From: Candidatus Poribacteria bacterium
GTDB taxonomy: Bacteria; Poribacteria; WGA-4E; GCA-2687025
Direction: 5' to 3'
DNA length: 64,000 nucleotides
NCBI GenBank assembly: GCA_026004875.1
Contig: BPJZ01000005.1
Span: forward strand, 86,922 to 150,921
Shown here in pieces: positions 1 to 64,000 of this stretch. Both the position numbers and the translations under genes were made by a program. Positions within the stretch are counted from its first letter, which is position 1; each line of letters starts with the position of its first letter. The notes below the pieces were generated by a model that was given only the letters and a program-made list of their open reading frames with translations, searched no databases and was not told where the DNA came from.

Positions 1-147
1 TCGCCAAATGCGAGGAGCTGGAGTCCAAGGGGATCGAAATCTGGCCGGACAAACTGGCGCGAAGCCCTCAAGACGCGCAAGATGGCCTTCATCACCGATC
101 CGGACGGATACGAGATCGAGCTCCTGGAGCGAAAGGAGGCCAACTAG
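1..147 (+). CDS. C-terminal fragment of a glyoxalase/VOC-family protein (left edge, frame break)
   Basis: Only the tail is present. The last ~22 codons read KMAFITDPDGYEIELLER, typical of the C-terminal strand of lactoylglutathione lyase and related VOC proteins, with the metal-ligand Glu of the 'GYEIEL' motif. Upstream codons in another frame (AKCEELESKGIEIWPD) fit the same protein, so one frame change sits near 57-60. The stop is TAG at 145-147. Substrate cannot be decided: glyoxalase I and other VOC dioxygenase-like proteins share this ending. It lies upstream of the ribosomal operon and is probably not part of it, because a promoter-like sequence follows. Confidence 0.6.
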   Translation, partial: SPNARSWSPRGSKSGRTNWREALKTRKMAFITDPDGYEIELLERKEAN

Positions 148-168
148 TCCGTCACCGCGTGGGAAAAG

Positions 169-198
169 TTGAAAGCCGACGTACGGCTGCGGTATCAT
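169..198 (+). promoter_or_regulatory. Putative sigma70-type promoter for the rpsF-ssb-rplI operon
   Basis: TTGAAA at 169-174 and TATCAT at 193-198 are separated by 18 bases, in the gap between the glyoxalase-like gene and rpsF. Transcription from here would leave a leader of about 125 nt before rpsF. The leader contains a perfect 14-base palindrome at 286-299 (GGGACGATCGTCCC) that could form a hairpin. rpsF leaders are often autoregulated by S6:S18, but I cannot recognise that binding site with certainty. Confidence 0.5.
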
Positions 199-330
199 CT
201 CCTTTGCCCTGCTCTTGGGTTTTAAGTCGTCACGACAGTTCCTCCCCGCTCTGTCCCCATCAGTTCACGAGGGTCGGTTGCAGGCGGGACGATCGTCCCA
301 AGAGCCGTTGAGTCCAAAGGGAGGAGAACC

Positions 331-772
331 TTGCGACACTATATCCCGACGCGGACGTACGAGACGACCTTTGTGCTCCGCCCCAACCTGAGCGACTCGG
401 AGATCGAGTCGCAGGTGGAGCGGATTCGCGAGTATATCGAGTCGAACGGGAACAAGGTCCTCAAGGTAGAGCTGTGGGCGGCGGCGACGCCTGGCCTACC
501 CGATCCGTCGGTTCCAGGAAGGCGTCTACGCCTTTATCGTCTTTCACGGAAGCCCGGAGTTCGTTCGGGAGCTGGAGCAGCAGTACCGGATCACCGAGGA
601 CATCATCCGGTATCTGACCGTTCGGGTGGAAGGTGAGTTTGATCCACACGCAACGTTGATCGACACCCCGATCGCCGAGGAGCGGTCTCGCAGCAGCGCT
701 CGGCGGCCAACCCGAGGGGCACAGGCCGATCGGGAGGAGGAGGACGAGGACGACCTCGAAGAGGAGGAATGA
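331..772 (+). CDS. rpsF: 30S ribosomal protein S6 (frame break near 480)
   Basis: S6 binds 16S rRNA with S18 in the small-subunit platform. The N-terminal half (YETTFVLRPNLSDSEIESQV, then VERIREYIESNGNKVLKVE) is a textbook S6 start. The rest continues in another frame from about 478-486 as RRLAYPIRRFQEGVYAFIVF and ends in a long acidic tail (EEEDEDDLEEEE). The start is TTG at 331, chosen because GGGAGGAG lies just upstream and the S6 homology begins here. Whole length is about 146 codons, slightly long for S6 because of the acidic tail. It is the first gene of an operon with ssb and rplI. The frame break is almost certainly a sequencing indel in an essential gene. Confidence 0.9.
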
Positions 773-805
773 TCCCCACCCAAGGGCTCCGGGAGGAGGA
801 GGCCG

Positions 806-1258
806 ATGGCAGCCAGTTTTAACCGTGTGTTCCTGATGGGTCGGCTTACACGCGACCCGGAGATCCGCTACCTAGAAAGCGGCGACGGGGTGGCCAACAT
901 GCGATTGGCCGTCAGCCGCACCTACACCACACGCTCCGGCGAGCAGCGGGACGAGGTCTGCTACATCGACGTGGAGGCCTGGGGCCGGCTGGCGGAGCTG
1001 TGCGAGCAGTATCTCTCTAAAGGCCGCCTGATCTTCGTTGAGGGGCGCCTCATGTATCGGGAGTGGGAGACCGAAACGGGCGAGCGGCGCTCGGCTCACT
1101 CGGTGCGCGCCTTGGGCGTCCAGTTTCTCGACTGGGGCGACCGACCCGAAGAGGGCCAAGCCGAAGAACCGGCAGCCTTTGGCGCCGGTCGTAGACGCCC
1201 TGCCGCCGTTCGCGAGCCGGAGCCGATCGAAACGGAAGAGGACGACATCCCGTTCTAG
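806..1258 (+). CDS. ssb: Single-stranded DNA-binding protein
   Basis: A 150-residue SSB: an N-terminal OB fold (FNRVFLMGRLTRDPEIRY at residues 5-22, then AVSRTYTTRSGEQRDEVCYI and WGRLAELCEQYLSKG), a flexible middle of about 35 residues, and the canonical acidic tail ending DDIPF that recruits SSB-interacting proteins. It coats ssDNA in replication, repair and recombination. GGAGGAGG precedes the ATG. It sits between rpsF and rplI as in many bacteria and is intact. OB domain and tail leave little doubt. Confidence 0.97.
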   Translation: MAASFNRVFLMGRLTRDPEIRYLESGDGVANMRLAVSRTYTTRSGEQRDEVCYIDVEAWGRLAELCEQYLSKGRLIFVEGRLMYREWETETGERRSAHSVRALGVQFLDWGDRPEEGQAEEPAAFGAGRRRPAAVREPEPIETEEDDIPF

Positions 1259-1277
1259 CGCAGTGAGGGTTCTGCCG

Positions 1278-1778
1278 ATGGGTGCTCACGTGGAAGTGAT
1301 CCTGCTGGAGACTGTGGAGAATGTCGGGCGCGCGGGGGATATTGTGCGGGTCAAGGCCGGGTTCGCCCGGAACTACTTGATCCCGCGCCACTATGCCGTT
1401 CCGGCGACCGAATCGAACAAAAAGCGCTTTGAGGCCAAAATGCGGGCCCTCCGCCTGCGCGAGGCGCAACGGCTGGCCGACGCCCAGGAGCTGGCTAAGC
1501 TGATCGAGGCCACCGCGATCGTGATCGCCGCCAACGCAGGCGAAAGCGGACGGCTCTTTGGATCGGTGACCGCCAACGACATCGCCGACGTGTTGGCGAC
1601 CAAAGGCATCACCGTGGACCGGCGACGAATCCAGATGGAGGAGAACATCCGGCAACTCGGCGTCTTTGAGATCCCCATCCGGCTCCACCCGGAGGTAATC
1701 GCCAAGGTCCGAGTCGAGGTGATCCCCAACCAGCCGGAGTACGTCCAGGCGCCCGCAGAGCCGGAATCGTCGGCCTGA
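1278..1778 (+). CDS. rplI: 50S ribosomal protein L9
   Basis: L9 binds 23S rRNA near the base of the L1 stalk. The N-terminal domain EVILLETVENVGRAGDIVRV followed by KAGFARNYLIPRHYAVPAT is the L9 signature. A connecting helix (residues ~42-80) and the C-terminal domain containing ESGRLFGSVTANDIADVL follow. The chosen ATG at 1278 gives 166 residues with a short MGAHV extension; a GTG three codons on is possible. It follows ssb after 19 bases, so there is no room for rpsR, which commonly sits between ssb and rplI. Confidence 0.96.
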   Translation: MGAHVEVILLETVENVGRAGDIVRVKAGFARNYLIPRHYAVPATESNKKRFEAKMRALRLREAQRLADAQELAKLIEATAIVIAANAGESGRLFGSVTANDIADVLATKGITVDRRRIQMEENIRQLGVFEIPIRLHPEVIAKVRVEVIPNQPEYVQAPAEPESSA

Positions 1779-1830
1779 GGCGCCGTCGGGCTCGGGGCCG
1801 CGAGAGACCGGTAGCGGGGGGTAAGAGACG

Positions 1831-3191
1831 ATGCCCGTCGAGATCAGCCCGTACGATCTCGAAGCGGAACGGCATGTCTTAGGATCGCTCTTGATCGATC
1901 CTGAGGCGCTCCACCGAGTCGTTCCCATTCTGGGCGAGCAAGCGACCGTCTTTTTCCGCCCGGCCCATCAGCTCATTCTACGAAGCGGCCCTCCGCGTGA
2001 ACCACCAGAACGACCCGATCGATCTATACAGCGTCTACCGAGAACTCAAGCGCTCCGGGAATCTGGAAAAGGCCGGCGGACTGACCGCCCTCCACGAGCT
2101 GCAAGATTCGGTCCCCACCTCGGCTCACGCGGAGTATTACGCACGGATCGTCAAAGAGATGGCCATCCGGCGGGAGCTGATCGATGCTGGGGCGCGCGAT
2201 CATCGGTCGGGCGAGAGAAGAGGGGCTGAGCCTTGAAGAGGTCGTGGACCACGCACAGGCGCTGATCCTCCGCATCAACCGTTCCGAACGGGAGCGGGGC
2301 CTAGTCCCCTTTAAAAACGGCTCTCACAGCAACGATGGACCAAGCCACTAACCTCTACAGGCGGGATCACCTCCTTCCAGGGATCTCGACCGGCCTTCCG
2401 CCACTGGACGAGCTGCTTGCCGGCCTCAATCGCTCCGATCTGATCATCGTTGCCGCCCGCCCCTCGATGGGGAAAAGCGCCTTTGCCCACAACATCGCCG
2501 CTCACGTTGCCATCCATCAGAAGTTGCCAGTGGCCCTTTTCTCCTTGGAGATGAGCCAAGACCAGATTGCGTTGCGCATTCTGGCCCGCGAATCGGGCAT
2601 TCCGCTCTCTAAAATTCGACGGGGAGACGTGAGCAACCGACGCCTGGCGTCGAATCTCCGAAACCGTCGACAAGATCGCGGAGGCACCCCCTTTTCATCA
2701 GCGACGCCCCCGGCAATCACCATGTGGGAGATCCGCTCCGAGTGCCGCCGGCTCAAGCTCCATCACCCGGACCTGGCCCTGGTCATCGTGGACTATCTCC
2801 AACTGATTTCAAGGCGCCTCTCGAACCGCTCAGAGTCGAGAACAGGAGATCTCCGAGTACTCGCGCTCGCTCAAGGAGCTCGCGCGGGAGCTAAACGTGC
2901 CGGTGATCGCCCTCTCCCAGCTCAACCGAGCCGTCGAGGCCCGAAACGATAAGCGGCCTCAACTGGCCGACCTTCGCGAGTCCCGGCGCTATTGAACAGG
3001 ACGCCGACGTGGTGATGTTCCTCTTTCGGGAAGAGTACTATGATCCAGCCCATTCCAGGCCGGGAGAGACGGAGGTGATCGTCCGGAAACATCGAAACGG
3101 TGAGCTGGGCACGGTGATCCTCCGGTTTGATCAAAAGACGCTCCTGTTCGCTCCTCTGGACCAGCAGGCCCCAGGTTATCCGTACTCATAG
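1831..3191 (+). CDS. dnaB: Replicative DNA helicase DnaB (reading frame broken many times)
   Basis: The hexameric 5'-3' helicase of the replication fork. All parts are present in order but in alternating frames: N-terminal domain ([18 protein letters not shown]; later [20 protein letters not shown]), linker ([17 protein letters not shown]), then the RecA-like domain with [16 protein letters not shown], Walker [25 protein letters not shown], Walker [33 protein letters not shown] and the [13 protein letters not shown] motif. Frame changes fall near 1977, 2193, 2315, 2643, 2690, 2830 and 2985. The one at 2313-2317 is an A5 run with one A too many. Total length (~453 codons) is normal, so this is an intact gene read with errors rather than a decayed one. 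Confidence 0.92.
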
Positions 3192-4066
3192 GGCAGCAAT
3201 GGCGATCCCTTCTCTTCAACCGACGCAGCAGCGACGTTTCCCCGTTTGCCTTCTTCCTTGCCCGCTTGGGAAGGCGCCTGATCGAGGTGGTCTATCACAT
3301 CGGCTCGGGGGACGATCCTCCTGCTGGCGACCATCCGGATGATCTTCGCCCGGCCCATTTTTCTGCACAACATCATGGAGCAGTTCGCTAAGGTCGGGGT
3401 CCAGTCGCTGCCGGTGGTCACTGTAACCGGCACCTTCGTCGGGATGGTGCTGGCCTTGCAGGGGTACCATCAGTTAAAGCTTCTGGGTAGCGAAGGGCTG
3501 CTCGGCTCGTTCGTGAGCACTTCGGCGATCAAGGAGCTGGGCGTCGTGTTGACCGGATTTGTGCTCTCGGGACGGATCGGCGCCTCGATCGCCGCCGAGC
3601 TAGGCACCATGAAGGTGACCGAGCAGATCGACGCGATCGAGGCGATGGGAGCCAGTCCGGTACAGTACCCTGGTCGTCCCGCGATTTCTCGCCTGCGCCC
3701 TGATGACGCCGACGCTGGCGATCTTCGCCAACCTGTTGGCGATCGTTGGTGGGTACATCATGGCCGTCAACTTCCTGGCGATGCCGGGCGGCCAATCGGG
3801 AATGAACGGGGAATTTTATTGGGCGATGGCCACCTCGGCCCAAGGGTTCACCGTCGAGGACGTGATCACCTCCCTGTTCAAGGGAACGGTCTTTGGGATG
3901 ATCATCGCGACGGTCGGCTGCTACATGGGCTTTTCGGTGCCCCCCGGCCTCCGGCGCAGAGGGCGTCGGGCGGGCGACGACCAGCTGTGCAGTGATCTCC
4001 CTGGTCGCCATTTTGGTGGCCGACTTCTTGATCGAGTTTGTGAACCGCGAAGTCCTGGGGTTCTGA
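3182..4066 (+). CDS. mlaE: MlaE-family ABC permease of phospholipid transport (frame breaks)
   Basis: Inner-membrane permease of the Mla/MCE lipid transporter. Recognisable stretches: [20 protein letters not shown] at the N terminus, [36 protein letters not shown] followed by [20 protein letters not shown] (the conserved MlaE core), then [33 protein letters not shown], and a C-terminal [18 protein letters not shown]. Frame changes lie near 3308, 3660 and 3945. The start is uncertain because the first frame runs back into the end of dnaB with no clear start codon; an ATG at 3199 is in a different frame. Stop TGA at 4064-4066. mlaF and mlaD follow immediately. Confidence 0.88.
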
Positions 4067-4125
4067 TCGTGTTTCGCCATCGGCGACTGCGAAGGGAACA
4101 GTCCTTCGTCCCTCCTCCAGAGGAG

Positions 4126-4937
4126 GTGGGCCGTTCGCATCGAAGGGGTTTGGAAGCACCTGGGAGGGCAGCCCGGTTCTCCAGGGCCTGACTCTTGGAC
4201 GTGCTCCGGGGCTCCACCACGGTGATCATGGGCCCGAGCGGCTGTGGCAAGAGCGTCCTGCTCAAAGCACATCATTGGGCTGATGCTTCCCGAGTCGGGC
4301 AACGTCTGGGTCTTTGGTCAGAACGTTCCGACCCTCTCCCGCCGGGAGTTGATCCGGCTCCGCCAGCGGATGGGAGTCCTCTTCCAAAGCGCGGCGCTCT
4401 TCGACTCGCTGACCGTCGAGGAGAACGTTGCCTTTATGCTCCGTCAGCACCGTCCGGAGATGTCCCAAAAAGAGATTCAGGCCGCCGTTGCCGAGGCCTT
4501 AGAGATGGTTTCGCCTTCCCGGAACTCAGAAGATGAAACCGGCGGAGCTGAGCGGAGGAATGCGAAAGCGGGTCGGATTGGCGCGGGCGATCGTGATGCG
4601 GCCCGATCTGATCCTCTACGACGAACCGACTACCGGCCTGGACCCCGATCACGGCCCGCGGGATCAACCGGCTGATCCGTGAGCTGGACAAGACGCTTGG
4701 AAAGACCTCGATCGTCGTCACCCATGACATCGAGAGCGCCCTCTACGTCGGCGACTGGATCGCCATGCTCCAGGAGGGCGCGGATCGCAGTCCAGGGAAC
4801 CCCTGAAGAAGTGGTTCGCTCGCGAGCATCCTCTGGCCCGGGAGTTCTTCGCCGAACCGCTCGCTTCGCTCGCGATGCTGCGAAAAAAGGAGCCGTCCGA
4901 CAAAGCGAGTCGGACGGAGACCAACCTCACCCCCTAG
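4126..4937 (+). CDS. mlaF: MlaF-family ABC ATPase of phospholipid transport (frame breaks)
   Basis: ATPase partner of MlaE. Visible: [13 protein letters not shown] near the start, Walker [15 protein letters not shown], then (one base shifted) [21 protein letters not shown]-loop [20 protein letters not shown], signature [19 protein letters not shown], Walker [15 protein letters not shown], and switch His in [17 protein letters not shown]. The C terminus ends in ...SRTETNLTP, stop TAG 4935-4937. Frame changes near 4173, 4266, 4513, 4655 and 4785. The start is not certain: SD-like AGAGGAGG at 4119-4126 is followed by a shifted reading frame, suggesting an indel at the very start. Confidence 0.86.
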
Positions 4938-4948
4938 GAGCGCGTCCG

Positions 4949-6520
4949 GTGCGTTGGGAAGCCGAGCTCAAAGTAGGCGTGCTGAAGTACTGGCGGCCGC
5001 GGTGTTGCTGGTCATCCTTCTGACGATGGCCCTCCGACATGGTGATCGGCGTGCCGGGCAAGGAGATGACCCTTTACTTTCCCCGATTGAACGCCTTGAA
5101 AAAGGGCGCTTGGGTCCACCTGAACGGCATCGCTGTCGGGAAGGTGATCGACATCCGGCTGGACCCTTCAGGCTACGCCGTTGTGACCGCTCGGGTGGAC
5201 TCGCCGGTGCCCCTCCGGGAGGGCTTAACCGCCCGTCTGGGCACGCTCGGCTTTGTCGGAGAGGCGTACGTCGAGCTGATCAACGGGCCCCAGGACGCCC
5301 CGCCGTTCACGGCCTGGGATCGTCCGATCTACGGGGAGGAGGCCCCCGACCCCTGGGACCTGCTGGGGAAGGTTGAAGAAGGCCTGGACGAAGTGGTCCA
5401 GCTCGCCAGCTCCCTCCGAGGAACGCTAGACCGGACGGAGTCGGACCTTCAGACGACGACCGCCTCGATTCGCGAGTTTCTGACCACCAGCGGCCAGCAG
5501 TTCAGTCAGGCCGTTGCGGAGCTGCGCGCCGCCAGCCAGGAGGCCCGTGCGCTGGTGGCAACGGTTCAGGGGCAGCTCCCCCAGCTGAGCGAGGAGACCC
5601 GCCAAACGCTCCAACAGGTCCAGGAGAAACTGGACCGCGCCGACGCGGAGATTCAGACGCTCAGCGCCACGGTTCAGCGCTGGCTCGACAGCTCCCAGCA
5701 GGACGTTCAGGCGGTCCGGGCCGAACTGATCACCGCCTTGGAGACGCTGGAGACCTCGATCGACGGCGTCTACCAGGAGGTGGCTGGACTTCACCGGGAC
5801 ACCGCCGGAGCCGCCGCTGCGCTTCAGAAGACCACCGAGACCGCCGAGCGGCGAATCGTCGGCTCGCTAGACCGGTTCGATCAGGCCGCCGACGCCGCGA
5901 CAACCCTACTCCAGAACGGGGACCGGCTCCTAAAAGCCGCCCAGGAAGGCAACAGCACCCTGGGACGCCTTCTCTACGAAGACCGACTGGCCGTCCGGTT
6001 GGAGGAGACCCTGACGGAGGCCCAGTCGGCGGCACAGGGGATCCGAACACTCGCCGATCGGGCCAACGACTGGACAACGCCGGAGGTGGACCCGTTGGAC
6101 TTTGGAGCAACGCTGTCCTACGACACCTTGCGGGAGGGGGCCCAACAGGAGATCGGAATGATCTACCGCCGGGACGCTAACCGGTGGGTTTTCGGCGGGG
6201 TTCGGGTGCGGGGCGATCGAACGCTCTGGTCGCTGATCTTTGCCCAGCGGGTTGGGCCAATTTGGGGCCGGATCGGCTTTGTCGAGTCCCAAGCAGCCGT
6301 TGGGGCCGAGTGGAGACCCCTCTCAGCGGTGACGGTTCGGGGGGACCTGGTGGATGTAGCTCGCTCTTGGCGGAGCGGGGAGCGCTGGCGCACTCCTCGC
6401 CTGGACGCGGAGATCGTCGTGCGGCCGATGCGTCCGTTTGCGGTGGTCTTTGGCGCCCGAGACCTGCTTCAGGAAAACCGGGCCTTTTTAATCGGCGTTC
6501 GAGCCGGGGATATTCCGTGA
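4949..6520 (+). CDS. mlaD: MlaD-family MCE protein with coiled coil and C-terminal beta-rich domain
   Basis: MCE-domain substrate-binding component of the Mla system, anchored in the inner membrane and reaching into the periplasm. From GTG 4949: RWEAELKVGVL, then (after frame changes near 4985 and 5040) a TM helix LAAAVLLVILLTMAL, an MCE domain (LKKGAWVHLNGIAVGKVIDI; LGFVGEAYVELING), a long heptad-like Gln/Glu/Ala-rich helix region (~residues 145-350), and ~140 residues of alternating beta hairpins beginning near DPLDFGATLSYDTL. About 520 residues, much longer than E. coli MlaD (~180). The helical region could form the tube or needle seen in long MCE proteins. The stop overlaps the radA start. 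Confidence 0.88.
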
Positions 6521-7959
6521 AAGCCCGCTCCTATTACCTTTGTCGTGAGTGCGGCGCCCGACAGCCGCGCTGGATGGGCCGATGCCCGGAGTGTGGCTCT
6601 TGGGACAGTCTCGAAGAGGTGATCCCGGCGCCGGAACGTCCCGAGGGCGCACGCTCTCGATCGATCCAAACGGCACGACCGGTTGCCCTTCGCGCCAAAT
6701 CCGCCAATGGACCCGGCGAGGAGCGCCTGAAAACCGGAATCGGCGAGTTCGATCGTGCCGTCGGCGGCGGCATCGTCCGAGGATCGGTGCTCCTCCTGGG
6801 CGGAGAGCCGGGAATCGGTAAGTCCACCCTGCTCCTCCAAGTGGCCGACGCCCTCTCGCGGCGCGGTCGAGCCGTCCTGTACGTCAGCGGAGAGGAGTCC
6901 CTCGAACAGATCCGTCAGCGAGCCGAGCGCCTGCAGGTGGACGGCGAACAGATCTACTGGCTGGGAGAAACCCAAGTGGAGGCCGTCCTAGCCGCCGCCA
7001 CAGAGCTGAAACCCCACCTGCTCATCGTGGATTCGATCCAGACGCTGACCAGTGACGCCCTGGAGTCGAGCGCAGGAAGCGTCGGACAGATTCGAGAGTG
7101 CGCCGGACAGCTGATCCGATACGCCAAATCAAGCCGAACTCCGGTCTTCCTGATCGGCCATATCACCAAAGAGGGAGCCCTAGCCGGTCCAAAGGTCTTA
7201 GAGCACATGGTGGACACCGTCCTGTACTTTGAGGGGGACGCGACCTACGCCTATCGAATCGTTCGGGCGACGAAGAACCGGTTTGGTTCGACCAACGAGA
7301 TCGGCATGTTTGCCATCACCGACCGTGGGCTGATTCCAGAGGAGAACCCCTCTCGGCTCTTTCTGGAACAGCGAGAGGCGGAGGTGCCCGGTTCGGCAGT
7401 TATCGCCACGCTGGAAGGCTCGCGCGTGCTGCTCTTGGAGGTCCAGGCCCTCGTCGCGGCCACCCACTACGGAACGCCGATGCGGATCGCCACCGGCATT
7501 GACCGGAACCGGCTGGCGTTGCTGATCGCCGTCCTGGAGCAGCGGGGCGGCATCTCATTGGCCAACGCGGACGTGTTCGTCAACGTGACCGGCGGGCTTC
7601 AGGTCTCCGAACGGGCTGGAGACCTGGGAGTGATCGCCGCAATCGCCTCTAGTCGTCTAGGCGGACCGGTGGACCCCCAAACGGTGCTGATCGGTGAAGT
7701 CGGGCTGGGCGGCGAGGTGCGGGCCGTTTCGCGACTAGAAGCCCGCCTTCGAGAGGCCGAGTCGCTTGGCTTCCGACAGGCGCTCATCCCTCGCCGGCAG
7801 CGTGAGGAGGCCCAACGACAACTCCGCGGCGGAGCCCTACGGCTGATCGGCGTGGGCGGCGTTCGAGAAGCGTTAGAACGGCTCTTCTCCGCCGCAGAGC
7901 TGGCTACACTGCGCCGGCCTGTTCCATCGCCTGCCGGTAGGCCTCCCGGAACCGGCTGA
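6517..7959 (+). CDS. radA: DNA repair protein RadA (Sms)
   Basis: Branch-migration helicase-like ATPase of recombination. 480 residues from GTG 6517, which overlaps the mlaD stop by 4 bases. Domains: N-terminal C4 zinc finger (CRECGARQPRWMGRCPEC), RecA-like ATPase with Walker A GGEPGIGKSTLLLQ, the RadA-specific KNRFGSTNEIGMF motif, and a C-terminal Lon-protease-like domain (residues ~320-460) containing ATGIDRNRLALLIAVLEQRGG and VNVTGGLQV. The last 56 bases overlap the converging KDPG-aldolase-like gene. Length and motifs are normal for the family. Confidence 0.97.
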   Translation: MKARSYYLCRECGARQPRWMGRCPECGSWDSLEEVIPAPERPEGARSRSIQTARPVALRAKSANGPGEERLKTGIGEFDRAVGGGIVRGSVLLLGGEPGIGKSTLLLQVADALSRRGRAVLYVSGEESLEQIRQRAERLQVDGEQIYWLGETQVEAVLAAATELKPHLLIVDSIQTLTSDALESSAGSVGQIRECAGQLIRYAKSSRTPVFLIGHITKEGALAGPKVLEHMVDTVLYFEGDATYAYRIVRATKNRFGSTNEIGMFAITDRGLIPEENPSRLFLEQREAEVPGSAVIATLEGSRVLLLEVQALVAATHYGTPMRIATGIDRNRLALLIAVLEQRGGISLANADVFVNVTGGLQVSERAGDLGVIAAIASSRLGGPVDPQTVLIGEVGLGGEVRAVSRLEARLREAESLGFRQALIPRRQREEAQRQLRGGALRLIGVGGVREALERLFSAAELATLRRPVPSPAGRPPGTG

Positions 7960-8632
7960 GCGACTCTTCGATCACCGAGCGATCTCCTGGCGCTTGCTTC
8001 TCTCGAACCAGGTTCAGCGGCGCTGACATCCCTAGCACCGGAACCATCTTTCGCCGACGGACAGCTTGAACGTACTCCGGAGCGTTCTCCGGCCCGATCC
8101 CTCCGGTGGGCATGATCAACAGCCCCTCGGTCTCCGGACGGACGAAGGGGGCCAGCAGGTCGGCGACGCCCTCCGGCCCCAAGACTCGCGCCGGGAACAG
8201 TTTGATCACGTCGGCGTTGAGCGCCAGCAGCTCGGAGAACTCGGTCGGCGTAAAGGCCGCCGGGGCCACTACCACTCCCCGCGCTTGTGCCCGGGCGATC
8301 GCCATCCGGACCTCCGCCGCCGTCGTAAATCGCGCCGGCCCAACGATCAGGTCGGCTCCCAACGCGATCGCCTCTTCCAGTTCGCCCGGCGTGGTCACCG
8401 ACCCGATGCCCAGGCAAAGGTCCCGCCGTCGAAGCTCCCCCATCGCCTCTCGAAGCAACTCAGCAGAGATCCGAAAGGTGATCTCGGGAACGTAACCAAA
8501 TTGGGCGATCGCCTCCACGGTAGCGATCAGGTCTCCAGCGGTGCGCACGTGATCCGCACCGATGACCACGGTGATCCCAGCCCTCCGGAGGCTCTCCAGG
8601 GTTCGCCCTCGATCGGGACGATAGGAGGACAT
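7904..8632 (-). CDS. KDPG/KHG aldolase-like protein
   Basis: 242 residues with the (beta/alpha)8 fold signatures of 2-keto-3-deoxy-6-phosphogluconate aldolases: PEITFR (catalytic Glu and Arg region), GSVTTPGELEEAIALGADLI followed by VGPA, the Schiff-base lysine in ADVIKLFPARVLG, and the phosphate-binding GGIGPENA. Predicted reaction: cleavage of a 2-keto-3-deoxy-(phospho)sugar acid into pyruvate and an aldehyde. It lies 14 bases downstream of a PfkB kinase likely to supply the phosphorylated substrate. The protein is longer than E. coli Eda (213) with an extra C-terminal helix, so the exact substrate (gluconate or galactonate series) is open. Its 3' end overlaps radA. Confidence 0.88.
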   Translation of the reverse strand: MSSYRPDRGRTLESLRRAGITVVIGADHVRTAGDLIATVEAIAQFGYVPEITFRISAELLREAMGELRRRDLCLGIGSVTTPGELEEAIALGADLIVGPARFTTAAEVRMAIARAQARGVVVAPAAFTPTEFSELLALNADVIKLFPARVLGPEGVADLLAPFVRPETEGLLIMPTGGIGPENAPEYVQAVRRRKMVPVLGMSAPLNLVREKQAPGDRSVIEESLSRFREAYRQAMEQAGAV

Positions 8633-8646
8633 CGCTTCGCTCCCAG

Positions 8647-9792
8647 CTACCGAATGGCCTTCACGCCGCCGCCGGCCAGAACACGGCGGACCTCCCGCTC
8701 AACGGCGGCCTGGTTGACCATCGTCACATCGCCCGGCGTCTCCTGAACGAGAATCCCGTGCGCCGCGCCCCAGTTCACCGCGGTCTCCAGGTCCTTGCCC
8801 TTCAGGAGCGCTGCCAGGACGCCGGAGGCGAACGAATCGCCGCCCCCCGTCCGATCCCGAATCGGAACGTTCTCCCGCACCGGCGCAACGTGCCACTCGT
8901 CGTTCAGCACGTCATAGAGAACCGCCCCCCAACTGATCAGGTCGGCGTTGTGCGCGCCGCGCCACTGCGTCCCGATCAGGCTCAGGTTGGGATAGTCCTT
9001 GGCTACCTGCCGAACGGTCTCCTTGTAGGCGCCCAGCCACTCATCGAACGGGGCGCCCTCCTCCACGTGGGTCTCATAGCCCAGCGCGTCGGCAAGGTCC
9101 GAGTCGTTGCCTACCAGCATTCCCAGGTAAGGGGCCAGCCGCCGGTTGATCGCGCGGGCCCGCTCCTTGTTCGGCTCTACTTTAGAGCGATAGTTCAGGT
9201 CGGCGGAGACGAACGTCCCGTGTTCAGCGGCCTTCTGGGCCGCCTCAATTGCCAGGTCCGCCGTGCGCGGCCCGATCAGCGTAAAGATGCCGCCCGTGTT
9301 GAAGACCCGAACCCCCTCCACGCCGAACAGGTAGTCAAAATCAAAATCTCCCGGCTCCAGGCGGGTCGCCGGCGTGTGGGCTCGATAATAGGTCGTATCC
9401 GACGGGATCACTCCGCTGCCCACATAGGTAAAATTAACGCCGTTGTGAAGAGTTCCCTTCGCGTCGGTCGAGTATTTGGAACCGTCGTTTTTGGTGTTCC
9501 ACCAGATGATCTTGGAGGTGTCCACCCCCAGCTCGCGGAGCTGATTGCGGATGTTCTCCCCGATCGGGTCGTCCACCAACGCCGTCAGGACGGCGGCCCG
9601 CAGTCCGAAGGTATAGGCCGCTCCGCAGGCGACGTTGGTCTCTCCACCGCCCTGAGAGACTCGGATGTTGTCCCGCATCCGGGCCGTGGGCACGTCGCGG
9701 GGATCGAATCGAAGCATCACCTCCCCCAGCGAGACGATGTCGTACTTACACCCTTCCCGCTTGATCTCCGAATAGCGCACGACTTGAGCCAT
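8647..9792 (-). CDS. PfkB-family sugar kinase, probably 2-keto-3-deoxygluconate kinase type
   Basis: Ribokinase-fold kinase of 381 residues. Evidence: SLGEVMLRFDP near the N terminus, the GGG(E)TNVACGAA substrate-binding motif, VLTALVDDPIGENIRNQLRE, and the C-terminal signature DRTGGGDSFASGVLAALL with the catalytic Asp. KDG kinases and this family share the 'GEVMLRF' start. It is 40-70 residues longer than usual, with an N-terminal extension and an insertion around YVGSGVIPSDTTYYRAHTPA. Immediately followed by the KDPG-aldolase-like gene, it fits a semi-phosphorylative sugar-acid pathway. Preceded by the HAD gene 21 bases upstream. Confidence 0.88.
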   Translation of the reverse strand: MAQVVRYSEIKREGCKYDIVSLGEVMLRFDPRDVPTARMRDNIRVSQGGGETNVACGAAYTFGLRAAVLTALVDDPIGENIRNQLRELGVDTSKIIWWNTKNDGSKYSTDAKGTLHNGVNFTYVGSGVIPSDTTYYRAHTPATRLEPGDFDFDYLFGVEGVRVFNTGGIFTLIGPRTADLAIEAAQKAAEHGTFVSADLNYRSKVEPNKERARAINRRLAPYLGMLVGNDSDLADALGYETHVEEGAPFDEWLGAYKETVRQVAKDYPNLSLIGTQWRGAHNADLISWGAVLYDVLNDEWHVAPVRENVPIRDRTGGGDSFASGVLAALLKGKDLETAVNWGAAHGILVQETPGDVTMVNQAAVEREVRRVLAGGGVKAIR

Positions 9793-9813
9793 GTTCGCCC
9801 CTCTACGTTACAG

Positions 9814-10893
9814 CTACGAGGATGCCTTCTGCTTGAAGTAGTAGACCGGCGTCTCCACCCATTCGACATCCAGCTTGCGGAGTCCCGCAGCGATTCGGCG
9901 CGTTTCGTCCTCGCGGGACCAGCTTCCGTCCAGGATCGCCCCCAAGTTCTTGTGAAGCTCACCCCAAGCGTCGTTCTCTTCCTCAACAGGGATCAGGAAC
10001 ATCCGGATCGGTTCGTCCTCCCGACCGCTGAGGGCCAGGTTCGCCCGGATGCGCTCCCGATTGTCCTGCGGCGCGTCGCCGACCATAACCAGGACGTCGT
10101 ATTGGGCCGGCCGAGACTCCAAAAGGGGGCGCTCCTGTTCGATCGCCTCCTGAATCTCCCGATCGCTGACCGCTCCGACCATCATCGTCACCAGAGCGTG
10201 GTGCTTTTTCCCGGCTTGCTGGGCCCAGAGCGCCTCCAGGCAGCCGCTGATGCCGTAGGCCTCCACCTGGTGCTTGACGTGATCCTCCGGCGTGCCGGAG
10301 ACGATGGCGATGTCCACCCCCTGCTGATAAGCGTCCTGGATAAACCGAACCGCGTTCGGAAAGGCGGTCATGTGAGCGGTGGCCTCCGGAACGCGGGCGT
10401 TCACCGCATCGGACCAGGCGAGGACGTCCTCTAGTTCAGCGCGAGCATCCTCCGGATCGTCTCCAGCGTCCAGAACGGCGCTTAAATCGCCTCGATCCAG
10501 ATAGGACCGAAGCGCCTCCGGCGAGAAGGCCGAAGTAATCTCCGTCCAACGACGCAGATATTTGAACTGAGGAACCGTCAAGCCCAACGAGCGCGCCGCG
10601 CGCGTCTCCCGAACGATGTCGGCCCAAAGGTACAACGCCTTGAAACGAGTAATCCCCCGCGAGAGCGAATAGAAGTTCGCGTACATCCACGCCTTTAAGG
10701 CAACGTTCTGGATCGGCTGCATCCCATAGTGAATGCAGGTCGCCACACCAAAAGCCAGACAGTGCTTCTCCATGCCCATATCGATGCAACCGTCCAGATC
10801 GATTCCAAACCCGACTTTCTTCCCCCCAACGCGGTAGGAAGAAGGACGAAACGCTTCAAAACGGGTAACGTAGTGATTCTCCACAGGACGCAT
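9814..10893 (-). CDS. HAD-superfamily hydrolase in the sugar-acid cluster
   Basis: 359 residues. HAD motif I is GFGIDLDGCIDMG (nucleophile Asp and acid/base Asp present; Thr of the usual DxDGT replaced by Cys), motif II IAIVSGTPEDH, motif III Lys probably in AGKKHHAL, and motif IV MVGDAPQDN. A long helical cap lies between motifs I and II (residues ~45-190). HAD enzymes are mostly phosphatases; its place between gnd and a sugar-acid kinase suggests a sugar-phosphate or sugar-acid-phosphate substrate, which is inference. I do not recognise the specific family. It is 28 bases downstream of gnd and cotranscribed with it by layout. Confidence 0.7.
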   Translation of the reverse strand: MRPVENHYVTRFEAFRPSSYRVGGKKVGFGIDLDGCIDMGMEKHCLAFGVATCIHYGMQPIQNVALKAWMYANFYSLSRGITRFKALYLWADIVRETRAARSLGLTVPQFKYLRRWTEITSAFSPEALRSYLDRGDLSAVLDAGDDPEDARAELEDVLAWSDAVNARVPEATAHMTAFPNAVRFIQDAYQQGVDIAIVSGTPEDHVKHQVEAYGISGCLEALWAQQAGKKHHALVTMMVGAVSDREIQEAIEQERPLLESRPAQYDVLVMVGDAPQDNRERIRANLALSGREDEPIRMFLIPVEEENDAWGELHKNLGAILDGSWSREDETRRIAAGLRKLDVEWVETPVYYFKQKASS

Positions 10894-10921
10894 CGGCGTC
10901 GAACTCCTCCCTTAGCGCGGC

Positions 10922-12394
10922 TCACTCCTCTGCGGGCAGCTCCGGACGACCCGGGCGCGGCCAATCGGTGTGAAACCGGCCCGGGCGATCGATACGCTCA
11001 TAGGTATGAGCGCCAAAGTAGTCCCGCTGTCCTTGGGTCAGGTTGGTGGGCAGTTGCTCACTGGCCAACTGAAGGATGAAATCGCGCGAGGCGTTGAAGG
11101 CCATCGCCGGAACGCGACACTCCGCAGCCACCGTACAAACTCGCGTCAACGCCGTGAACCCTTCCTGGACCCACTCTCGAAACCGCGGAGCAACGATCAA
11201 CGAGGGAAGCTCCGGGTCGGAGCGGTAAGCCTCCGTAATCTCGCCCAAGAACCGCGCCCGGATGATACACCCGGCCCGCCAGATACGGGCGATCTCGGCG
11301 ATGTTCAGACCGCCAAAGTCGTGCTCCCGGTCGGCGGCCTGCATCAACCCGATCCCTTGCGTGTACGAGGCGATCTTGGCCACCAGCAGGGCCCGTTCCA
11401 GGTCCTGGATCAGCGCCTCCCGGTCGCCGGTGTAGGGCCGTGGAGGAAGGGACAGTTCCCGAGCCATTCGCAACCGAAGGTCGCGGAAGGACGAAATCGC
11501 CCGCGTCTCCACAGCGGCGTAGATCGTCGGAACCGGATAGACCCCCGATTCCAGTTCCAGCGAGCTGATTACCGTCCAGGTGCCGGTCCCCTTCATCTGA
11601 GCGCGGTCGAGGATATGGTCCACCAGATATCCGTCGGCGGAGGGGTCCTTATGGTGAAGGATGTCGGCGGTGATCTCGACCAGGTAGGACTGTAGGTCCC
11701 CTTCGTTCCAGCGAGCGAAGACGTCGCCGATCTCCGGTGCGCTCATCCCCAACGCCTTGCGCATCAGGTCGTACGTCTCAGCGATCAGCTCCATGTCGCC
11801 GTATTCGATGCCGTTGTGAACCATCTTGACGAAGTGGCCAGCCCCCCCACGCCCGATGTAGGCAACGCAAGGGGCACCGTCCTGAGGAGCTTTGGCAGCC
11901 ACCGCCTCGAGAGGTTCCTTCAGGCGCGCGTTATAAACCTCCAGCGAGCCGCCGCCGGGCATCATCGAGGGGCCGTGACGAGCCCCCTCCTCGCCGCCGG
12001 AGACGCCCATCCCGTAAAAATGGACCTTGCCCTCCAGCTCGCGGCACATCCGCTCCGTCTCGCGCCAGTGCTCGTTGGCGCAGTTGACAACGACCGCATC
12101 CGACCCGAGAAGGGGCACCAGCTGATCCAGCACCGCCTGGGTGGCCCCGGCCTTGACCATAATGAAATAGATGCCGTCCCGACCGACCAGGTCCACCAGG
12201 TTCCGAATCTCTCCGTAGACGGGAAAGAGCCGCTTTTTGTACTCCACCTCGTCGGGGATGGCTTCGTAGCGCTCCCGAGTGCGGGCGTCGGTCCGGTTGA
12301 ACAGGGCAATCGGATAGCCCTTCTCGGCGAAGTTTTGGGCAAAGTTGCTCCCCATTACCGCCATTCCGATCATCGCCATTTTCGGTTGGGTCAT
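10922..12394 (-). CDS. gnd: 6-phosphogluconate dehydrogenase (decarboxylating)
   Basis: Converts 6-phosphogluconate to ribulose 5-phosphate with reduction of NAD(P)+. 490 residues, the length of the long (E. coli-type) form. N-terminal Rossmann fold with MIGMAVMGSNFAQNFAEKG and cofactor-binding NRT, substrate-binding GMGVSGGEEGARHGPSMMPG, catalytic Lys in HFVKMVHNGIEYGDMELIAE, and a helical C-terminal domain with IARIWRAGCIIRARFL and the substrate-binding tail RDYFGAHTYER. First gene of the reverse sugar-acid operon, with a good promoter upstream. Confidence 0.96.
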   Translation of the reverse strand: MTQPKMAMIGMAVMGSNFAQNFAEKGYPIALFNRTDARTRERYEAIPDEVEYKKRLFPVYGEIRNLVDLVGRDGIYFIMVKAGATQAVLDQLVPLLGSDAVVVNCANEHWRETERMCRELEGKVHFYGMGVSGGEEGARHGPSMMPGGGSLEVYNARLKEPLEAVAAKAPQDGAPCVAYIGRGGAGHFVKMVHNGIEYGDMELIAETYDLMRKALGMSAPEIGDVFARWNEGDLQSYLVEITADILHHKDPSADGYLVDHILDRAQMKGTGTWTVISSLELESGVYPVPTIYAAVETRAISSFRDLRLRMARELSLPPRPYTGDREALIQDLERALLVAKIASYTQGIGLMQAADREHDFGGLNIAEIARIWRAGCIIRARFLGEITEAYRSDPELPSLIVAPRFREWVQEGFTALTRVCTVAAECRVPAMAFNASRDFILQLASEQLPTNLTQGQRDYFGAHTYERIDRPGRFHTDWPRPGRPELPAEE

Positions 12395-12481
12395 GGATCC
12401 CCTCCGCGTGCTCTTCCCGAACGATTTAAAAAGACCGCTTCCGGTATCTCACCCTTTTCGACGTGTGCCCGTTTTGTCGGC

Positions 12482-12510
12482 ACGATAGCACACCGACCCA
12501 CCGACTGCAA
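12482..12510 (-). promoter_or_regulatory. Putative sigma70-type promoter for gnd operon
   Basis: On the reverse strand, TTGCAG (12510-12505) and TATCGT (12487-12482) are separated by exactly 17 bases. The predicted start of transcription is near 12475, about 80 bases before the gnd ATG. It would drive gnd, the HAD gene, the PfkB kinase and the aldolase as one unit, since the gaps between them are 14-28 bases. The rest of the 253-base gap to the metalloprotease gene shows no clear forward promoter. Confidence 0.55.
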
Positions 12511-12647
12511 CAGCGCTCGGAGCGGGACGCCTTCTCCCCAGAGAACAAAGCCCCAAAGCCCCGTTGAGGCCTCCAGACTTCCCCCACTGCCTGCTTTATG
12601 GTAGTGTGGCCGTGGGCTTAGAGAGAACAGACCGGGAGATCGAACCG

Positions 12648-14721
12648 ATGCAAGCAAGAAAGGGGCGGATTGGACTCTGGACTGCGATATTACTGATCGC
12701 TTCAGCGGCCCATGCCGATCGAGTCGAGCTTCAAGACGGCACCGTCTGGGAAGGCGTGTACCTCCGTGATGACGGATTACGTTACTTGGTCTGGGAGCGC
12801 CTAGAACAGGTCGGACACGCGCCAGATCACATTTTGCCCCGAAGCCGAGTTCGGAGTGTCGAGATTCAGCGTGGAGAGGACTGGGACGCTCACCCTCCGC
12901 TGCCGGACCTGACGGTCACCTTTATTGAGCTGAATCCTAAGTTGTCTGGGCTGCACGGACGAGTGCATTACGACCGTTTCGGCCGTCCCCGAATCGGCGG
13001 CGCGCCGGCGCTGGTGGAGTTGCCCGAGGAGCGGGCCTTTTTGGAGCCAGAACGGATCGTCCAGGATCTGAAGCTGCAATACGACCCCGGCGAACGGATC
13101 ACCCTCACCGCCCACGTCAAGAACGTTGGGTTCGCTCCTGCAGGGCCGTTCCGGTACGCCTGGGAGCTGGACGGTCAGACGCTCTCGGAAGGGACCTTCC
13201 CGGGAACTCTCGAAGAGATGGAGGAGACCACCTTCACGCTCCAATGGGAGTGGAAAGCGGGCGAACACTGGATCGCCTTTCGTGTGGAGAGCGATGAGCC
13301 GGAGATCGCCACTCTGAACAACGTGGCGAAGGATCCGCTTTGGGGCTGGGGATTGGTGTACGTCACCCATCCCAAGCGTCTGGAGCTGTGGCACCAGAAT
13401 CGGACCGCCTACGGAACCTTTTCGTTTGAGGACTTCTACCGGTGGCATTTAGAGATCATGAACGCCTTGTTTGAGGCGAGTCGGTACCCGTCCACGCCGG
13501 AGGGCGTTCGCGCCCGGGTGCGGTTGGACCGCATCGTTGTGACGGAAGCGGTCGAGCCACTCCTGAGCGGCGGCTTCGCTGAGGACGGCATTCGCTACGA
13601 TCAGGGCCGGTGGCTCTGGATCGACGACGGCGATCGAAAGGGCCAGTGGCAACCGCCGACCAAAGAGTGGCGCAATCAAACCGAGTGGTCCCTTCCGCAC
13701 GAACTGGGACACCAGCTTGGGCTAGTGGATCTCTATCGGTTGGACTATGCCGGAGACGAAACCCATCGTTGGCCGGATAATGGCAAGCCGATCACTCACT
13801 TCTTCACCCGACCGTTCACGATGATGCACTGGCACGGGCCCCATCTGTGGAGCGAGGTACACGCCGCCTATCTCGATCGGACTCTGGAACCTCCCGCGCG
13901 GCCATTACGGGGACTTCTACTTTGCTGTCCCGGAGCGCAACGAGCTGTTAATCCTGGACATCAACGACCGACCGGTTCCAGAGGCCCAGGTGCGGATCTA
14001 TCAGCGCGGCGTCCAGATCGACACGGAACGGCCCCCGATGGAGATTGACGGCGCCACGGTCTACCCGGTCGTCGAGGACGGGAACTTCTCTCACCCGGTC
14101 TCCCCCCAACCGGTCGTCGTCGGAAAGACGGACGCGGCGGGACGTTTCCTTCTTCCGAACCGGCCGGTCCAGGAGGTGCGCACTCTCAACGGCTACCACC
14201 GGCGGCCCAACCCGTTTGGCAACATGGACGTAGTCGGCGACCGAGCGTTGTTGCTCGTCGAGGTCCGGAAGGAGGAGCGCTGGGCGTATTTCTGGCTAGA
14301 GCTGACCGACTTTGTGGTGGCCTGGCACCGCGGCCAGCGTGACCGATTCGTGCAGACCCTGCGGACGACCTTCCCCTCCTTGGACTCTCCGCCGCCCCCG
14401 GCCTCCGTACACGCAGAGCCGCTTCCGGAGGCGGGTCGCGTTCGAGTCGCCTGGGACCCACCAGAGAGGACCCGCGAAACCCACCCCTACGATCGAATCG
14501 TCGGTTATCGGATCTTCCGACGAATCTCCAACCTGGGGGAGAACGAACGTCCCTGGTTTCCCGTTGCTACCGTCGGCCCCCAGGAGCGTACGATCGTCTT
14601 GGACCTACGCCAGAGACCCGAGGACCTGTACTATTACGACCAGGACGAGCGGATCGGCGTCGCCACTATCGGCGAGCTGGGAACGCTCAGCGGACTGGTC
14701 TGGCTCGTCTTCACTCCGTAA
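12648..14721 (+). CDS. Secreted metzincin-like metalloprotease with CARDB and Fn3-like domains (frame break)
   Basis: From ATG 12648 a signal peptide (LWTAILLIASAAHA) is followed by a short SH3-like segment (RVELQDGTVWEGVYLRDDG), a CARDB-type adhesion domain (residues ~135-225; TLTAHVKNVGFAPAGPFRYA), and a metalloprotease region with HELGHQLGLVDLYRLD at residues 351-366, i.e. HExxHxxGxxD, the snapalysin-like metzincin ligand set. After a frame change near 13880 the protein continues (GHYGDFYFAVPERNELLILD) into a carboxypeptidase-regulatory-like segment and a C-terminal Fn3-like domain (VRVAWDPPERTRETHPYDRI). Total ~690 residues. Likely exported or surface-bound. The target protein is unknown. 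A distal stop at 14721 and uniform codon use support one gene. Confidence 0.72.
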
Positions 14722-14734
14722 GGAGCCCTGATCG

Positions 14735-16243
14735 ATGCCCGAACGCCCGAACGTCCTTCTGATCACCAGCGACCAACAGCACTGGAACACGCTGGGATGC
14801 CTCAATCCGGAGATCCAGACGCCGAATTTAGACCGGCTCGCCGCCGAGGGGACGCTCTTTGAGCGGGCCTATTGCCCCAACCCGACCTGTACCCCCACCC
14901 GTGCTTCGATGATCACCGGCACCTATCCCAGCCAGCACGGAGCGTACTCCCTGGGAACCAAGCTGTTGGAGGATCGGCACACCGTCGGAGAGGACTTCCA
15001 AAAAGCAGGATACCGAACGGCTCTGGTGGGCAAGGCCCATTTTCAGCCCCTCCGCGGCACCGAGGAATTCCCTTCACTGGAGGCCTATCCGATCCTTCAA
15101 GACCTGGACTTCTGGCGGGACTTTCACGGCCCCTTTTACGGGTTCGAGCACGTCGAGCTAGCGCGCAACCACACCGACGAAGCCCACGTCGGACAGCACT
15201 ATGCCCTCTGGATGGAGGAGAAAGGCTGCCACCATTGGCGCGATTACTTTCGTCCCCCAACGGGGAACAACCCCGATCAGCGCTGGAAGTGGCTGATTCC
15301 CGAGGAGTACCACTACGACGCTTGGATCGCAGAGCGCACCAACGCACTGATGGAACAGTACGCCAAGGAAGGGCGGCCGTTCTTCCTCTGGGCCAGCTTC
15401 TTTGATCCCCATCCCAAGTATCTTGCCCCTGAGCCGTGGGATACGATGTACGATCCGGCAAAGGTCACCGTTCCCAGCGTCGTTCCCGGGGAGCACGATA
15501 AGAACCCACCCCACTTCCGAATGACCCAGGAGGAGAAACCGGACTTTTCCGCCTATCGGGAGAGCGGCCAAGCCCTGCATGGGATGCGCTCTCACCTTCA
15601 CGATCGGGAGCGGTTGGCCAAAGATATCGCGGTCTACTACGGGATGATCAGCCTGATGGACAAGTATATCGGCCAAATCCTCGATCGCCTGGAGGCTTTA
15701 GGGCTGGCGGAGAACACCGTTGTCGTCTTCACTTCGGATCACGGCCACTTTTACGGCCATCATGGGTTGGTGGCCAAGGGACCGTTCCACTATGAGGATC
15801 TGATTCGGGTCCCGTTCATTGTGCGCTGGCCGGGGAGGGTTCCCGCTGGCCGGCGGTCACAGGCCCTCCAGTCGTTGGTGGACTTGCCGCCGACCTTTTT
15901 GAGCCTGTGCGGCATCTCCATCCCTAGGACAATGACCGGCGTGGACCAAAGTCGGGTGTGGCTGGGAGAGGCCGCTGAAGCCCGGGATCACGTGATCGTC
16001 GAGAACCGGCACGAACCGACGACGATTCACCTGAAGACCTACGTCAACTCGCGCTATAAGCTGACGGTCTATTACAATCAACCCTACGGGGAGCTGTTCG
16101 ACCTGCAGGGGGACCCCGGAGAGCTTCACAATCGGTGGGACGACCCGGAGTATCAGTCGCTCAAAGCGGAGCTGCTGTTGAAGTTCCTCCACGCGGAGAT
16201 GGGCAAAGAGCCGCTCCCCATGCCGCGCATTGCGGGCGCCTGA
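14735..16243 (+). CDS. Type I (Cys-type) sulfatase
   Basis: 502 residues of the alkaline-phosphatase superfamily. N-terminal PNVLLITSDQQHWNTLGC supplies metal ligands; CTPTRASMITGTYPSQHG carries the formylglycine motif C-x-P-x-R with Cys52 as the residue to be oxidised. Later VVVFTSDHGHFYGHHGLVAK gives the second metal site (Asp, His). No signal peptide is visible, so it may act in the cytoplasm. It hydrolyses a sulfate ester, probably on a sugar or a small molecule; the substrate cannot be read. It starts 14 bases after the metalloprotease. It needs a maturase; the only FGE-like protein in the window lacks the catalytic cysteines (see 34953). Confidence 0.92.
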   Translation: MPERPNVLLITSDQQHWNTLGCLNPEIQTPNLDRLAAEGTLFERAYCPNPTCTPTRASMITGTYPSQHGAYSLGTKLLEDRHTVGEDFQKAGYRTALVGKAHFQPLRGTEEFPSLEAYPILQDLDFWRDFHGPFYGFEHVELARNHTDEAHVGQHYALWMEEKGCHHWRDYFRPPTGNNPDQRWKWLIPEEYHYDAWIAERTNALMEQYAKEGRPFFLWASFFDPHPKYLAPEPWDTMYDPAKVTVPSVVPGEHDKNPPHFRMTQEEKPDFSAYRESGQALHGMRSHLHDRERLAKDIAVYYGMISLMDKYIGQILDRLEALGLAENTVVVFTSDHGHFYGHHGLVAKGPFHYEDLIRVPFIVRWPGRVPAGRRSQALQSLVDLPPTFLSLCGISIPRTMTGVDQSRVWLGEAAEARDHVIVENRHEPTTIHLKTYVNSRYKLTVYYNQPYGELFDLQGDPGELHNRWDDPEYQSLKAELLLKFLHAEMGKEPLPMPRIAGA

Positions 16244-16302
16244 ACGCCCTCGGGGCCCAAACGAACGCCCTTGCTTTCAGCTTTCAGAGAAGGAGACGCA
16301 CG

Positions 16303-18417
16303 ATGCTCGCCCCGGTTCTCGCGTTGCTCTTTCAGGCCGTCAGTCCCGACGACCGCTTAGCGGTTACGCCTCACCTTCTCGACTACGATCCGGAGATGCT
16401 CCACCGCTATCTGATGCGTCGGGCTCAGGAGCACTTCGCCCGTCAGGATCGCTTCTGGAAGGCGTCGCACTCGCCGGAGGAGTGGAAGGCCTATCAGCAG
16501 TCGGTCCGAGAGAAGTTCCTGCGAATGATCGGAGGGCTGCCTCAGGAGAGGACTCCGCTGAACCCGCGCACCGTCGGCGTGTTGGAGTATGAGGACTACC
16601 GGATCGAAAAGGTCATCTACGAGAGCCGACCGGAGTTCTACGTTACCGCGAACGTCTACGTGCCCAAAACGGGAACGCCACCTTATCCGGCGATCCTCTC
16701 CCCTTGTGGCCACTCCGACAACGGGAAGGCGTACGAAACCTATCAGCGGGCCTGCATCGCCGCCGCCAAAATGGGCTACGTGGTGCTGATTTATGACCCG
16801 ATCTCTCAGGGCGAGCGGCTGCAGGTGGTCGAAAAGGAGACCGGTCGCTCCCCGATCGGATACGGGACGGCGGAGCACTGTCACTTTGGGAATCAGGGCT
16901 ACCTGATTGGGATCAACCTGGCCCAGATTCGCATCTGGGACGGCATCCGGAGCCTGGACTACCTGCTTTCCCGCGAGGACGTAGATCCAGAAAGAGTCGG
17001 CGTGATGGGCAACTCCGGCGGCGGAACGCTCACCACCTACTTGGGTGTCGTGGATCCGCGCATCCGGGTGATCGCTCCCAACTGCTACATCACCGATCTG
17101 GAGTACCGGCTGGCCTCGCGGGTGACCGCCGATCCGGAGCAGGACCTTGTTCCGCAGGTGGCCGAGGGGGTGGACCATCCGGATATGCTCGCGGTAATGG
17201 CGCCCCGACCGGTCCAGATCGGCGCGGCCATTGAGGACTTCTTCCCGATCGCGGGAACGCGAAGAACCTTTCTTCGACTCCGCCGCCTGTACGAGGCGCT
17301 CGGCGCCCCAGAGGCGATCGAGCTGATCGAGGGACCTCACGGCCACGGCTTCTCGCAGTTCCTCCGCGAGGGAATGATCCGATGGATGAACCGATGGCTC
17401 CAACAGCCGACGCCGGATTACACCGAACCGTCCTTTGAGGTCGAGTCGGACGAACGGCTTCTTTGTACCGAAACCGGTCAGGTGCTCACCTCACTGGGCG
17501 GGCGCACGGTCTTTCATCTGCTCTCGGAAGCGGCGCGAGAACGCTTGCCGCAGCGGCCCCTGCTGGAGACGGAACAGGACCTCGTTGCTTACCGAAAGGC
17601 GATCCGAGAGAAGGTCGCCCGGGTGCTTGCCTGGGAGCATCCGCAGACGGCGCTCCGTGTTCGACACCTAGACACGATCCTTGAGGACGGTTATCGCGTC
17701 GAGAAGCTGGTTTTTCGCTCCGAGGAGGGGATCGAAGTCCCTGCGCTCTTTTGGGAGGCCGTCGGGCAGAACGCGCACCCGGCCCCGGCAGTGATCTTCG
17801 TCCACGAGGGAGGAAAGACCGCCGATCTGGAGGCGATTCGCCGGTGGTTGAACGAAGGTCGCCGCGTTCTAGCGATCGACCCGCGCGGAATCGGCGAGAC
17901 CAAATCGCGGCTCCAATATCGAGGCGACTACTATTCCCGGTACGGCGTTGAGACCGACCTAACCTATACCAGCTTTATGATCGGCCTGCCGTTGCTGGGG
18001 CTGCGCGTCCGAGATGTAGTGCGCGCAGTGGACTACCTTCGCACCCGAACCGATGTGGCAGAGGACCAGATCGCCGTTCACGGCGTTGGCGGCGGGGCCT
18101 TGCTGGCGCTTCACGCCGCCGTTCTCGACGAGCGCATCGCCGAGGTGGTCCTGGAAGAGATGCTCTACGCCTATAAAGCGCTTGTCCTGAACGAACGGTA
18201 CGCCTACCACGTGAATATCTTTCTTCCCAACGTGCTTCTCGAATACGACCTGGGCGACCTGGCGGCGGCCGTGGCGCCCCGGCGATTGATTCTCCGTCGT
18301 CCGCTGGACCAGATGCGCCAAGCGGCCTCTCCTACCCACGTCAACAAGGAGTACAGCATCGCCGAGACGGCTTATCGAATCCTCGGGCGCCTAGAAGCGT
18401 TCACCCAAGAGTGGTGA
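16303..18417 (+). CDS. Acetyl-xylan-esterase-like protein with two alpha/beta-hydrolase domains
   Basis: 704 residues. The first domain (residues ~90-370) has the hydrolase nucleophile motif GNSGGGT with Ser238, preceded by an AXE1-like region (YVTANVYVPKTGTPPYPAIL; GHSDNGKAYETYQRACIAAA) and followed by a likely catalytic His in GPHGHGFSQFLREG. The second domain (residues ~440-700) repeats the fold (RVEKLVFRSEEGIEVPALFW; AIDPRGIGETKS) but its elbow reads HGVGGGALLALH, Val595 in place of Ser, so it should be inactive. The start ATG 16303 has AGAAGGAGA upstream and MLAPVLALLFQAVS could be a weak signal peptide. It follows a sulfatase, consistent with removal of sulfate and acyl groups from a polysaccharide. 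Confidence 0.82.
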   Translation: MLAPVLALLFQAVSPDDRLAVTPHLLDYDPEMLHRYLMRRAQEHFARQDRFWKASHSPEEWKAYQQSVREKFLRMIGGLPQERTPLNPRTVGVLEYEDYRIEKVIYESRPEFYVTANVYVPKTGTPPYPAILSPCGHSDNGKAYETYQRACIAAAKMGYVVLIYDPISQGERLQVVEKETGRSPIGYGTAEHCHFGNQGYLIGINLAQIRIWDGIRSLDYLLSREDVDPERVGVMGNSGGGTLTTYLGVVDPRIRVIAPNCYITDLEYRLASRVTADPEQDLVPQVAEGVDHPDMLAVMAPRPVQIGAAIEDFFPIAGTRRTFLRLRRLYEALGAPEAIELIEGPHGHGFSQFLREGMIRWMNRWLQQPTPDYTEPSFEVESDERLLCTETGQVLTSLGGRTVFHLLSEAARERLPQRPLLETEQDLVAYRKAIREKVARVLAWEHPQTALRVRHLDTILEDGYRVEKLVFRSEEGIEVPALFWEAVGQNAHPAPAVIFVHEGGKTADLEAIRRWLNEGRRVLAIDPRGIGETKSRLQYRGDYYSRYGVETDLTYTSFMIGLPLLGLRVRDVVRAVDYLRTRTDVAEDQIAVHGVGGGALLALHAAVLDERIAEVVLEEMLYAYKALVLNERYAYHVNIFLPNVLLEYDLGDLAAAVAPRRLILRRPLDQMRQAASPTHVNKEYSIAETAYRILGRLEAFTQEW

Positions 18418-18427
18418 AGGGGACCGA

Positions 18428-19141
18428 TCAGCGCGCCGGAACGAATCGAAACCCCAGCCCAAGGGAGGTCTCCCAGAAGGTGAGCCGTTCTTTGAGATCC
18501 TCCCCCTTGGGGAAGACAAAATAGGCCACCGTCGGGTGGAGGGAGATCCCCGAAGTGATCCACAGGTCCAGCGTGACCCCGCCCCGGAAGGCGAGCCGCC
18601 AGTCACTAGCAAAGGCGCTCCGCTCACGATCGTCAAAGCTAACCGTTGTCGGGAACCGATATCCCAAAAGGGAAGTCACGCCGGTGCCGGTGGCCGTCAT
18701 CTCGATCTCCGTCTCCTCCCGAAACTGGGCAGCTCCTAGGGAGCCCCACAGCCATAAACCGGAGGACAAACCGGGGATTACGTTCACTCCAACAAACGGC
18801 CCCAGGTAGAGGAACCGATCGTCGCTCTTCACCGTCCCCTCGATCGTGATCAAAAAGTTAATCAGTGAGTCGTAGTCCCTGTAATCGAACGGGTTTTCGG
18901 TCAGAAACCGGTGGTAGGAGGCCAGCGCACCGACCTGAAGCCGCTCTCTCGGCTGAGCAGCGACTAGGACGTTGATCCCGTACCCCGGCCCGGAACGGAC
19001 TAGGGAGCCAAACTCCGTCTCGACCGTCTCTCCGTACCATCCGGTCGGCAGACCGTAAGCCCCAAACGTCCTTAAGACAGGGTCGGCAACGGCTTCCCCT
19101 CCTCCCCAGAGCGTCAGGAGCAGAAGCGATGTCCTAAACAT
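18428..19141 (-). CDS. Predicted outer-membrane or periplasmic beta-rich protein of unknown function
   Basis: From the ATG at 19141 the protein begins with a signal peptide (MFRTSLLLLTLWGGGEAVA) and has 237 residues of alternating beta strands with aromatic ends (LWLWGSLGAAQF; YLGPFVGVNVIPG; FETSLGLGFRF-like ending WETSLGLGFRFVPAR). A final aromatic-x-aromatic pattern followed by a short tail is common in small beta-barrels, though the last residue is Arg, not Phe. I do not recognise a family. An upstream in-frame ATG (19222) would put 27 residues before the signal peptide, so the inner start is preferred. Confidence 0.6.
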   Translation of the reverse strand: MFRTSLLLLTLWGGGEAVADPVLRTFGAYGLPTGWYGETVETEFGSLVRSGPGYGINVLVAAQPRERLQVGALASYHRFLTENPFDYRDYDSLINFLITIEGTVKSDDRFLYLGPFVGVNVIPGLSSGLWLWGSLGAAQFREETEIEMTATGTGVTSLLGYRFPTTVSFDDRERSAFASDWRLAFRGGVTLDLWITSGISLHPTVAYFVFPKGEDLKERLTFWETSLGLGFRFVPAR

Positions 19142-19293
19142 ACGATGGGCATCCAGACGAGTCCTCCTCATCTCCCAGCTCCCCACAGAGAGTAAGCGCC
19201 GAAAGCTGACGTCGAAGGTCAACGGGTACGAAGATAGTGAGGACAGGGGAGAAAAGGAGTAAATTGAAAAATCGATCTAAGGAGACACAATAA

Positions 19294-19328
19294 AGCCGCT
19301 GGACGCCTCTCCGACGTCCAGCGGCTTG
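19294..19328 (-). terminator. Rho-independent terminator after dnaK
   Basis: A perfect 13-bp stem (AAGCCGCTGGACG at 19294-19306 pairing with 19316-19328) encloses a 9-base loop. Read on the reverse strand it lies 35 bases after the dnaK stop and is followed by TTTATTGTG. The stem is GC-rich with an A/T flank, so it could work on both strands, but nothing on the forward strand ends here. Confidence 0.8.
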
Positions 19329-19363
19329 GCTTTCAGTGTTTCGGGAGGGCTTTCCCTGAAAGG

Positions 19364-21282
19364 TTAGCCCTTCTTCTCGTCCTCTTCGTCCACGACCTCA
19401 AAGTCGGCGTCGATCACCTCTTCAGAGCCAGAGGTCGTTCCTGCGGCCTCTTTTCCGGCGGTTTCCGCCGCGCCTGCTCCGGCCTGCTTATAGAGCTCCG
19501 CCGAAGCGGCGTACCACTCCTGATTGAGCGCCTCCATAGCGCTTTTGATCGCGTCCGTCGAGCCGCCCTCGATCGCTTCTTGGAGCCGCTTGAGGGCCGC
19601 CTCGACCTTCTGACGCGTCTGATCGGAGAGCTTGTTTCCTAGCTCCTTGAGGTTCCGCTCGGTCTGATAGGCCAGGTTCTCGGCGTTGTTCCGCGTCTCG
19701 ATCTCCTCTCGCCGACGGCGGTCCTCCTCAGCGTGGGCCTCGGCGTCTTTGATCATCTGCTGAATCTCCTGCTCCGTCAGGCCCGAAGAGGCTGTGATCG
19801 TCACCTTCTGCTCCTTGCCGGTCGCTAGGTCCTTGGCCGAGACGTGCAGGATGCCGTCGGCGTCAATGTCGAAGGTCACCTCGATCTGCGGCACGCCACG
19901 CGGAGCTGGAGGAATCCCTTCCAGCCGGAACCGGCCGATCGTCTTGTTGTAGGCAGCCAGCTCCCGCTCGCCCTGGACGACGTGAATGTCCACCGCCGTC
20001 TGGTTGTCCTCGGCGGTCGTGTAAATCTTCGTCCGACGGACTGGGATCGTCGTGTTCCGCTCGATCACCTTGTCCACGATGCCGCCCAGCGTCTCGATAC
20101 CCAGCGACAGCGGCGTCACGTCCAGCAGGAGCACGTCCCTCATCTCCTCGTCGCCCGCCAGGACGGCCCCCTGGATCGCAGCGCCGATGGCGACCACCTC
20201 GTCGGGGTTGATCCCTTTGTGGGGCTCCTTGCCGAAGAAGTCCTTGACCACCTGCTGAATCTTGGGCATCCGGGTCATGCCCCCGACCAAGATCACTTCG
20301 TCAATGTCGCTGGGCGAGAGACCGGCGTCCTTGAGCGCCCGACGGCACGGCTCCAGCGTCCGCTCACCAGGTGAGCGGTCAGCTGCTCCAGCTTGGCCCG
20401 CGTCAGGGTCATCTGCAGATGCTTGGGCCCGGACGCGTCGGCGGTGATGAACGGAAGGTTGATCTCCGTGCTCATCGTGCTGGAGAGCTCGATTTTGGCC
20501 TTCTCCGCCGCCTCTTTCAGCCGTTGGAGGGCCATCGGGTCGTTCCGGAGATCGATCCCGTGTTCCTTTTTGAACTCCTCGGCCATCCAGTTGATGATCT
20601 CCTGGTCGAAGTCGTCTCCGCCCAGGTGGGTGTCGCCGTTGGTGGCCTTGACCTCAAAGACCCCGTCGCCGATCTCCAGGATCGAGATGTCGAACGTCCC
20701 ACCGCCCAGGTCGAAGACGGCGATCCGCTCGTCCTTTTTCTTGTCCAAGCCGTAGGCCAGCGCCGCAGCGGTCGGCTCATTGATGATCCGCAGGACCTCC
20801 AGCCCAGCGATCCGGCCGGCGTCCTTGGTCGCCTGGCGTTGGGAATCGTTAAAGTACGCCGGGACGGTGATGACCGCCTTTTTGACCTCATGGCCTAGGA
20901 AGTTCTCCGCCGCCTTTTTGAGCTTCTGGAGGATCATCGCCGAGATCTCCGGCGGCGAGTAGGCCTTCCCTTGGACCACCACTTCGACGCGGTTTCCTGC
21001 CGGCCGCACCTCATAGGGCACACGCTTGACCTCGTCCTGGACCTCATTCCAGGAGCGGCCCATAAACCGCTTGATCGAAAAGATCGTGTTCTTGGGATTG
21101 GTGATCGCTTGGCGCTTGGCCGGAGCTCCGACGAGCCGTTCGCCGTCCTTGGTGAACGCCACAACGGAGGGAGTAATCCGCGAGCCCTCCTCGTTCGGGA
21201 TCACCTCCGGCTCGCCGTTTTGAACCACGGCGACCACCGAGTTGGTCGTTCCCAAGTCGATTCCGATGACCTTCTCTGCCAT
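19364..21282 (-). CDS. dnaK: Chaperone protein DnaK (Hsp70) (one frame break near 20373)
   Basis: Start [20 protein letters not shown]; ATPase motifs [46 protein letters not shown]; substrate-binding domain with [18 protein letters not shown]-terminal lid and acidic tail ending [12 protein letters not shown]. The two halves are in different frames: around 20371-20375 the reverse strand reads CTGGTGAGCGG where CTGGTGGAGCGG would give [16 protein letters not shown], so one G is missing. The corrected length is 639 residues, normal for DnaK. No grpE, dnaJ or CIRCE element is visible. Its nearest upstream neighbour on the same strand is a response regulator. Confidence 0.96.
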
Positions 21283-21333
21283 AGCTCCTAGGTCCCCTTT
21301 CGTCTTCGAGAGTCAGCGGCGCCGGGCGCCTGT

Positions 21334-21837
21334 CTATCGCCGCCAAACGATCCATCGGCGCCAACGGACCAACACCGAACGGCTGCGCTCCTGAGAGATC
21401 TCTGTCCAGCCGACGGCCGAACCGGAGCCTCCCCGCTCGACCGCTCGGGCGAGCAGCTCACGCACCTTCTGCAGGTTCAGCGGCTTTCGCAGATAGGTGT
21501 ACGCCCCGGCCTCGCAGGCCTCGATGAGGACCTGCTGAGACGGGTTGCCCGTCATCAACAGAAGCGGGACCTCCGGTCGCTCCCGCTTGAGCGCCTGGAT
21601 CAGCTCGACGCCGGTCATGTCCGGCAGCTCAAAATCAATCAACGCAGCGGCAACCTCGTGCGTTCGGAACAGCTCATAAGCCTCAGCAGCCGTGTGGGCC
21701 GCCAAGCACCGGAAGCCGTCCCGCTCCAGGACCTGCTGGAGCACCTCGACCGTCTCCTTGTCGTCGTCGACAAGGAGGATCGGTCGGGCGACCATCAGCC
21801 GTTCTGGGCTCCAGACGGTTTGTCGTTCCGGTCGCAT
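21334..21837 (-). CDS. Stand-alone response-regulator receiver protein
   Basis: 167 residues. The receiver domain spans residues ~19-140: ILLVDDDKETVEVLQQVLER (acidic pocket), phosphoacceptor Asp in AAALIDFELPDMTGVE, switch Thr in LLLMTGNP and conserved Lys in YLRKPLNL. No DNA-binding output domain follows, only ~25 basic residues ending RWRRWIVWRR. CheY/Spo0F-like single-domain regulators pass signals by protein contact. An internal ATG at 21795 (MVARPILLV) is an equally good start. It lies 51 bases upstream of dnaK on the same strand, without a visible kinase partner. Confidence 0.85.
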   Translation of the reverse strand: MRPERQTVWSPERLMVARPILLVDDDKETVEVLQQVLERDGFRCLAAHTAAEAYELFRTHEVAAALIDFELPDMTGVELIQALKRERPEVPLLLMTGNPSQQVLIEACEAGAYTYLRKPLNLQKVRELLARAVERGGSGSAVGWTEISQERSRSVLVRWRRWIVWRR

Positions 21838-21961
21838 GGCGGTTTCCTCGCTGCCGTCTCAAGTCGCACCCGTCGCCTTCACCGATTCACAAGGGAAGAA
21901 GCAATAACAGTGCCCACCCAGACCAAGCGCGAAAGGGGATACTCCTCCCTCACACGTGCCA

Positions 21962-22720
21962 CTATGGACAGTCTATGTTGGCATCTCTGCCATTTTGGCC
22001 GGTATCGGCCCAGCCGATCCACCCGGGGTAGGGACTCCACCGCCCGATCGATCGAAACCATCGAAGCCGCCAGCCAGAACGCCGGAACAGCTCCGCCCAG
22101 CGCTCGGCGGAAAGAAGCGTCCGAGGAACAACCGGAACACCGTAAAACCGAAAGCAGCGCTTGACCCTCTCCTCCGCTCGCATCCAGTGGGCCTTCCAGC
22201 GAGGGCGGTCCAACGAATCTTTAACGAACAAGACCGCCTCAGGGGCCGCCGCAGCGCGCAGGCGGCGCAACAGAAGGACGATCTCCCCCGGCTCAAGGTA
22301 GAGCAGGACGTCGATCAGCAGAACGCCGACGAGCGGCGGGCCTGCGTACCGGTACTCCCGAAGATCGGCAGAGAAAAAGCACGCGTTCGACGGGAGGGCG
22401 CCGCGCTTTGCTAACTGAACCCGAACCGACGAGAGCTCTACGCCGATTAAGAACCGACCCGGTCGCTGCGCCAGCCACCGGATCAACAGCCCCGGCCCGC
22501 ATCCCAGGTCGAGAATCGTTCCCTGCTCCGGCAGAAGCCGGTCTGCAAGCTCCATCAGATAGGCCGTTCCCAGGGCGCGGGTCGTCAACCACCACCGCTC
22601 CCGAAGCGAGAGAGGCTCATAGCTGGCCACTAACGCTTGGAGCCGATTTCCAGGAACGACCGGAAACGCCGGCCCAGCTATCCAACGGGTCGCCCGCTCC
22701 GTCCACTGCCAGACGGACAC
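21962..22720 (-). CDS. SAM-dependent class I methyltransferase
   Basis: Motif I is TILDLGCGPGLLIRWLA, motif II region LIGVELSSVRVQLAKR, and FFSADLREY (post-II Asp) follow; YLEPGEIVLLLRRLRAAAAP resembles the motif III helix. 252 residues from GTG 22720, chosen because GAGGGAGGGCGGAGC precedes it at good spacing and it clears the neighbouring stop. An ATG at 22759 would overlap the gene upstream. The C-terminal ~90 residues are basic and aromatic (RWKAHWMRAEERVKRCFRFY), like small-molecule or lipid methyltransferases. The substrate is unknown. Confidence 0.75.
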   Translation of the reverse strand: MSVWQWTERATRWIAGPAFPVVPGNRLQALVASYEPLSLRERWWLTTRALGTAYLMELADRLLPEQGTILDLGCGPGLLIRWLAQRPGRFLIGVELSSVRVQLAKRGALPSNACFFSADLREYRYAGPPLVGVLLIDVLLYLEPGEIVLLLRRLRAAAAPEAVLFVKDSLDRPRWKAHWMRAEERVKRCFRFYGVPVVPRTLLSAERWAELFRRSGWRLRWFRSIGRWSPYPGWIGWADTGQNGRDANIDCP

Positions 22721-22736
22721 GCTCCGCCCTCCCTCA

Positions 22737-23861
22737 TCAGATGTAGGCGACCGAACCATCGGCTCGATAGGAGAATCCCCGATGCCAACGCCGCGCCGGA
22801 TAGCGCTCAAAAGCCGCCTCGTTCAGCTCGATCCCGTAACCGGGCCCAGCGGGGATAGGAATCGCTCCGTCCACCACCGGCATCGGCTCAACGACCCATT
22901 CGGCCCGTGCGCCTCGATCGGGAAGGTGTTCCAAGATCAAAAAGTTCTGCGTCGAGACGGCAAAGTGGACGTTGACCGCCGTCGCCACCGGCCCGAGCGG
23001 GTTATGGGGCGCAACGGGGACGTAAAACGCTTCGGCCATCGCCGCGATTCGCTTCATCTCACCCAGCCCGCCACAGACACACACGTCTGGCTGGACGATG
23101 TCTGCAGCGCCTCTGACCAGCAGCTCCCGGAACTGGTACTTCGTGTAGAGTTGCTCCCCTGTGGCGATCGGCACCGGCGACCGGGAGCGGACATAGGCCA
23201 TTGCGTCGATGTTCTCCGGCTTGATCGGCTCCTCCAAGAAGAAGGGATCATGGGGCCGGATCGCCTCGGCGATCTGGAGCGCCCGGGCTGGCTCGAACAC
23301 CTTGGCGTGAAGGTCCACACCGATGTCCACATCCGACCCGAACGCCTCGCGCAGGCGGCCAAGATGGGCCTCCGCCTCCCGAAGTTGTCGGCTCCACGGC
23401 ATCCGGTCCGCCTCTGGCGGAAACGGAAACGTCTTGAAGGCTGTAATTCCCTCCGTTTCCATCGTCTTCAGGGCATCCTCCACGTCGGAGCGAACGTGCC
23501 GATAGACGCGCACTCGATCCCGGCACCTTCCGCCCAGCAGCCGCCAAACGGGCACGCCCAGCTCCTTAGCGAGGATGTCCCAGAGAGCGATTTCGATCCC
23601 GCTGATCGCCGCGTTGACCACCGAGCCTCCGGGAAACCGCGAAAATTGCACCATCTTTTGCCAGAGATACTCGATGTTTCGGGGGTCCTCCCCAACCAAC
23701 CAGGTTTCAAAGTCGTGGATCACCTCGACGGTGGCGAAGTCCGGGCCGCAGGAGTACGCCTCGCCGACCCCTTCGATTCCCACATCGGTACGCACCTTCA
23801 AGAAGACATAGTTCCGGGAGCCACCGCTGACCAAGTAGGTATCTATCCGTTCGATTTTCAC
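22737..23861 (-). CDS. Mandelate racemase/muconate lactonizing (enolase superfamily) enzyme, galactonate-dehydratase-like
   Basis: About 374 residues from GTG 23861 (AGGGGG upstream); an ATG at 23885 gives 8 more residues. N-terminal capping domain (FLKVRTDVGIEGVGEAY; ISGIEIALWDILAKELGVPV, then RLLGG). The barrel has the metal ligands Asp (GVDLHAKV), Glu (FFLEEPIKPEN) and Glu (ATGEQLY) and a catalytic His in VAPHNPLGPVATAVNVH. This pattern resembles D-galactonate dehydratase (DgoD): alpha-proton abstraction from a sugar acid giving a 2-keto-3-deoxy acid. That product would feed the PfkB kinase and aldolase at 8-10 kb, which is inference. Other acid sugars are possible. Confidence 0.82.
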   Translation of the reverse strand: MKIERIDTYLVSGGSRNYVFLKVRTDVGIEGVGEAYSCGPDFATVEVIHDFETWLVGEDPRNIEYLWQKMVQFSRFPGGSVVNAAISGIEIALWDILAKELGVPVWRLLGGRCRDRVRVYRHVRSDVEDALKTMETEGITAFKTFPFPPEADRMPWSRQLREAEAHLGRLREAFGSDVDIGVDLHAKVFEPARALQIAEAIRPHDPFFLEEPIKPENIDAMAYVRSRSPVPIATGEQLYTKYQFRELLVRGAADIVQPDVCVCGGLGEMKRIAAMAEAFYVPVAPHNPLGPVATAVNVHFAVSTQNFLILEHLPDRGARAEWVVEPMPVVDGAIPIPAGPGYGIELNEAAFERYPARRWHRGFSYRADGSVAYI

Positions 23862-23871
23862 GTTGTGCCCC

Positions 23872-24303
23872 CTATCCGTAGACAAAGACCGCGTAGAGGA
23901 TCAGAAGATGCCGTAGGGGGAGCATCGAAACGCCCCAGCGGGGGAGGAAGACGTTCGCCGCCGCAAGAGCCAGATAGCCCCAACTCCAAAGCGCCGGCTC
24001 GGAGAGGAGGAGCGGTCCGACCCACGTCAGCTCCGCCCAGCGATCGGCGGCCCAGTCCAGATGGGGTTTAACCTGGCCCTCCCGTCGCGCCTGGACCCCG
24101 TCCAGTAGATCAAACAGCAGGCTGAACGCCAACCCGAGGACGCCCATCCATCGGTGCCCAGCCAGCCAAGCGATCGCGCCGAGAAAACAGGCCCATGTCC
24201 CTAGCCGGGTCAGATCGTCGGCGGAAAGCGCGGGGACCCACGGACCAAGCACCCGGTCGGTCAGTTGCTTCCGCCAAGTACGAACTTCGTGAAGAAGATC
24301 CAA
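23872..24303 (-). CDS. CDP-alcohol phosphatidyltransferase-like membrane protein
   Basis: Small membrane protein (~143 residues) with several hydrophobic helices and the CDP-alcohol transferase core DLLDGVQARREGQVKPHLDW followed by AADRWAE. The family motif is DxxDGxxARx8Gx3Dx3D; here the Asp residues and the AR are kept but the conserved Gly is Lys, and the spacer is slightly short. TTG at 24303 is preferred as start since GGAGGAG lies just before it; this overlaps the end of the upstream gene by 43 bases. It would transfer a phospho-alcohol group between a CDP-linked donor and an acceptor alcohol; the altered motif leaves activity in doubt. Confidence 0.6.
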   Translation of the reverse strand: MDLLHEVRTWRKQLTDRVLGPWVPALSADDLTRLGTWACFLGAIAWLAGHRWMGVLGLAFSLLFDLLDGVQARREGQVKPHLDWAADRWAELTWVGPLLLSEPALWSWGYLALAAANVFLPRWGVSMLPLRHLLILYAVFVYG

Positions 24304-24704
24304 AGGAACACTCCTCCGACGACCACCTCCTGGACAACCCGAACCCAAAGCCGCACGCCCAGGTCCACCGACGGCGCCGAACGGATACCCACAAAGGGAC
24401 GGCTGTAACCATTGAGAAAATCACAGAGCAGATGAGCGCTAACACAGGTGATCAACAGCGCCCCCAGCGGCGGCCGCCAAAGCTCAAGCGCCCCTCCCAG
24501 CCCAAGATAAAGAACGCCCCCCAGCAGCTCGTGGAGAAACGTCCGCGCATGTCGCATCCCTCCCACGCGCAGCCGAAGGCTTCGCACAAACAACAGATGG
24601 TCCAGGTCGGGAAGTAACGAAAAAGCAACGGCCCAGCCGATTGGTGCTTTGGGGAAGAGCGCACCGATCCCAAGCCCCATCGCGGCGTGAGTGATGCTCG
24701 TCAT
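24261..24704 (-). CDS. YdjM/DUF457-type membrane-bound metal-dependent hydrolase
   Basis: 147 residues, four predicted TM helices. The family pattern is present: an N-terminal His (MTSITHAAMGLGIGALFPKA), then AFSLLPDLDHLLFVRSL with the PDLDH metal-binding motif, a further His in RTFLHELLGGVLY, and AHLLCDFLNGYSRPF. Members are annotated as inner-membrane metal-dependent hydrolases; the substrate is not known. It overlaps the CDP-alcohol transferase-like gene and is 16 bases downstream of the permease gene stop region, so it may be the next cistron of that unit. Confidence 0.75.
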   Translation of the reverse strand: MTSITHAAMGLGIGALFPKAPIGWAVAFSLLPDLDHLLFVRSLRLRVGGMRHARTFLHELLGGVLYLGLGGALELWRPPLGALLITCVSAHLLCDFLNGYSRPFVGIRSAPSVDLGVRLWVRVVQEVVVGGVFLWIFFTKFVLGGSN

Positions 24705-24720
24705 CGCGGCTCCCTCTGCC

Positions 24721-25575
24721 CTACCGTCGGACCGTCCCGAAGGTCAGCCCTCGAAGAAGATACTGCTGCAGCAGCAACGCCACCAGCAACACCGGAAGGA
24801 TGTACAGGGTCTCGATCGCGGCCAGGACGCCCCAGTCGACGCCGCGCTCCCCTTGAAGCGTCCGCGCAAGCGCCACCGGCACCGTACGGGTCCGCTGGCC
24901 GGTCAGCATCAGCGCAAAGAGAAATTCGTTCCAGGTGAACAGCAACGAGATGACCACCGTCGCCGCAATTCCCGACCGGACCTGGGGCAGAGCCACCTTC
25001 CAGAAGGCCCGAAGCGGCGGAGAGCCGTCCACCTGGGCCGCCTCCTCGATCTCTCGAGGAATCTCGTCGAAGAAGCTCTTCATCATCCAGATGACAAACG
25101 GAAGGTTGAAGGCCGTGTAGAGCAGGGAGCATCCCTAAGTAGGAATCCATCAACCCCAATCGTCGAAAAAGAAGGTAGATCGGGATCACAGCGGCCACCG
25201 GCGGGAGCATCCGGGTGGAGAGGATTGAGAACATCACAAAGTCGGCCTGTCGAAACGGATAGCGCGAAACGGCATAGGCGCCCATCGTCCCAAGCACCAG
25301 GGCCAACGCCACGCTTCCAAAGGCCAGCACCAGACTGTTGAGAAAGTAGCGAGCGAAAAGCACCGATTCGGCGGTCCCACCGGTTTGCCGAAAGACCTGG
25401 GCGAAGTTCTCCAGCGTCGGTCGGAATGAGACAAACTGCGGCTCCCACTGAGAAGATGTCCACCCGTGACTTGAACGCCGTCAGCACTACCCAGAGCACC
25501 GGGGAACACGTAAACCAGCGTCGCCAAGGCGATCAGGCAAAGCCGAACCGCTCGACGCCAGGTCGCTCCGCTCAT
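24721..25575 (-). CDS. Carbohydrate ABC transporter permease, MalG type (frame breaks)
   Basis: From ATG 25575: MSGATWRRAVRLCLIALATL, VYVFP, then in other frames WVVLTAFKSRVDIFS, RPTLENFAQVFRQTGG, YFLNSLVLAFGSVALALVLG, MGAYAVSRYPFRQAD, LSTRMLPPVAAVIPIYLLFR, and the EAA loop MKSFFDEIPREIEEAAQVDG with the conserved EAA...DG contacting the ATPase. It ends ...YLLRGLTFGTVRR. Length corrected for indels is 284 residues, normal for CUT1 permeases. Frame changes near 25130, 25430 and 25500. ATG overlaps the stop of the MalF-type gene (ATGA). No ATPase or binding protein lies nearby. Confidence 0.85.
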
Positions 25576-26509
25576 CCTCCGGACTCCTCCCGTGGTTGGC
25601 CCGCTCCTGCGGCGACGGTGCGCATCGCCAGCCGAAGGTAAAAAGTTGCTCAGGACGATCACCACGATCAACATCAGATAGGCCAGCGCCGAAGCGCGGC
25701 CGGTGCGGAAATACTGAAACCCCGTCCGGTACAGGGCGATCGAAAGGGTCTCCGTTGCCGTTCCGGGGGCCGCCTTGCGTCATGATCCAGATCGTATCGA
25801 AAAGCTTAAAGGCCTCCATCGTTCGCAGCAGCAATGCCAACATCATTAACGGCTTGACGTGCGGAAGGATGATGTTCCGAAAGGTGAGCCACCATCCAGC
25901 ACGATCGATCTGAGCCATCTCCAGGAGGTGTTTGGGAACGGCCCAACAGACCGGAGAGCACGATCAGCATCACAAAGGGGGACCACATCCAGGTGTCGGT
26001 CAGGACGACGGCGGCCATCGCCGGGAGGGGCCCTCTCGAGCCAGGCGATTTGAACCCCCAAGAGGGTACGCGTGAAGTAGTTAAAACACCCCAAAGGTCG
26101 GGTCGTAGATAAATCGGAAGAAGGCTCCCGCCGCAACGGGGGCCATCATCATTGGCACCAGAAGCAGGGAGATGATCACTTTGCGCCCGCGAAACTCCCG
26201 ATAGAGAAGAAAGGCCAACGCCACCCCGACAAGAAACTGAAGGAGCACCGCGGCAACCACAAAGGTTCCAGTGGTCACAAACCGCTGCCAGATCTCCGGC
26301 TCTCGAAGCAGAGCGGCGTAGTTCTCCAGCCCAACAAAGCGCGGAGGGCGCGGTCTCAGTGCCGAGTAGCGATAGAAGCTCAGTCCCAAAGACCAGACCA
26401 AAGGGAAGAGGAACAGACCGATCAACAGCGCTCCGGTGGGCGCCAAGAGCAGGGCCGCCAGGCGCCGACGTCTCTTCGCGAGCCGTTGTCCGGGATCCGT
26501 CATGAGCAT
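25572..26509 (-). CDS. Carbohydrate ABC transporter permease, MalF type (frame breaks)
   Basis: Start MLMTDPGQRLAKRRRRLAAL (an ATG two codons later is equally good), then TM helices ALLIGLFLFPLVWSLGLSFY, FVVAAVLLQFLVGVALAFLL, LVPMMMAPVAAGAFFRFIYD, VVLTDTWMWSPFVMLIVLSG, and the EAA-like loop LLEMAQIDRAGWWLTFRNII followed by LPHVKPLMMLALL. Frames change near 26085, 26025, 25935, 25765 and at an A5 run (25640-25644; one base too many) just before the stop. Corrected length is ~312 residues. It forms a heteromeric channel with the MalG-type protein. A terminator at 26549-26579 separates it from the operon upstream. Confidence 0.85.
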
Positions 26510-26548
26510 CTCGCCGTTCTAGCCAATAGCAGTCCGAAGAAAAAGCAC

Positions 26549-26579
26549 AGGGAACCCCTTTCGTCTGAAGGGGTTCCCT
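26549..26579 (-). terminator. Rho-independent terminator after the aldehyde oxidoreductase operon
   Basis: A perfect 12-bp stem (AGGGAACCCCTT at 26549-26560 with 26568-26579) and a 7-base loop. On the reverse strand it lies about 50 bases after the stop of the small Cys-rich gene and is followed by CTGTGCTTTTTCTTC, with a T5 run. On the forward strand it is followed by GGGTGGGTTTT, weaker. It sits only 40 bases before the first ABC permease gene, implying that the permeases need their own promoter or read-through. Confidence 0.75.
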
Positions 26580-26627
26580 GGGTGGGTTTTCACTTCAGCG
26601 GTGCATGGGTCACAACCTTCAAGCGGC

Positions 26628-26912
26628 CTAAGCGGTCTCCTGAGTCGATCTCCCACTTCGATCGGAAGAGGGTTGCCGCTTGCCAGAGAGCACCAGGGGG
26701 ATGCCCACAAAGCAGCTTCGAGCGGGGGTGCACTCCTCCGGCCCGGTTAGGTCGGCGTCCGGGCCGAGCGGCTCTCCGGTGCGGTTGCACCAGTAGAGGG
26801 CCGTGTCCGATCGAATCGCGAGGGCGTCGCGGCACCCTTCGTCGCCGATATAGGCCGCTTTGGTTCGCAGATACTTACAGACGGTCACCACGCGGGGCCG
26901 TTGGGTGGTCAT
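26628..26912 (-). CDS. Small Cys-rich protein at the end of the aldehyde oxidoreductase operon
   Basis: 94 residues from the inner ATG at 26912 (MTTQRPRVVTVCKYLRTKAA); an earlier in-frame start at 26933 overlaps the FAD subunit. Five cysteines at VCKYLRTK, DEGCRDA, YWCNRTGEPLGPD, EECTPARSCF suggest a metal or Fe-S site. I recall similar small proteins with CKYLRTK...YWC...GP...C...CF beside other operons but know no function. The C-terminal ~20 residues are polar and probably disordered. Its position directly after the FAD subunit and before the terminator suggests a role in cofactor assembly, electron transfer or maturation, which is inference. Confidence 0.65.
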   Translation of the reverse strand: MTTQRPRVVTVCKYLRTKAAYIGDEGCRDALAIRSDTALYWCNRTGEPLGPDADLTGPEECTPARSCFVGIPLVLSGKRQPSSDRSGRSTQETA

Positions 26913-26925
26913 CGTGCGTTCTCCC

Positions 26926-27906
26926 TCACACAAGCCGTTGGAGCGCTCGCCGGACCATCGCCTGAGTCAGAGGAATCTTATAGGCGTTCTGTGAAAGGGG
27001 CTGAGCGCCCTCCAAAGCCGCTTCGGCGGCGCGCTGGATGGTCTCTGGCGTCAACCGCTGCCCTTTGAGCGCCTCTTCGGCAGCTCGGGCGCGCCAAGGG
27101 ATCGGGGCGACCGCGTGCAGGACGACCCGCGCCTCCGCCACCTCGGCGCCGTTCATCACCAGCGCCACAGCAGCGCCGGAGATCGCCCAGTCGAACGCCT
27201 CGCGCTCGCCCGTCTCGACAAAGGTGCTCCGGAAGCCGCGCGGCGGCTCTGGAAGCGTCACATGAGTCACCAGCTCCCCCGGCTCCAACACGTTTTCGGC
27301 CATAATGTTCCGACGGGGCAGCACGAAGAACTGATCGATGGGAATCTCTCGCCTCCCCTGAGGGCCGACCACGTGCACGGTGGCGTTCAGCGCCCGAAGA
27401 GCCGTCGCCGTGTTCGACGGATGGACGATATGACACGGTCCCCCACCCAGGATGGCATGATATTGGTTGTCTCCCAGCTCGTCGCCGGCAAAGCAGCGAG
27501 CACCGCCCTTTTTGAGACAGTGATAGTGCTCGTTTCGGAAGTACCAGCACCGGGGGCGCTGGCACAGGTTGCCTCCCAGCGTGCCGACGTTCCGAATCTG
27601 AGGGGAACCGACCGTTTCGGCGGCCTCCGCCAGGGCGGTGTACCGGCTGCGCACCGTTTCGTTCTTGGCGATCTCGACCAGCGTCGTCAGCGCTCCGATC
27701 TGCAGACCGTTAGGCGTTGGGCCAATTCCGCGGAGCAGCTCCTCACCGATCGCCTTGAGGTTGACGACCCGCTTGGCGGGAAGGATGTTCTCCTGGAGGC
27801 TGGGGATCAGGTCCATCCCTCCGGCCAGTGCGTAGGCCCCTTCGTCTTGGAGCGCCTGGATCGCCTCTTGTAAGCTTGTGGGCTTGAAATACTCGATCGG
27901 TCGCAT
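26926..27906 (-). CDS. Aldehyde oxidoreductase FAD-binding subunit (PaoB/CoxM type) with an Fe-S insert
   Basis: 326 residues of the molybdopterin-dehydrogenase FAD-binding family. FAD motifs: YALAGGMDLIPSLQENI and TVGSPQIRNVGTLGGNLCQR. Directly after comes a Cys insert (LCQRPRCWYFRNEHYHCLKK, then GGARCFAGDE), as in PaoB and 4-hydroxybenzoyl-CoA reductase beta subunits, which bind an extra [4Fe-4S] cluster. The C-terminal domain (residues ~190-320) is of the CO-dehydrogenase flavoprotein type. It passes electrons from the 2Fe-2S subunit to FAD and an acceptor. It starts 3 bases after the large subunit stops. Confidence 0.9.
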   Translation of the reverse strand: MRPIEYFKPTSLQEAIQALQDEGAYALAGGMDLIPSLQENILPAKRVVNLKAIGEELLRGIGPTPNGLQIGALTTLVEIAKNETVRSRYTALAEAAETVGSPQIRNVGTLGGNLCQRPRCWYFRNEHYHCLKKGGARCFAGDELGDNQYHAILGGGPCHIVHPSNTATALRALNATVHVVGPQGRREIPIDQFFVLPRRNIMAENVLEPGELVTHVTLPEPPRGFRSTFVETGEREAFDWAISGAAVALVMNGAEVAEARVVLHAVAPIPWRARAAEEALKGQRLTPETIQRAAEAALEGAQPLSQNAYKIPLTQAMVRRALQRLV

Positions 27907-27909
27907 GGC

Positions 27910-30039
27910 TCAGACCTCCGTTCCCAGAGCGGCAAGAACCTTTCGCGGAGTGATGGGCAGCGAGTTCACCCGAACGCCGATGGCGTTGCGGACGGCGTTC
28001 CCGATCGCCGCCGCAACCGGGATCACAGGCGGCTCTCCCATGCCGATCACCCCTCGCGCGAGCGACTCCGGCTCCATCCAGACGATCGGGACGATTTCCG
28101 GCATGTCTGCCGGACCGGCCAGCTTGTAGAACTCCAGGTTCGGGTTAATCTGGTGGCCCAACATCCGGTCCATGATCCGGTCCTCAAAGAGGGCATAGGA
28201 GATGCCTTGAATCACGCCGCCGATCATCTGGCTTTCGGTGGTCAGCTTATTCACCACCAAGCCGCACTCCTGGATCGAGACGATCCGCCGGAGGTGAATC
28301 CGTCCCGTCTCCACATCCACTTCGAGGTCCACGCCACAGACGCCCGCCGTTCCACTAGAGGAGAGGGAACGATCGTTTCGTCCACGGCCGACGACGCTCT
28401 CCTGTCCCAGGACGGCGCAGGCCTCCTTCCAGGAGAGCGCCCGCGAGGGATCGCCCTTCACGCGAACGGTGCCGTCGGCGGCCTCAAGCTCCTCGGGGCT
28501 GGCCTCCAGGACCGGAGCCACTTTGAGGAACAGCTCCCAGAGGGCGTTGTCGGTAGCCACCTTAACCGCAGGCGCAACGCCTGCGCAGGTGGTAGACCCG
28601 CCGCTCGACCCCGATTGAGGATAGGTCGAGTGGCCGATCTGGACCGTGATAGCCTCTGGGGAGAGTCCGGTCTGCTCTGCGGCGACGACGCCGACCACCG
28701 TTCGGGTGCCAGTGCCAATGTCCTGGGTTCCGCAGCGCACCACGACCGAGCCGTCCGGATGGATCTCCACCTCGGCGTTGGAGCCGTGTCCGCCGCCGCC
28801 CCAGACCGCTGCGCCAACGCCCATGCCCCGCTTGAGCGGGAACCCCTCGTCCGGACCGGGCTTCCAGAGGCGATCCCAATCGAGCCGCTTGGCCAACTCA
28901 CGGAACTGCCGCCGACGGGTCTCGTTCGGATCGTTTTGGATCCGGAACTCGATCGGGTCCATCCCCAACCGGTAGGCCAGCTCGTCCATAACGGCCTCCA
29001 TAATGAACGAACCTTGAGGATGGCCCGGCGCTCGCATCGCCCGTGCGTTCCCAGCGTTGATGTACACGTCGGTGTGCTGTCGCCGCCAGTTGGGAACGCT
29101 GTAGATGTAGGGCAGGGGGAACCCGGATCCCCCAGCAAACCCGCCGGTTCCGGAGGTCTCCGCCTCAAAGGCGATCAGCTTCCCGTCCTTGGTGGCTCCA
29201 GCGCGTACCCTGGCCCGCGCCGAAGGGCGGTTGCCGGAGTTAGTCTGTTCCTGCTCCCGCGTCAGGAGGAGCTTCACCGGCTGGCGTGCCTCGCGGGCCA
29301 GCCGAGCGGCCATCCGCTCGATATATCCGCCGCCCAGCTTGCTTCCAAAGCCCCCGCCCATATACTCGGTGATCACTTCAACCTGATGCGGCTCCAGTCC
29401 GAAGAACTCCGCCAGGTCGTTCCGCACACCGAAAACCGCCTGCGTCGAGGCCCAAACGGTCAGGTGCTCCAGGTTCTCGTCCCAGACGGCGGTGGTACCG
29501 TGCGGCTCCAGACAGGTGTGGGTTTGCACTTGGGTGGACAAAGTGCCCTCGTAGATCGCGTCGGCCTGTTGAAAGGCCGCCTCCACGTCGCCTTCCCCGT
29601 CGGGATCGTTGACTCGAACGTTGGGTCGTTCGTTTCCGGCATGCACCTGGGGAGCGTTCGGCTGAACGGCGTCCTCCTCGCGAGTCACAAAGGGGTACCG
29701 CTCCCACTCGATCCGAATCAGCCGGACGGCGTCGTCAGCGATATCGGCGGAGACCGCCGCCACCGCGCCAACAAACTCTCCAGCCAGTCGACAGACCTTT
29801 CCCTCCTCCACCAGGATCGCCTTGACGCCCGGGAGCTTCTCCGCCTCCGAGGTGTCAATTCGCACCGCCTTTGCGTTGGGGTAGGGACAGGTGATCATCC
29901 GTCCGACCAGGCACTTGGAGGCGATGGCGTCGTAAGCGTACTTCGCTCGACCGGTAACCTTGGCCGGCCCGTCCAGACGGGGGTTGTCCTTGGTGATGTA
30001 GTCCATCTGGGCCGGGGGCTTCCAGGGAATGACCGCCAT
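27910..30039 (-). CDS. Aldehyde oxidoreductase molybdenum-binding subunit (PaoC/CoxL/XdhA type)
   Basis: 709 residues. Family features: DNPRLDGPAKVTGRAKYAYD at the start, the moco-binding EYMGGGFGSKLGGGYIERMA, RAPGHPQGSFIMEAVMDELA, a CGTQDIGTGTRTVVGVVAAE loop, and the catalytic Glu near the C terminus in GMGEPPVIPVAAAIGNAV. The length matches the shorter periplasmic PaoC-like enzymes rather than CoxL (~800). It oxidises an aldehyde or aromatic hydroxylation substrate; the sequence cannot say which. It lies between the 2Fe-2S subunit (2-base gap) and the FAD subunit. No Tat signal of its own, so it would be exported by hitch-hiking on the small subunit. Confidence 0.92.
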   Translation of the reverse strand: MAVIPWKPPAQMDYITKDNPRLDGPAKVTGRAKYAYDAIASKCLVGRMITCPYPNAKAVRIDTSEAEKLPGVKAILVEEGKVCRLAGEFVGAVAAVSADIADDAVRLIRIEWERYPFVTREEDAVQPNAPQVHAGNERPNVRVNDPDGEGDVEAAFQQADAIYEGTLSTQVQTHTCLEPHGTTAVWDENLEHLTVWASTQAVFGVRNDLAEFFGLEPHQVEVITEYMGGGFGSKLGGGYIERMAARLAREARQPVKLLLTREQEQTNSGNRPSARARVRAGATKDGKLIAFEAETSGTGGFAGGSGFPLPYIYSVPNWRRQHTDVYINAGNARAMRAPGHPQGSFIMEAVMDELAYRLGMDPIEFRIQNDPNETRRRQFRELAKRLDWDRLWKPGPDEGFPLKRGMGVGAAVWGGGGHGSNAEVEIHPDGSVVVRCGTQDIGTGTRTVVGVVAAEQTGLSPEAITVQIGHSTYPQSGSSGGSTTCAGVAPAVKVATDNALWELFLKVAPVLEASPEELEAADGTVRVKGDPSRALSWKEACAVLGQESVVGRGRNDRSLSSSGTAGVCGVDLEVDVETGRIHLRRIVSIQECGLVVNKLTTESQMIGGVIQGISYALFEDRIMDRMLGHQINPNLEFYKLAGPADMPEIVPIVWMEPESLARGVIGMGEPPVIPVAAAIGNAVRNAIGVRVNSLPITPRKVLAALGTEV

Positions 30040-30041
30040 CG

Positions 30042-30695
30042 TTACGCTCCTTTCCGCATCTTCTCGGCTGCAGCAAGAACGGCTTCAAAGATTCGTGTAT
30101 AGGTCCCGCAGCGGCACAAGTTCCCCGAGACGCCCTGTTTCACCTCTTCGAGCGTCGGATTGGGGTTCTCCTGGAGAAAAGCCACCGCCGCGACCACAAA
30201 CCCCGGCGTGCAGAAGCCGCACTGGAGGGCGTCGTGCTCGACAAACGCCTCCTGGACCGGATGGAGCCGCCCGTTGGAGGCCAGACCCTCGACGGTGGTG
30301 ATCTCCCGTCCCTCGGCGTCCATTGCCAAAATCGAGCAGGAATAGACTGCTTTTCCGTCTAGCAAGACAGTACAGCCACCACAGGAGGCGCGCTCACAGA
30401 TCGGCTTGGCCCCCGTCAGGTCTAACCGATTTCGGAGCACGTCCAACAGCGTGGTGCGGGCCTCGACCCGCGGGATCACGTGGGTCTGACCGTTTACCCG
30501 AAGGGTCACCGAACCCACCGAGACGCCACGCAGGGTCCCCTCTTGAGAGACGGCAGCCTTCGGGAAGACCGCAGCGGCCACCGCCGTCCCGCCTAAGCCC
30601 TTTAAAAAGCCACGTCGGCTGATCTCAAAGCGATCCCCCGGCGACTCTTCGCCGGACAGGCTCTCCGGTCGAACGTCCGACTTCTCCTCTTTCAT
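30042..30695 (-). CDS. Aldehyde oxidoreductase 2Fe-2S subunit with Tat signal (PaoA type)
   Basis: 217 residues. The N terminus contains a twin-arginine motif SRRGFLKGLGGTAVAAAVF, so the enzyme is probably periplasmic as in E. coli PaoABC. The first [2Fe-2S] site is CERASCGGCTVLLDGKAVYS followed by C; the second is LQCGFCTPGFVV and GNLCRCGTYTRI. The linker and helical domain are of normal size. It is the first gene of the operon, ~150 bases after a near-consensus promoter. Subunit order here is A-C-B, unlike E. coli (A-B-C). Confidence 0.93.
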   Translation of the reverse strand: MKEEKSDVRPESLSGEESPGDRFEISRRGFLKGLGGTAVAAAVFPKAAVSQEGTLRGVSVGSVTLRVNGQTHVIPRVEARTTLLDVLRNRLDLTGAKPICERASCGGCTVLLDGKAVYSCSILAMDAEGREITTVEGLASNGRLHPVQEAFVEHDALQCGFCTPGFVVAAVAFLQENPNPTLEEVKQGVSGNLCRCGTYTRIFEAVLAAAEKMRKGA

Positions 30696-30847
30696 CGCTC
30701 GTCTCTCCGATTCTGCAAGCGTTCAGTTGCGTTTGCCCCAGGAGGACAAAGCCCTTGGACTCGCATCCTTGCACAAGGGCTACTACGAACCGCTGGCGTT
30801 TTACCGCCTCACCGCCTACGATAGATATCACGAAAGAGTCGAGGTTG

Positions 30848-30876
30848 AGTATAGGCCCTCAGCAAAGAGGTGTCAA
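30848..30876 (-). promoter_or_regulatory. Strong sigma70-type promoter for the aldehyde oxidoreductase operon
   Basis: Reverse strand: TTGACA (30876-30871), 17-base spacer, TATACT (30853-30848), a near-perfect housekeeping promoter. The expected transcription start is close to 30841, leaving a ~145-base leader before the 2Fe-2S subunit gene. The 293-base divergent region (30696-30988) otherwise shows no gene; a sulfotransferase starts on the other side with AGAGGGAAG before its ATG. Confidence 0.75.
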
Positions 30877-30988
30877 CCGTTGCGGCGATCTGGGACGGCT
30901 CCTTCGCCAACTCAGAGCGCGCCGTGAGAGCCGACAGGAAGAGCCCGGGATCCATCCATCCCAGAATCACGGTTAAAGAGGGAAGAAA

Positions 30989-31807
30989 ATGGTCATCGTC
31001 TGTAATGGGATGATTCGTTCTGGCTCTACCCTCCAGTACAACATCGTTCGTTGTCTCCACACGAGCCTAAACCTCGAGCTCCAGCTTCTTGGGGCCCTGG
31101 AGATAGGCGAAGAGACCTACCAGCGCCTGGCCGATGCTGCCCGCAGCCCTACTCGATTTTTGATCAAAACCCATCGCACCAGACCGGCCGTTCTTAAGCT
31201 GGCGGAGAAGGGACTGATCTTCGTCTTGTATATTTATCGCGACCTCCGGGACGTCGCGGTCTCCTATCGAGAGAAGTTCGAGGCGCCGTGGGAGGAGATC
31301 CTCGCAACGCTCGACGAGGAGGTGGCGCTCTACTGGCATCTGAAGCCGCTCCAAGGGCGTGGCAAAGTCCTTTGGCAACGCTACGAGGAGGTGATCGAGG
31401 ACCTGCCCCAGGCCGTCAGAGAGACCGCAGTGTATCTTGGGCTTGACGCGGACGAATCCGTCGTCCAGGAGGTGGCGGAGGCCTGCTCCCTCCAATCCGC
31501 CCTCAGGGTTATGCTCCAGGTGAGGCGAGAGATCCTCCGCAAGGCTCGAGAGCACTTCTCAACCCCAATTTCGACGCGGGCGATTAAAAAGCTCATCGAA
31601 GAGTCGCTCGGAATAGCCGTCGGCGATCCGGTCTCCCTCATCCACTGGGATCACATCTCCTCCCATCGAGGTAGACCGGGCGTCTGGAAAGAAAAACTCT
31701 CAGCCCAGGAGGTTCAAGAGCTAACCTCCCGTTATCGCGACTGGTTCCTCGATGCAGGGTACCGGATCGCGAGGTCCGACGGATCCCCCTTGCGGCCTTC
31801 GAAGTGA
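30989..31807 (+). CDS. Sulfotransferase-domain protein
   Basis: 272 residues. The 5'-phosphosulfate-binding loop is NGMIRSGSTLQYNIV at residues ~5-20; the 3'-phosphate-binding strand-helix is VLYIYRDLRDVAVSYREKF (Arg and Ser of the PAPS site); the C-terminal RGRPGVWKEKLSAQE resembles the RKGxxGxWK motif. It would transfer sulfate from PAPS to a hydroxyl group of a sugar or metabolite. It stands alone, divergent from the oxidoreductase operon. Its 3' end overlaps the converging amidase by 76 bases. A fold-level relative with another substrate is possible, but all three PAPS motifs are present. Confidence 0.8.
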   Translation: MVIVCNGMIRSGSTLQYNIVRCLHTSLNLELQLLGALEIGEETYQRLADAARSPTRFLIKTHRTRPAVLKLAEKGLIFVLYIYRDLRDVAVSYREKFEAPWEEILATLDEEVALYWHLKPLQGRGKVLWQRYEEVIEDLPQAVRETAVYLGLDADESVVQEVAEACSLQSALRVMLQVRREILRKAREHFSTPISTRAIKKLIEESLGIAVGDPVSLIHWDHISSHRGRPGVWKEKLSAQEVQELTSRYRDWFLDAGYRIARSDGSPLRPSK

Positions 31808-33249
31808 GGCGGTCGCGGAGAGCCGACCCCCTCCTGCTCAGCCAGCCGCTGAGCGAACCCGAGCAACCGTCCCTCCTCCCACAGCGGCCCGACCAGCTGG
31901 AGGCCGATCGGCAGCCCTTCCGGGGAGAGGCTCGCCGGAAAGACCAGCGCTGGATGGCCGGTGAAATTGAACGGAGCGGCGAAGGCGCTCACCGCCGAGA
32001 AGTAAGGCACCTCCCGACCCTCTATCCGGATCGCCGTTCCGTAGGGGCAGTGCGGGAAAGCGATCGTCGCGGCGGCGGGAAGAAGCATCAGATCGAATTC
32101 TTCAAACAGGCCCTCGATCGCACCGATCCAGCGATCCCGCTCCTGCAGCAGGAGCGCAAGCGACCGATAAGAGGGATCAACCTGGGCCGAGGCCCGTCGG
32201 ACGGGATCGTCCGCGTCGGGACAAAAGCCCTTCTCCTGAAGGAACCGCTCCCATTCCTCCTCCAAGAGGGCACCAGAAAGCTGAACGACCAGCAGCTGGG
32301 CCCACGCGATCCACGCATCATGAAGGAAACGGCACTCCTCTGGGGAGAGCCGACGTACCGAACAGCCCAGCCGTGCTAGCCGATCGGCCCAGCCGGTGAC
32401 CGTCGCTTGGATTGTCTCGGAGGGGAGCACGTCCGGATGGCGATCGGTCCAGGCGATCCGATAGGAGGCCAACGGACGGCTCTCCACTCCCCCTAAGGAA
32501 ACCGGCGGAAGGTCCCAAAGCCGACGGTCGGGCCCGGCGATACACCGCAAGGCAAGCTCCAGGTCCTCTACTGTCCGAGCGATCGGGCCGGCCTGACTCA
32601 TCCAGCGGACGGCCAAAGGCCGCCCGGGAAGCTCCGGAATGTGCCCGACGCGGGAGACCCGCCGATCGGTCGGCTTGAGTCCAAAGACGCCACAGAAATG
32701 GGCCGGAACTCGGATCGAACCGCCCAGGTCGCTCCCGATGTCTAACGGGATGAGCCGTCCAGCAACCGCAGCTGCCGCTCCCCCGGAGGAACCCCCAGCG
32801 GTTCGACCCAAGTCCCAAGGGTTGTTCGTCCGGCCAAAGAGCGGGTTGCTCGACTGCCAATCAAAAGCCAACGAAGGAACGTTCGTCTTGCCCAGAACTA
32901 TAGCGCCGGCCTCTCGAAATCGCCGAACGACCGTCGCGTCTTCTTGAGGAACGTAATCGACCAAGGCCGGAAACCCCGCCGTTGTCCGCATTCCAGCGGT
33001 ACAAAACGTATCCTTGACTGTTACCGGCACACCGTGAAGCGGCCCCCAGAGGTCTCCCCGCTCCAGCGCTCGGTCGGCGAGCTCCGCCCGCCTCCGGGCC
33101 CCGTCGGCATCCAACGTGACGATCGCGTTTAAGCGAGGATTGTACTCGGCGATCCGGGAGAGATGGGCCTCCAGGACCTCCGCAGCAGAGACGGCCCTCG
33201 AACGGATCGCCATCGCAAGCTCCGTTACCGATCGCTCTGTCCAATCCAC
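31732..33249 (-). CDS. Amidase-signature family hydrolase
   Basis: 505 residues from GTG 33249 (GGGAGGGAG upstream; an ATG at 33336 adds 29 unmatched residues). Catalytic Ser-cisSer-Lys triad: Lys in HGVPVTVKDTF, Ser in TAGGSSGGAAAAVAGRLIPL, nucleophile Ser in DIGSDLGGSIRVPAHFCGVF. These are followed by GLKPTDRRVS. The family includes GatA, but no gatB/gatC are near and the C terminus differs, so a general carboxamide hydrolase is more likely. It is convergent with the sulfotransferase and divergent from the SDR pair. Confidence 0.88.
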   Translation of the reverse strand: MDWTERSVTELAMAIRSRAVSAAEVLEAHLSRIAEYNPRLNAIVTLDADGARRRAELADRALERGDLWGPLHGVPVTVKDTFCTAGMRTTAGFPALVDYVPQEDATVVRRFREAGAIVLGKTNVPSLAFDWQSSNPLFGRTNNPWDLGRTAGGSSGGAAAAVAGRLIPLDIGSDLGGSIRVPAHFCGVFGLKPTDRRVSRVGHIPELPGRPLAVRWMSQAGPIARTVEDLELALRCIAGPDRRLWDLPPVSLGGVESRPLASYRIAWTDRHPDVLPSETIQATVTGWADRLARLGCSVRRLSPEECRFLHDAWIAWAQLLVVQLSGALLEEEWERFLQEKGFCPDADDPVRRASAQVDPSYRSLALLLQERDRWIGAIEGLFEEFDLMLLPAAATIAFPHCPYGTAIRIEGREVPYFSAVSAFAAPFNFTGHPALVFPASLSPEGLPIGLQLVGPLWEEGRLLGFAQRLAEQEGVGSPRPPHFEGRKGDPSDLAIRYPASRNQSR

Positions 33250-33364
33250 GGTTCTCCCTCCCACGATGCGCCCGCGTGTGGATTGTTCCCTCTTTTGGAA
33301 CTCGATACAATCGAAAGCCCGCAAGGAAGGGATCAAGACTCAACGAACGGGAGAAGGAGGACGA

Positions 33365-34135
33365 ATGTCCGTCTTGGATCGTTTTCGACTGGACGGCAGA
33401 AAGGCGTTTGTCACCGGTGGAAGTAAGGGCTTGGGCGCGGCCATGGCCCAAGCGCTGGCCGAAGCAGGGGCCGATGTGGCGATCGCCAGTCGCCATCCAG
33501 AAGAATGCCGCGCTACGGCCGACCGGATCCACCGGGCGACCGGTCGAACGGTGCTCGCCTATCGGTTGGACGTGGCCGATCGTGAGGCGGTTCAGCAGGT
33601 CGTCCACTCGATTGAGGAGGCCTTCGGACGGATCGACATCTTGATCAACAACGCCGGCGCCGTCTCTCGCAAGACGACCGTTGAACTTCCCCTGGAGGAG
33701 TGGCAGCACCTCCTGGACGTGAACCTCTCAGGCCCGTTTTACTGCGCTCAGGCGGTGCTCCCCGGAATGGTGCAACGTCGCTACGGCCGAATTATTAACA
33801 TCAGCTCCACCTTTGGCGCCGTCGGATTTCCAGGGCGCTCGCCGTACACGGCGAGCAAAGGGGGCCTGTTGAACATGACCCGCACCTGGGCGTTGGAGTT
33901 CGCCAAAGACGGGATCACCGTCAACGCCATCTGCCCCGGCCCCTTCGATACGCCGATGTTCTCCGGCGTCAAAAACAACCCTCAGGCGCTTTCGGAGTTT
34001 CTCAGCCGCGTGCCGATGGGTCGGCTAGGAAATCCGGAGGAGTTGGGGGCCGTTGCCGTCTTTTTGGCTTCAGAGGCCGCCAGCTACATCACCGGCGCGG
34101 CGATCTTTGTGGACGGCGGATGGACCGCCCAGTAG
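33365..34135 (+). CDS. Short-chain dehydrogenase/reductase (first of a tandem pair)
   Basis: 256 residues, classical SDR. Cofactor motif VTGGSKGLGAAMAQALAEAG, NNAG motif DILINNAGAV, catalytic Ser in INISSTFGAVGF, Tyr and Lys in YTASKGG, then GITVNAICPGPFDTPM. Arg and Ser in ASRH after strand 2 suggest NADP(H). AAGGAGGACGA precedes the ATG. Such gluconate-5-dehydrogenase-like SDRs act on sugars or sugar acids; the substrate is not readable. A close paralogue follows after 50 bases. Confidence 0.92.
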   Translation: MSVLDRFRLDGRKAFVTGGSKGLGAAMAQALAEAGADVAIASRHPEECRATADRIHRATGRTVLAYRLDVADREAVQQVVHSIEEAFGRIDILINNAGAVSRKTTVELPLEEWQHLLDVNLSGPFYCAQAVLPGMVQRRYGRIINISSTFGAVGFPGRSPYTASKGGLLNMTRTWALEFAKDGITVNAICPGPFDTPMFSGVKNNPQALSEFLSRVPMGRLGNPEELGAVAVFLASEAASYITGAAIFVDGGWTAQ

Positions 34136-34185
34136 GGCGGAGACCTCCAAAACAACGTCGCATGAATCAGAGGAGCCTTTCAACG

Positions 34186-34956
34186 ATGAGCGTACTCGAT
34201 CGATTCCGTCTGGACGGACGGGTGGCCTTAATCACCGGCGGAAGCAAAGGACTGGGCGAGTGTATGGCCCAAGGACTCGCCGAAGCGGGCGCTAACGTCG
34301 CTATCACCAGCCGCCATCTGGACGAGTGCCGGGCCACCGCGGAGCGGATCGCTCAGGCCACAGGCCGAGAGGTCCTTCCCCTCCAAGGGGACGTGACCAA
34401 CGAGGCCGACGTTCAGGCGACCGTCGCCGCCACGCTAGAAAGATTCGGCCAGATCGACATCCTGATCAATAACGCAGGAACCAACGTCCGAGACGCCACG
34501 CTGGAGCTGTCCGTTGAGGACTGGCAACGGGTGCTCGACGTGAACCTGACCGGCTGCTTTCTCTACGCAAAGGCGGTGTTGCCCCATATGGTCGCCCGAA
34601 AGTACGGTCGAATCATCAACATGTCCTCGATCTTTGGGGTGGTGGGGTTTCCGGCCCGATCGCCGTACACGGCGAGCAAGGGAGGCTTGTTGAACATGAC
34701 CCGTACCTGGGCCCTGGAGTTCGCCAAAGACGGGATCACCGTCAACGCCATCTGCCCCGGCCCCTTTGATACACCGATGAACCGACCGTTAAAGAACAAC
34801 CCAGAGGCGTATCAGGCCTTCGTCTCGCGGATTCCGATGGGGCGCTGGGGACAGCTCGAAGAGCTGGCCTCGGTCGCGGTGTTTCTGGCCTCGGATGCCT
34901 CCAGCTACATCACCGGCGCGGCAATCCTGGTAGATGGCGGGTGGACCGCACAATGA
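34186..34956 (+). CDS. Short-chain dehydrogenase/reductase (second of a tandem pair)
   Basis: 256 residues, the same length as its neighbour and starting with the same ten residues (MSVLDRFRLD). Motifs: ITGGSKGLGECMAQGLAEAG, DILINNAGTN, Ser in INMSSIFGVVGF, YTASKGG. The block around ALEFAKDGITVNAICPGPFD is identical in protein and nearly so in DNA, while the N-terminal half and the region after DTPM differ. This is a tandem duplication with differing substrate loop. Its stop overlaps the ATG of the FGE-like gene (ATGA), so the two are translationally coupled. Confidence 0.92.
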   Translation: MSVLDRFRLDGRVALITGGSKGLGECMAQGLAEAGANVAITSRHLDECRATAERIAQATGREVLPLQGDVTNEADVQATVAATLERFGQIDILINNAGTNVRDATLELSVEDWQRVLDVNLTGCFLYAKAVLPHMVARKYGRIINMSSIFGVVGFPARSPYTASKGGLLNMTRTWALEFAKDGITVNAICPGPFDTPMNRPLKNNPEAYQAFVSRIPMGRWGQLEELASVAVFLASDASSYITGAAILVDGGWTAQ

Positions 34957-35684
34957 GGAGCGTACGCGTGCCTGCTGGAGCAGCGCTGATCGGCTCCAAG
35001 GAAACAGAGGAAGGGGTAGTCTTCGAGAACGAGCTTCCACAGCATCTGGTTCTCCTAGACGCTTTTGAGATGGACGAGACACCGGTCACCAACGCAGACT
35101 ACGCCCGATTCTGCCGAGAGACCGGAGCGCCGCTTCCTCCCTACTGGGGACGGCGAGGGTTCGACGCCCCCGATCAACCGGTCGTTGGGGTGAGCTGGTT
35201 CGACGCTTGCGCCTATGCGCGCTGGGCCGGGAAGCGGCTCCCGACTGAAGCGGAGTGGGAACGGGCCGCTCGAGGAGCCCTCTGGAACGCTCGCTACCCC
35301 TGGGGAGACGAGGAGCCGACCGAGGAGCTGGCCAACTTCGCCCACCTGCACCAACAAACCACGCCGGTCAAGCGGTACCCCCCAAACTCCTTGGGCCTGT
35401 ACGATATGGCCGGAAACGTCTGGGAATGGTGCGCCGACTGGTATCAGAGCGACTACTACCGGCAGTTTCCGCCCTACGACCCGACCCGACCCGTCGAGGA
35501 GCAGCTCCGGGGGGTCCCCCGGAACCCCCAAGGCCCTCCGTCGGGGACGCGCCGAGTGGTGCGGGGCGGGGGTTGGGGGAACTTCGCCGCGATGCTCCGC
35601 TGTGCCTATCGAGGGTTTCTACCGCCCAAGACGCGAGCGCTCGACGTCGGCTTCCGATGCGTCCGAGACCTGAGCGATGAATAA
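34953..35684 (+). CDS. FGE/SUMF1-fold (formylglycine-generating-enzyme-like) protein
   Basis: 243 residues from ATG 34953. Family motifs: MDETPVTNADYARFCRETG, VVGVSWFDACAYARWAGKRL, PTEAEWERAARG, YPWGDEEP, GLYDMAGNVWEWCADWY, and C-terminal VVRGGGWGNFAAMLRCAYRG followed by GFRCVRD. True aerobic FGE has a Cys pair just after the RGGSW segment; here that segment is GGGWGN with a single later Cys (LRCAYR), the pattern of non-FGE family members. It is therefore probably not a classical sulfatase maturase, although two Cys-type sulfatases are nearby. It overlaps both the SDR stop and the mutY start. Confidence 0.82.
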   Translation: MRSVRVPAGAALIGSKETEEGVVFENELPQHLVLLDAFEMDETPVTNADYARFCRETGAPLPPYWGRRGFDAPDQPVVGVSWFDACAYARWAGKRLPTEAEWERAARGALWNARYPWGDEEPTEELANFAHLHQQTTPVKRYPPNSLGLYDMAGNVWEWCADWYQSDYYRQFPPYDPTRPVEEQLRGVPRNPQGPPSGTRRVVRGGGWGNFAAMLRCAYRGFLPPKTRALDVGFRCVRDLSDE

Positions 35685-36837
35685 GCAGACCACCCCGGAC
35701 GACCGAATTCCCTGGACGCAGGAGCAAAGAACGACCTTCCAGCGACGGCTGCGCGAGTGGTTTTTGAGCGTCCAGCGGCCCCTGCCCTGGCGGGAAACCC
35801 GCGACCCGTACCGCATCCTCGTCTCGGAAGTGATGCTCCAGCAGACCCAGGTTGCGACGGTGATTCCCTACTACGAACGGTTTCTTGCCCGGTTTCCGAC
35901 GGTCCAGGCGCTCGCGGAGGCCACCCAAGAGGAGGTGTTGCAGCTTTGGCAAGGACTTGGGTACTACTCCCGCGCCCGGAACCTGCACCGGGCAGCTCGA
36001 ACGATCGTTGCCGAGCACAACGGACAGGTACCGGCCGATCCTCAAGCGCTCCTGCAACTCCCCGGCGTGGGACGGTACACCGCGGGCGCCGTGGCCAGCA
36101 TCGCTTTTGGTCGACCGGTGCCCTTGGTGGACGGGAACGTTGCCCGGGTATTGTGCCGGCTCTTCTGCGTCGAGGGCGATCCGAAGTCCGGCGCCGTCCA
36201 ACGGCGGCTCTGGCAGATCGCTGAAGCACTTGTTCCAGAGGAGCGCCCCGATCTGCACAACGTCGGTCTAATGGAACTAGGCGCCCTGGTCTGTACGCCG
36301 GAAGCCCCTCAGTGCCAACAGTGTCCGGTCGCCGAGCTTTGCGAAGCCCAACGTCAAGGCGCCGTTGCCCACTACCCCCGTCCCTCCCCATCGCCGGAGA
36401 CGCTTCACCTGGATGAAGCCGCCGCCTGGACAACGCGCAACGGGCAGGTTCTCCTGATCCGCCGACCGGAGTCGGCGCGATGGTGGTCCGGACTCTGGGA
36501 GCTTCCCCGAGTCCGGATCAAGCCGGGGGAGTCGCCAGAACGGGCTGCCGAGCGGGCACTTCGCGAGCTCTGCGGCCTGAAAGCTCAGGCTCAAAGCCGC
36601 CTGCTCACCTTGCGTCATACGGTCACTCGTCACCGAATTACGCTTACCTTCGTCGCCTGCGCGACGACCATCGGCGAGCCGGAAACCCCCCCTGCCGGCG
36701 ACAGGCTCCAGTGGGTCGCCCTGGATCGCCTTGAGGAGCTTCCGATGGCCGCCCCGCAGCGGCGAGGTATCCGACGTATCCTGAAAGAGCAGCAGCTCCA
36801 ACTCGATGTACGCGTCGCCCAGAGAGGGGAGGAGTAG
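35677..36837 (+). CDS. mutY: A/G-specific adenine glycosylase MutY
   Basis: 386 residues. Removes adenine mispaired with 8-oxoG. N-terminal domain with VSEVMLQQTQVATVIPYYER (catalytic Glu), helix-hairpin-helix LPGVGRYTAGAVASIAFG and catalytic Asp in PVPLVDGNVARVL; [4Fe-4S] loop CTPEAPQCQQCPVAELC with spacing C6C2C5C; C-terminal NUDIX-like domain (residues ~235-370; NGQVLLIRRPESARWWSGLW, then ELPRV) for 8-oxoG recognition. It starts 8 bases inside the FGE-like gene and ends next to a sulfatase start, so this is a tightly packed unit. Confidence 0.95.
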   Translation: MNKQTTPDDRIPWTQEQRTTFQRRLREWFLSVQRPLPWRETRDPYRILVSEVMLQQTQVATVIPYYERFLARFPTVQALAEATQEEVLQLWQGLGYYSRARNLHRAARTIVAEHNGQVPADPQALLQLPGVGRYTAGAVASIAFGRPVPLVDGNVARVLCRLFCVEGDPKSGAVQRRLWQIAEALVPEERPDLHNVGLMELGALVCTPEAPQCQQCPVAELCEAQRQGAVAHYPRPSPSPETLHLDEAAAWTTRNGQVLLIRRPESARWWSGLWELPRVRIKPGESPERAAERALRELCGLKAQAQSRLLTLRHTVTRHRITLTFVACATTIGEPETPPAGDRLQWVALDRLEELPMAAPQRRGIRRILKEQQLQLDVRVAQRGEE

Positions 36838-36839
36838 AG

Positions 36840-38471
36840 ATGGCCGCGTCCCGCCCGAACATCCTCTGGATCAGCCTCGAAGACGTCAGCCCCCGGTTTG
36901 GATGCACCGGCGATCCGGTCGCCCGCACGCCAAACATCGACCGGCTCGCCGCCGAAGGGGTGCGCTTTCCAAACGCCTTCTGCGTAGCACCGGTGTGCGC
37001 CCCAAGTCGCCATGCGATCATCGTCGGGCTCTACCCGACCTACTCCGGCGCCCATCACATGCGAACCACCCATCGAAACCCCCACACTCCGGAGCTTCCA
37101 ACCCCCTATGAGGTGGTGCTGCCGCCGGAGGCGAAAATACTTCCGGAGTACCTGCGCGCCGCCGGTTACTACTGCACCAACAACGTCAAGACGGACTACC
37201 AGTTCTCCCCCCCGGTCACCGGTTGGGACGAGAACAGCCGCGAGGCTCACTGGCGAAACCGCCCAGACCCGTCTCAACCGTTCTTTGCCGTCTTCAACGA
37301 GACGTTCACCCATGAAAGCGGGATGTGGCCCCGCGAGGATCGTCCCTTGGAGACCGATCCGACAACGGTTAGCGTCCCGCCCTATCTGCCGGACACCCCG
37401 CGAGTCCGCGAGACGATCGCCCGACACTACGACAACCTGGCCCGCGCCGACCGGTTCGTCGGCGAGCTCCTAGAACAACTGGAAGAGGACGGACTGGCCG
37501 AAAACACGATCGTCTTTCTCTGGAGCGATCATGGCGAAGGGCTCCCCCGCGCCAAGCGCTGGCTGTACGACACGGGGATCCGAATTCCGCTGATCGTCCG
37601 CTGGCCGGAGGCCCACCGGAACGGAGCCTTGGCCCCCGGCTCCACCGACGACCGGCTGGTGAGCCTGATCGACCTGCCGCCGACCGTCCTGTCCCTCTGC
37701 GGATTGGACATCCCGGCCCACATGCAGGGGCAGCCTTTCTTAGGCCCCCAGGCCCAGCCACGCCAGTATGTCTACGCGACGCGAGACCGCTACGACGAGA
37801 CCTACGATATGGTGCGCGCTGTTCGGGATAGGCGCTTCAAGTACATCCGCAACTACCGTCCGGAGCTGCCCCGTTTTCTCTGGATTCCCTATCGGAACCG
37901 GCATCCGGCCATGCAAGAGCTTTGGCGGCTGCACGCTGAAGGCCGGTTGGAAGGCCCTGCGCTGGAACTGTTCCGCTACCCACGACCGGTCGAAGAGCTG
38001 TACGACTGCGAAAACGATCCCTGGGAGCTAAACAACCTGGCGAACAATCCGGCCTATCGGGAGGTTTTAGAGCGGATGCGGTCGGCATTGGAGGCCTGGA
38101 GACAAAGATTCGATCGATGGGGAGAGGTCCCCGAGGCCCAGATGGTCTCCCTCTTCTGGAACGGGAGCTCCCAGCAGCCGACGACCGCCCCGGTGGTCTT
38201 TGTGCCGATTGCACCGGAACAGCCGGGAACCGACGCGGCACCGGAGGGTGGTCGTTACACCGACCCGACGCTGCTCCAGTTGCACTGTGCCACCCAAGGG
38301 GCCTCAATCGCCTGGACAACCGATCCAGGGGAGTCCCCCCGGTGGCGGCTCTACACCGAGCCGATCCGTCTTCCCGTCGGGACGACGACGGTGCGGGCCA
38401 AGGCGATCCGGATCGGCTATCGCGAGAGCGAAGAGCGTCGCGCCACCTTCACCGTACAGCCAGCAGGTTAG
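36840..38471 (+). CDS. Type I sulfatase with a C-terminal chitobiase-like domain
   Basis: 543 residues. The sulfatase core has RPNILWISLEDVSPRFGCTG (metal ligands), the formylglycine motif VCAPSRHAII with Cys53, and LWSDHGEGLPRAKRWLYDTG. The C-terminal ~75 residues (LQLHCATQGASIAWTTDPGE; PVGTTTVRAKAIRIGYRESE) form a chitobiase/beta-hexosaminidase C-terminal (Fn3_3-like) domain. The domain composition suggests action on a sulfated glycan. There is no signal peptide. It begins 2 bases after the mutY stop. The substrate and the maturase are unknown. Confidence 0.9.
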   Translation: MAASRPNILWISLEDVSPRFGCTGDPVARTPNIDRLAAEGVRFPNAFCVAPVCAPSRHAIIVGLYPTYSGAHHMRTTHRNPHTPELPTPYEVVLPPEAKILPEYLRAAGYYCTNNVKTDYQFSPPVTGWDENSREAHWRNRPDPSQPFFAVFNETFTHESGMWPREDRPLETDPTTVSVPPYLPDTPRVRETIARHYDNLARADRFVGELLEQLEEDGLAENTIVFLWSDHGEGLPRAKRWLYDTGIRIPLIVRWPEAHRNGALAPGSTDDRLVSLIDLPPTVLSLCGLDIPAHMQGQPFLGPQAQPRQYVYATRDRYDETYDMVRAVRDRRFKYIRNYRPELPRFLWIPYRNRHPAMQELWRLHAEGRLEGPALELFRYPRPVEELYDCENDPWELNNLANNPAYREVLERMRSALEAWRQRFDRWGEVPEAQMVSLFWNGSSQQPTTAPVVFVPIAPEQPGTDAAPEGGRYTDPTLLQLHCATQGASIAWTTDPGESPRWRLYTEPIRLPVGTTTVRAKAIRIGYRESEERRATFTVQPAG

Positions 38472-38512
38472 GTGAAAGCCCTCGCGGGGCTTGCTGTGCT
38501 CCGCAGGCCCAA

Positions 38513-38541
38513 TTGACCCGCTTCGCTCCAGAGGAGACAAT
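38513..38541 (+). promoter_or_regulatory. Putative promoter before the TPR/membrane protein pair
   Basis: TTGACC at 38513-38518 and GACAAT at 38536-38541 with a 17-base spacer lie in the 118-base gap after the sulfatase. Predicted start near 38548, ~40 bases before the ATG at 38590, which has GGGGGAGGAAC upstream. The -10 box matches only four of six positions. Confidence 0.4.
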
Positions 38542-38589
38542 CATAAGGAGCGGGGCATCTTTTCATTAAGAGCGCGGGGGAGGAACTCG

Positions 38590-39357
38590 ATGCGGTTTGT
38601 TTACCTTGGAGGTGCGTTGTTGGCGGCGGTGATCGTTGTCTGGTGGTGGGTCGCGGTACGACCCCACACGCAACCGATCGCGACGGCGCCTAGCAGCACC
38701 TCGATGGCTTTCTATGAGGCAAAGAGTCGGGCGGAGCTCCTTCGTTTTCAGGCGCGGCACACCCGGAACTTCGATGCTGCAATCGCCGCCTATCAATCGG
38801 CGCTTCAAGTGCGTCCAGACAACGCAGAGATTCACAACGACCTGGGGGCGACTTATTACGAAAAGGGCCGAGCGCTGATGGGTGAACCGGTCGCGGAGGA
38901 CCTGCGCTTTTACAGCAGTTCCCCAGACCTAGAGGTGCGCGTTCGGGAGACGCTGGAGTACATGGAGAGCTGGTTCGATCAGGTTCCAGCGGACCCAAAC
39001 ACGATCACCCCCAAAAAGTTCGTCTGGGACATTCCGGCCTACCTGCTCAAGCCGTTCGAGGAGTACGCCAAAACGCGGAACGATCTGATCTACTCGTCCC
39101 GGCGGGTGGGGGACCATTACGAGCTGGTTGTCTACGCCGGCGAGACGGCGCGAGCTTTCAAGCAGGCGGAGATCCACTTCTGGCGGGCGATCGACCTACG
39201 GCCGGAGTACGCCCCGGCCTATCGGAACTTGGGAGCGCTCTATGTGGAGATAGGACGTCGGGAGGATGCGATCAAAATCCTTCGGCAAGCGTTGCGCTTG
39301 GAGCCCCAAGACCGGGAGCTGGACCTGTACCTGCAGCAGCTGGTAGGGATTCAGTGA
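38590..39357 (+). CDS. Membrane-anchored TPR protein
   Basis: 255 residues. N-terminal TM helix (FVYLGGALLAAVIVVWWWVAV) makes it bitopic with most of the chain outside the cytoplasm. TPR-like repeats at residues ~60-95 (NFDAAIAAYQSALQVRPDNA) and ~195-250 (AEIHFWRAIDLRPEYAPAYR; REDAIKILRQALRLEPQD). Between them an unrecognised ~90-residue insert contains PADPNTITPKKFVWDIPAYL. Probably a protein-interaction scaffold. Its stop overlaps the start of the polytopic membrane protein downstream, so the two likely work together. Confidence 0.7.
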   Translation: MRFVYLGGALLAAVIVVWWWVAVRPHTQPIATAPSSTSMAFYEAKSRAELLRFQARHTRNFDAAIAAYQSALQVRPDNAEIHNDLGATYYEKGRALMGEPVAEDLRFYSSSPDLEVRVRETLEYMESWFDQVPADPNTITPKKFVWDIPAYLLKPFEEYAKTRNDLIYSSRRVGDHYELVVYAGETARAFKQAEIHFWRAIDLRPEYAPAYRNLGALYVEIGRREDAIKILRQALRLEPQDRELDLYLQQLVGIQ

Positions 39358-40334
39358 AGCCAAAAGAGGCGACCGCTCTCTTTTCCAATCCCTGGCAGCG
39401 GTACTCCTTTGGTGGCTGGCTGCAGTTGGCTGCGCTCTGGTACGGGCGGGTTCTGCTCCCCTCGTTGTTGGTAGCCGTCGGCCTGCTTCTAGGCGGTGGA
39501 GGGATTAGTTACTGGGCCGTCCGGGCGGTGGAAGCGGCTGGATGGGTCCGGTTTTTCTCTCCACCGGAGCGCGTCTCGCTGGCCGTCTCTTGGACGTTGT
39601 TGTTGCTCTTGCTGGCGACGCCGTTCACGACCGTTTGGGCCTTTGGACGAATTGCGCGCTCCTGGCTAGGCCGAAGGGTCCCCACCCCGTCGGTTCGATG
39701 GTACCGGCTGGTTGGCGTAGCGCTTTACCTCTGGATTCCGCTAGGCGTTTTGGCCGGAGGGTTTCCGCTGGGGCTGATTGCGCTGCCGATCTATGTTTGG
39801 TGGATGTTCGCGCCTCTGGTCGTCGTCGTTGAAGGGGAGGGGGGAAGGGCCGCGTTGCGCCGGAGTCGTTACCTTTCTCTGGGCGAGTTCAGCGCAACGG
39901 CTCTTCCGGTCGTTTTGAGCTTCGCGTTATTCTTTATAGGGCTGACGATGGCTCAGCGGATCGTTCCCCACCCGCCGCGCGGGTTTCAGGTGACCGTCGA
40001 GGGGAAGTACGTCCGTCCCCTGACGGAGGCGGAGGAATACGATCCGGAGACCCGACTGATCACAGAAGCGGACGGGCGCCTGACGCCGGTTCCCGAGGAA
40101 GCGTACTACGACGCCGAGAGCAGAGTGCTGGTGATTCCGGCTCCGGAGCCGCTTTCGGCGGAAGCGGCTTGGGCCTGGGCTGGAGTTCCCACGGCGTTGG
40201 CCGCGCTGCTTGACCCGATCCGATGGTATCTGGTTGCCCTGTTGTATCTTGGCCTCCGCCGGCGCCGGGAGGGATGGTCCGCTGAACAGCTCGCGCGGGA
40301 GCTGGAGCTCCCGGGAAGACCTCTGAAACGTTAG
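39354..40334 (+). CDS. Polytopic membrane protein of unknown function
   Basis: 326 residues from GTG 39354. About six TM helices in two groups: VLLPSLLVAVGLLLGGG, VSLAVSWTLLLLLLATPF, VGVALYLWIPLGVLAGGFPL, IALPIYVWWMFAPLVVVV, then PVVLSFALFFIGLTMAQRIV and a C-terminal helix WYLVALLYLGL. The first ~200 residues resemble Yip1/DUF-type membrane proteins in outline (regularly spaced helices, RRSRYLSLGEFSA). A ~80-residue acidic soluble segment (residues 210-290) lies between the last helices. I cannot name a family. Overlap with the TPR gene suggests a complex. Confidence 0.6.
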   Translation: MKPKEATALFSNPWQRYSFGGWLQLAALWYGRVLLPSLLVAVGLLLGGGGISYWAVRAVEAAGWVRFFSPPERVSLAVSWTLLLLLLATPFTTVWAFGRIARSWLGRRVPTPSVRWYRLVGVALYLWIPLGVLAGGFPLGLIALPIYVWWMFAPLVVVVEGEGGRAALRRSRYLSLGEFSATALPVVLSFALFFIGLTMAQRIVPHPPRGFQVTVEGKYVRPLTEAEEYDPETRLITEADGRLTPVPEEAYYDAESRVLVIPAPEPLSAEAAWAWAGVPTALAALLDPIRWYLVALLYLGLRRRREGWSAEQLARELELPGRPLKR

Positions 40335-40345
40335 GACCCGAGCCG

Positions 40346-41287
40346 ATGGCTTCGACCACCGCTTTTCTCTATCGGGACGAGTACTTAAAGCACGAGACGG
40401 GGTTTGGACACCCGGAGCGTCCCGCGCGCCTACTCGCAATCCAGGAGGCGTTGGACAGCAGTGGCCTTCGTTCTCAGCTGACGCCCGTTGAGCCACGCAA
40501 CGCCACACTCGAGGAGATCGCCGCTGTCCATCAGGAGCGGTACATCGAGCGCGTCCGCGCGATCGCTCAGGGAGGAGGCGGACACCTGGACTACGACACG
40601 GTCATCTCGCCCCAGTCCTTTGAGATCGCGCTGCTGGCCGCCGGGGCGGTCTTGAGCGGGATTGACGCGGTGCTGAGCGGGAAGGTGGACAACGCCTTTG
40701 CCTGTGTTCGTCCGCCGGGGCACCACGCGACCCCGGATCGTGGGATGGGGTTCTGCCTCTTCAACAACGTGGCGATCGGCGCTCGGTACGCTCAGCGGGC
40801 GCACGGCATCGAACGGGTGTTGATCGTGGATTGGGACGTTCATCACGGCAACGGCACCCAGGACACCTTCTACACCGACCCGAGCGTCTTCTACTTTTCG
40901 ATCCACCAGCACCCACTGTACCCGGGAACAGGAATGGAGTCGGAGCGAGGCGCCGGAGCCGGAGAGGGGACTACGCTGAACGTCCCAGTGCCGCCGGGAA
41001 GCACCGACGAGGACTACTATCGTGCGTTTGAGGAGAAACTGCTTCCGGCGGCGCGGCGGTTTCGGCCCGATCTGATCCTGATCTCTGCTGGTTTTGATGC
41101 GCACGAGTCGGACCCGCTGGCCAGCATCTATCTGACAGCGGAGGCCTTTGGGCGACTGACGGCTTACGTCCGAGAGTTAGCGGAGGAGTGCTGCGGAGGG
41201 CGCATTGTCTCCGCGCTGGAAGGGGGTTACAGTTTGCACGGCCTCTCCACCTCGGTGGTGGAGCACCTCAAGGGTCTGCTCGCGTAA
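40346..41287 (+). CDS. Histone-deacetylase-family (class II-like) deacetylase
   Basis: 313 residues. Zn-dependent arginase/deacetylase fold: HETGFGHPERPARLLAIQEA, RPPGHHATPDRGMGFCLFNN, DWDVHHGNGTQDTFYTDPSV (two metal ligands), YPGTGMESERGAGAGEGTTL, ISAGFDAHESDPLASI (third ligand) and SALEGGYSLHGLS. In bacteria these act on acetylpolyamines, acetoin-like compounds or acetylated proteins; the substrate is not decided. Catalytic residues are all present. It is followed by a nucleotidyltransferase-fold protein. Confidence 0.92.
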   Translation: MASTTAFLYRDEYLKHETGFGHPERPARLLAIQEALDSSGLRSQLTPVEPRNATLEEIAAVHQERYIERVRAIAQGGGGHLDYDTVISPQSFEIALLAAGAVLSGIDAVLSGKVDNAFACVRPPGHHATPDRGMGFCLFNNVAIGARYAQRAHGIERVLIVDWDVHHGNGTQDTFYTDPSVFYFSIHQHPLYPGTGMESERGAGAGEGTTLNVPVPPGSTDEDYYRAFEEKLLPAARRFRPDLILISAGFDAHESDPLASIYLTAEAFGRLTAYVRELAEECCGGRIVSALEGGYSLHGLSTSVVEHLKGLLA

Positions 41288-41308
41288 GCCTTCAGGAAAA
41301 GGGGGCTT

Positions 41309-42016
41309 GTGGTGGCCGCTCGAGTACACGTGGAGCTAGTCCGATCCCTCGACCCTCTTCGGGCCATCTTGCCCGAACTGGCAACGCGATACAGCATCGA
41401 AAGGATTGCCGTCTTCGGCTCCTTTGTCCGGGGCGAAGAGACGGAGAAAAGCGACCTGGACCTCCTCGTCCGCGGATGTCCCATCAGCGAAGCGGAGCGC
41501 CTTCAAGAGGAGCTGTCCCGCATCGCCGAGAGGCCGGTTCACCTGGTTCTTGAAGAGGCCCTAGGGCGGTACGTGGGGGAGCATGTACGCCAGGAAGCGG
41601 TGGACCTGCGGGAGCCCTTAGCGGATGCGCTTCGGGCCTTGGAGCCGCATCGCCGTCTTGTGGACCTCCGGGACGTGCTGAGCGAGATCGGCGACCTTTT
41701 GGACCGGCTTGCCACCGACCTACAGACCACGCCAATCGAGTGGGTTCGTACCGGCCGATGGCCGAGCCTGCTCGCCGACCTGCGCCGATGGGGGGCGTTA
41801 GCCCACGCGGTTCCGGCGGAGCGGTGGGGCGATCTTCCGCCGGTGCCCCATCGCCCGGTCGAGGCGCTCGCGGTGCTCTCAGAGGGAGCGGAGCCCTCCT
41901 CCGCCCAAGCGCTCTATCGGCTCATGGCCCTAGCCGTGCCCCGCTGGCGCCAGGCGATACCGGCGATGATCGCCGCTGAAACGGAACGGATCGCCGAAGA
42001 GCGGAGAGGCCGGTGA
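41309..42016 (+). CDS. MNT-type nucleotidyltransferase-domain protein with a helical C-terminal domain
   Basis: 235 residues from GTG 41309. N-terminal minimal nucleotidyltransferase motif VFGSFVRGEETEKSDLDLLV (GSx10DxD), as in MntA/KanNT-like proteins, followed by EELSRIAERPVHLVLEEALG. The C-terminal half (residues ~110-235) is helical (LVDLRDVLSEIGDLLDRLAT) and could be a HEPN-like or other partner domain, but I see no clear RxxxxH motif. MNT proteins usually pair with a separate HEPN toxin; here both halves are in one chain. It sits between a deacetylase and pyrK, with its stop overlapping the pyrK start. Function unknown. Confidence 0.65.
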   Translation: MVAARVHVELVRSLDPLRAILPELATRYSIERIAVFGSFVRGEETEKSDLDLLVRGCPISEAERLQEELSRIAERPVHLVLEEALGRYVGEHVRQEAVDLREPLADALRALEPHRRLVDLRDVLSEIGDLLDRLATDLQTTPIEWVRTGRWPSLLADLRRWGALAHAVPAERWGDLPPVPHRPVEALAVLSEGAEPSSAQALYRLMALAVPRWRQAIPAMIAAETERIAEERRGR

Positions 42017-42813
42017 ACCGTCACGACGTTCGTTCCCGCATCCTCGAAAAACGGTTCTTAGCTCCGCGTCACGTCTGGATGCGGCTGGAGTGTGACTGGG
42101 ATCCGGCGAGGGTGCAGCCGGGTCAGTTTCTGCATCTGTGGCTTCCGGAGCTTCGCGACCCGTTGCTCCGACGTCCCTATACGATCTACCGGATCCGGCC
42201 CGGCGAGGTGGAGATCCTCTTCCAGGTGGTCGGGAAGGGGAGCGGGCTCTTGGCCGAGCGAGAGCCAGGGGAAAGAGTTCACCTGCTTGGGCCGTTGGGC
42301 CGGGGATTTGCGCTGCCGGAGCCGGGGACCCGCGCGTTGATCGTCGGCGGCGGGGTCGGGATGGCGTCCCTCTTCCTGCTGATCCAGCGCCTTCGGGAGC
42401 AGGAGTTTGAGGTCGAGGTCTTCATCGGCGCGCGGAGCCGGGACTACCTCCTCTGTCGGGACGAAGCGGCAGAGTCTGGGGCGTTGGTCTGGCTGGCCAC
42501 CGAGGACGGGAGCGAAGGCTTCGCCGGCCTGGTGACCGAGCTGGTCGCTCAGCGACTGGAGCGGAACCCTCCGGAACGAGCCGTCCTTTACGGTTGCGGA
42601 CCAACACCGATGATGGAGGCGCTCGCTAAGGTCGGAGCAGCTCACCGCTTGCCGACCTACGTCGCGCTGGAGAACCGAATGGGATGCGCGCTTGGGGTCT
42701 GTTTGGGATGCGTCGTCCCGATCCGACGGGAGGGGACCTCCCGCTACGAGCGGGTCTGCACCGAAGGCCCCGTCTTCGAGGCAGCTCAGGTGTGTTGGGG
42801 ATTCCGAATATGA
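42013..42813 (+). CDS. pyrK: Dihydroorotate dehydrogenase electron-transfer subunit
   Basis: 266 residues. Carries electrons from dihydroorotate dehydrogenase PyrD (class 1B) to NAD+. FAD-binding LRRPYTIYRI, NAD-binding ALIVGGGVGMASLFLLIQRL, the GCGPTPMMEAL loop and the C-terminal [2Fe-2S] site in MGCALGVCLGCVVPI with the fourth Cys in YERVCTEGPVF. Spacing and length are typical. Translationally coupled at both ends: GTG overlaps the MNT-type gene, stop overlaps pyrD ATG. Confidence 0.94.
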   Translation: MNRHDVRSRILEKRFLAPRHVWMRLECDWDPARVQPGQFLHLWLPELRDPLLRRPYTIYRIRPGEVEILFQVVGKGSGLLAEREPGERVHLLGPLGRGFALPEPGTRALIVGGGVGMASLFLLIQRLREQEFEVEVFIGARSRDYLLCRDEAAESGALVWLATEDGSEGFAGLVTELVAQRLERNPPERAVLYGCGPTPMMEALAKVGAAHRLPTYVALENRMGCALGVCLGCVVPIRREGTSRYERVCTEGPVFEAAQVCWGFRI

Positions 42814-43739
42814 ACGCCTTTCAGCCGGACATGCGGGTTAACATCGGCGGCTTTCAAATGAAGAACCCGGTCATGGTGGCCTCGGGGACCTTCGGCTACG
42901 GCTCTGAGTACGCCGAGTTTGTGGACTTGAACCGTCTTGGCGGCGTTGCCGTTAAGAGCATCACCCTGGAGCCGCGAGCGGGCAACCCGCCGCCGCGCAT
43001 CGCCGAAACGCCCGCCGGCATGCTGAACACCATCGGACTTCAAAACGTCGGCCTGGAGGCTTTCCTCACCGAGAAGCTCCCCTATCTGCGGCAGTTTGAT
43101 ACCTCGGTCCTGGTCAACCTCTCCGGCTACACGGTCTCCGACTACGTTCAGCTGTGCGAACGGCTCAGCGAAGCCGAGGGCGTACACGGATTGGAGTTAA
43201 ACGTCTCCTGCCCGAACGTGGACTGCGGAGGAATGCAGTTTGGCGTGGACCCCCAGCTGTTGGGAGAGCTGGTCGCCGCCTGCCGTCGAGCAACCCGACT
43301 GCCGCTGATCGTCAAACTGTCGCCAAACGTGACCGACATTGTGACGCTTGCACGGGTTTGTGAAGAGCACGGCGCCGACGGACTCTCACTGATCAACACC
43401 CTTCTGGGGATGGCCATCGACGTGCGCACCCGGAGGGCGAAACTCTCACGCGGCGTCGGCGGGCTCTCCGGCCCGGCCATTCGACCGATTGCCATCCGAA
43501 TGGTCTGGGAGGTGGCCCGGACGGTTTCGCTTCCGATCATCGGCATGGGCGGCATCACCTGCACCGAGGACGCCCTGGAGTTTATCCTCGCCGGCGCAAC
43601 GGCCATCGCCGTCGGCACGGCCAACTTTGTCAACCCCTCCGTCTCGATGGAGATCGTCTCCGGCCTGGAGGCCTACTTTCAGGAGCACCAGATTGCCTCT
43701 GTGGATAAGATCGTCGGAACTGTCCAGGTGGACGGATAG
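42810..43739 (+). CDS. pyrD: Dihydroorotate dehydrogenase, class 1B catalytic subunit
   Basis: 309 residues from ATG 42810 (ATGA overlap with pyrK). FMN-dependent oxidation of dihydroorotate to orotate in pyrimidine synthesis. PVMVASGTFGYGSEYAEFVD, VKSITLEPRAGNPPPRIAET, catalytic Cys in NVSCPNVDCGGMQFG (Cys rather than Ser marks class 1), VKLSPNVTDIVTLARVCEEH, and phosphate-binding IIGMGGITCTEDALEFILAG. The pyrK partner confirms type 1B (NAD-linked). Confidence 0.96.
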   Translation: MNAFQPDMRVNIGGFQMKNPVMVASGTFGYGSEYAEFVDLNRLGGVAVKSITLEPRAGNPPPRIAETPAGMLNTIGLQNVGLEAFLTEKLPYLRQFDTSVLVNLSGYTVSDYVQLCERLSEAEGVHGLELNVSCPNVDCGGMQFGVDPQLLGELVAACRRATRLPLIVKLSPNVTDIVTLARVCEEHGADGLSLINTLLGMAIDVRTRRAKLSRGVGGLSGPAIRPIAIRMVWEVARTVSLPIIGMGGITCTEDALEFILAGATAIAVGTANFVNPSVSMEIVSGLEAYFQEHQIASVDKIVGTVQVDG

Positions 43740-44811
43740 AATCGGAACGAAAACCGCCATCTGGACGACCGTTCTGGCGCTGGGGGCGCTCCCGCTCTGG
43801 GCTCAAGAGAAGCCTCGCGATCCGGTGTTGTTGCTGGTCCCTGTCTTGGGATACTCGCCGGAAACCAGCTGGATGCTAGGTCTCTCGGGGATGTACCAGT
43901 CCTCCTGGACGGCTCAGCGTCCGCCGCAGTCGGTCTATGTGGTCAGCTTTTACACGCTTCGGAAGCAGTTCCTCAGCTCGATCTACTGGGATGCGCCGCT
44001 ACCGACCCGACAGCTTTACGTCCAAGTTGGGGCCGGGTTTGAGCGGTTCCCGGACCGATTCTATGGCCTAGGTCGGACAACCCAAGCGGAGGACTACGAG
44101 AAGTACACGCCGGAGCGGTTCTACTTTCAAGGCTGGGTGGGCCGCTCTTTGGGAAAGGGGTTCCGCGCGGGACCCCTCTGGGAGCTGAGCGCTCACCGGC
44201 TAATCGAGACCGACCCAGCGGGGAAGCTTGCCAGCGGAGCAGTCCTTGGCACCGAGCGGGGGACGCTTGTGGGGATCGGGCTCTTCCTAGAACGGGATAC
44301 GCGGGACCATCCAACTTCTCCCATATCCGGAGGATGGTATCGGGCGGAGTGGCTCCCGTTCCCGGCACTACTCGGCTCCGATTACGCACATGCCCGATGG
44401 CGGGTTCGGCTCCGCCGCTATCTCCAGGTCGGTCAACGGGGAACGGTCGCCCTCCAGGCGGAGGTAGAAGCCGCGACGGGTAAGGTGCCGTTCCACGCCC
44501 TGCCAAAGCTGGGCGGCTCCGAACGGCTCCGGGGATACTGGGCCGGTCGGTTTCGGGACCGTCGGCTTTATCTCGTTCAGGCGGAGCTTCGCCGGTATCG
44601 ACTCTGGGGGCCGTTGGGTGGGACGTTCTTCGTCGGCGTGGGCGACGTAGCTCCAGACTGGAACCGGCTCTCGCTCCGGAAGGCGCGCTGGTCGTTTGGC
44701 GTGGGAGTCCGGGCGCTTCTGGACGCGGAGGCCTCTTCGCACCTGCGACTCGACTACGCCATCGGCTCGGACGAACGGGGGTTCTACGTCAACTTCGGCG
44801 AGGCGTTCTGA
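43693..44811 (+). CDS. Outer-membrane beta-barrel, Omp85/surface-antigen C-terminal type
   Basis: A hydrophobic signal segment (AIWTTVLALGALPLWAQ) from about 43760 is followed by ~345 residues of barrel strands. The Bac_surface_Ag signature is clear: LGGSERLRGYWAGRFRDRRL, a QAELRRYRLWGPLGGTFFVG strand pair, and a terminal YAIGSDERGFYVNFGEAF ending in Phe. There are no POTRA domains, so it is a short relative of BamA/TamA, perhaps a passive or patatin-independent transporter. No ATG/GTG/TTG lies near 43741 where the coding signal begins; the nearest permitted start is TTG 43693 inside pyrD, so the N terminus is uncertain and an indel is possible. Confidence 0.75.
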   Translation: MPLWIRSSELSRWTDRIGTKTAIWTTVLALGALPLWAQEKPRDPVLLLVPVLGYSPETSWMLGLSGMYQSSWTAQRPPQSVYVVSFYTLRKQFLSSIYWDAPLPTRQLYVQVGAGFERFPDRFYGLGRTTQAEDYEKYTPERFYFQGWVGRSLGKGFRAGPLWELSAHRLIETDPAGKLASGAVLGTERGTLVGIGLFLERDTRDHPTSPISGGWYRAEWLPFPALLGSDYAHARWRVRLRRYLQVGQRGTVALQAEVEAATGKVPFHALPKLGGSERLRGYWAGRFRDRRLYLVQAELRRYRLWGPLGGTFFVGVGDVAPDWNRLSLRKARWSFGVGVRALLDAEASSHLRLDYAIGSDERGFYVNFGEAF

Positions 44812-45124
44812 GGTTAGCCCCCACAACCGTGACGTACTTCCCGCCGAACGCCTCTGGGTCTTCTCGCACCTCCCATTTAACCGGTCCCACTTCAGGCGCG
44901 CTCAGGACCGGATCGTACGCTTCTGCCTCGACGTAGAGGACATCGTCCGAAAGTTCGATCCTCGGCTGTTGACCCTGGTCTGAAGCCTCGGGTCGCTGAA
45001 CCTAATGGCTCTCCCCGCCCTCGTTGACACCATCAAAATCGGTCTCGGTCTCCTCGGAGTCCTCGCCACATCCCAGAACCAGAACAACCGCCAGAAGAAT
45101 CCCGATGGTCCAACGCTCGCGCAT
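44789..45124 (-). pseudogene. Small lipoprotein gene interrupted by an in-frame TAG
   Basis: From ATG 45124 (GAGGAGGTATGCGTA upstream) the reverse strand encodes a lipoprotein signal RERWTIGILLAVVLVLGCGE with a lipobox LVLGC, an acidic linker, and then TAG at 45004-45002 after 40 residues. In the same frame the coding signal resumes: IELSDDVLYVEAEAYDPVLS, APEVGPVKWEVREDPEAFGG, KYVTVVG, until TGA at 44789-44791 inside the 3' end of the barrel gene. A one-base change at a G5 run near 44818 would give an earlier stop just after YVTVVG. Either a C-to-T (CAG-to-TAG) change broke the gene or it is a sequence error. Product: a ~100-residue envelope lipoprotein of unknown function. Confidence 0.6.
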
Positions 45125-45294
45125 TACGCATACCTCCTCGATGGGTTAGAATCTTTGAGGCCATGACGCATCAAAGAACGTGCCCCGTCCTCGGAGGGCC
45201 AGAACCGGCACTCCAAGCGGGAAGGGACGCCCCCCATGGCCAGAAGACGGACACCACTTGATCACCTGCTGAACAGCACAGGAATAAAAAGCGT

Positions 45295-46386
45295 ATGCGC
45301 GACCTGGTTCGAATTGACGATCTGAACCGCGAGGAGATGGAGCGGATCTTCCGACTCGCGGAGGACATGGAGGTCCTTCGGATGATGGGCTCCGACCTGT
45401 GCAAGGGTCGGATTTTAGCAACGATCTTCTACGAGCCGAGTACACGGACGCGACTCTCGTTTGAAAGCGCAATGCTCCGCCTGGGCGGGGAGGTGCTTGG
45501 CTTTGCCGATCCGCAGGCCACCTCGTTTGTCAAGGAAGAGACGCTTGCCGACACGATTCACATGGTCTGCAATTACGCCGATCTAATCGTCATTCGGCAC
45601 CGCTGGGCCGGTGCGGCGGCGCTCGCTGCGCACCATTCCTCCGTTCCGATCGTCAACGCCGGAGACGACAGCCACCAGCACCCAACCCAGACGCTGACCG
45701 ATTTGTACACGCTTCGGAAGCGAGGCCGTCGGATCGAGGAGCTGACGGTTGGGATCGTCGGCGACCTTCGTTACGGCCGGGCGGCCCACTCGTTGGCGTA
45801 CGGACTGGCCGCCTACGGCGCGCGGATGATCTTCATCGCACCGGAGGGACTAGAGATGCCCGAGGAGGTCTGCTGGCGGCTCCAGGCAGAGTACCGGGCG
45901 CGGTTTGAGACGGTTCGCGAGCCAAAGGAGGCCCTCCCAGAACTGGACGTGATCTACATGAACCGGCTCCAGAAGGAACGGCTCCCCCAGGACCTGGACG
46001 TCTCAGAAGTGCGGCGCATCCTGGCCGCCTACCGCCTCGATCCAGAAATGATGAAACACGCCCGACCCGACTGTCTGGTGATGCACCCGTTGCCACGCGT
46101 CGAGGAGATCGCTCGGGAGCTAGACGCCGACCCTCGCGCGATCTACTTTGAACAGTCGGCCAACGGCGTCCCGGTACGGATGGCCCTGATGGCGATCCTC
46201 CTGAACCGAGTGGATCAACCTCCCTTACGAGGAAAGGTCCGAACGGTTCGGCACCTGGAGGAGCACGTCTGCCAGAACCCTGTCTGTGTCACCCAGCAGG
46301 AGCCGAACAACGTTCCGCCTCAGATCGAAGAGCCGGTGGACGGTCGCCCAATGTGCGCTTACTGCTCCCAATGGGTCACGGTGTGA
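45295..46386 (+). CDS. pyrB: Aspartate carbamoyltransferase with a fused PyrI-type zinc domain
   Basis: 363 residues. Catalytic part (1-~305): carbamoyl-phosphate motif FYEPSTRTRLSFESAMLRLG, HRWAGAAA, NAGDDSHQHPTQTLTDLYTL, LTVGIVGDLRYGRAAHSLAY, MHPLPRVEEIARELDADPRA, YFEQSANGVPVRMALM. After a linker comes a zinc ribbon Cys326-x4-Cys331-x22-Cys354-x2-Cys357 (CQNPVC, then CAYC), closely matching the C-terminal zinc domain of the regulatory subunit PyrI, with the typical QQEP after the first Cys pair. The allosteric nucleotide-binding domain of PyrI is absent. First committed step of pyrimidine synthesis. A weak AGGA precedes the ATG; mpg overlaps the stop. Confidence 0.94.
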   Translation: MRDLVRIDDLNREEMERIFRLAEDMEVLRMMGSDLCKGRILATIFYEPSTRTRLSFESAMLRLGGEVLGFADPQATSFVKEETLADTIHMVCNYADLIVIRHRWAGAAALAAHHSSVPIVNAGDDSHQHPTQTLTDLYTLRKRGRRIEELTVGIVGDLRYGRAAHSLAYGLAAYGARMIFIAPEGLEMPEEVCWRLQAEYRARFETVREPKEALPELDVIYMNRLQKERLPQDLDVSEVRRILAAYRLDPEMMKHARPDCLVMHPLPRVEEIARELDADPRAIYFEQSANGVPVRMALMAILLNRVDQPPLRGKVRTVRHLEEHVCQNPVCVTQQEPNNVPPQIEEPVDGRPMCAYCSQWVTV

Positions 46387-47051
46387 TGGAAAACGGCAGC
46401 GTTCCCATCCCGCCGAAGGGATGGGGACCGATCCTTCGAGAGGAGTTCTTCCGACGCTCTGCGCCAGAGGTCGCCTACGACCTGCTTGGCGCGGCGCTGA
46501 TCCACTGGACTCCCGAAGGCCCTGTCGGCGGACGGATCGTCGAAGTGGAGGCGTATCTTCCCGACGATCCAGCCTGCCACGCCTATCGAGGTCCCACCGA
46601 CCGAAATCGGGTGATGTTCGGACCGCCGGGGCGAAGCTATGTATACTTTAATTACGGATGTCACTGGCTCTACAACGTAGTGACCGGGCCGGAAGGGGTC
46701 GGCTCCGGGGTGTTGATTCGCGCCCTGGAACCGCTGTGGGGAGTTGAGGCGATGCGCCGCCGTCGTGCCGGCTCGGGCGGGGACACCGGTCGGCTCAAGC
46801 GGCTCACCTCCGGTCCGGGACGGCTGACCCAGGCGCTGGGGATCGACGGCTCGCTGTACGGACACCCGGTGTGGGAACCGCCGTTGACTCTCTACCGAGC
46901 TCCCAAGCGAGACTTTTCGGTAACGATCACAACGCGGATCGGCATTCGCGTGGGCGTGCGCTCTCCGCTTCGGTTTCTGATGACGGGGAGCCCTTATATC
47001 TCCCAGCCAACCCGTCGTCAGCGGAGGTCCAGAGGGGATGAGCGCCTTTGA
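46386..47051 (+). CDS. 3-methyladenine DNA glycosylase (AAG/MPG family)
   Basis: 221 residues from ATG 46386, which overlaps the pyrB stop by one base. AAG family motifs: RRSAPEVAYDLLGAALIH, IVEVEAYLPDDPACHAYRGP (catalytic Glu), TDRNRVMFGPPGRSYVYFNY, GCHWLYNVVTG, SGVLIRALEP, LTSGPGRLTQALGIDGSLYG. It excises alkylated purines as a monofunctional glycosylase. All key residues are present and the length is normal. Its 3' end overlaps the following regulator gene by 14 bases. Confidence 0.95.
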   Translation: MENGSVPIPPKGWGPILREEFFRRSAPEVAYDLLGAALIHWTPEGPVGGRIVEVEAYLPDDPACHAYRGPTDRNRVMFGPPGRSYVYFNYGCHWLYNVVTGPEGVGSGVLIRALEPLWGVEAMRRRRAGSGGDTGRLKRLTSGPGRLTQALGIDGSLYGHPVWEPPLTLYRAPKRDFSVTITTRIGIRVGVRSPLRFLMTGSPYISQPTRRQRRSRGDERL

Positions 47052-48449
47052 CGGAGCGACCGTTTTAATTGTGGACGAAGACCCACGGCAGCGGGAACGG
47101 CTCTCCGCCGCGCTCGCCGAGGAGGCGGGACGGGTGCTTCGAGTTCAGAACGAGACCGAAGCGATCAACTGCTTGATGTCCACCCAGGTGGACATCCTGA
47201 TCGCCCCGCTCCGCTCGCCCCATGTGGACGGCGGGAAGCTGCTTCGGCTGGCCCAGGACCTCTACGAGCACACAGCGGTGATCCTGATGGTCGATTCGGA
47301 CGCTCTGGAAGCCGACTCCGCCGTACGGCTGATGTTGGACGGAGCGAACGACACACTCACTCGACCGGTGAACACTGAACGGCTGCGGGCGATCGTCCGC
47401 CGCATCCTCCGGCAACAGGAGATCGTCCGGGAGCGGGACTCGTTGCGGACCCAGTTGCAGCACCCGGCGGAGATGCTCGGCTTTACTGCCCGCCTCGCCT
47501 AAGATGCAGGCCGTCGCCGAACGCATTCTCCAACTGGCCGCCGCGCCAAACACGACCGTTCTGATCTGTGGCGAGAGCGGAACGGGCAAGGAGGTGGCCG
47601 CCCGGGCGCTTCATTTTCACAGCCCCCGGCGGCGAGGGCCGTTCGTCCCGTTTAACTGCGCCAGTGTCCCGGAGACGCTGATCGAATCGGAGCTGTTTGG
47701 ACACGAGGCGGGGGCCTTCACCGGCGCCCAGACCCGACGGCGGGGCCGCTTTGAGCTGGCCGACGGCGGCACGCTCCTGCTGGACGAGGTCGGGGAGCTC
47801 TCCCTTCAGGCGCAGGCCAAGCTGCTGCGGGTGCTGGAGACCCGTCAATTCGAACGGGTCGGCGGCGAGCGGCCGATCCGAGTGGATGTGCGGATTGTGG
47901 CAGCAACCAACCGAGACCTGGAGGCCGAGGTCCGCGCGGGACGCTTTCGCGCCGATCTGTACCACCGGCTTCGAGTAGCCACCGTCGAGCTGCCCCCGCT
48001 GCGCGAACGAGTCGAGGACATCCCCCTGCTGGTCCAGGCTTTCATTGAAGAGTTCAGCGCGGCGAACAAAAAGAACGTCCGAGGGATCACCTCCCGTGCA
48101 TTGAGGCTGATGGAGCGTTATCCTTGGTACGGGAACGTGCGCGAGCTCCGCAACGCGGTCGAGGCGATGGTCGTAGTGGCCCAGTCGGAGGTGCTCGACG
48201 TCGAAGACCTTCCCGTCTGGCTAACGCGGGCGGTTACCAGAGACTCCGCCGCCAAAGCCGACGGGAGCACCCAGCAACGAGGGCACAATCCCGATTCCCG
48301 TCTACGCGGGAATGAGCTGGAAGGAGATCGAACGGGAAGCGATCCGAGCAACGCTTCAGTTGACCGGAGGGAATCGGACGGAGGCCGCGCGCATTCTAGG
48401 AATCGGTCGGCGAACGCTGTTCCGCAAGCTGAAGGCGTACGGACTATGA
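47038..48449 (+). CDS. NtrC-family sigma54 activator with a degenerate receiver (two frame breaks)
   Basis: Residues ~1-125 are a receiver fold ([20 protein letters not shown]) whose phosphoacceptor region reads [14 protein letters not shown], with Pro where Asp belongs; the switch Thr is lost (LMVDSD) and the Lys is Arg (LTRPVN). After a frame change near 47490 the AAA+ domain follows: Walker [21 protein letters not shown], the sigma54 loop [14 protein letters not shown], Walker [30 protein letters not shown] sensor, [18 protein letters not shown]. After another near 48265 the Fis-type HTH ([40 protein letters not shown]) ends at TGA 48447-48449. It activates sigma54 promoters; control is probably not by phosphorylation. 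Confidence 0.85.
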
Positions 48450-49270
48450 ACCACTGGGAGACGACTTGGGCATCGGTGGGTCTTGCCGCTGGAGCGGGGG
48501 TCCGGCTCCAAGTGGCGGAGGTGGAGGCGCCCACGCTCTGGTCGGCCCAGGTCGCTCCCGACCACCGGCCCGGTGTGGGGGACTTTCTTGGCCCGGGGAT
48601 TGCGGTGGTCGTGTTGGCAGCCCTTGGCTGGCTGGCCTGGCGTTGGTCTCAGACTCGAGCGACGCGCGGGTTGCGCCGGGCGGTGCGCCGAGCCCGTCGC
48701 TTTAACGAACAGACCCGGGAGATGACCTTTCCCCATCCGGTACCAGAGATGGAGGCAGAGCGTCGGGCGGATATCCCCCGCTCTTCGGCATCGTCTCAAG
48801 AGCCGGAGGAGAGAAGGTCCGTACGTTCCGGGCGCCGACAACGAGCCGTTCGGGAGAGAGCCCCAAGCGAGCGGAACGAGGAGGAAGCGATGGAGCAACC
48901 GGTCCTGGATCCGCGCGACCTGGACGCTCTCAAGCGCTTAGAAGCGATTCAACAGGAGTGGGATCCCAAAGAGCCGCGCACGGCCTATCGGCGGCTGGAG
49001 GACTTCATCCGTCGTTACCTCTTTGAGACCTTCGGCGTTCGTGCCTTTGGGATGCGCACCTCCGAGCTGTTGGCGGCGCTTCCCCGCTCGACCGAGGACG
49101 CCCTTTTCGACTACGTTGCGGAGATTCTCACCACCTGCGAACTGGCGGAACTGCCGCGTCACCGGCCCGACCGGCGAGAAGTGGAGCACCTGATCCGCCT
49201 CGCTCGGGAGGTGGTGCTCCTTCAGGCACGGACCGCAAGACGCGGGGATCGTTCCCCAAAGCAGTCCTGA
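48446..49270 (+). CDS. Membrane protein with a BatD-like C-terminal helical module
   Basis: 274 residues from ATG 48446, overlapping the stop of the sigma54 activator (ATGA). One TM helix ([20 protein letters not shown]) after a ~40-residue N-terminal segment, then a basic/acidic low-complexity linker, and from ~residue 155 a helical module ([61 protein letters not shown]). The same order of TM, linker and 'Y-L-F-R...T-SE-LL' module is found in the BatD-like protein at 61787. The role is unknown; a stress- or oxygen-tolerance-type complex is a guess. There is no clear signal peptide. Confidence 0.6.
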
Positions 49271-49292
49271 TCCTTGAGAGGAGGAACCGAAG

Positions 49293-49862
49293 ATGCGGTG
49301 GCATCGGGTTGGTCCTCAGGACCCCTACCGGTATCGCTGGGGGCGGTTCACGGGTCGCCGAGCGCCGGAACCACCTCGACGCCGGGAGGCGCTTCGGCGG
49401 TTGGCTTTGCGCACGGCCTTCTTTGGCGTCGCTTATCAACTGACCGGAGAGACCAAGCGAGCCGAAGCGCTTTACCTCCGCTCGCTCCGGATCGCGCCCA
49501 CGCCGGAGGCGTACACCTTTTTGGGTTGGCTCCATGCTTCCCAGGGCCACCTTGCTACAGCCATCCAGGACTGCAAGCGGGCCATTCGACTGGACCCGGA
49601 GTTTGGGAATCCCTACAACGACATCGGAACCTATCTCACCGCGATGGGCCGGTTTCAGGAGGCGATCCCCTGGTTTCACAAAGCGCTTCGAGCCAAACGG
49701 TACCGCGGCCTTCAGTTCCCCTATCTGAACTTGGGCCGCGTTTACGAACTCCAGATGGACTGGAAGAAGGCCCAGCGCATGTTCGAGACCGCCGTTCGAG
49801 TGGCGCCGGACTTCCTGCCTGCGAGGCTGGCCCTGCGTCGTATTCTCAGCCGCCTGAACTGA
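49293..49862 (+). CDS. TPR-repeat protein
   Basis: 189 residues. Three to four TPR units from residue ~40: AYQLTGETKRAEALYLRSLR, AYTFLGWLHASQGHLATAIQ, NPYNDIGTYLTAMGRFQEAI and NLGRVYELQMDWKKAQRMFE, with the canonical A8/G/A spacing. The N-terminal ~35 residues are basic (RWGRFTGRRAPEPPRRREAL). No signal peptide, so it is presumably cytoplasmic. GAGAGGAGGAAC precedes the ATG. Function beyond protein binding cannot be read. Confidence 0.75.
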   Translation: MRWHRVGPQDPYRYRWGRFTGRRAPEPPRRREALRRLALRTAFFGVAYQLTGETKRAEALYLRSLRIAPTPEAYTFLGWLHASQGHLATAIQDCKRAIRLDPEFGNPYNDIGTYLTAMGRFQEAIPWFHKALRAKRYRGLQFPYLNLGRVYELQMDWKKAQRMFETAVRVAPDFLPARLALRRILSRLN

Positions 49863-49889
49863 ACCCACCGCTTGGAGGAGAGGGATCCG

Positions 49890-50708
49890 ATGCGTCAGCA
49901 TGCTCAACTGATCGAGTCGGTCGCTAAAGCCTCCCCACCGCCAGGAGGACTGGTCTTCTGGTGGCTCGGACAACACAGCTTCATCGTTAAGGCCGGTGGG
50001 CTGGTCTTTTACATCGATCCGTATCTCTCTCCCCACCAGGCGCGCACCGTTCCACCGCTGCTGGACCCCCAAGAGGTGACCAACGCCGATTTTGTGCTCT
50101 GCACCCACGATCACCTCGACCACATTGATCCCGGTGCCATCCCCGGCATCGCCCAGGCGTCGCCGGAGGCGATCTTCCTCGCGCCGAGAACGGCACGGCA
50201 GCGGATGCTCAACCTCGGCGTGGACGAAAAGCACCTCGTCAGCCTGGACGCGGAGGACCGCTACGAGGACGAAAGGGTAACTATCACCGCGATCAAGGCG
50301 AAACACGAGTTCTTCGATCGCGATCCGGAGCTGGGATACCCCTACCTCGGCTATGTCGTCGAAACGGGGGGCGTGGCCTTCTACCACGCCGGCGATACGA
50401 TCTGGTACGACGGGCTCACCACCACCCTCAAGCGCTGGTCGCTGGACGTGATGTTTCTCCCGATCAACGGCCGGGATGCCGACCGGTTCCGGCGAAACAT
50501 CCTAGGCAACTTCACCTTTCAAGAGGCGGTGGACGTTGCCGGAGAGGTAGGCCCCCGCTACGCGATTCCCACCCACTACGAAATGTTTGCGGCCAACTCG
50601 ACGGACCCACAGCCGTTTGTGGATTACCTCCAAGCGAAGTACCCTCACATCCGAACTTGGGTGGGGGAGCACGGCGAACCGGTGTTCATCCCACCGCGCG
50701 ATGAATAA
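49890..50708 (+). CDS. Metallo-beta-lactamase-fold hydrolase, UlaG-like
   Basis: 272 residues from ATG 49890 (GGAGGAGAGGG upstream). WWLGQHSFIVKAGGLVFYID resembles the UlaG start; the metal motif is CTHDHLDHIDPGAIPG (HxHxDH with the first two ligands in HDH). Further sites: AFYHAGDTIWYDGL and IPTHYEMFAANSTDPQPFVD. UlaG hydrolyses L-ascorbate-6-phosphate lactone, but many relatives act on other substrates and no ascorbate genes are here, so only the fold-level assignment is safe. Confidence 0.85.
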   Translation: MRQHAQLIESVAKASPPPGGLVFWWLGQHSFIVKAGGLVFYIDPYLSPHQARTVPPLLDPQEVTNADFVLCTHDHLDHIDPGAIPGIAQASPEAIFLAPRTARQRMLNLGVDEKHLVSLDAEDRYEDERVTITAIKAKHEFFDRDPELGYPYLGYVVETGGVAFYHAGDTIWYDGLTTTLKRWSLDVMFLPINGRDADRFRRNILGNFTFQEAVDVAGEVGPRYAIPTHYEMFAANSTDPQPFVDYLQAKYPHIRTWVGEHGEPVFIPPRDE

Positions 50709-50754
50709 CAGGCTTGATCCGATCCACCTGGAAACCAACCACTAGGGAGGAGTC

Positions 50755-52360
50755 ATGGCACATCGGCAACCGGAACCCGAAGCGCGTCGGAGTTCAAACC
50801 GGCTCCTGTACTGGATTATCGGAGCGATCGTCGTCGGCGTTCTGGTGGGCGGCTTCCTTCCCAGTTGGGGAACGAAAACCTACTTTCTGGGCGAGCTCTT
50901 TCTGAACGCCTTAAAGATGATCGTCGTTCCGTTGGTGTTGTTCTCGATGATTGTGGGGATCACCAGCCTAGGCGACGTGCGCCGCTTAGGCCCCATCGGC
51001 GGGCGAACAATCCTCTACTACATGCTCACCACCGGCCTCTCTGTGCTGTTAGGGCTGATCCTCGTGAACCTCATCCGGCCGGGAGCCGGGCTGGGCCACG
51101 GCGAGGAGCACCCCGATGTGGCCTACCGGCTGGATCCGAACGATTTCCGGCGGGTGATCGTCCCGGAGGGCACGTGGAGCCGCACCCGTCCGGAGAATTA
51201 CGTCGGAAAGTACGTCCTGATCCTCACCGACCAGAACGTTCAAGGAGTGATTACAGCGATCGACTCCTCTTCGGCGACGGTGCGCTTTTGGGAGCGCCGC
51301 GGCGCAGAGGAGGTGATCTACATCGTCTCTGAGGACGGCCAGCGGCTACCGTTTCGACGAGTCAACGGAGAGCTTGTCTCTGCGGAACCCCAAGTCCGCC
51401 CGGAGGGAAGAGGTCTCGCCATCGATGTGCCGGTGGCGGAGCGGGGTGCGCGGCAAGGAGCGGCAGACGATCGGGGAGACGCTCCGCGAGGTGGTCCTTG
51501 GTCTGATTCCCAGCAACGTTTTTGAGGCGATGGTGGAGATGAACGTCCTGCCGCTAATCGTCTTCGCGCTGCTGTTTGGAGCAGTGCTCTCAACGCTTGG
51601 GGAGCGCGGAGCGATCGCGGTGGACCTGTTCCGCTCCCTCAACGACGCGATCATGCGTCTGGTCCATTGGGTGATGACGGTCGCTCCGATCGGCATCTTT
51701 GGGCTGGTCGCAGGCCGAATCGGAAACGCGGGCGGATTCGCTGGATTCCTGCCGGAGCTGATCGCCGTTGGGAAGTACAGCTTTACGGTCGTTTTAGGCC
51801 TTGCTATTCATGGAATCGTCACCTTGCCGTTGATCCTCTGGTTGGTGGGCCGCCGAAACCCGGTCCAGTACGTCCGCGGAGTGGCCGCCGCGCTTTTGAA
51901 CGCGTTCTCGACCGCCTCGAGTTCGGCCACGCTGCCGCTGACCATGGAAGGCGTCGAGGAGGAAAACGGCATCTCCAACCGGACGGCCAGCTTTGTGCTG
52001 CCGCTGGGGGCCACCATCAACATGGACGGGACGGCCCTTTATGAAGCGGTGGCAGCGATGTTCATCGCGCAGGTCTACGGCATTGAGCTGGGGCCGATTC
52101 AGCAACTGGTAATCTTTCTAACGGCGACCCTGGCCGCGATCGGCGCGGCGGGGATCCCCGAAGCCGGTCTGGTGACGATGGTGATCGTCCTTCGAGCCGT
52201 TGGGCTGCCGATCGAGGGGATCACGCTGATCCTGACGGTCGACTGGCTGCTAGATCGCTTCCGGACAACGGTCAACGTCTGGGGCGATGCGGTGGGCGCC
52301 GGCGTGGTCGAGACGCTGGAGGAGCGCGCCGCTGGAGCGAAGGCTGAGGCCGGCGCCTAG
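50755..52360 (+). CDS. Dicarboxylate/glutamate:cation symporter (DAACS family) with a long loop insertion (frame break)
   Basis: About 535 residues. TM helices as in GltP/Dct[21 protein letters not shown] (conserved), [31 protein letters not shown]; then a ~100-residue hydrophilic insert (residues ~115-235; [40 protein letters not shown]) before [20 protein letters not shown]. Transport core is intact: HP1 [22 protein letters not shown]7 [22 protein letters not shown]2 [20 protein letters not shown] and [21 protein letters not shown] frame change near 51450 joins the halves. GGGAGG precedes the ATG. It imports glutamate/aspartate or C4-dicarboxylates with Na+ or H+. Confidence 0.9.
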
Positions 52361-52450
52361 TCAACGGGCACAGTCTTTGCCTCGTTTCTCTGGGTGCCGG
52401 AAAGTGCCTCCCTGACAAGGAGGCTCGGCCCTGAGAAGCGAGAGGGGATC

Positions 52451-54317
52451 ATGGCCAGAAGGCGCGGGCTGCCGCCCCCCCCGCTGGGTGGGCACCCGCA
52501 AAAAGCGCAGGCAAAAAAGCTCCCGATCGGCGCTGCTGGTCTCGCTGATCGTTCACCTAGCCCTCGCGCTGGCAATCACGGTGACGTTGGCCACCCGAGT
52601 CGAGCGCCAGACGCAGCAGACCCCAGCGTTTGAGGTAGCGTTGATTCCACCGATCGAGGAGCCCAAGACGCCGGTCAAGCCGTTGCCCCGTTTCGTGCGG
52701 AGCGCCGCCGGAAGCCAACCCTCTCCGGACTGGAAATCGGTCGCCGTCCCACGTCCTGAGACGATCCAGTTTGCTCAGCGGCCCGTCGTCGAGGTCGTCG
52801 TCGAGGAGGAGGCCCCGATCGAGCCGGAGCTAGCACTGTTGACAACGGCTGCGGAACACCGCTCGCCCAGCGAGCGGCCCGTTGCGACGGCTTCCAGGAC
52901 CGCCGCTCGGCCTACACCCGGCGCTGGACAACTGGGTCCGCGTCAGATTCCAGGCGGAGAACTGCGCGGAGCCCGGCTCTTGGAGTCCACGGGCGTTGCG
53001 GCGGTTGGTGTCCCGGGCGGCAATGCCCGCGGGACCGGCACCGCAGGGCGTGGCGTCGGTGAGGGCCGGATCGGCGATCCGTTTGCGGATGCGCTGGCCA
53101 GAATCGGCGAGAGCATTGCTCAAGGCTCCCCCTCCGGTCGGGCCGACGTCCTGTTCGTCATCGATGCCAGCGGCAGCATGCACGACAACATCGCCGCCGT
53201 TGCCGACAACCTCTATTCGCTGACCGACGCTCTGACGCAGGAGGGAATTGACTTCCGACTGAGCGTCGTCCAGTTCCGAGAGCTAGAAACGGGAAACCGG
53301 ATCGAGATGACCGGCTGGTCGTCCGATCCGGAGACGCTGCGGCAACAGATGCGCGCCATGGGGGTGCTGGGCAACGAACGGGCGCTGGACGCCCTCGTCC
53401 AGGCGCTCAGCTTGCGCCGATTCCGCGCGGATGCAGATCGGCATCTGGTCTTGGTGACCGACGAGCCGGTCTCTACCCGCTGGAAGGAGCCCAGAGCCGC
53501 TGAAGAGCTCAAGGCGCGCATCCTCAGCGAGGCGATCGAAAACCGGCTGCATATCCAGGTCCTGGGCGCAGGGGAGGCCTTTCAACGGGAGCTGGCGATC
53601 CGCACCGGCGGACTGTTCCAGCCGATCCCCTCTGGGGCAAGCCACCGCGGCGCAGAGCCGGACTACGTTTCTATGCGTCCTCAGGTTCTGGAGCCGATCT
53701 TTCGCCAGCTTGCTGGGGACCTGATCCGCTGGGTCCAGCCGAACGCCGGCGGAGAGAGCCGCGAGGTGGATGTCGTGCTCGTGGTGGACGTGAGCCGTTC
53801 GATGCTCGGACGGCTGCGGGCCGTGATGTACGGCGTCAGTCTCCTGGACTCGGTCTGCCAGATGGCCAACGTCGTACCCACCTACTACGTCGTCCGGGTA
53901 GCCACCTCCCCAGAACTCACGGGGAACGGTGTTCCGCCGGGGGAGACGCACGTCGTCTCCCCGGCGTTGTCGACCGTGGAACGGGTTCAGCAGGAGCTGG
54001 CCTTTGCCGCCGCAGGCGATGAATACTTGATCGACGCGCTGCAGGCGGTACTCTCGACGCCCCCCGGGCGAAAAGGGACGCCCAAGGCCTTTGTGGTGGT
54101 CTCCGATGAGCCCCCTTCCGCCCGAGACGGATCGGCAGAGACGATCGCCTCTCTGCTGGCCGAAGCGCCTTACTGGCGGGTCTGGGCGATCCTCCCCGGC
54201 CGTTCCATCGGGAGGCCCGACCCGATTACCGACCGCTTGGTCGGCGCCTTTCGCGCAACTGGAGGTCGGGTCTTTACGATGCCCGCCGGCTTCGACCGTC
54301 GGATTCCCAACCGATGA
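52451..54317 (+). CDS. Membrane-anchored protein with two von Willebrand factor A domains
   Basis: About 622 residues. Start ATG 52451 (MARRRGLPPP) leads across a C8 run (52475-52482) with one C too many into RWVGTRKKRRQKSSRSALLV; a GTG at 52488 is the start if the run is right. TM helix LLVSLIVHLALALAITVTLA, TonB-like proline/glutamate-rich periplasmic linker (residues ~50-200), then VWA 1 (DVLFVIDASGSMHDNIAAVA, MIDAS DASGS) and VWA 2 (DVVLVVDVSRSMLGRLRAVM, MIDAS DVSRS). Both MIDAS motifs look metal-competent. Similar proteins bind partners outside the inner membrane. It overlaps the YidD-like gene start (ATGA). Confidence 0.8.
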
Positions 54318-54982
54318 GCCGCGCCCGCTGCTGGAAGATGTTGATCCTCCTGCTGAGCGCATCGGCGATTCCGACCGGATGGGCCAAAGAGGAGGGCTCT
54401 CTGCGGGCCGAAATCCTGGACGCTCCCCTTCTAGGACCTTCGAGCGCCGTTCTGCGGCGGCCGGAGCCGTCGGCGGAACCTTCATCCCGCCGGGCCCCGT
54501 TTTGGCTGCTTCCCCTTTGGATCCATCAGCGGGTGATCTCTCCACAGGACGGAGAGCGGTGCACCTTCGTCCCGACCTGCACCCAGTATGCGCTGGAGGC
54601 GCTCTCCCAGTACGGTCTTGAAGGCCTGCTTCTCTCTGCCGATCGGGTCCTGCGCTGCCACCGAGGGAACTTTCACGAGTATCCGACCGTTGAAGGTCGC
54701 AAGTTCGACCCACTTCCCGGTCTAGTACCGAGGCGATGGCGTCCGGAACGGTCCTGGAAGGGAGGGATCCTCGCGCTTGTTCCTGGCCTTGGCCAAGCAA
54801 CGGCGGGCCACCCTGCGGACGGTCTTTCGGCGTTTCAAACGGTCCTCTTCTGGGGTCTGGGGGCCTTCTATTACGCTCGCCATGACCGGCCGGCTCTAGC
54901 GGTCGCAATGGGGAGCGTTGCATTGTTCTTCTACGCCGGGAACCTATACGGCGGAGCGCGGGATTGGGGTCTTGAGCGGTGA
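54314..54982 (+). CDS. YidD-domain protein with signal peptide and C-terminal membrane module
   Basis: 222 residues. An N-terminal signal sequence (KMLILLLSASAIPTGWA), ~45 residues of linker, then a YidD domain (residues ~66-115): WIHQRVISPQDGERCTFVPT, CTQYALEALSQYGLEGLLLS, ADRVLRCH, with the YidD Cys residues. YidD normally is a ~80-residue cytoplasmic protein helping membrane insertion. Here it is joined to a C-terminal module LALVPGLGQATAGHPADGLS with two TM helices (TVLFWGLGAFYYAR, VAMGSVALFFYAGNLYGGAR). The next gene carries the same module. The signal peptide would place the YidD fold outside the cytoplasm, unlike the known form. Confidence 0.75.
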   Translation: MSRARCWKMLILLLSASAIPTGWAKEEGSLRAEILDAPLLGPSSAVLRRPEPSAEPSSRRAPFWLLPLWIHQRVISPQDGERCTFVPTCTQYALEALSQYGLEGLLLSADRVLRCHRGNFHEYPTVEGRKFDPLPGLVPRRWRPERSWKGGILALVPGLGQATAGHPADGLSAFQTVLFWGLGAFYYARHDRPALAVAMGSVALFFYAGNLYGGARDWGLER

Positions 54983-55818
54983 ACTGGCGCGAATGGGTCG
55001 TAGGAATCCTGTTCCTTGCCGGAACGGGATGGGCCCAGTCGCCCATCTCGTTACAAGAAGCCGAAACGGCATTCCAGGCCGGACAGTACGCCCTAGCCGA
55101 GCAACTGTTCTCAGCCTACCTGCGCGAACGGACGCCGACCGATCCCGGCGCTGACGTCGCGGCCTATCGCGCTGCTGAATCGGCATTGAACCTGGACGCT
55201 CCGGCCCGGGCGCTGGAGTACCTTCGCCATCCCGCGCTGGAGGCCAGTCCGCTTCGGGAACGGGCTCAGTTCCGCGAAGCCCAGGCACACTACCGGCTAG
55301 GGGCGATCGCGGCCGCCGCAGAGGAGTGGCGGCGACTCCGGAGCCTTCCCGACGAGGAGCTAGCCGCCGCTGCTCAACTGGGCCTCGTTTGGGTCGAGAT
55401 TCGCCAAGAGCAGTGGAAGCAGGCTCAGCGGGAGCTAGCCCTGTACCACCGGATGTTTCCCCTTCGGCCAGAGTTCCGGACGACGGTCGCCTTGAGCGGG
55501 GCGCTTGCCCGGCTGGCCGTCCTGCCGTATCGTTCCCCTGAGCGGGCCCGGTGGCTCTCCACCCTCGTTCCCGGAGCCGGTCAGGCCTACGCAGGGCGCA
55601 TCGGAAATGGGCTCGGCTCGTTCCTTCTGAACGCCGCCTGGATCGGCCTGACGGTCCGGGCGATCGTCCACCGACGGTGGGTGGACGCTGCGATCCTGTT
55701 TGTCCTGGGGAGTCGGTTCTACACCGGCGGACGAGAGAACGCCGCCCGGTTCGCAGAGGAAGCCAACCGTCGGGCGCGGGAGGCCGTGCTCGCCCCGTTT
55801 CGAAGCTGGGAGCCGTGA
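54979..55818 (+). CDS. Exported TPR-like protein with a C-terminal PGxGQ membrane module
   Basis: 279 residues, GTG start overlapping the YidD-like stop. Signal peptide EWVVGILFLAGTGWAQS; TPR/helical repeats (EAETAFQAGQYALAEQLFSA; LRERAQFREAQAHYRLGAIA; WKQAQRELALYHRMFPLRPE) to about residue 180; then STLVPGAGQAYAGRIGNGLG, TM helix FLLNAAWIGLTVRAIV, AAILFVLGSRFYTGGRENAA, the same order as at the C terminus of the preceding protein. It probably forms a complex with the YidD-like and two-VWA proteins encoded upstream, all three genes overlapping. No known family was recognised. Confidence 0.7.
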   Translation: MNWREWVVGILFLAGTGWAQSPISLQEAETAFQAGQYALAEQLFSAYLRERTPTDPGADVAAYRAAESALNLDAPARALEYLRHPALEASPLRERAQFREAQAHYRLGAIAAAAEEWRRLRSLPDEELAAAAQLGLVWVEIRQEQWKQAQRELALYHRMFPLRPEFRTTVALSGALARLAVLPYRSPERARWLSTLVPGAGQAYAGRIGNGLGSFLLNAAWIGLTVRAIVHRRWVDAAILFVLGSRFYTGGRENAARFAEEANRRAREAVLAPFRSWEP

Positions 55819-55824
55819 GACCCC

Positions 55825-57252
55825 ATGCGCCGGTTTGTCCTCATTCGGCTTTATCGGCTGGGCGACCTGCTCATGGCCACCGCTCTGGCGCGCGCCTGGA
55901 AGGAGGAGGCCCCCACCCATCTGACCTGGATCGTGGGGGAACGGTTTGCACCGCTGCTCCGCGGTCAACCCTACGTGGATCGGCTGATCCTGATCCCCGA
56001 CCGCTTCATCACGCGCTACGCGAGGTCCTCAAGCTGGGAGGACCGCTCCGGCCCCCTCGAGGAGGCCCAGCGACTGTTCCCGCGCGTCTTCGAGGCGCTG
56101 CCGCCGGAGGCCGACCGGGTGGTGAACTTGCAGTACAGCACCTCCGGCTTATTGCTAGCCGGCCGCATTCGTACCCAAGATCGGGCCGGGCCCTATCTGG
56201 ATGCGGAGGGCTTTCAGCGCGTGGACGACCTTTGGTCCCAGTACTATCTAGCGATGGGGGCAGAAGTCCGCTATGCGGTGGTGCATTGGACCGATGCGTT
56301 TTTGAACATCGGTCGAGCGAGCCGTCGGGGCGCGCGGACGGAGTACCGGCCTCGTCCCTGTCCGGCGTTTCAGCGGCGGTTCGACGCGGCGCGAGCTGGA
56401 CATCCCTACTTTGTCGTCCAACTGGGGGCCTACGAGGAGGACAAGCGCTGGCCCCCGGAACGGTATCAGGAGGCAGCGGAGCAGATCGCTCGGGCCACCG
56501 GATGGATTCCGGTGCTGGTCGGCTCCCGGACGGAACGGGTGGAGGCCCTGCGAACGGCCCAAGCGCTCACTCAACGGGGCGTGCCGGTCCTCTGTCTTGC
56601 TGGCGCAACCGACTTTGACCAGCTCGCCTACGTCCTCCGAGGGGCCCAGGTGGTCTTGGGGAACGACACCTTCACCCAGCATTTTGCTGCTGCGCTGGAA
56701 CGTCCGGTGGTGACCGTCTTTCAGGGCAGGCCTTCCCCCTGGCTGACGCTTGCCTACCAAGAGGGAAGCATCGCCGTCGCCAACGACGACGGCAGTCCAC
56801 CGGAGGTGGAACGAGTCGTTGGGGCCGTACTGGGGAGCCATCGAAACTTCTGGGTCGCGCAGCGAATTGGGGACTATCAGTTCTGCCTTCCCGCCGGTCC
56901 TGAAGCCCAAACCGACGGCTGGAAAGCCCGATGGATCATCGGAACGGGACACCTGCGCGCCCTGGACCCAGCGTTCTCCGCCGGCCCGGAGGTGCGGGTG
57001 ACCTTCCCACGCGCCTGGCTGGAAGAGATCGAACAGCTCATCGCTCAACTGGAGGCCGGTAAGGTCAAGCTGCCCCCTAAACTAGACGCCCGGCTGTACG
57101 CTACACATCGGAATCATCCTCTCGCCGCATTTTTGATCGTTGCCATTCTCAAAAACCACTTCTCCGCCTTGCGGGCCGACGCCGTTGGGGAGTATAGGAA
57201 CAACTACCTCTGGCTCCGAGAGGCGCTGCTACGTGCCGGGGTGCCAGAATAG
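55825..57252 (+). CDS. Glycosyltransferase family 9 (heptosyltransferase-like)
   Basis: 475 residues. RRFVLIRLYRLGDLLMATAL at the start and VVLGNDTFTQHFAAALERPV near residue 280 are the two hallmarks of ADP-heptose:LPS heptosyltransferases (GT-B fold); YFVVQLGAYEEDKRWPPERY is the nucleotide-sugar binding start of the second domain. The C-terminal ~150 residues are extra compared with WaaC/WaaF (~340 residues) and helical (AWLEEIEQLIAQLEAGKVKL). It would transfer a sugar to lipopolysaccharide-like or other glycolipid. Six bases after the TPR/PGxGQ gene. Confidence 0.85.
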   Translation: MRRFVLIRLYRLGDLLMATALARAWKEEAPTHLTWIVGERFAPLLRGQPYVDRLILIPDRFITRYARSSSWEDRSGPLEEAQRLFPRVFEALPPEADRVVNLQYSTSGLLLAGRIRTQDRAGPYLDAEGFQRVDDLWSQYYLAMGAEVRYAVVHWTDAFLNIGRASRRGARTEYRPRPCPAFQRRFDAARAGHPYFVVQLGAYEEDKRWPPERYQEAAEQIARATGWIPVLVGSRTERVEALRTAQALTQRGVPVLCLAGATDFDQLAYVLRGAQVVLGNDTFTQHFAAALERPVVTVFQGRPSPWLTLAYQEGSIAVANDDGSPPEVERVVGAVLGSHRNFWVAQRIGDYQFCLPAGPEAQTDGWKARWIIGTGHLRALDPAFSAGPEVRVTFPRAWLEEIEQLIAQLEAGKVKLPPKLDARLYATHRNHPLAAFLIVAILKNHFSALRADAVGEYRNNYLWLREALLRAGVPE

Positions 57253-57305
57253 AGCGGTCTGTTTGGATAAGAAGGGTACGGGTCTCGTCAGGAAGGAGCC
57301 TCTCG

Positions 57306-57881
57306 ATGGATCCAGTTCTTGCCGTGATTCAGGAGGTCGAACAAGAGTGTCGGGATCGGCGCATTCCCATGCTGGGACGGGAGAAGGCCCGATTCCTCGC
57401 CGAGTTAGTGCGCAAATCCCGTCCCCGCCTCGTCGTTGAGTGCGGAACGGCCATCGGCTACTCCGCTCTTTGGATCGCTCGGACGCTTCGGGACCTGGGG
57501 CGGGGCCGACTGATAACGATCGAGATCGACCCCAAGCGCTCCGAGGAGGCACGCGGGCACCTGGAACGGGCCGGTCTGCTCTCTTACGTGGAGCTGTGGA
57601 GCGGTGACGCTTGCGAGCTGGTCTCACGGATCCAGGAGCCGGTGGACTTCGTCCACCTGGATAACGGCTATGGGAACTACTACCCTTGCTTCCGCGCTTT
57701 GGAGCCCCGACTGGTCGAGGAGGCCGTGATCGTTGCGGACAACGTCGGAATCGGCGCGGAGGCGATGCAGGACTATCTGGATTACGTCCGGAAGCACTAC
57801 CCTAGCGAAACCTATTGGTTCACCGTCAACCTACCCTGGGTGCGTCGGGACGCGATGGAGGTTACCGTCTATCGGAAATAA
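57306..57881 (+). CDS. SAM-dependent O-methyltransferase (COMT/catechol-type fold)
   Basis: 191 residues. RPRLVVECGTAIGYSALWIA is motif I of the O-methyltransferase-3/catechol family, LITIEIDPKRSEEARGHLER motif II, VELWSGDACELVSRI and VDFVHLDNGYGNYYPCFRAL carry the metal/substrate Asp residues, and AVIVADNVGIGAEAMQDYLD the following motif. The DN pair suggests a divalent-metal-dependent O-methyltransferase. The substrate is unknown. It has GGAAGGAG upstream and meets the formamidase gene tail-to-tail with a 3-base gap. Confidence 0.8.
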   Translation: MDPVLAVIQEVEQECRDRRIPMLGREKARFLAELVRKSRPRLVVECGTAIGYSALWIARTLRDLGRGRLITIEIDPKRSEEARGHLERAGLLSYVELWSGDACELVSRIQEPVDFVHLDNGYGNYYPCFRALEPRLVEEAVIVADNVGIGAEAMQDYLDYVRKHYPSETYWFTVNLPWVRRDAMEVTVYRK

Positions 57882-57884
57882 GGA

Positions 57885-58799
57885 TCAACCCCCTTGGGGC
57901 GGCGGAAGGAAGCTCCGGTGCACCTTGGCGATGTAGGTGAAAGTCGGGTTGACGAACTGGGTGCACCGGGCCTCTAAGACCTGTCCCAGCCAGAGGTAGG
58001 CCTCCTTTTTGGAGAAGCCGTATTCGTCCTCCAGCCAGAGGATCATCGCCGCAAGGGCCTGCCGAAAGGCGTCCTCAGCGGGGCGGGCCATCGCTACGGT
58101 GGCGATGTGGGTCGGGGTGAGGATGCGCGGCCCGATGTAACTTTTAGGACGGGGGCGTACTTCGATGGTGATCTCGACGGTACCGCTGGCCTCGATGCCT
58201 CCGGCGCCGCAGATCTCTCCATCGCCCTGAATCGCGTGCATATCGCCGATATGCACCAGTGCCCCTTCGACCATCACCGGCAGGACGACCGTTGCGCCGG
58301 TGGTCACCTCTTGAACGTCCAGGTTGCCGCCCCAGTAGCCGCCCCAGCCGTTGTGGTACCGCTCGCGCTCCGGGGCGGTTCCGACGTACCCGATCATTGG
58401 GCGCACCGGCAGCGTGCGTCCGTTGCCCCAGTGGATGCGATCGCCCTCGATTCGGACGATCCGCTCCGCCTCGCCAACGCCCGAGGGGCCAAGCCACCCT
58501 GGCATGGCGCCGGTGTTTCCGCTGTAGCGCGTAAACCCGATCGGGTCCAGCCGAATCGCGCCGATATGGACGTACACCACATCGCCAGGACGTGCCCCTT
58601 CCACGTAAATACAGCCGCTAGAGGGGTTTCCGCCGATCAGCGTTCGCCGAAGTCGTTCCCCCTCTGGATGGTCGTTCAGCCACGGTCCCCGGTTCAACTG
58701 CGTCTCGACGAGAAAGGTCTCCCCGGAACGGACGCGGAGTGTAGGAGGGTTGTCCGCGCCGATCTCAAAGTACAGCACTTCGCGCCCTTGTCGCTTCAC
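57885..58799 (-). CDS. Acetamidase/formamidase family protein
   Basis: 304 residues of the FmdA/AmdA family. Features: GETFLVETQLNRGPW, NPSSGCIYVEGARPGDVVYV, IGYVGTAPERERYHNGWGGY (family-specific), WGGNLDVQEVTTGATVVLPV, GALVHIGDMHAIQGDGEICG (metal-site His and Glu) and the helical C-terminal AEDAFRQALAAMILWLEDEY. It hydrolyses short-chain amides to ammonia and the acid. The length is in the usual range. Divergent from the ROK kinase across 74 bases. Confidence 0.9.
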   Translation of the reverse strand: MKRQGREVLYFEIGADNPPTLRVRSGETFLVETQLNRGPWLNDHPEGERLRRTLIGGNPSSGCIYVEGARPGDVVYVHIGAIRLDPIGFTRYSGNTGAMPGWLGPSGVGEAERIVRIEGDRIHWGNGRTLPVRPMIGYVGTAPERERYHNGWGGYWGGNLDVQEVTTGATVVLPVMVEGALVHIGDMHAIQGDGEICGAGGIEASGTVEITIEVRPRPKSYIGPRILTPTHIATVAMARPAEDAFRQALAAMILWLEDEYGFSKKEAYLWLGQVLEARCTQFVNPTFTYIAKVHRSFLPPPQGG

Positions 58800-58873
58800 G
58801 GCTGTTGCCTCCTTGTTCAGAATCCGGTATTCATGGCGTCAACAGAGCTTAGCGTACCCCAAGGAGCGGTGCG

Positions 58874-59873
58874 ATGCGATACGCTATCGGTGTGGACCTG
58901 GGCGGAACTAACATCAAGGCGGGCCTGGTCTCCGAACGAGGAGAGATCAGCCACGAGATGGAGATCACCACCGACGCCCGATCGGGAGGGCACGGCGTAG
59001 GGCGCCAGATCGCCGAAGTCGCCGCCCGCATCTTTCAGGCGGCCCCCGTTCGCGAAGCCGTGGTCGGCGTCGGCATCGGCTCGCCGGGAGTGATTCTCGC
59101 CGAGAGCGGCGTCATTGACTTCTCCCCGAACCTGTACACCGAAGACGGAAAGCAATGGCGAAACGTCCCGCTCGCCGAACACGTTCGGGACGCGTTAAGT
59201 CCAGAGCTCCGCGATCGCCCGATCGTTTTGGAAAACGACGTGAACGCGATGGCCTTCGGCGAGTACACCTTTGGAGCCGGGCAGCCGGTTCGATATATGA
59301 TCGGTCTGACGTTGGGAACTGGCGTCGGTGGGGGGATCGTCTTCAACGGCGAGGTGTACCGAGGTCCGTCCAACTCCGCCGGTGAGATCGGCCATATGAC
59401 GGTCGACCCGAACGGGCCGCGCTGTGGCTGCGGAAACTACGGCTGTCTGGAGGCGCTGGTTGGAACGGCCGGAATCCTCGACCGCACCCGGCGGAAGGTT
59501 CTGGTCGAGGGGCGGCCTTCCCTCCTAGAAGGAGAGCTGGAGGAGCTGACGCCACTTCGAATCGAACAGGCGGCCCACCAAGGGGACGCCGTCGCGCGGG
59601 AGGTCTACCTTGAGACAGGCCGGTACCCTCGGCATCCTCTTGGCCTCGCTGGTAAACTTCCTGAACCCAGAGATGATCGTCATCGGCGGTGGCATCTCCA
59701 AGGCCGCTGACGAGCTGCTCTACGAACCGATTCGCCGAGAGATCCGGTTGCGGGCGCTGGAGGTCCCTGCCCGTGCGGTTCAGGTCGTTCGAGCGAAGTT
59801 GGGCAACCGCGCCGGTCTGGTGGGGGCGGCAGCGCTGGCGATGCGGGCCGCTGGGGTGGAGCTTTCGGCGTGA
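58874..59873 (+). CDS. ROK-family sugar kinase (glucokinase-like) (one frame break)
   Basis: About 333 residues. Phosphate-binding YAIGVDLGGTNIKAGLVSER, catalytic Asp in IVLENDVNAMAFGEYTFGAG, second ATP motif GLTLGTGVGGGIVFNGEVYR, the ROK zinc site HMTVDPNGPRCGCGNYGCLE (His and CxCGxxGCxE), and EMIVIGGGISKAADELLYEP in the C-terminal half. A frame change near 59620 (ETGRY to LGILLASLVNFLNPEMIVIG) splits it. With a normal length and all motifs it is most likely a glucokinase. Its stop overlaps the start of the cytochrome c gene. Confidence 0.9.
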
Positions 59874-60814
59874 GCGAACTTCCCGGATGGCTCCGCTGGC
59901 CGTTGTTGATCTTTGGCGGAGGAATGCTCCTCCTTCTGCTTCTCCTGTTGGCGGTGGTACTGCTCAGCGAGCGACGACTGAACGCGGCGGTCTCCCTCCA
60001 ACCGCGCCCCCCTGCAATTCCGATGGACCCGGAGCTGTTTGAACGGGGTCGGCGATTGGCCGCCGGACTCCTTCGCTGCACCAGCTGTCACGGCGAAGAC
60101 TTGGGCGGAAAGGTGGCCCTCGAAGACTCCCGCTACGGGCGCTTTGTAGCCCCCAACCTGACGACCGGCCCCGGTGGGGTCGGCGCTGCCTATACCGACG
60201 CCGATTGGGTTCGGGCCATCCGGTACGGTCGCGACCCTCAGGGCCGCCCGCTTCGCTGGATGCCCGTTGCCGATTACATCGGGCTGGCTGACTCGGACCT
60301 GGCCGCGCTGATCACCTACCTGAAGGCGATTCCGCCTGTCCGACGGGAGTTGCCGGAGTTCTCCCTCAGCCTACTAGCCCGATGGGACTACGTGCGGGGA
60401 CGATTCCGACTGAGCGACGCAGAACAAGTGAACTTAGAACTGGAACCACCGCTGACACCGCCTCGGAGCAGTCCGGCGGCCTACGGCCGTTATCTGGCCA
60501 AGATCGGCGGCTGCAACACCTGCCACGGGGAGCGATGGAACGGCGCTCGAATCCCCTACGCACCGCCGGATGCTCCGCCGGCGCCAAACTTGACCCCTCA
60601 CCTGACCGAAGGGCTGGGAAGCTGGAGCGAAGAGGACTTCCGCCGAGCGCTCCGCACCGGACGGAGACCCGACGGCCAGCTGCTCGATCCGTGGATGCCC
60701 TGGCAGAACTTCGCCCACCTCAGCGACGAGGAGGTGCGGGCCCTCTGGGCCTATCTCTGGTCGCTCCCTCCGCTGCCGACGGCTCCAGAAGCCCAGGCCA
60801 AAACCGCTCGCTAA
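59870..60814 (+). CDS. Membrane-anchored diheme cytochrome c
   Basis: 314 residues from GTG 59870. N-terminal TM anchor (LLIFGGGMLLLLLLLLAVVL), then two class I cytochrome c domains, each with a heme c site: LLRCTSCHGEDLGG at ~residue 70 and IGGCNTCHGERWNG at ~residue 215. Distal Met candidates are in RWMPVADYIGL and DPWMPWQNFAHLSDEE. Both domains follow the pattern C-x-x-C-H ... P-N-L-T. It could receive electrons from a periplasmic dehydrogenase such as the molybdenum enzyme at 27-30 kb, but that is a guess. It overlaps the 3' end of the GH43 gene by 4 bases (convergent). Confidence 0.9.
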   Translation: MSELPGWLRWPLLIFGGGMLLLLLLLLAVVLLSERRLNAAVSLQPRPPAIPMDPELFERGRRLAAGLLRCTSCHGEDLGGKVALEDSRYGRFVAPNLTTGPGGVGAAYTDADWVRAIRYGRDPQGRPLRWMPVADYIGLADSDLAALITYLKAIPPVRRELPEFSLSLLARWDYVRGRFRLSDAEQVNLELEPPLTPPRSSPAAYGRYLAKIGGCNTCHGERWNGARIPYAPPDAPPAPNLTPHLTEGLGSWSEEDFRRALRTGRRPDGQLLDPWMPWQNFAHLSDEEVRALWAYLWSLPPLPTAPEAQAKTAR

Positions 60815-61764
60815 GGGTTCAAAAGCCGCTCCGGCCGTCGGAGCTCCAACCGCCCCGCCCCTTCGTGGAACTCGAAGACCGTCGGAACGGGCGGCCCACC
60901 GCTGTTGGGCTGGTGCAGGATCAGATATTCCGTTCCGTCAAAGGCAGTGAAGATCATCGCGTGGCCGCCATGATCCGAAAAGAGCGGCTCCGGCAGCTGC
61001 TCCCAGGGCCCAAGAATATCCCCACTGGGAGACCGGGCCACTCCGACCGTATAACCGCCTTCGCTAAAGCTGGACCAGATCATCCAGAGAGTTCCGTCCG
61101 AACCGGTGTAGAGAAAGGGGCCGTCGGTGACGTAGCCCTGCTTCCCCTCGTGATAAAACGGACGCACCCAGGGGGCCTGCGAAGCGGTGAACAGATAGCG
61201 CGGAACCCCAGCGGGAAGCTGAAGGTCCGGCGTCAGCGGCAGGGCGCACATTTCCCCATCGTACATCTGCACCCACTCATGACAGAAGACGATCCAGGGC
61301 CGGCCCTCCGGGTCTAGGTAGAGCGTTCCGTCCAAGCACTCCCACTCGCGAGGAGTGACCGGGCGCTTCCAGAGCGGAGCGAACGGCCCTAAAGGGGAGT
61401 CGGCAACCAGAATCTGGGTCCCGCGCATCGCCAACTCCGCCTTGAAAGAACCGAACAGATAGTACCGCCCCCGATAGAAGTGCACCTCCGGCGCCCAGTA
61501 CTCTCGATCGGCCCAGAACTCCGGCGTGCGCTTGAAGACGACAAACGGTCCCTCCCAGCGACGGAGGTCCGAGCTTCTGTAGGCGACAAATCCCGGCCCC
61601 TCCTCGTCCTGGACCGGCCAGCCGGTGCCGTAGAGGTAGTAGGTCTTAGAGACCGGATCGGGAAGGACGTACGGGTCCCGAAGGTGGATCGACTCGATGC
61701 GATATCCATCAGCGGCGGAGATCGCCCTTCCAATCCAGCCCAGCAGCGTCGCGAATGGAAGCAT
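60811..61764 (-). CDS. Glycoside hydrolase family 43-like protein
   Basis: 317 residues from the inner ATG 61764. Five-bladed beta-propeller signatures: IHLRDPYVLPDPVSKTYYLY (catalytic base Asp in RDP), WADREYWAPEVHFYRGRYYL (WAPEV), ECLDGTLYLDPEGRPWIVFC, YVTDGPFLYTGSDGTLWMIW (general acid region, TDGP), FSDHGGHAMIFTAFDGTEYL (His binding the substrate). Arabinofuranosidase or xylosidase type; the substrate is not decided. The N terminus (LPFATLLGWIGRAISAADG) looks like a weak signal peptide, so it may be exported. The last 4 bases overlap the cytochrome c gene. Confidence 0.85.
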   Translation of the reverse strand: MLPFATLLGWIGRAISAADGYRIESIHLRDPYVLPDPVSKTYYLYGTGWPVQDEEGPGFVAYRSSDLRRWEGPFVVFKRTPEFWADREYWAPEVHFYRGRYYLFGSFKAELAMRGTQILVADSPLGPFAPLWKRPVTPREWECLDGTLYLDPEGRPWIVFCHEWVQMYDGEMCALPLTPDLQLPAGVPRYLFTASQAPWVRPFYHEGKQGYVTDGPFLYTGSDGTLWMIWSSFSEGGYTVGVARSPSGDILGPWEQLPEPLFSDHGGHAMIFTAFDGTEYLILHQPNSGGPPVPTVFEFHEGAGRLELRRPERLLNP

Positions 61765-61786
61765 CCTCTTCCCCTTTCCGAGAACT

Positions 61787-62728
61787 TCAAGCCCATTGAT
61801 CGGCCGCCGGGCGCCGTGCCTTCTGGTCGGCATCGCCCCAGCGCTGGCCGATCTGACGCGAGATCTCCAGAACGCGCGCGACGTATTGGCGCGGCTGAAA
61901 GGTCTCCGGCGTCTGCTTGGCGAACTTGGCGGCGTCGGCTCCAGAGAGAATCGCAGCTAGCTCTGTGGCAATCCCCTCCGGAAGCCGGGGGCGCAGCCGA
62001 AGGAGCGTCTCGCTCGTCGTCAAACGGGGAGCCGGAACACCGGTGCGCTGGTGGAGATACTCGCGGACACAGTTGGCGACGGCCTCAAGGTATCGCCGAA
62101 GCTCCTCCCGATCCTGCGGTCGCCGCTCCGCAAACGGGGCGAGCGCCTGAGCGATCCACTCCTCCGGAGAAGGGGGATGCAAGACCGGAGCTGGTTGTGG
62201 CCGCCGTCGATGGAAACGCAACAGCCAACCGGCCGCTCCGGCCAGAAGCGCTCCGAGCGCCAGCAGAAATGGCCACCAAAGACGCCGATCAAGCACCACG
62301 GGAGGCTTGGGGTCCCGGAGCAGACTCGCCCCCGGCCCACTCCGCACCGACTTCACCTCAAAGCTCAACGGCGGCAACTCCAGGGTCTCTGTCCCAACTC
62401 GGAGCGGTGGCAAAGCCTCCGAAAGTCTTCCCACGGCGAAAAGCTGAACCGGAATCCGAACGATCCACTCCCCAGCCTGGGGACCGGCTTGGACGGTGGG
62501 ACGTCCCCACTCGACCGACTCGGACGCCGGCGGAGGGAACAGCTCCGGCGCTCCCGCATCCGCATCCGTCCGCAGACGGAGCACCACCGTCACCCGATCA
62601 CCGATCGAATGAGGCCCCGCTGGAGTCGTCTCAACGGCGAGAACCGCGGCCTCCCCCCGCGCCAACAGAGCGCCCGACGACCCGACCAGAAGAGCGAAGA
62701 CCAGGAAGCAGCGCACCAGCAGATTCAT
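61787..62728 (-). CDS. BatD-like membrane-anchored protein
   Basis: 313 residues. Signal peptide (LLVRCFLVFALLVGSSGALL), an immunoglobulin-like beta domain (VETTPAGPHSIGDRVTVVLR; ELPPLSFEVKSVRSG) reminiscent of BatD, a TM helix WWPFLLALGALLAGAAGWLL, a basic linker, and a helical C-terminal module (YLEAVANCVREYLHQRTGVP, LTTSETLLRLRPRLPEGIAT) related in outline to that at 48446. BatD-type proteins occur with VWA proteins in aerotolerance operons; a two-VWA protein lies at 52.4 kb, not adjacent. The family assignment is by architecture only. It overlaps the preceding small gene. Confidence 0.6.
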   Translation of the reverse strand: MNLLVRCFLVFALLVGSSGALLARGEAAVLAVETTPAGPHSIGDRVTVVLRLRTDADAGAPELFPPPASESVEWGRPTVQAGPQAGEWIVRIPVQLFAVGRLSEALPPLRVGTETLELPPLSFEVKSVRSGPGASLLRDPKPPVVLDRRLWWPFLLALGALLAGAAGWLLRFHRRRPQPAPVLHPPSPEEWIAQALAPFAERRPQDREELRRYLEAVANCVREYLHQRTGVPAPRLTTSETLLRLRPRLPEGIATELAAILSGADAAKFAKQTPETFQPRQYVARVLEISRQIGQRWGDADQKARRPAADQWA

Positions 62729-63024
62729 TTCCGACGGACGTGTTCGACCGACTCCCGATCGCCTGAATGGGAGTCCACCTTTGGGGAGGACGAGGGAAGC
62801 GCTCCCTGTTTTTGGTCCAGCATCCGGCGGTAGTCGTCCAGCTCAAGGAGCACGTCGGCCATCATTTCCTTGAGGCCCGCCACCTCTTGTCGCAGGTCGT
62901 CCAGGGCGTCCACTACCTTCCGGTCGGTTTCGGCTCGCGTCTTATATTTGTAGTAGTCGCCCACTTTCCCGATCAGAACCCAGACCGTAATTGCCCCAAA
63001 GAGGATCACCCAGAACTCGATCAT
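62725..63024 (-). CDS. Small PspB-like membrane/coiled-coil protein
   Basis: 99 residues. One N-terminal TM helix (IEFWVILFGAITVWVLIGKV) followed by DYYKYKTRAETDRK and a coiled coil (VVDALDDLRQEVAGLKEMMA, DVLLELDDYRRML), then a polar tail. The topology and coiled coil resemble phage-shock protein PspB, but no psp genes are present here. It overlaps the start of the BatD-like gene by 4 bases (same strand). Function unknown. Confidence 0.65.
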   Translation of the reverse strand: MIEFWVILFGAITVWVLIGKVGDYYKYKTRAETDRKVVDALDDLRQEVAGLKEMMADVLLELDDYRRMLDQKQGALPSSSPKVDSHSGDRESVEHVRRK

Positions 63025-63062
63025 GCCGTGCTCCTGTTCTCATTGCGGCAGCAATTGCAGGG

Positions 63063-64000
63063 CTACTTTTCGCCGTTGAGCGCCTCCAGCAGCCGGGAGC
63101 GGATCTGCTCCAGCCGTTGCGGGTCGCGGATTTTCTGGCCCCTTTCGTCGGAGACGTAGAACACATCCACGGCCCGATAGGCTTCCGTCGAGATCTTCGC
63201 CAGCGAGATGTTCAGCCCCTCCTCGGTGAGCGTTTTGGCGATGGTGTAGAGCAGCCCCAACCGATCGGGGGCCCGGACGTCGAGAATGGTGTAATCCCGT
63301 GAGTCTTCGTTATTAAGCCGTACTGTCGGCTCCATCTGAAAGATACGATGCTGTCGGCGGCGTCTCTGCTGGGCGCGCTTGCGGAGCAGCTCCAGAACGG
63401 TTTCCCTCGTCCCGGCGCGCCTTCTCTAGGAGCGCCTGGAGTTGGAACGCTCGCTCCGGCTCGATTCCCTTACCGGTGTTCGCGTCGGTGACGTGAAGGG
63501 TGTCCACGGCGATCCCATCGGTCCGAGTGTTCAGATCGGCGCTGAGGATGTTCACGTCGGAGGCGCTCAGCACGCCTGCGATCATCGCAAAAAGCCCCGG
63601 CCGATCGTAGGCAGCAAAGACGATCGAGCTGTAGTCCTCCGATTGGTAGAAGACGGTCAGGGCACAGGGTCGTTCGGGCGAAAGCTCCGCAACCGTCCGC
63701 ACCTGGGCGGCGATCTCCTCTGGGGAGTAGAAAGCCATCCGTTCAGAGCCCATCCGCTGGACATGCTCTCGCACTGCCGGGCGCCACTCCTCGCCCAGGA
63801 GGGCGATCACCCGTTCGCAGAGCCGATCCACCTCAGCGGCATCCATGCGGAACTCGCCGGAGAAGTAGTGCTCCGTTCGAGTGAAGAGCTTGTGCAACAG
63901 CGTCGCGGTCCAGTTGGTCCACAGGTCCGGGTTGACCGCGCGGATGTCCGCGTAGGTGAGCAGGTAGAGCATCCGAAGGCGTCGTCGATCCCCGACCGCT
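63063..64000 (-). CDS. glnD: [Protein-PII] uridylyltransferase GlnD, C-terminal part (right edge, frame break)
   Basis: Partial gene running off the right edge. The visible part corresponds to the end of the HD domain (LLYLLTYADIRAVNPDLWTN, KLFTRTEHYFSGEF-type) and two ACT domains: YSSIVFAAYDRPGLFAMIAG (first) and DYTILDVRAPDRLGLLYTIA (second, ending in LEALNGEK at 63063). A frame change near 63400 joins them (QALLEKARRDEGN to ETVLELLRKRAQQRRRR). GlnD uridylylates PII and senses glutamine; ACT domains bind glutamine. No other nitrogen-control genes are in view. Confidence 0.92.

Follow-up and report, generated by a model that had tools for sequence, protein, structure and literature searches.

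Aspartate carbamoyltransferase (ATCase) is the textbook allosteric enzyme, and the pyrB gene in a 64,000-nucleotide stretch of Candidatus Poribacteria DNA (the whole stretch is called the window) raises the question of what kind of ATCase is formed by a catalytic chain that ends in the zinc domain of the regulatory chain PyrI alone. Reviews divide bacterial ATCases into three sorts: those bound to dihydroorotase (DHOase), those bound to PyrI (separate or fused) and the free trimer (PMC4581275, PMC6022934), the last, class C, being a catalytic trimer only (PMC6022934). The form in the window matches none of these three classes cleanly. As far as its sequence can tell, it is probably a class-B-derived ATCase in which a zinc domain in cis acts as a clamp on the catalytic trimer, with no control by nucleotides. 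The gene and its parts are as follows:

45295..46386, plus strand: pyrB, aspartate carbamoyltransferase with a C-terminal PyrI-type zinc domain, 363 aa (TIGR00670)
45295..46209, plus strand: catalytic domains, residues 1-305 (Pfam OTCace_N 2-141, OTCace 149-301), catalytic residues invariant
46210..46269, plus strand: linker from the catalytic domain to the ribbon, residues 306-325, sequence varying among homologues
46270..46365, plus strand: core of the PyrI-type zinc ribbon, C326-x4-C331-x22-C354-x2-C357, predicted to bind zinc

The gene is one open frame of 363 codons and a stop, and the coordinates, frame and length given in the initial annotation were right, as were the positions of the four cysteines. 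The chain passed both catalytic-chain models, TIGR00670 (330.2 bits, cut-off 236.95) and NF002032 (307.2 bits, cut-off 263), and its residues 1-305 form a complete ATCase catalytic chain by TIGR00670 and the two Pfam domains; the nearest solved chain is 1ml4 of Pyrococcus abyssi. The catalytic positions S49, R51, T52, S77, K80, R101, H129, Q132, R162, R224, Q226, P265 and L266, whose roles are presumed to be those of their counterparts in E. coli PyrB, are invariant in 60 of 60 aligned homologues. A further 58 residues follow residue 305, which makes the chain more than a catalytic domain, and the AF2 model has a pLDDT of about 88 over residues 311-330. One protein closely related to that of the window (L002 and P0002) has SPRTR for STRTR at the carbamoyl-phosphate motif and is short of three residues just ahead of it; a sequencing error is possible there.

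The extension was identified through its cysteines and by profile comparison. The four cysteines are invariant in all 60 sequences of the alignment, drawn from the 120 homologues that were the best of 7,986 matches, while the linker drifts. A tail of the form C-x4-C-x(15-40)-C-x2-C ends each of these best 120 of 7,986 (the query included the tail), and it is also present in 30 of 30 PyrB loci from the genomes of relatives; the homologues thus bear out the four-cysteine extension, and a chance cysteine pattern is ruled out by the invariance in the 60 and the motif in the 120. The spacing in the ATCase structure chain 9een_L, presumably the E. coli regulatory chain, is C-x4-C-x23-C-x2-C, one residue off the x22 of the tail. 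Compared with the PyrI zinc domain, the tail family gave an HHalign value of 98.3, and in a PDB profile search 12 of its 13 matches were ATCase chains, the thirteenth being unrelated (E 0.26). Pfam PyrI_C scored 20.6 bits on the window chain, below the cut-off of 23.4 and without a match at E<=0.001. The same model was above cut-off in 31 of 58 relatives' genomes and reached E<=0.001 in 34 of the 60 members of the homologue alignment A1. In two of the six same-family genomes (G002 and G005) the contig that bears pyrB had no match to PyrI_C, not even at E<=1; their tails (L006 and L005) still have the four cysteines. For the tail family as a whole, sequence profiles show that the tail is homologous to the PyrI zinc domain, in agreement with the initial annotation, which had described a catalytic chain joined to that domain alone.

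Tailed chains extend far beyond this genome, and a single-MAG oddity is ruled out by the homologue search and the multi-phylum loci of a genome-contig scan. The scan, made with an alignment of the tail region, kept at least 80 loci, so that its phylum counts describe a sample. Among the 80 matches listed there were 62 tailed PyrB, 10 tail-less PyrB and 8 separate archaeal PyrI; going by their record titles, the 62 tailed loci came from Clostridia (33), Chloroflexota (11), Poribacteria (7), Armatimonadota with Hebobacteria (5), Planctomycetota (3) and Alphaproteobacteria (3). Tailed PyrB therefore occurs in at least six phyla. A search with a Ruminococcus protein returned the tail motif in 120 of 120 matches listed, with PyrI_C precomputed, and Ruminococcus flavefaciens P0144, a record without a MAG label, is among the tailed proteins. 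The catalytic stretch is longer in Chloroflexota, Planctomycetota and Alphaproteobacteria (335-359 residues in the cut rows) than in most others (300-309). Tailed PyrBs of these three groups also run 55-71 residues beyond the ribbon, and the groups of L059, L070, L100 and L115 have open frames of 472-546 residues.

For tree building, a set of 90 rows was assembled. Absent from it are the 8 archaeal PyrI loci, the duplicates L124-L130, L137 and L139, L138, in which no ORF was found, and L036, L073, L074 and P0002, which do not match ST[RG]T; of the 120 P proteins it includes 15. A separate step of the analysis took in 7 of the 8 PyrI loci from archaea. The quaternary lock was compared in 179 tailed and 17 PyrI-partnered rows, which include the remaining P proteins and P0002; L114 was counted as PyrI-partnered on the strength of its relative L102, which has PyrI. 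The P. abyssi row was assumed to be PyrI-partnered, and positions 165 and 240 were assumed to be lock residues beside 164 and 239. In E. coli ATCase, Lys164 and Glu239 form bonds that differ between the two quaternary states, substitution of either gives an R-state enzyme without cooperativity, and the catalytic chain is bonded through its Glu109 to Asn111 of PyrI (PMC6056424).

All four lock residues are intact in 17 of 17 PyrI-partnered rows as against 22 of 179 tailed rows. The rows of this count are related, so that they are no independent samples of the phylogeny, and the alignment has gaps in the 240s loop. Once the rows are thinned at 70% identity, the figures are 9 of 9 and 4 of 27. 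The window chain has R, Y, D and V at positions 164, 165, 239 and 240, and the parts of the lock that are gone differ from lineage to lineage. At position 109 all 17 PyrI-partnered rows have Glu; the residue is Ala in the window chain, in 123 of 125 Poribacteria-type and in 26 of 32 clostridial tailed rows; Glu109 is kept in 12 of 17 rows of Chloroflexota, Planctomycetota and Alphaproteobacteria and in 5 of 5 of Armatimonadota and L083. Some tailed enzymes, namely the 22 rows with the lock kept, could still switch.

Taken as a cis clamp, the tail may work as follows: (i) its four cysteines would fold round one zinc ion; (ii) the ribbon would likely settle on the trimer of its own chain, at the usual docking place of PyrI; (iii) it would there likely do the stabilising job of PyrI; (iv) the outcome would be a trimer without response to ATP, CTP or UTP, its trimer-to-trimer link gone. 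Zinc binding, docking place, oligomeric state and kinetics are predictions of this scheme. The closest model is man-made: Markby et al. in 1991 reportedly bound a 70-residue PyrI zinc peptide to the E. coli catalytic trimer, giving a trimer with a zinc domain and no nucleotide domain. That complex was made in the laboratory and is non-covalent, whereas the zinc domain of the window belongs to the same chain. Two observations count against this docking place: the window chain is without Glu109, the partner of PyrI Asn111, and the equivalent of Asn111 in C-x-N-x2-C is missing, with the four cysteines kept, in 10 of the best 120 of 7,986 homologues (P0006, P0009, P0010 and P0012-P0018), several of them among the nearest.

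Instead of clamping its own trimer, the ribbon might join two catalytic trimers into a hexamer, reaching across or being swapped between chains. In the T state of the E. coli enzyme the zinc domain touches the trimer opposite, and the inter-trimer lock is kept in 3 of 32 clostridial and 18 of 125 Poribacteria-type tailed rows. However, at least one lock residue is lost in 157 of the 179 tailed rows, and the dimer contact of PyrI lies in the nucleotide domain, which is missing here, so that a lone zinc domain would not be expected to link one trimer to another. In the class B enzymes known, it is dimers of the regulatory chain that connect the two catalytic trimers (PMC4581275). Such a hexamer is thus unlikely, and the 'assembly module' of the initial annotation, which had the zinc domain hold trimers together, is a weaker reading than the cis clamp.

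A different partner for the ribbon may be sought among the neighbouring genes, two of which are pyrimidine-pathway genes:

42013..42813, plus strand: pyrK-like, dihydroorotate dehydrogenase electron-transfer subunit (DHODB_Fe-S_bind)
42684..43739, plus strand: pyrD-like, dihydroorotate dehydrogenase (DHO_dh 274 bits, residues 51-330), true start probably further in than listed

With these genes nearby, and with the tailed gene L059 standing beside pyrC- and carA-like ORFs (named by eye), the ribbon could be a docking handle for dihydroorotase or carbamoyl-phosphate synthase; it could also be a zinc or redox sensor of activity, as four-cysteine knots can be redox-labile. Against the handle, there is no dihydroorotase among the ORFs scanned at 40.3-51.5 kb of the window, and the homologous PyrI zinc domain binds PyrB, as in the Asn111-Glu109 bond described above, which makes the ribbon's own chain its simplest partner. 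A handle or sensor is quite improbable.

The other neighbours are of various kinds. Between pyrD and pyrB lies an ORF with an Omp85-superfamily domain (43489-44811). At 46384-46388 the stop TGA of pyrB shares bases with what is probably the start codon ATG of a gene for methylpurine-DNA glycosylase, an overlap which suggests that this DNA-repair gene is translationally coupled to pyrB. Further on, the receiver domain of a response regulator (47038-47502) is followed directly, in another frame, by a sigma-54 activator domain (47504-49270); the pair looks like an NtrC-type regulator split by a frameshift, an assembly error being possible. A sodium:dicarboxylate symporter ORF (50755-51525) covers profile positions 1-97 of 387 only and is apparently broken or frameshifted.

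The absence of the allosteric domain, claimed in the initial annotation, holds for the chain and extends to those genomes of the phylum that were searched. The model of the PyrI nucleotide domain, PF01948, had no match in the window's own genome, which is 64.3% complete, so that the phylum count carries weight: 0 of 58 relatives' genomes and, across the phylum, 0 of the 84 genomes searched, including 0 of 55 of high quality, were positive; among the control genomes 7 of 14 were. For the genomes searched, a PyrI nucleotide domain that the model could recognise is thereby ruled out, and the question of a separate pyrI in the same genome, raised by the annotation, is answered as far as that genome extends. 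Nothing that the annotation had named as counting against its reading was encountered. The search was also run on the genomes behind 50 scan loci out of the 80, several of these genomes being small. PF01948 matched in 0 of the 41 that encode a tailed PyrB (6 Poribacteria and 35 of other groups), in 7 of the 8 from bacteria whose PyrB has no tail, Defluviicoccus being the one without a match, and in the one archaeon sampled; this mutual exclusion has a Fisher's p of 9e-8 with kinship ignored. The genes pyrB and pyrI are neighbours in each of the 7 bacteria that have PyrI beside a tail-less PyrB, and in L123 pyrI starts 2 bases past the pyrB stop.

It might be supposed that a separate nucleotide-binding regulator is present but too diverged for PF01948, the enzyme being still allosteric; the incompleteness of the window's genome and the 22 tailed rows with an intact lock would allow it. 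This is very unlikely given the uniformly negative counts beside the positive controls, and the docking place of such a regulator's zinc domain would presumably be occupied in cis. That the cysteines are a chance pattern or a decaying remnant without function, as the sub-threshold PyrI_C score might hint, is hardly credible for cysteines that stay invariant beside a drifting linker and recur in the best 120 of 7,986 homologues and across six phyla.

The origin of the tailed form was approached through two trees, both thinned by hand from the 90 rows: the first has 67 rows, the second 56 and is without the long-branch rows L104 and L112. In the 56-row catalytic-domain tree the clostridial tailed PyrB are sister to clostridial PyrB with a separate PyrI (96/81), apart from the side of Poribacteria, Chloroflexota, Planctomycetota and Alphaproteobacteria; one tailed protein of Armatimonadota, L042, is likewise placed with the PyrI-partnered rows, at a fork left open. 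On this tree the tail label requires 2 changes and 2-3 over bootstraps, a single change being allowed by 0% of 200. A tree in which every tailed row is held in one group is worse by 20.2 log units, with a borderline AU p of 0.048. In a Ruminococcus chain, residues 306-357 align with positions 85-137 of the 142 in the PyrI model NF002063, only past the nucleotide domain, so that the junction falls at the PyrI domain boundary.

The presence of the nucleotide domain in both archaea and bacteria, the two or more changes and the Ruminococcus junction together point to the tailed form being a derived, repeated reduction, with the direction inferred on an unrooted tree whose tail-less side has 11 rows. 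The same three facts speak against the 'intermediate form' in ATCase evolution proposed in the initial annotation, and an ancient intermediate is, again, a weaker reading than the cis clamp. The reduction would have come about at least twice, by deletion from the end of pyrB to the PyrI domain boundary in an adjacent pyrB-pyrI pair.

Compared to the known systems, the enzyme shares with E. coli class B (PyrB and PyrI, c6r6) a PyrB-type catalytic domain and a four-cysteine zinc-domain homologue. It differs in having the zinc domain in cis, in A and V at positions 109 and 240, and in the nucleotide domain: a PyrI with that domain was found in none of its own genome, the 58 relatives and the 84 phylum genomes. 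The Thermotoga-type PyrB-PyrI fusion (NF009916) likewise unites catalytic and PyrI-derived parts in one chain. That fusion carries the whole regulatory polypeptide, whereas the nucleotide domain is missing in the window chain, on which NF009916 scored 117.9 bits (cut-off 800) over model positions 10-337 of 525 only; with no PF01948 in the genome, a full fusion is not what this locus encodes. As in class C, the free trimer of the Bacillus subtilis type, there is no regulatory chain and nucleotide insensitivity is expected; in contrast to class C, the chain bears a PyrI zinc domain and is more than a catalytic domain.

The architecture is visible in databases, where the Pfam columns of records already display the three-domain make-up; among the titles and abstract openings searched, no description of PyrB fused to the zinc domain alone was found. 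It is tentatively suggested, as a possibility somewhat short of probable, that these proteins are a further ATCase class with at least two bacterial origins, arisen by excision of only the nucleotide domain and forming a self-clamped active-state trimer in six phyla. A widespread zinc-domain-only form would be nature's own separation of the two jobs of PyrI, by which the sole effect of the zinc domain on the catalytic trimer becomes testable; the clostridial case, beside close relatives with the full pyrB-pyrI pair, makes a direct comparison possible.
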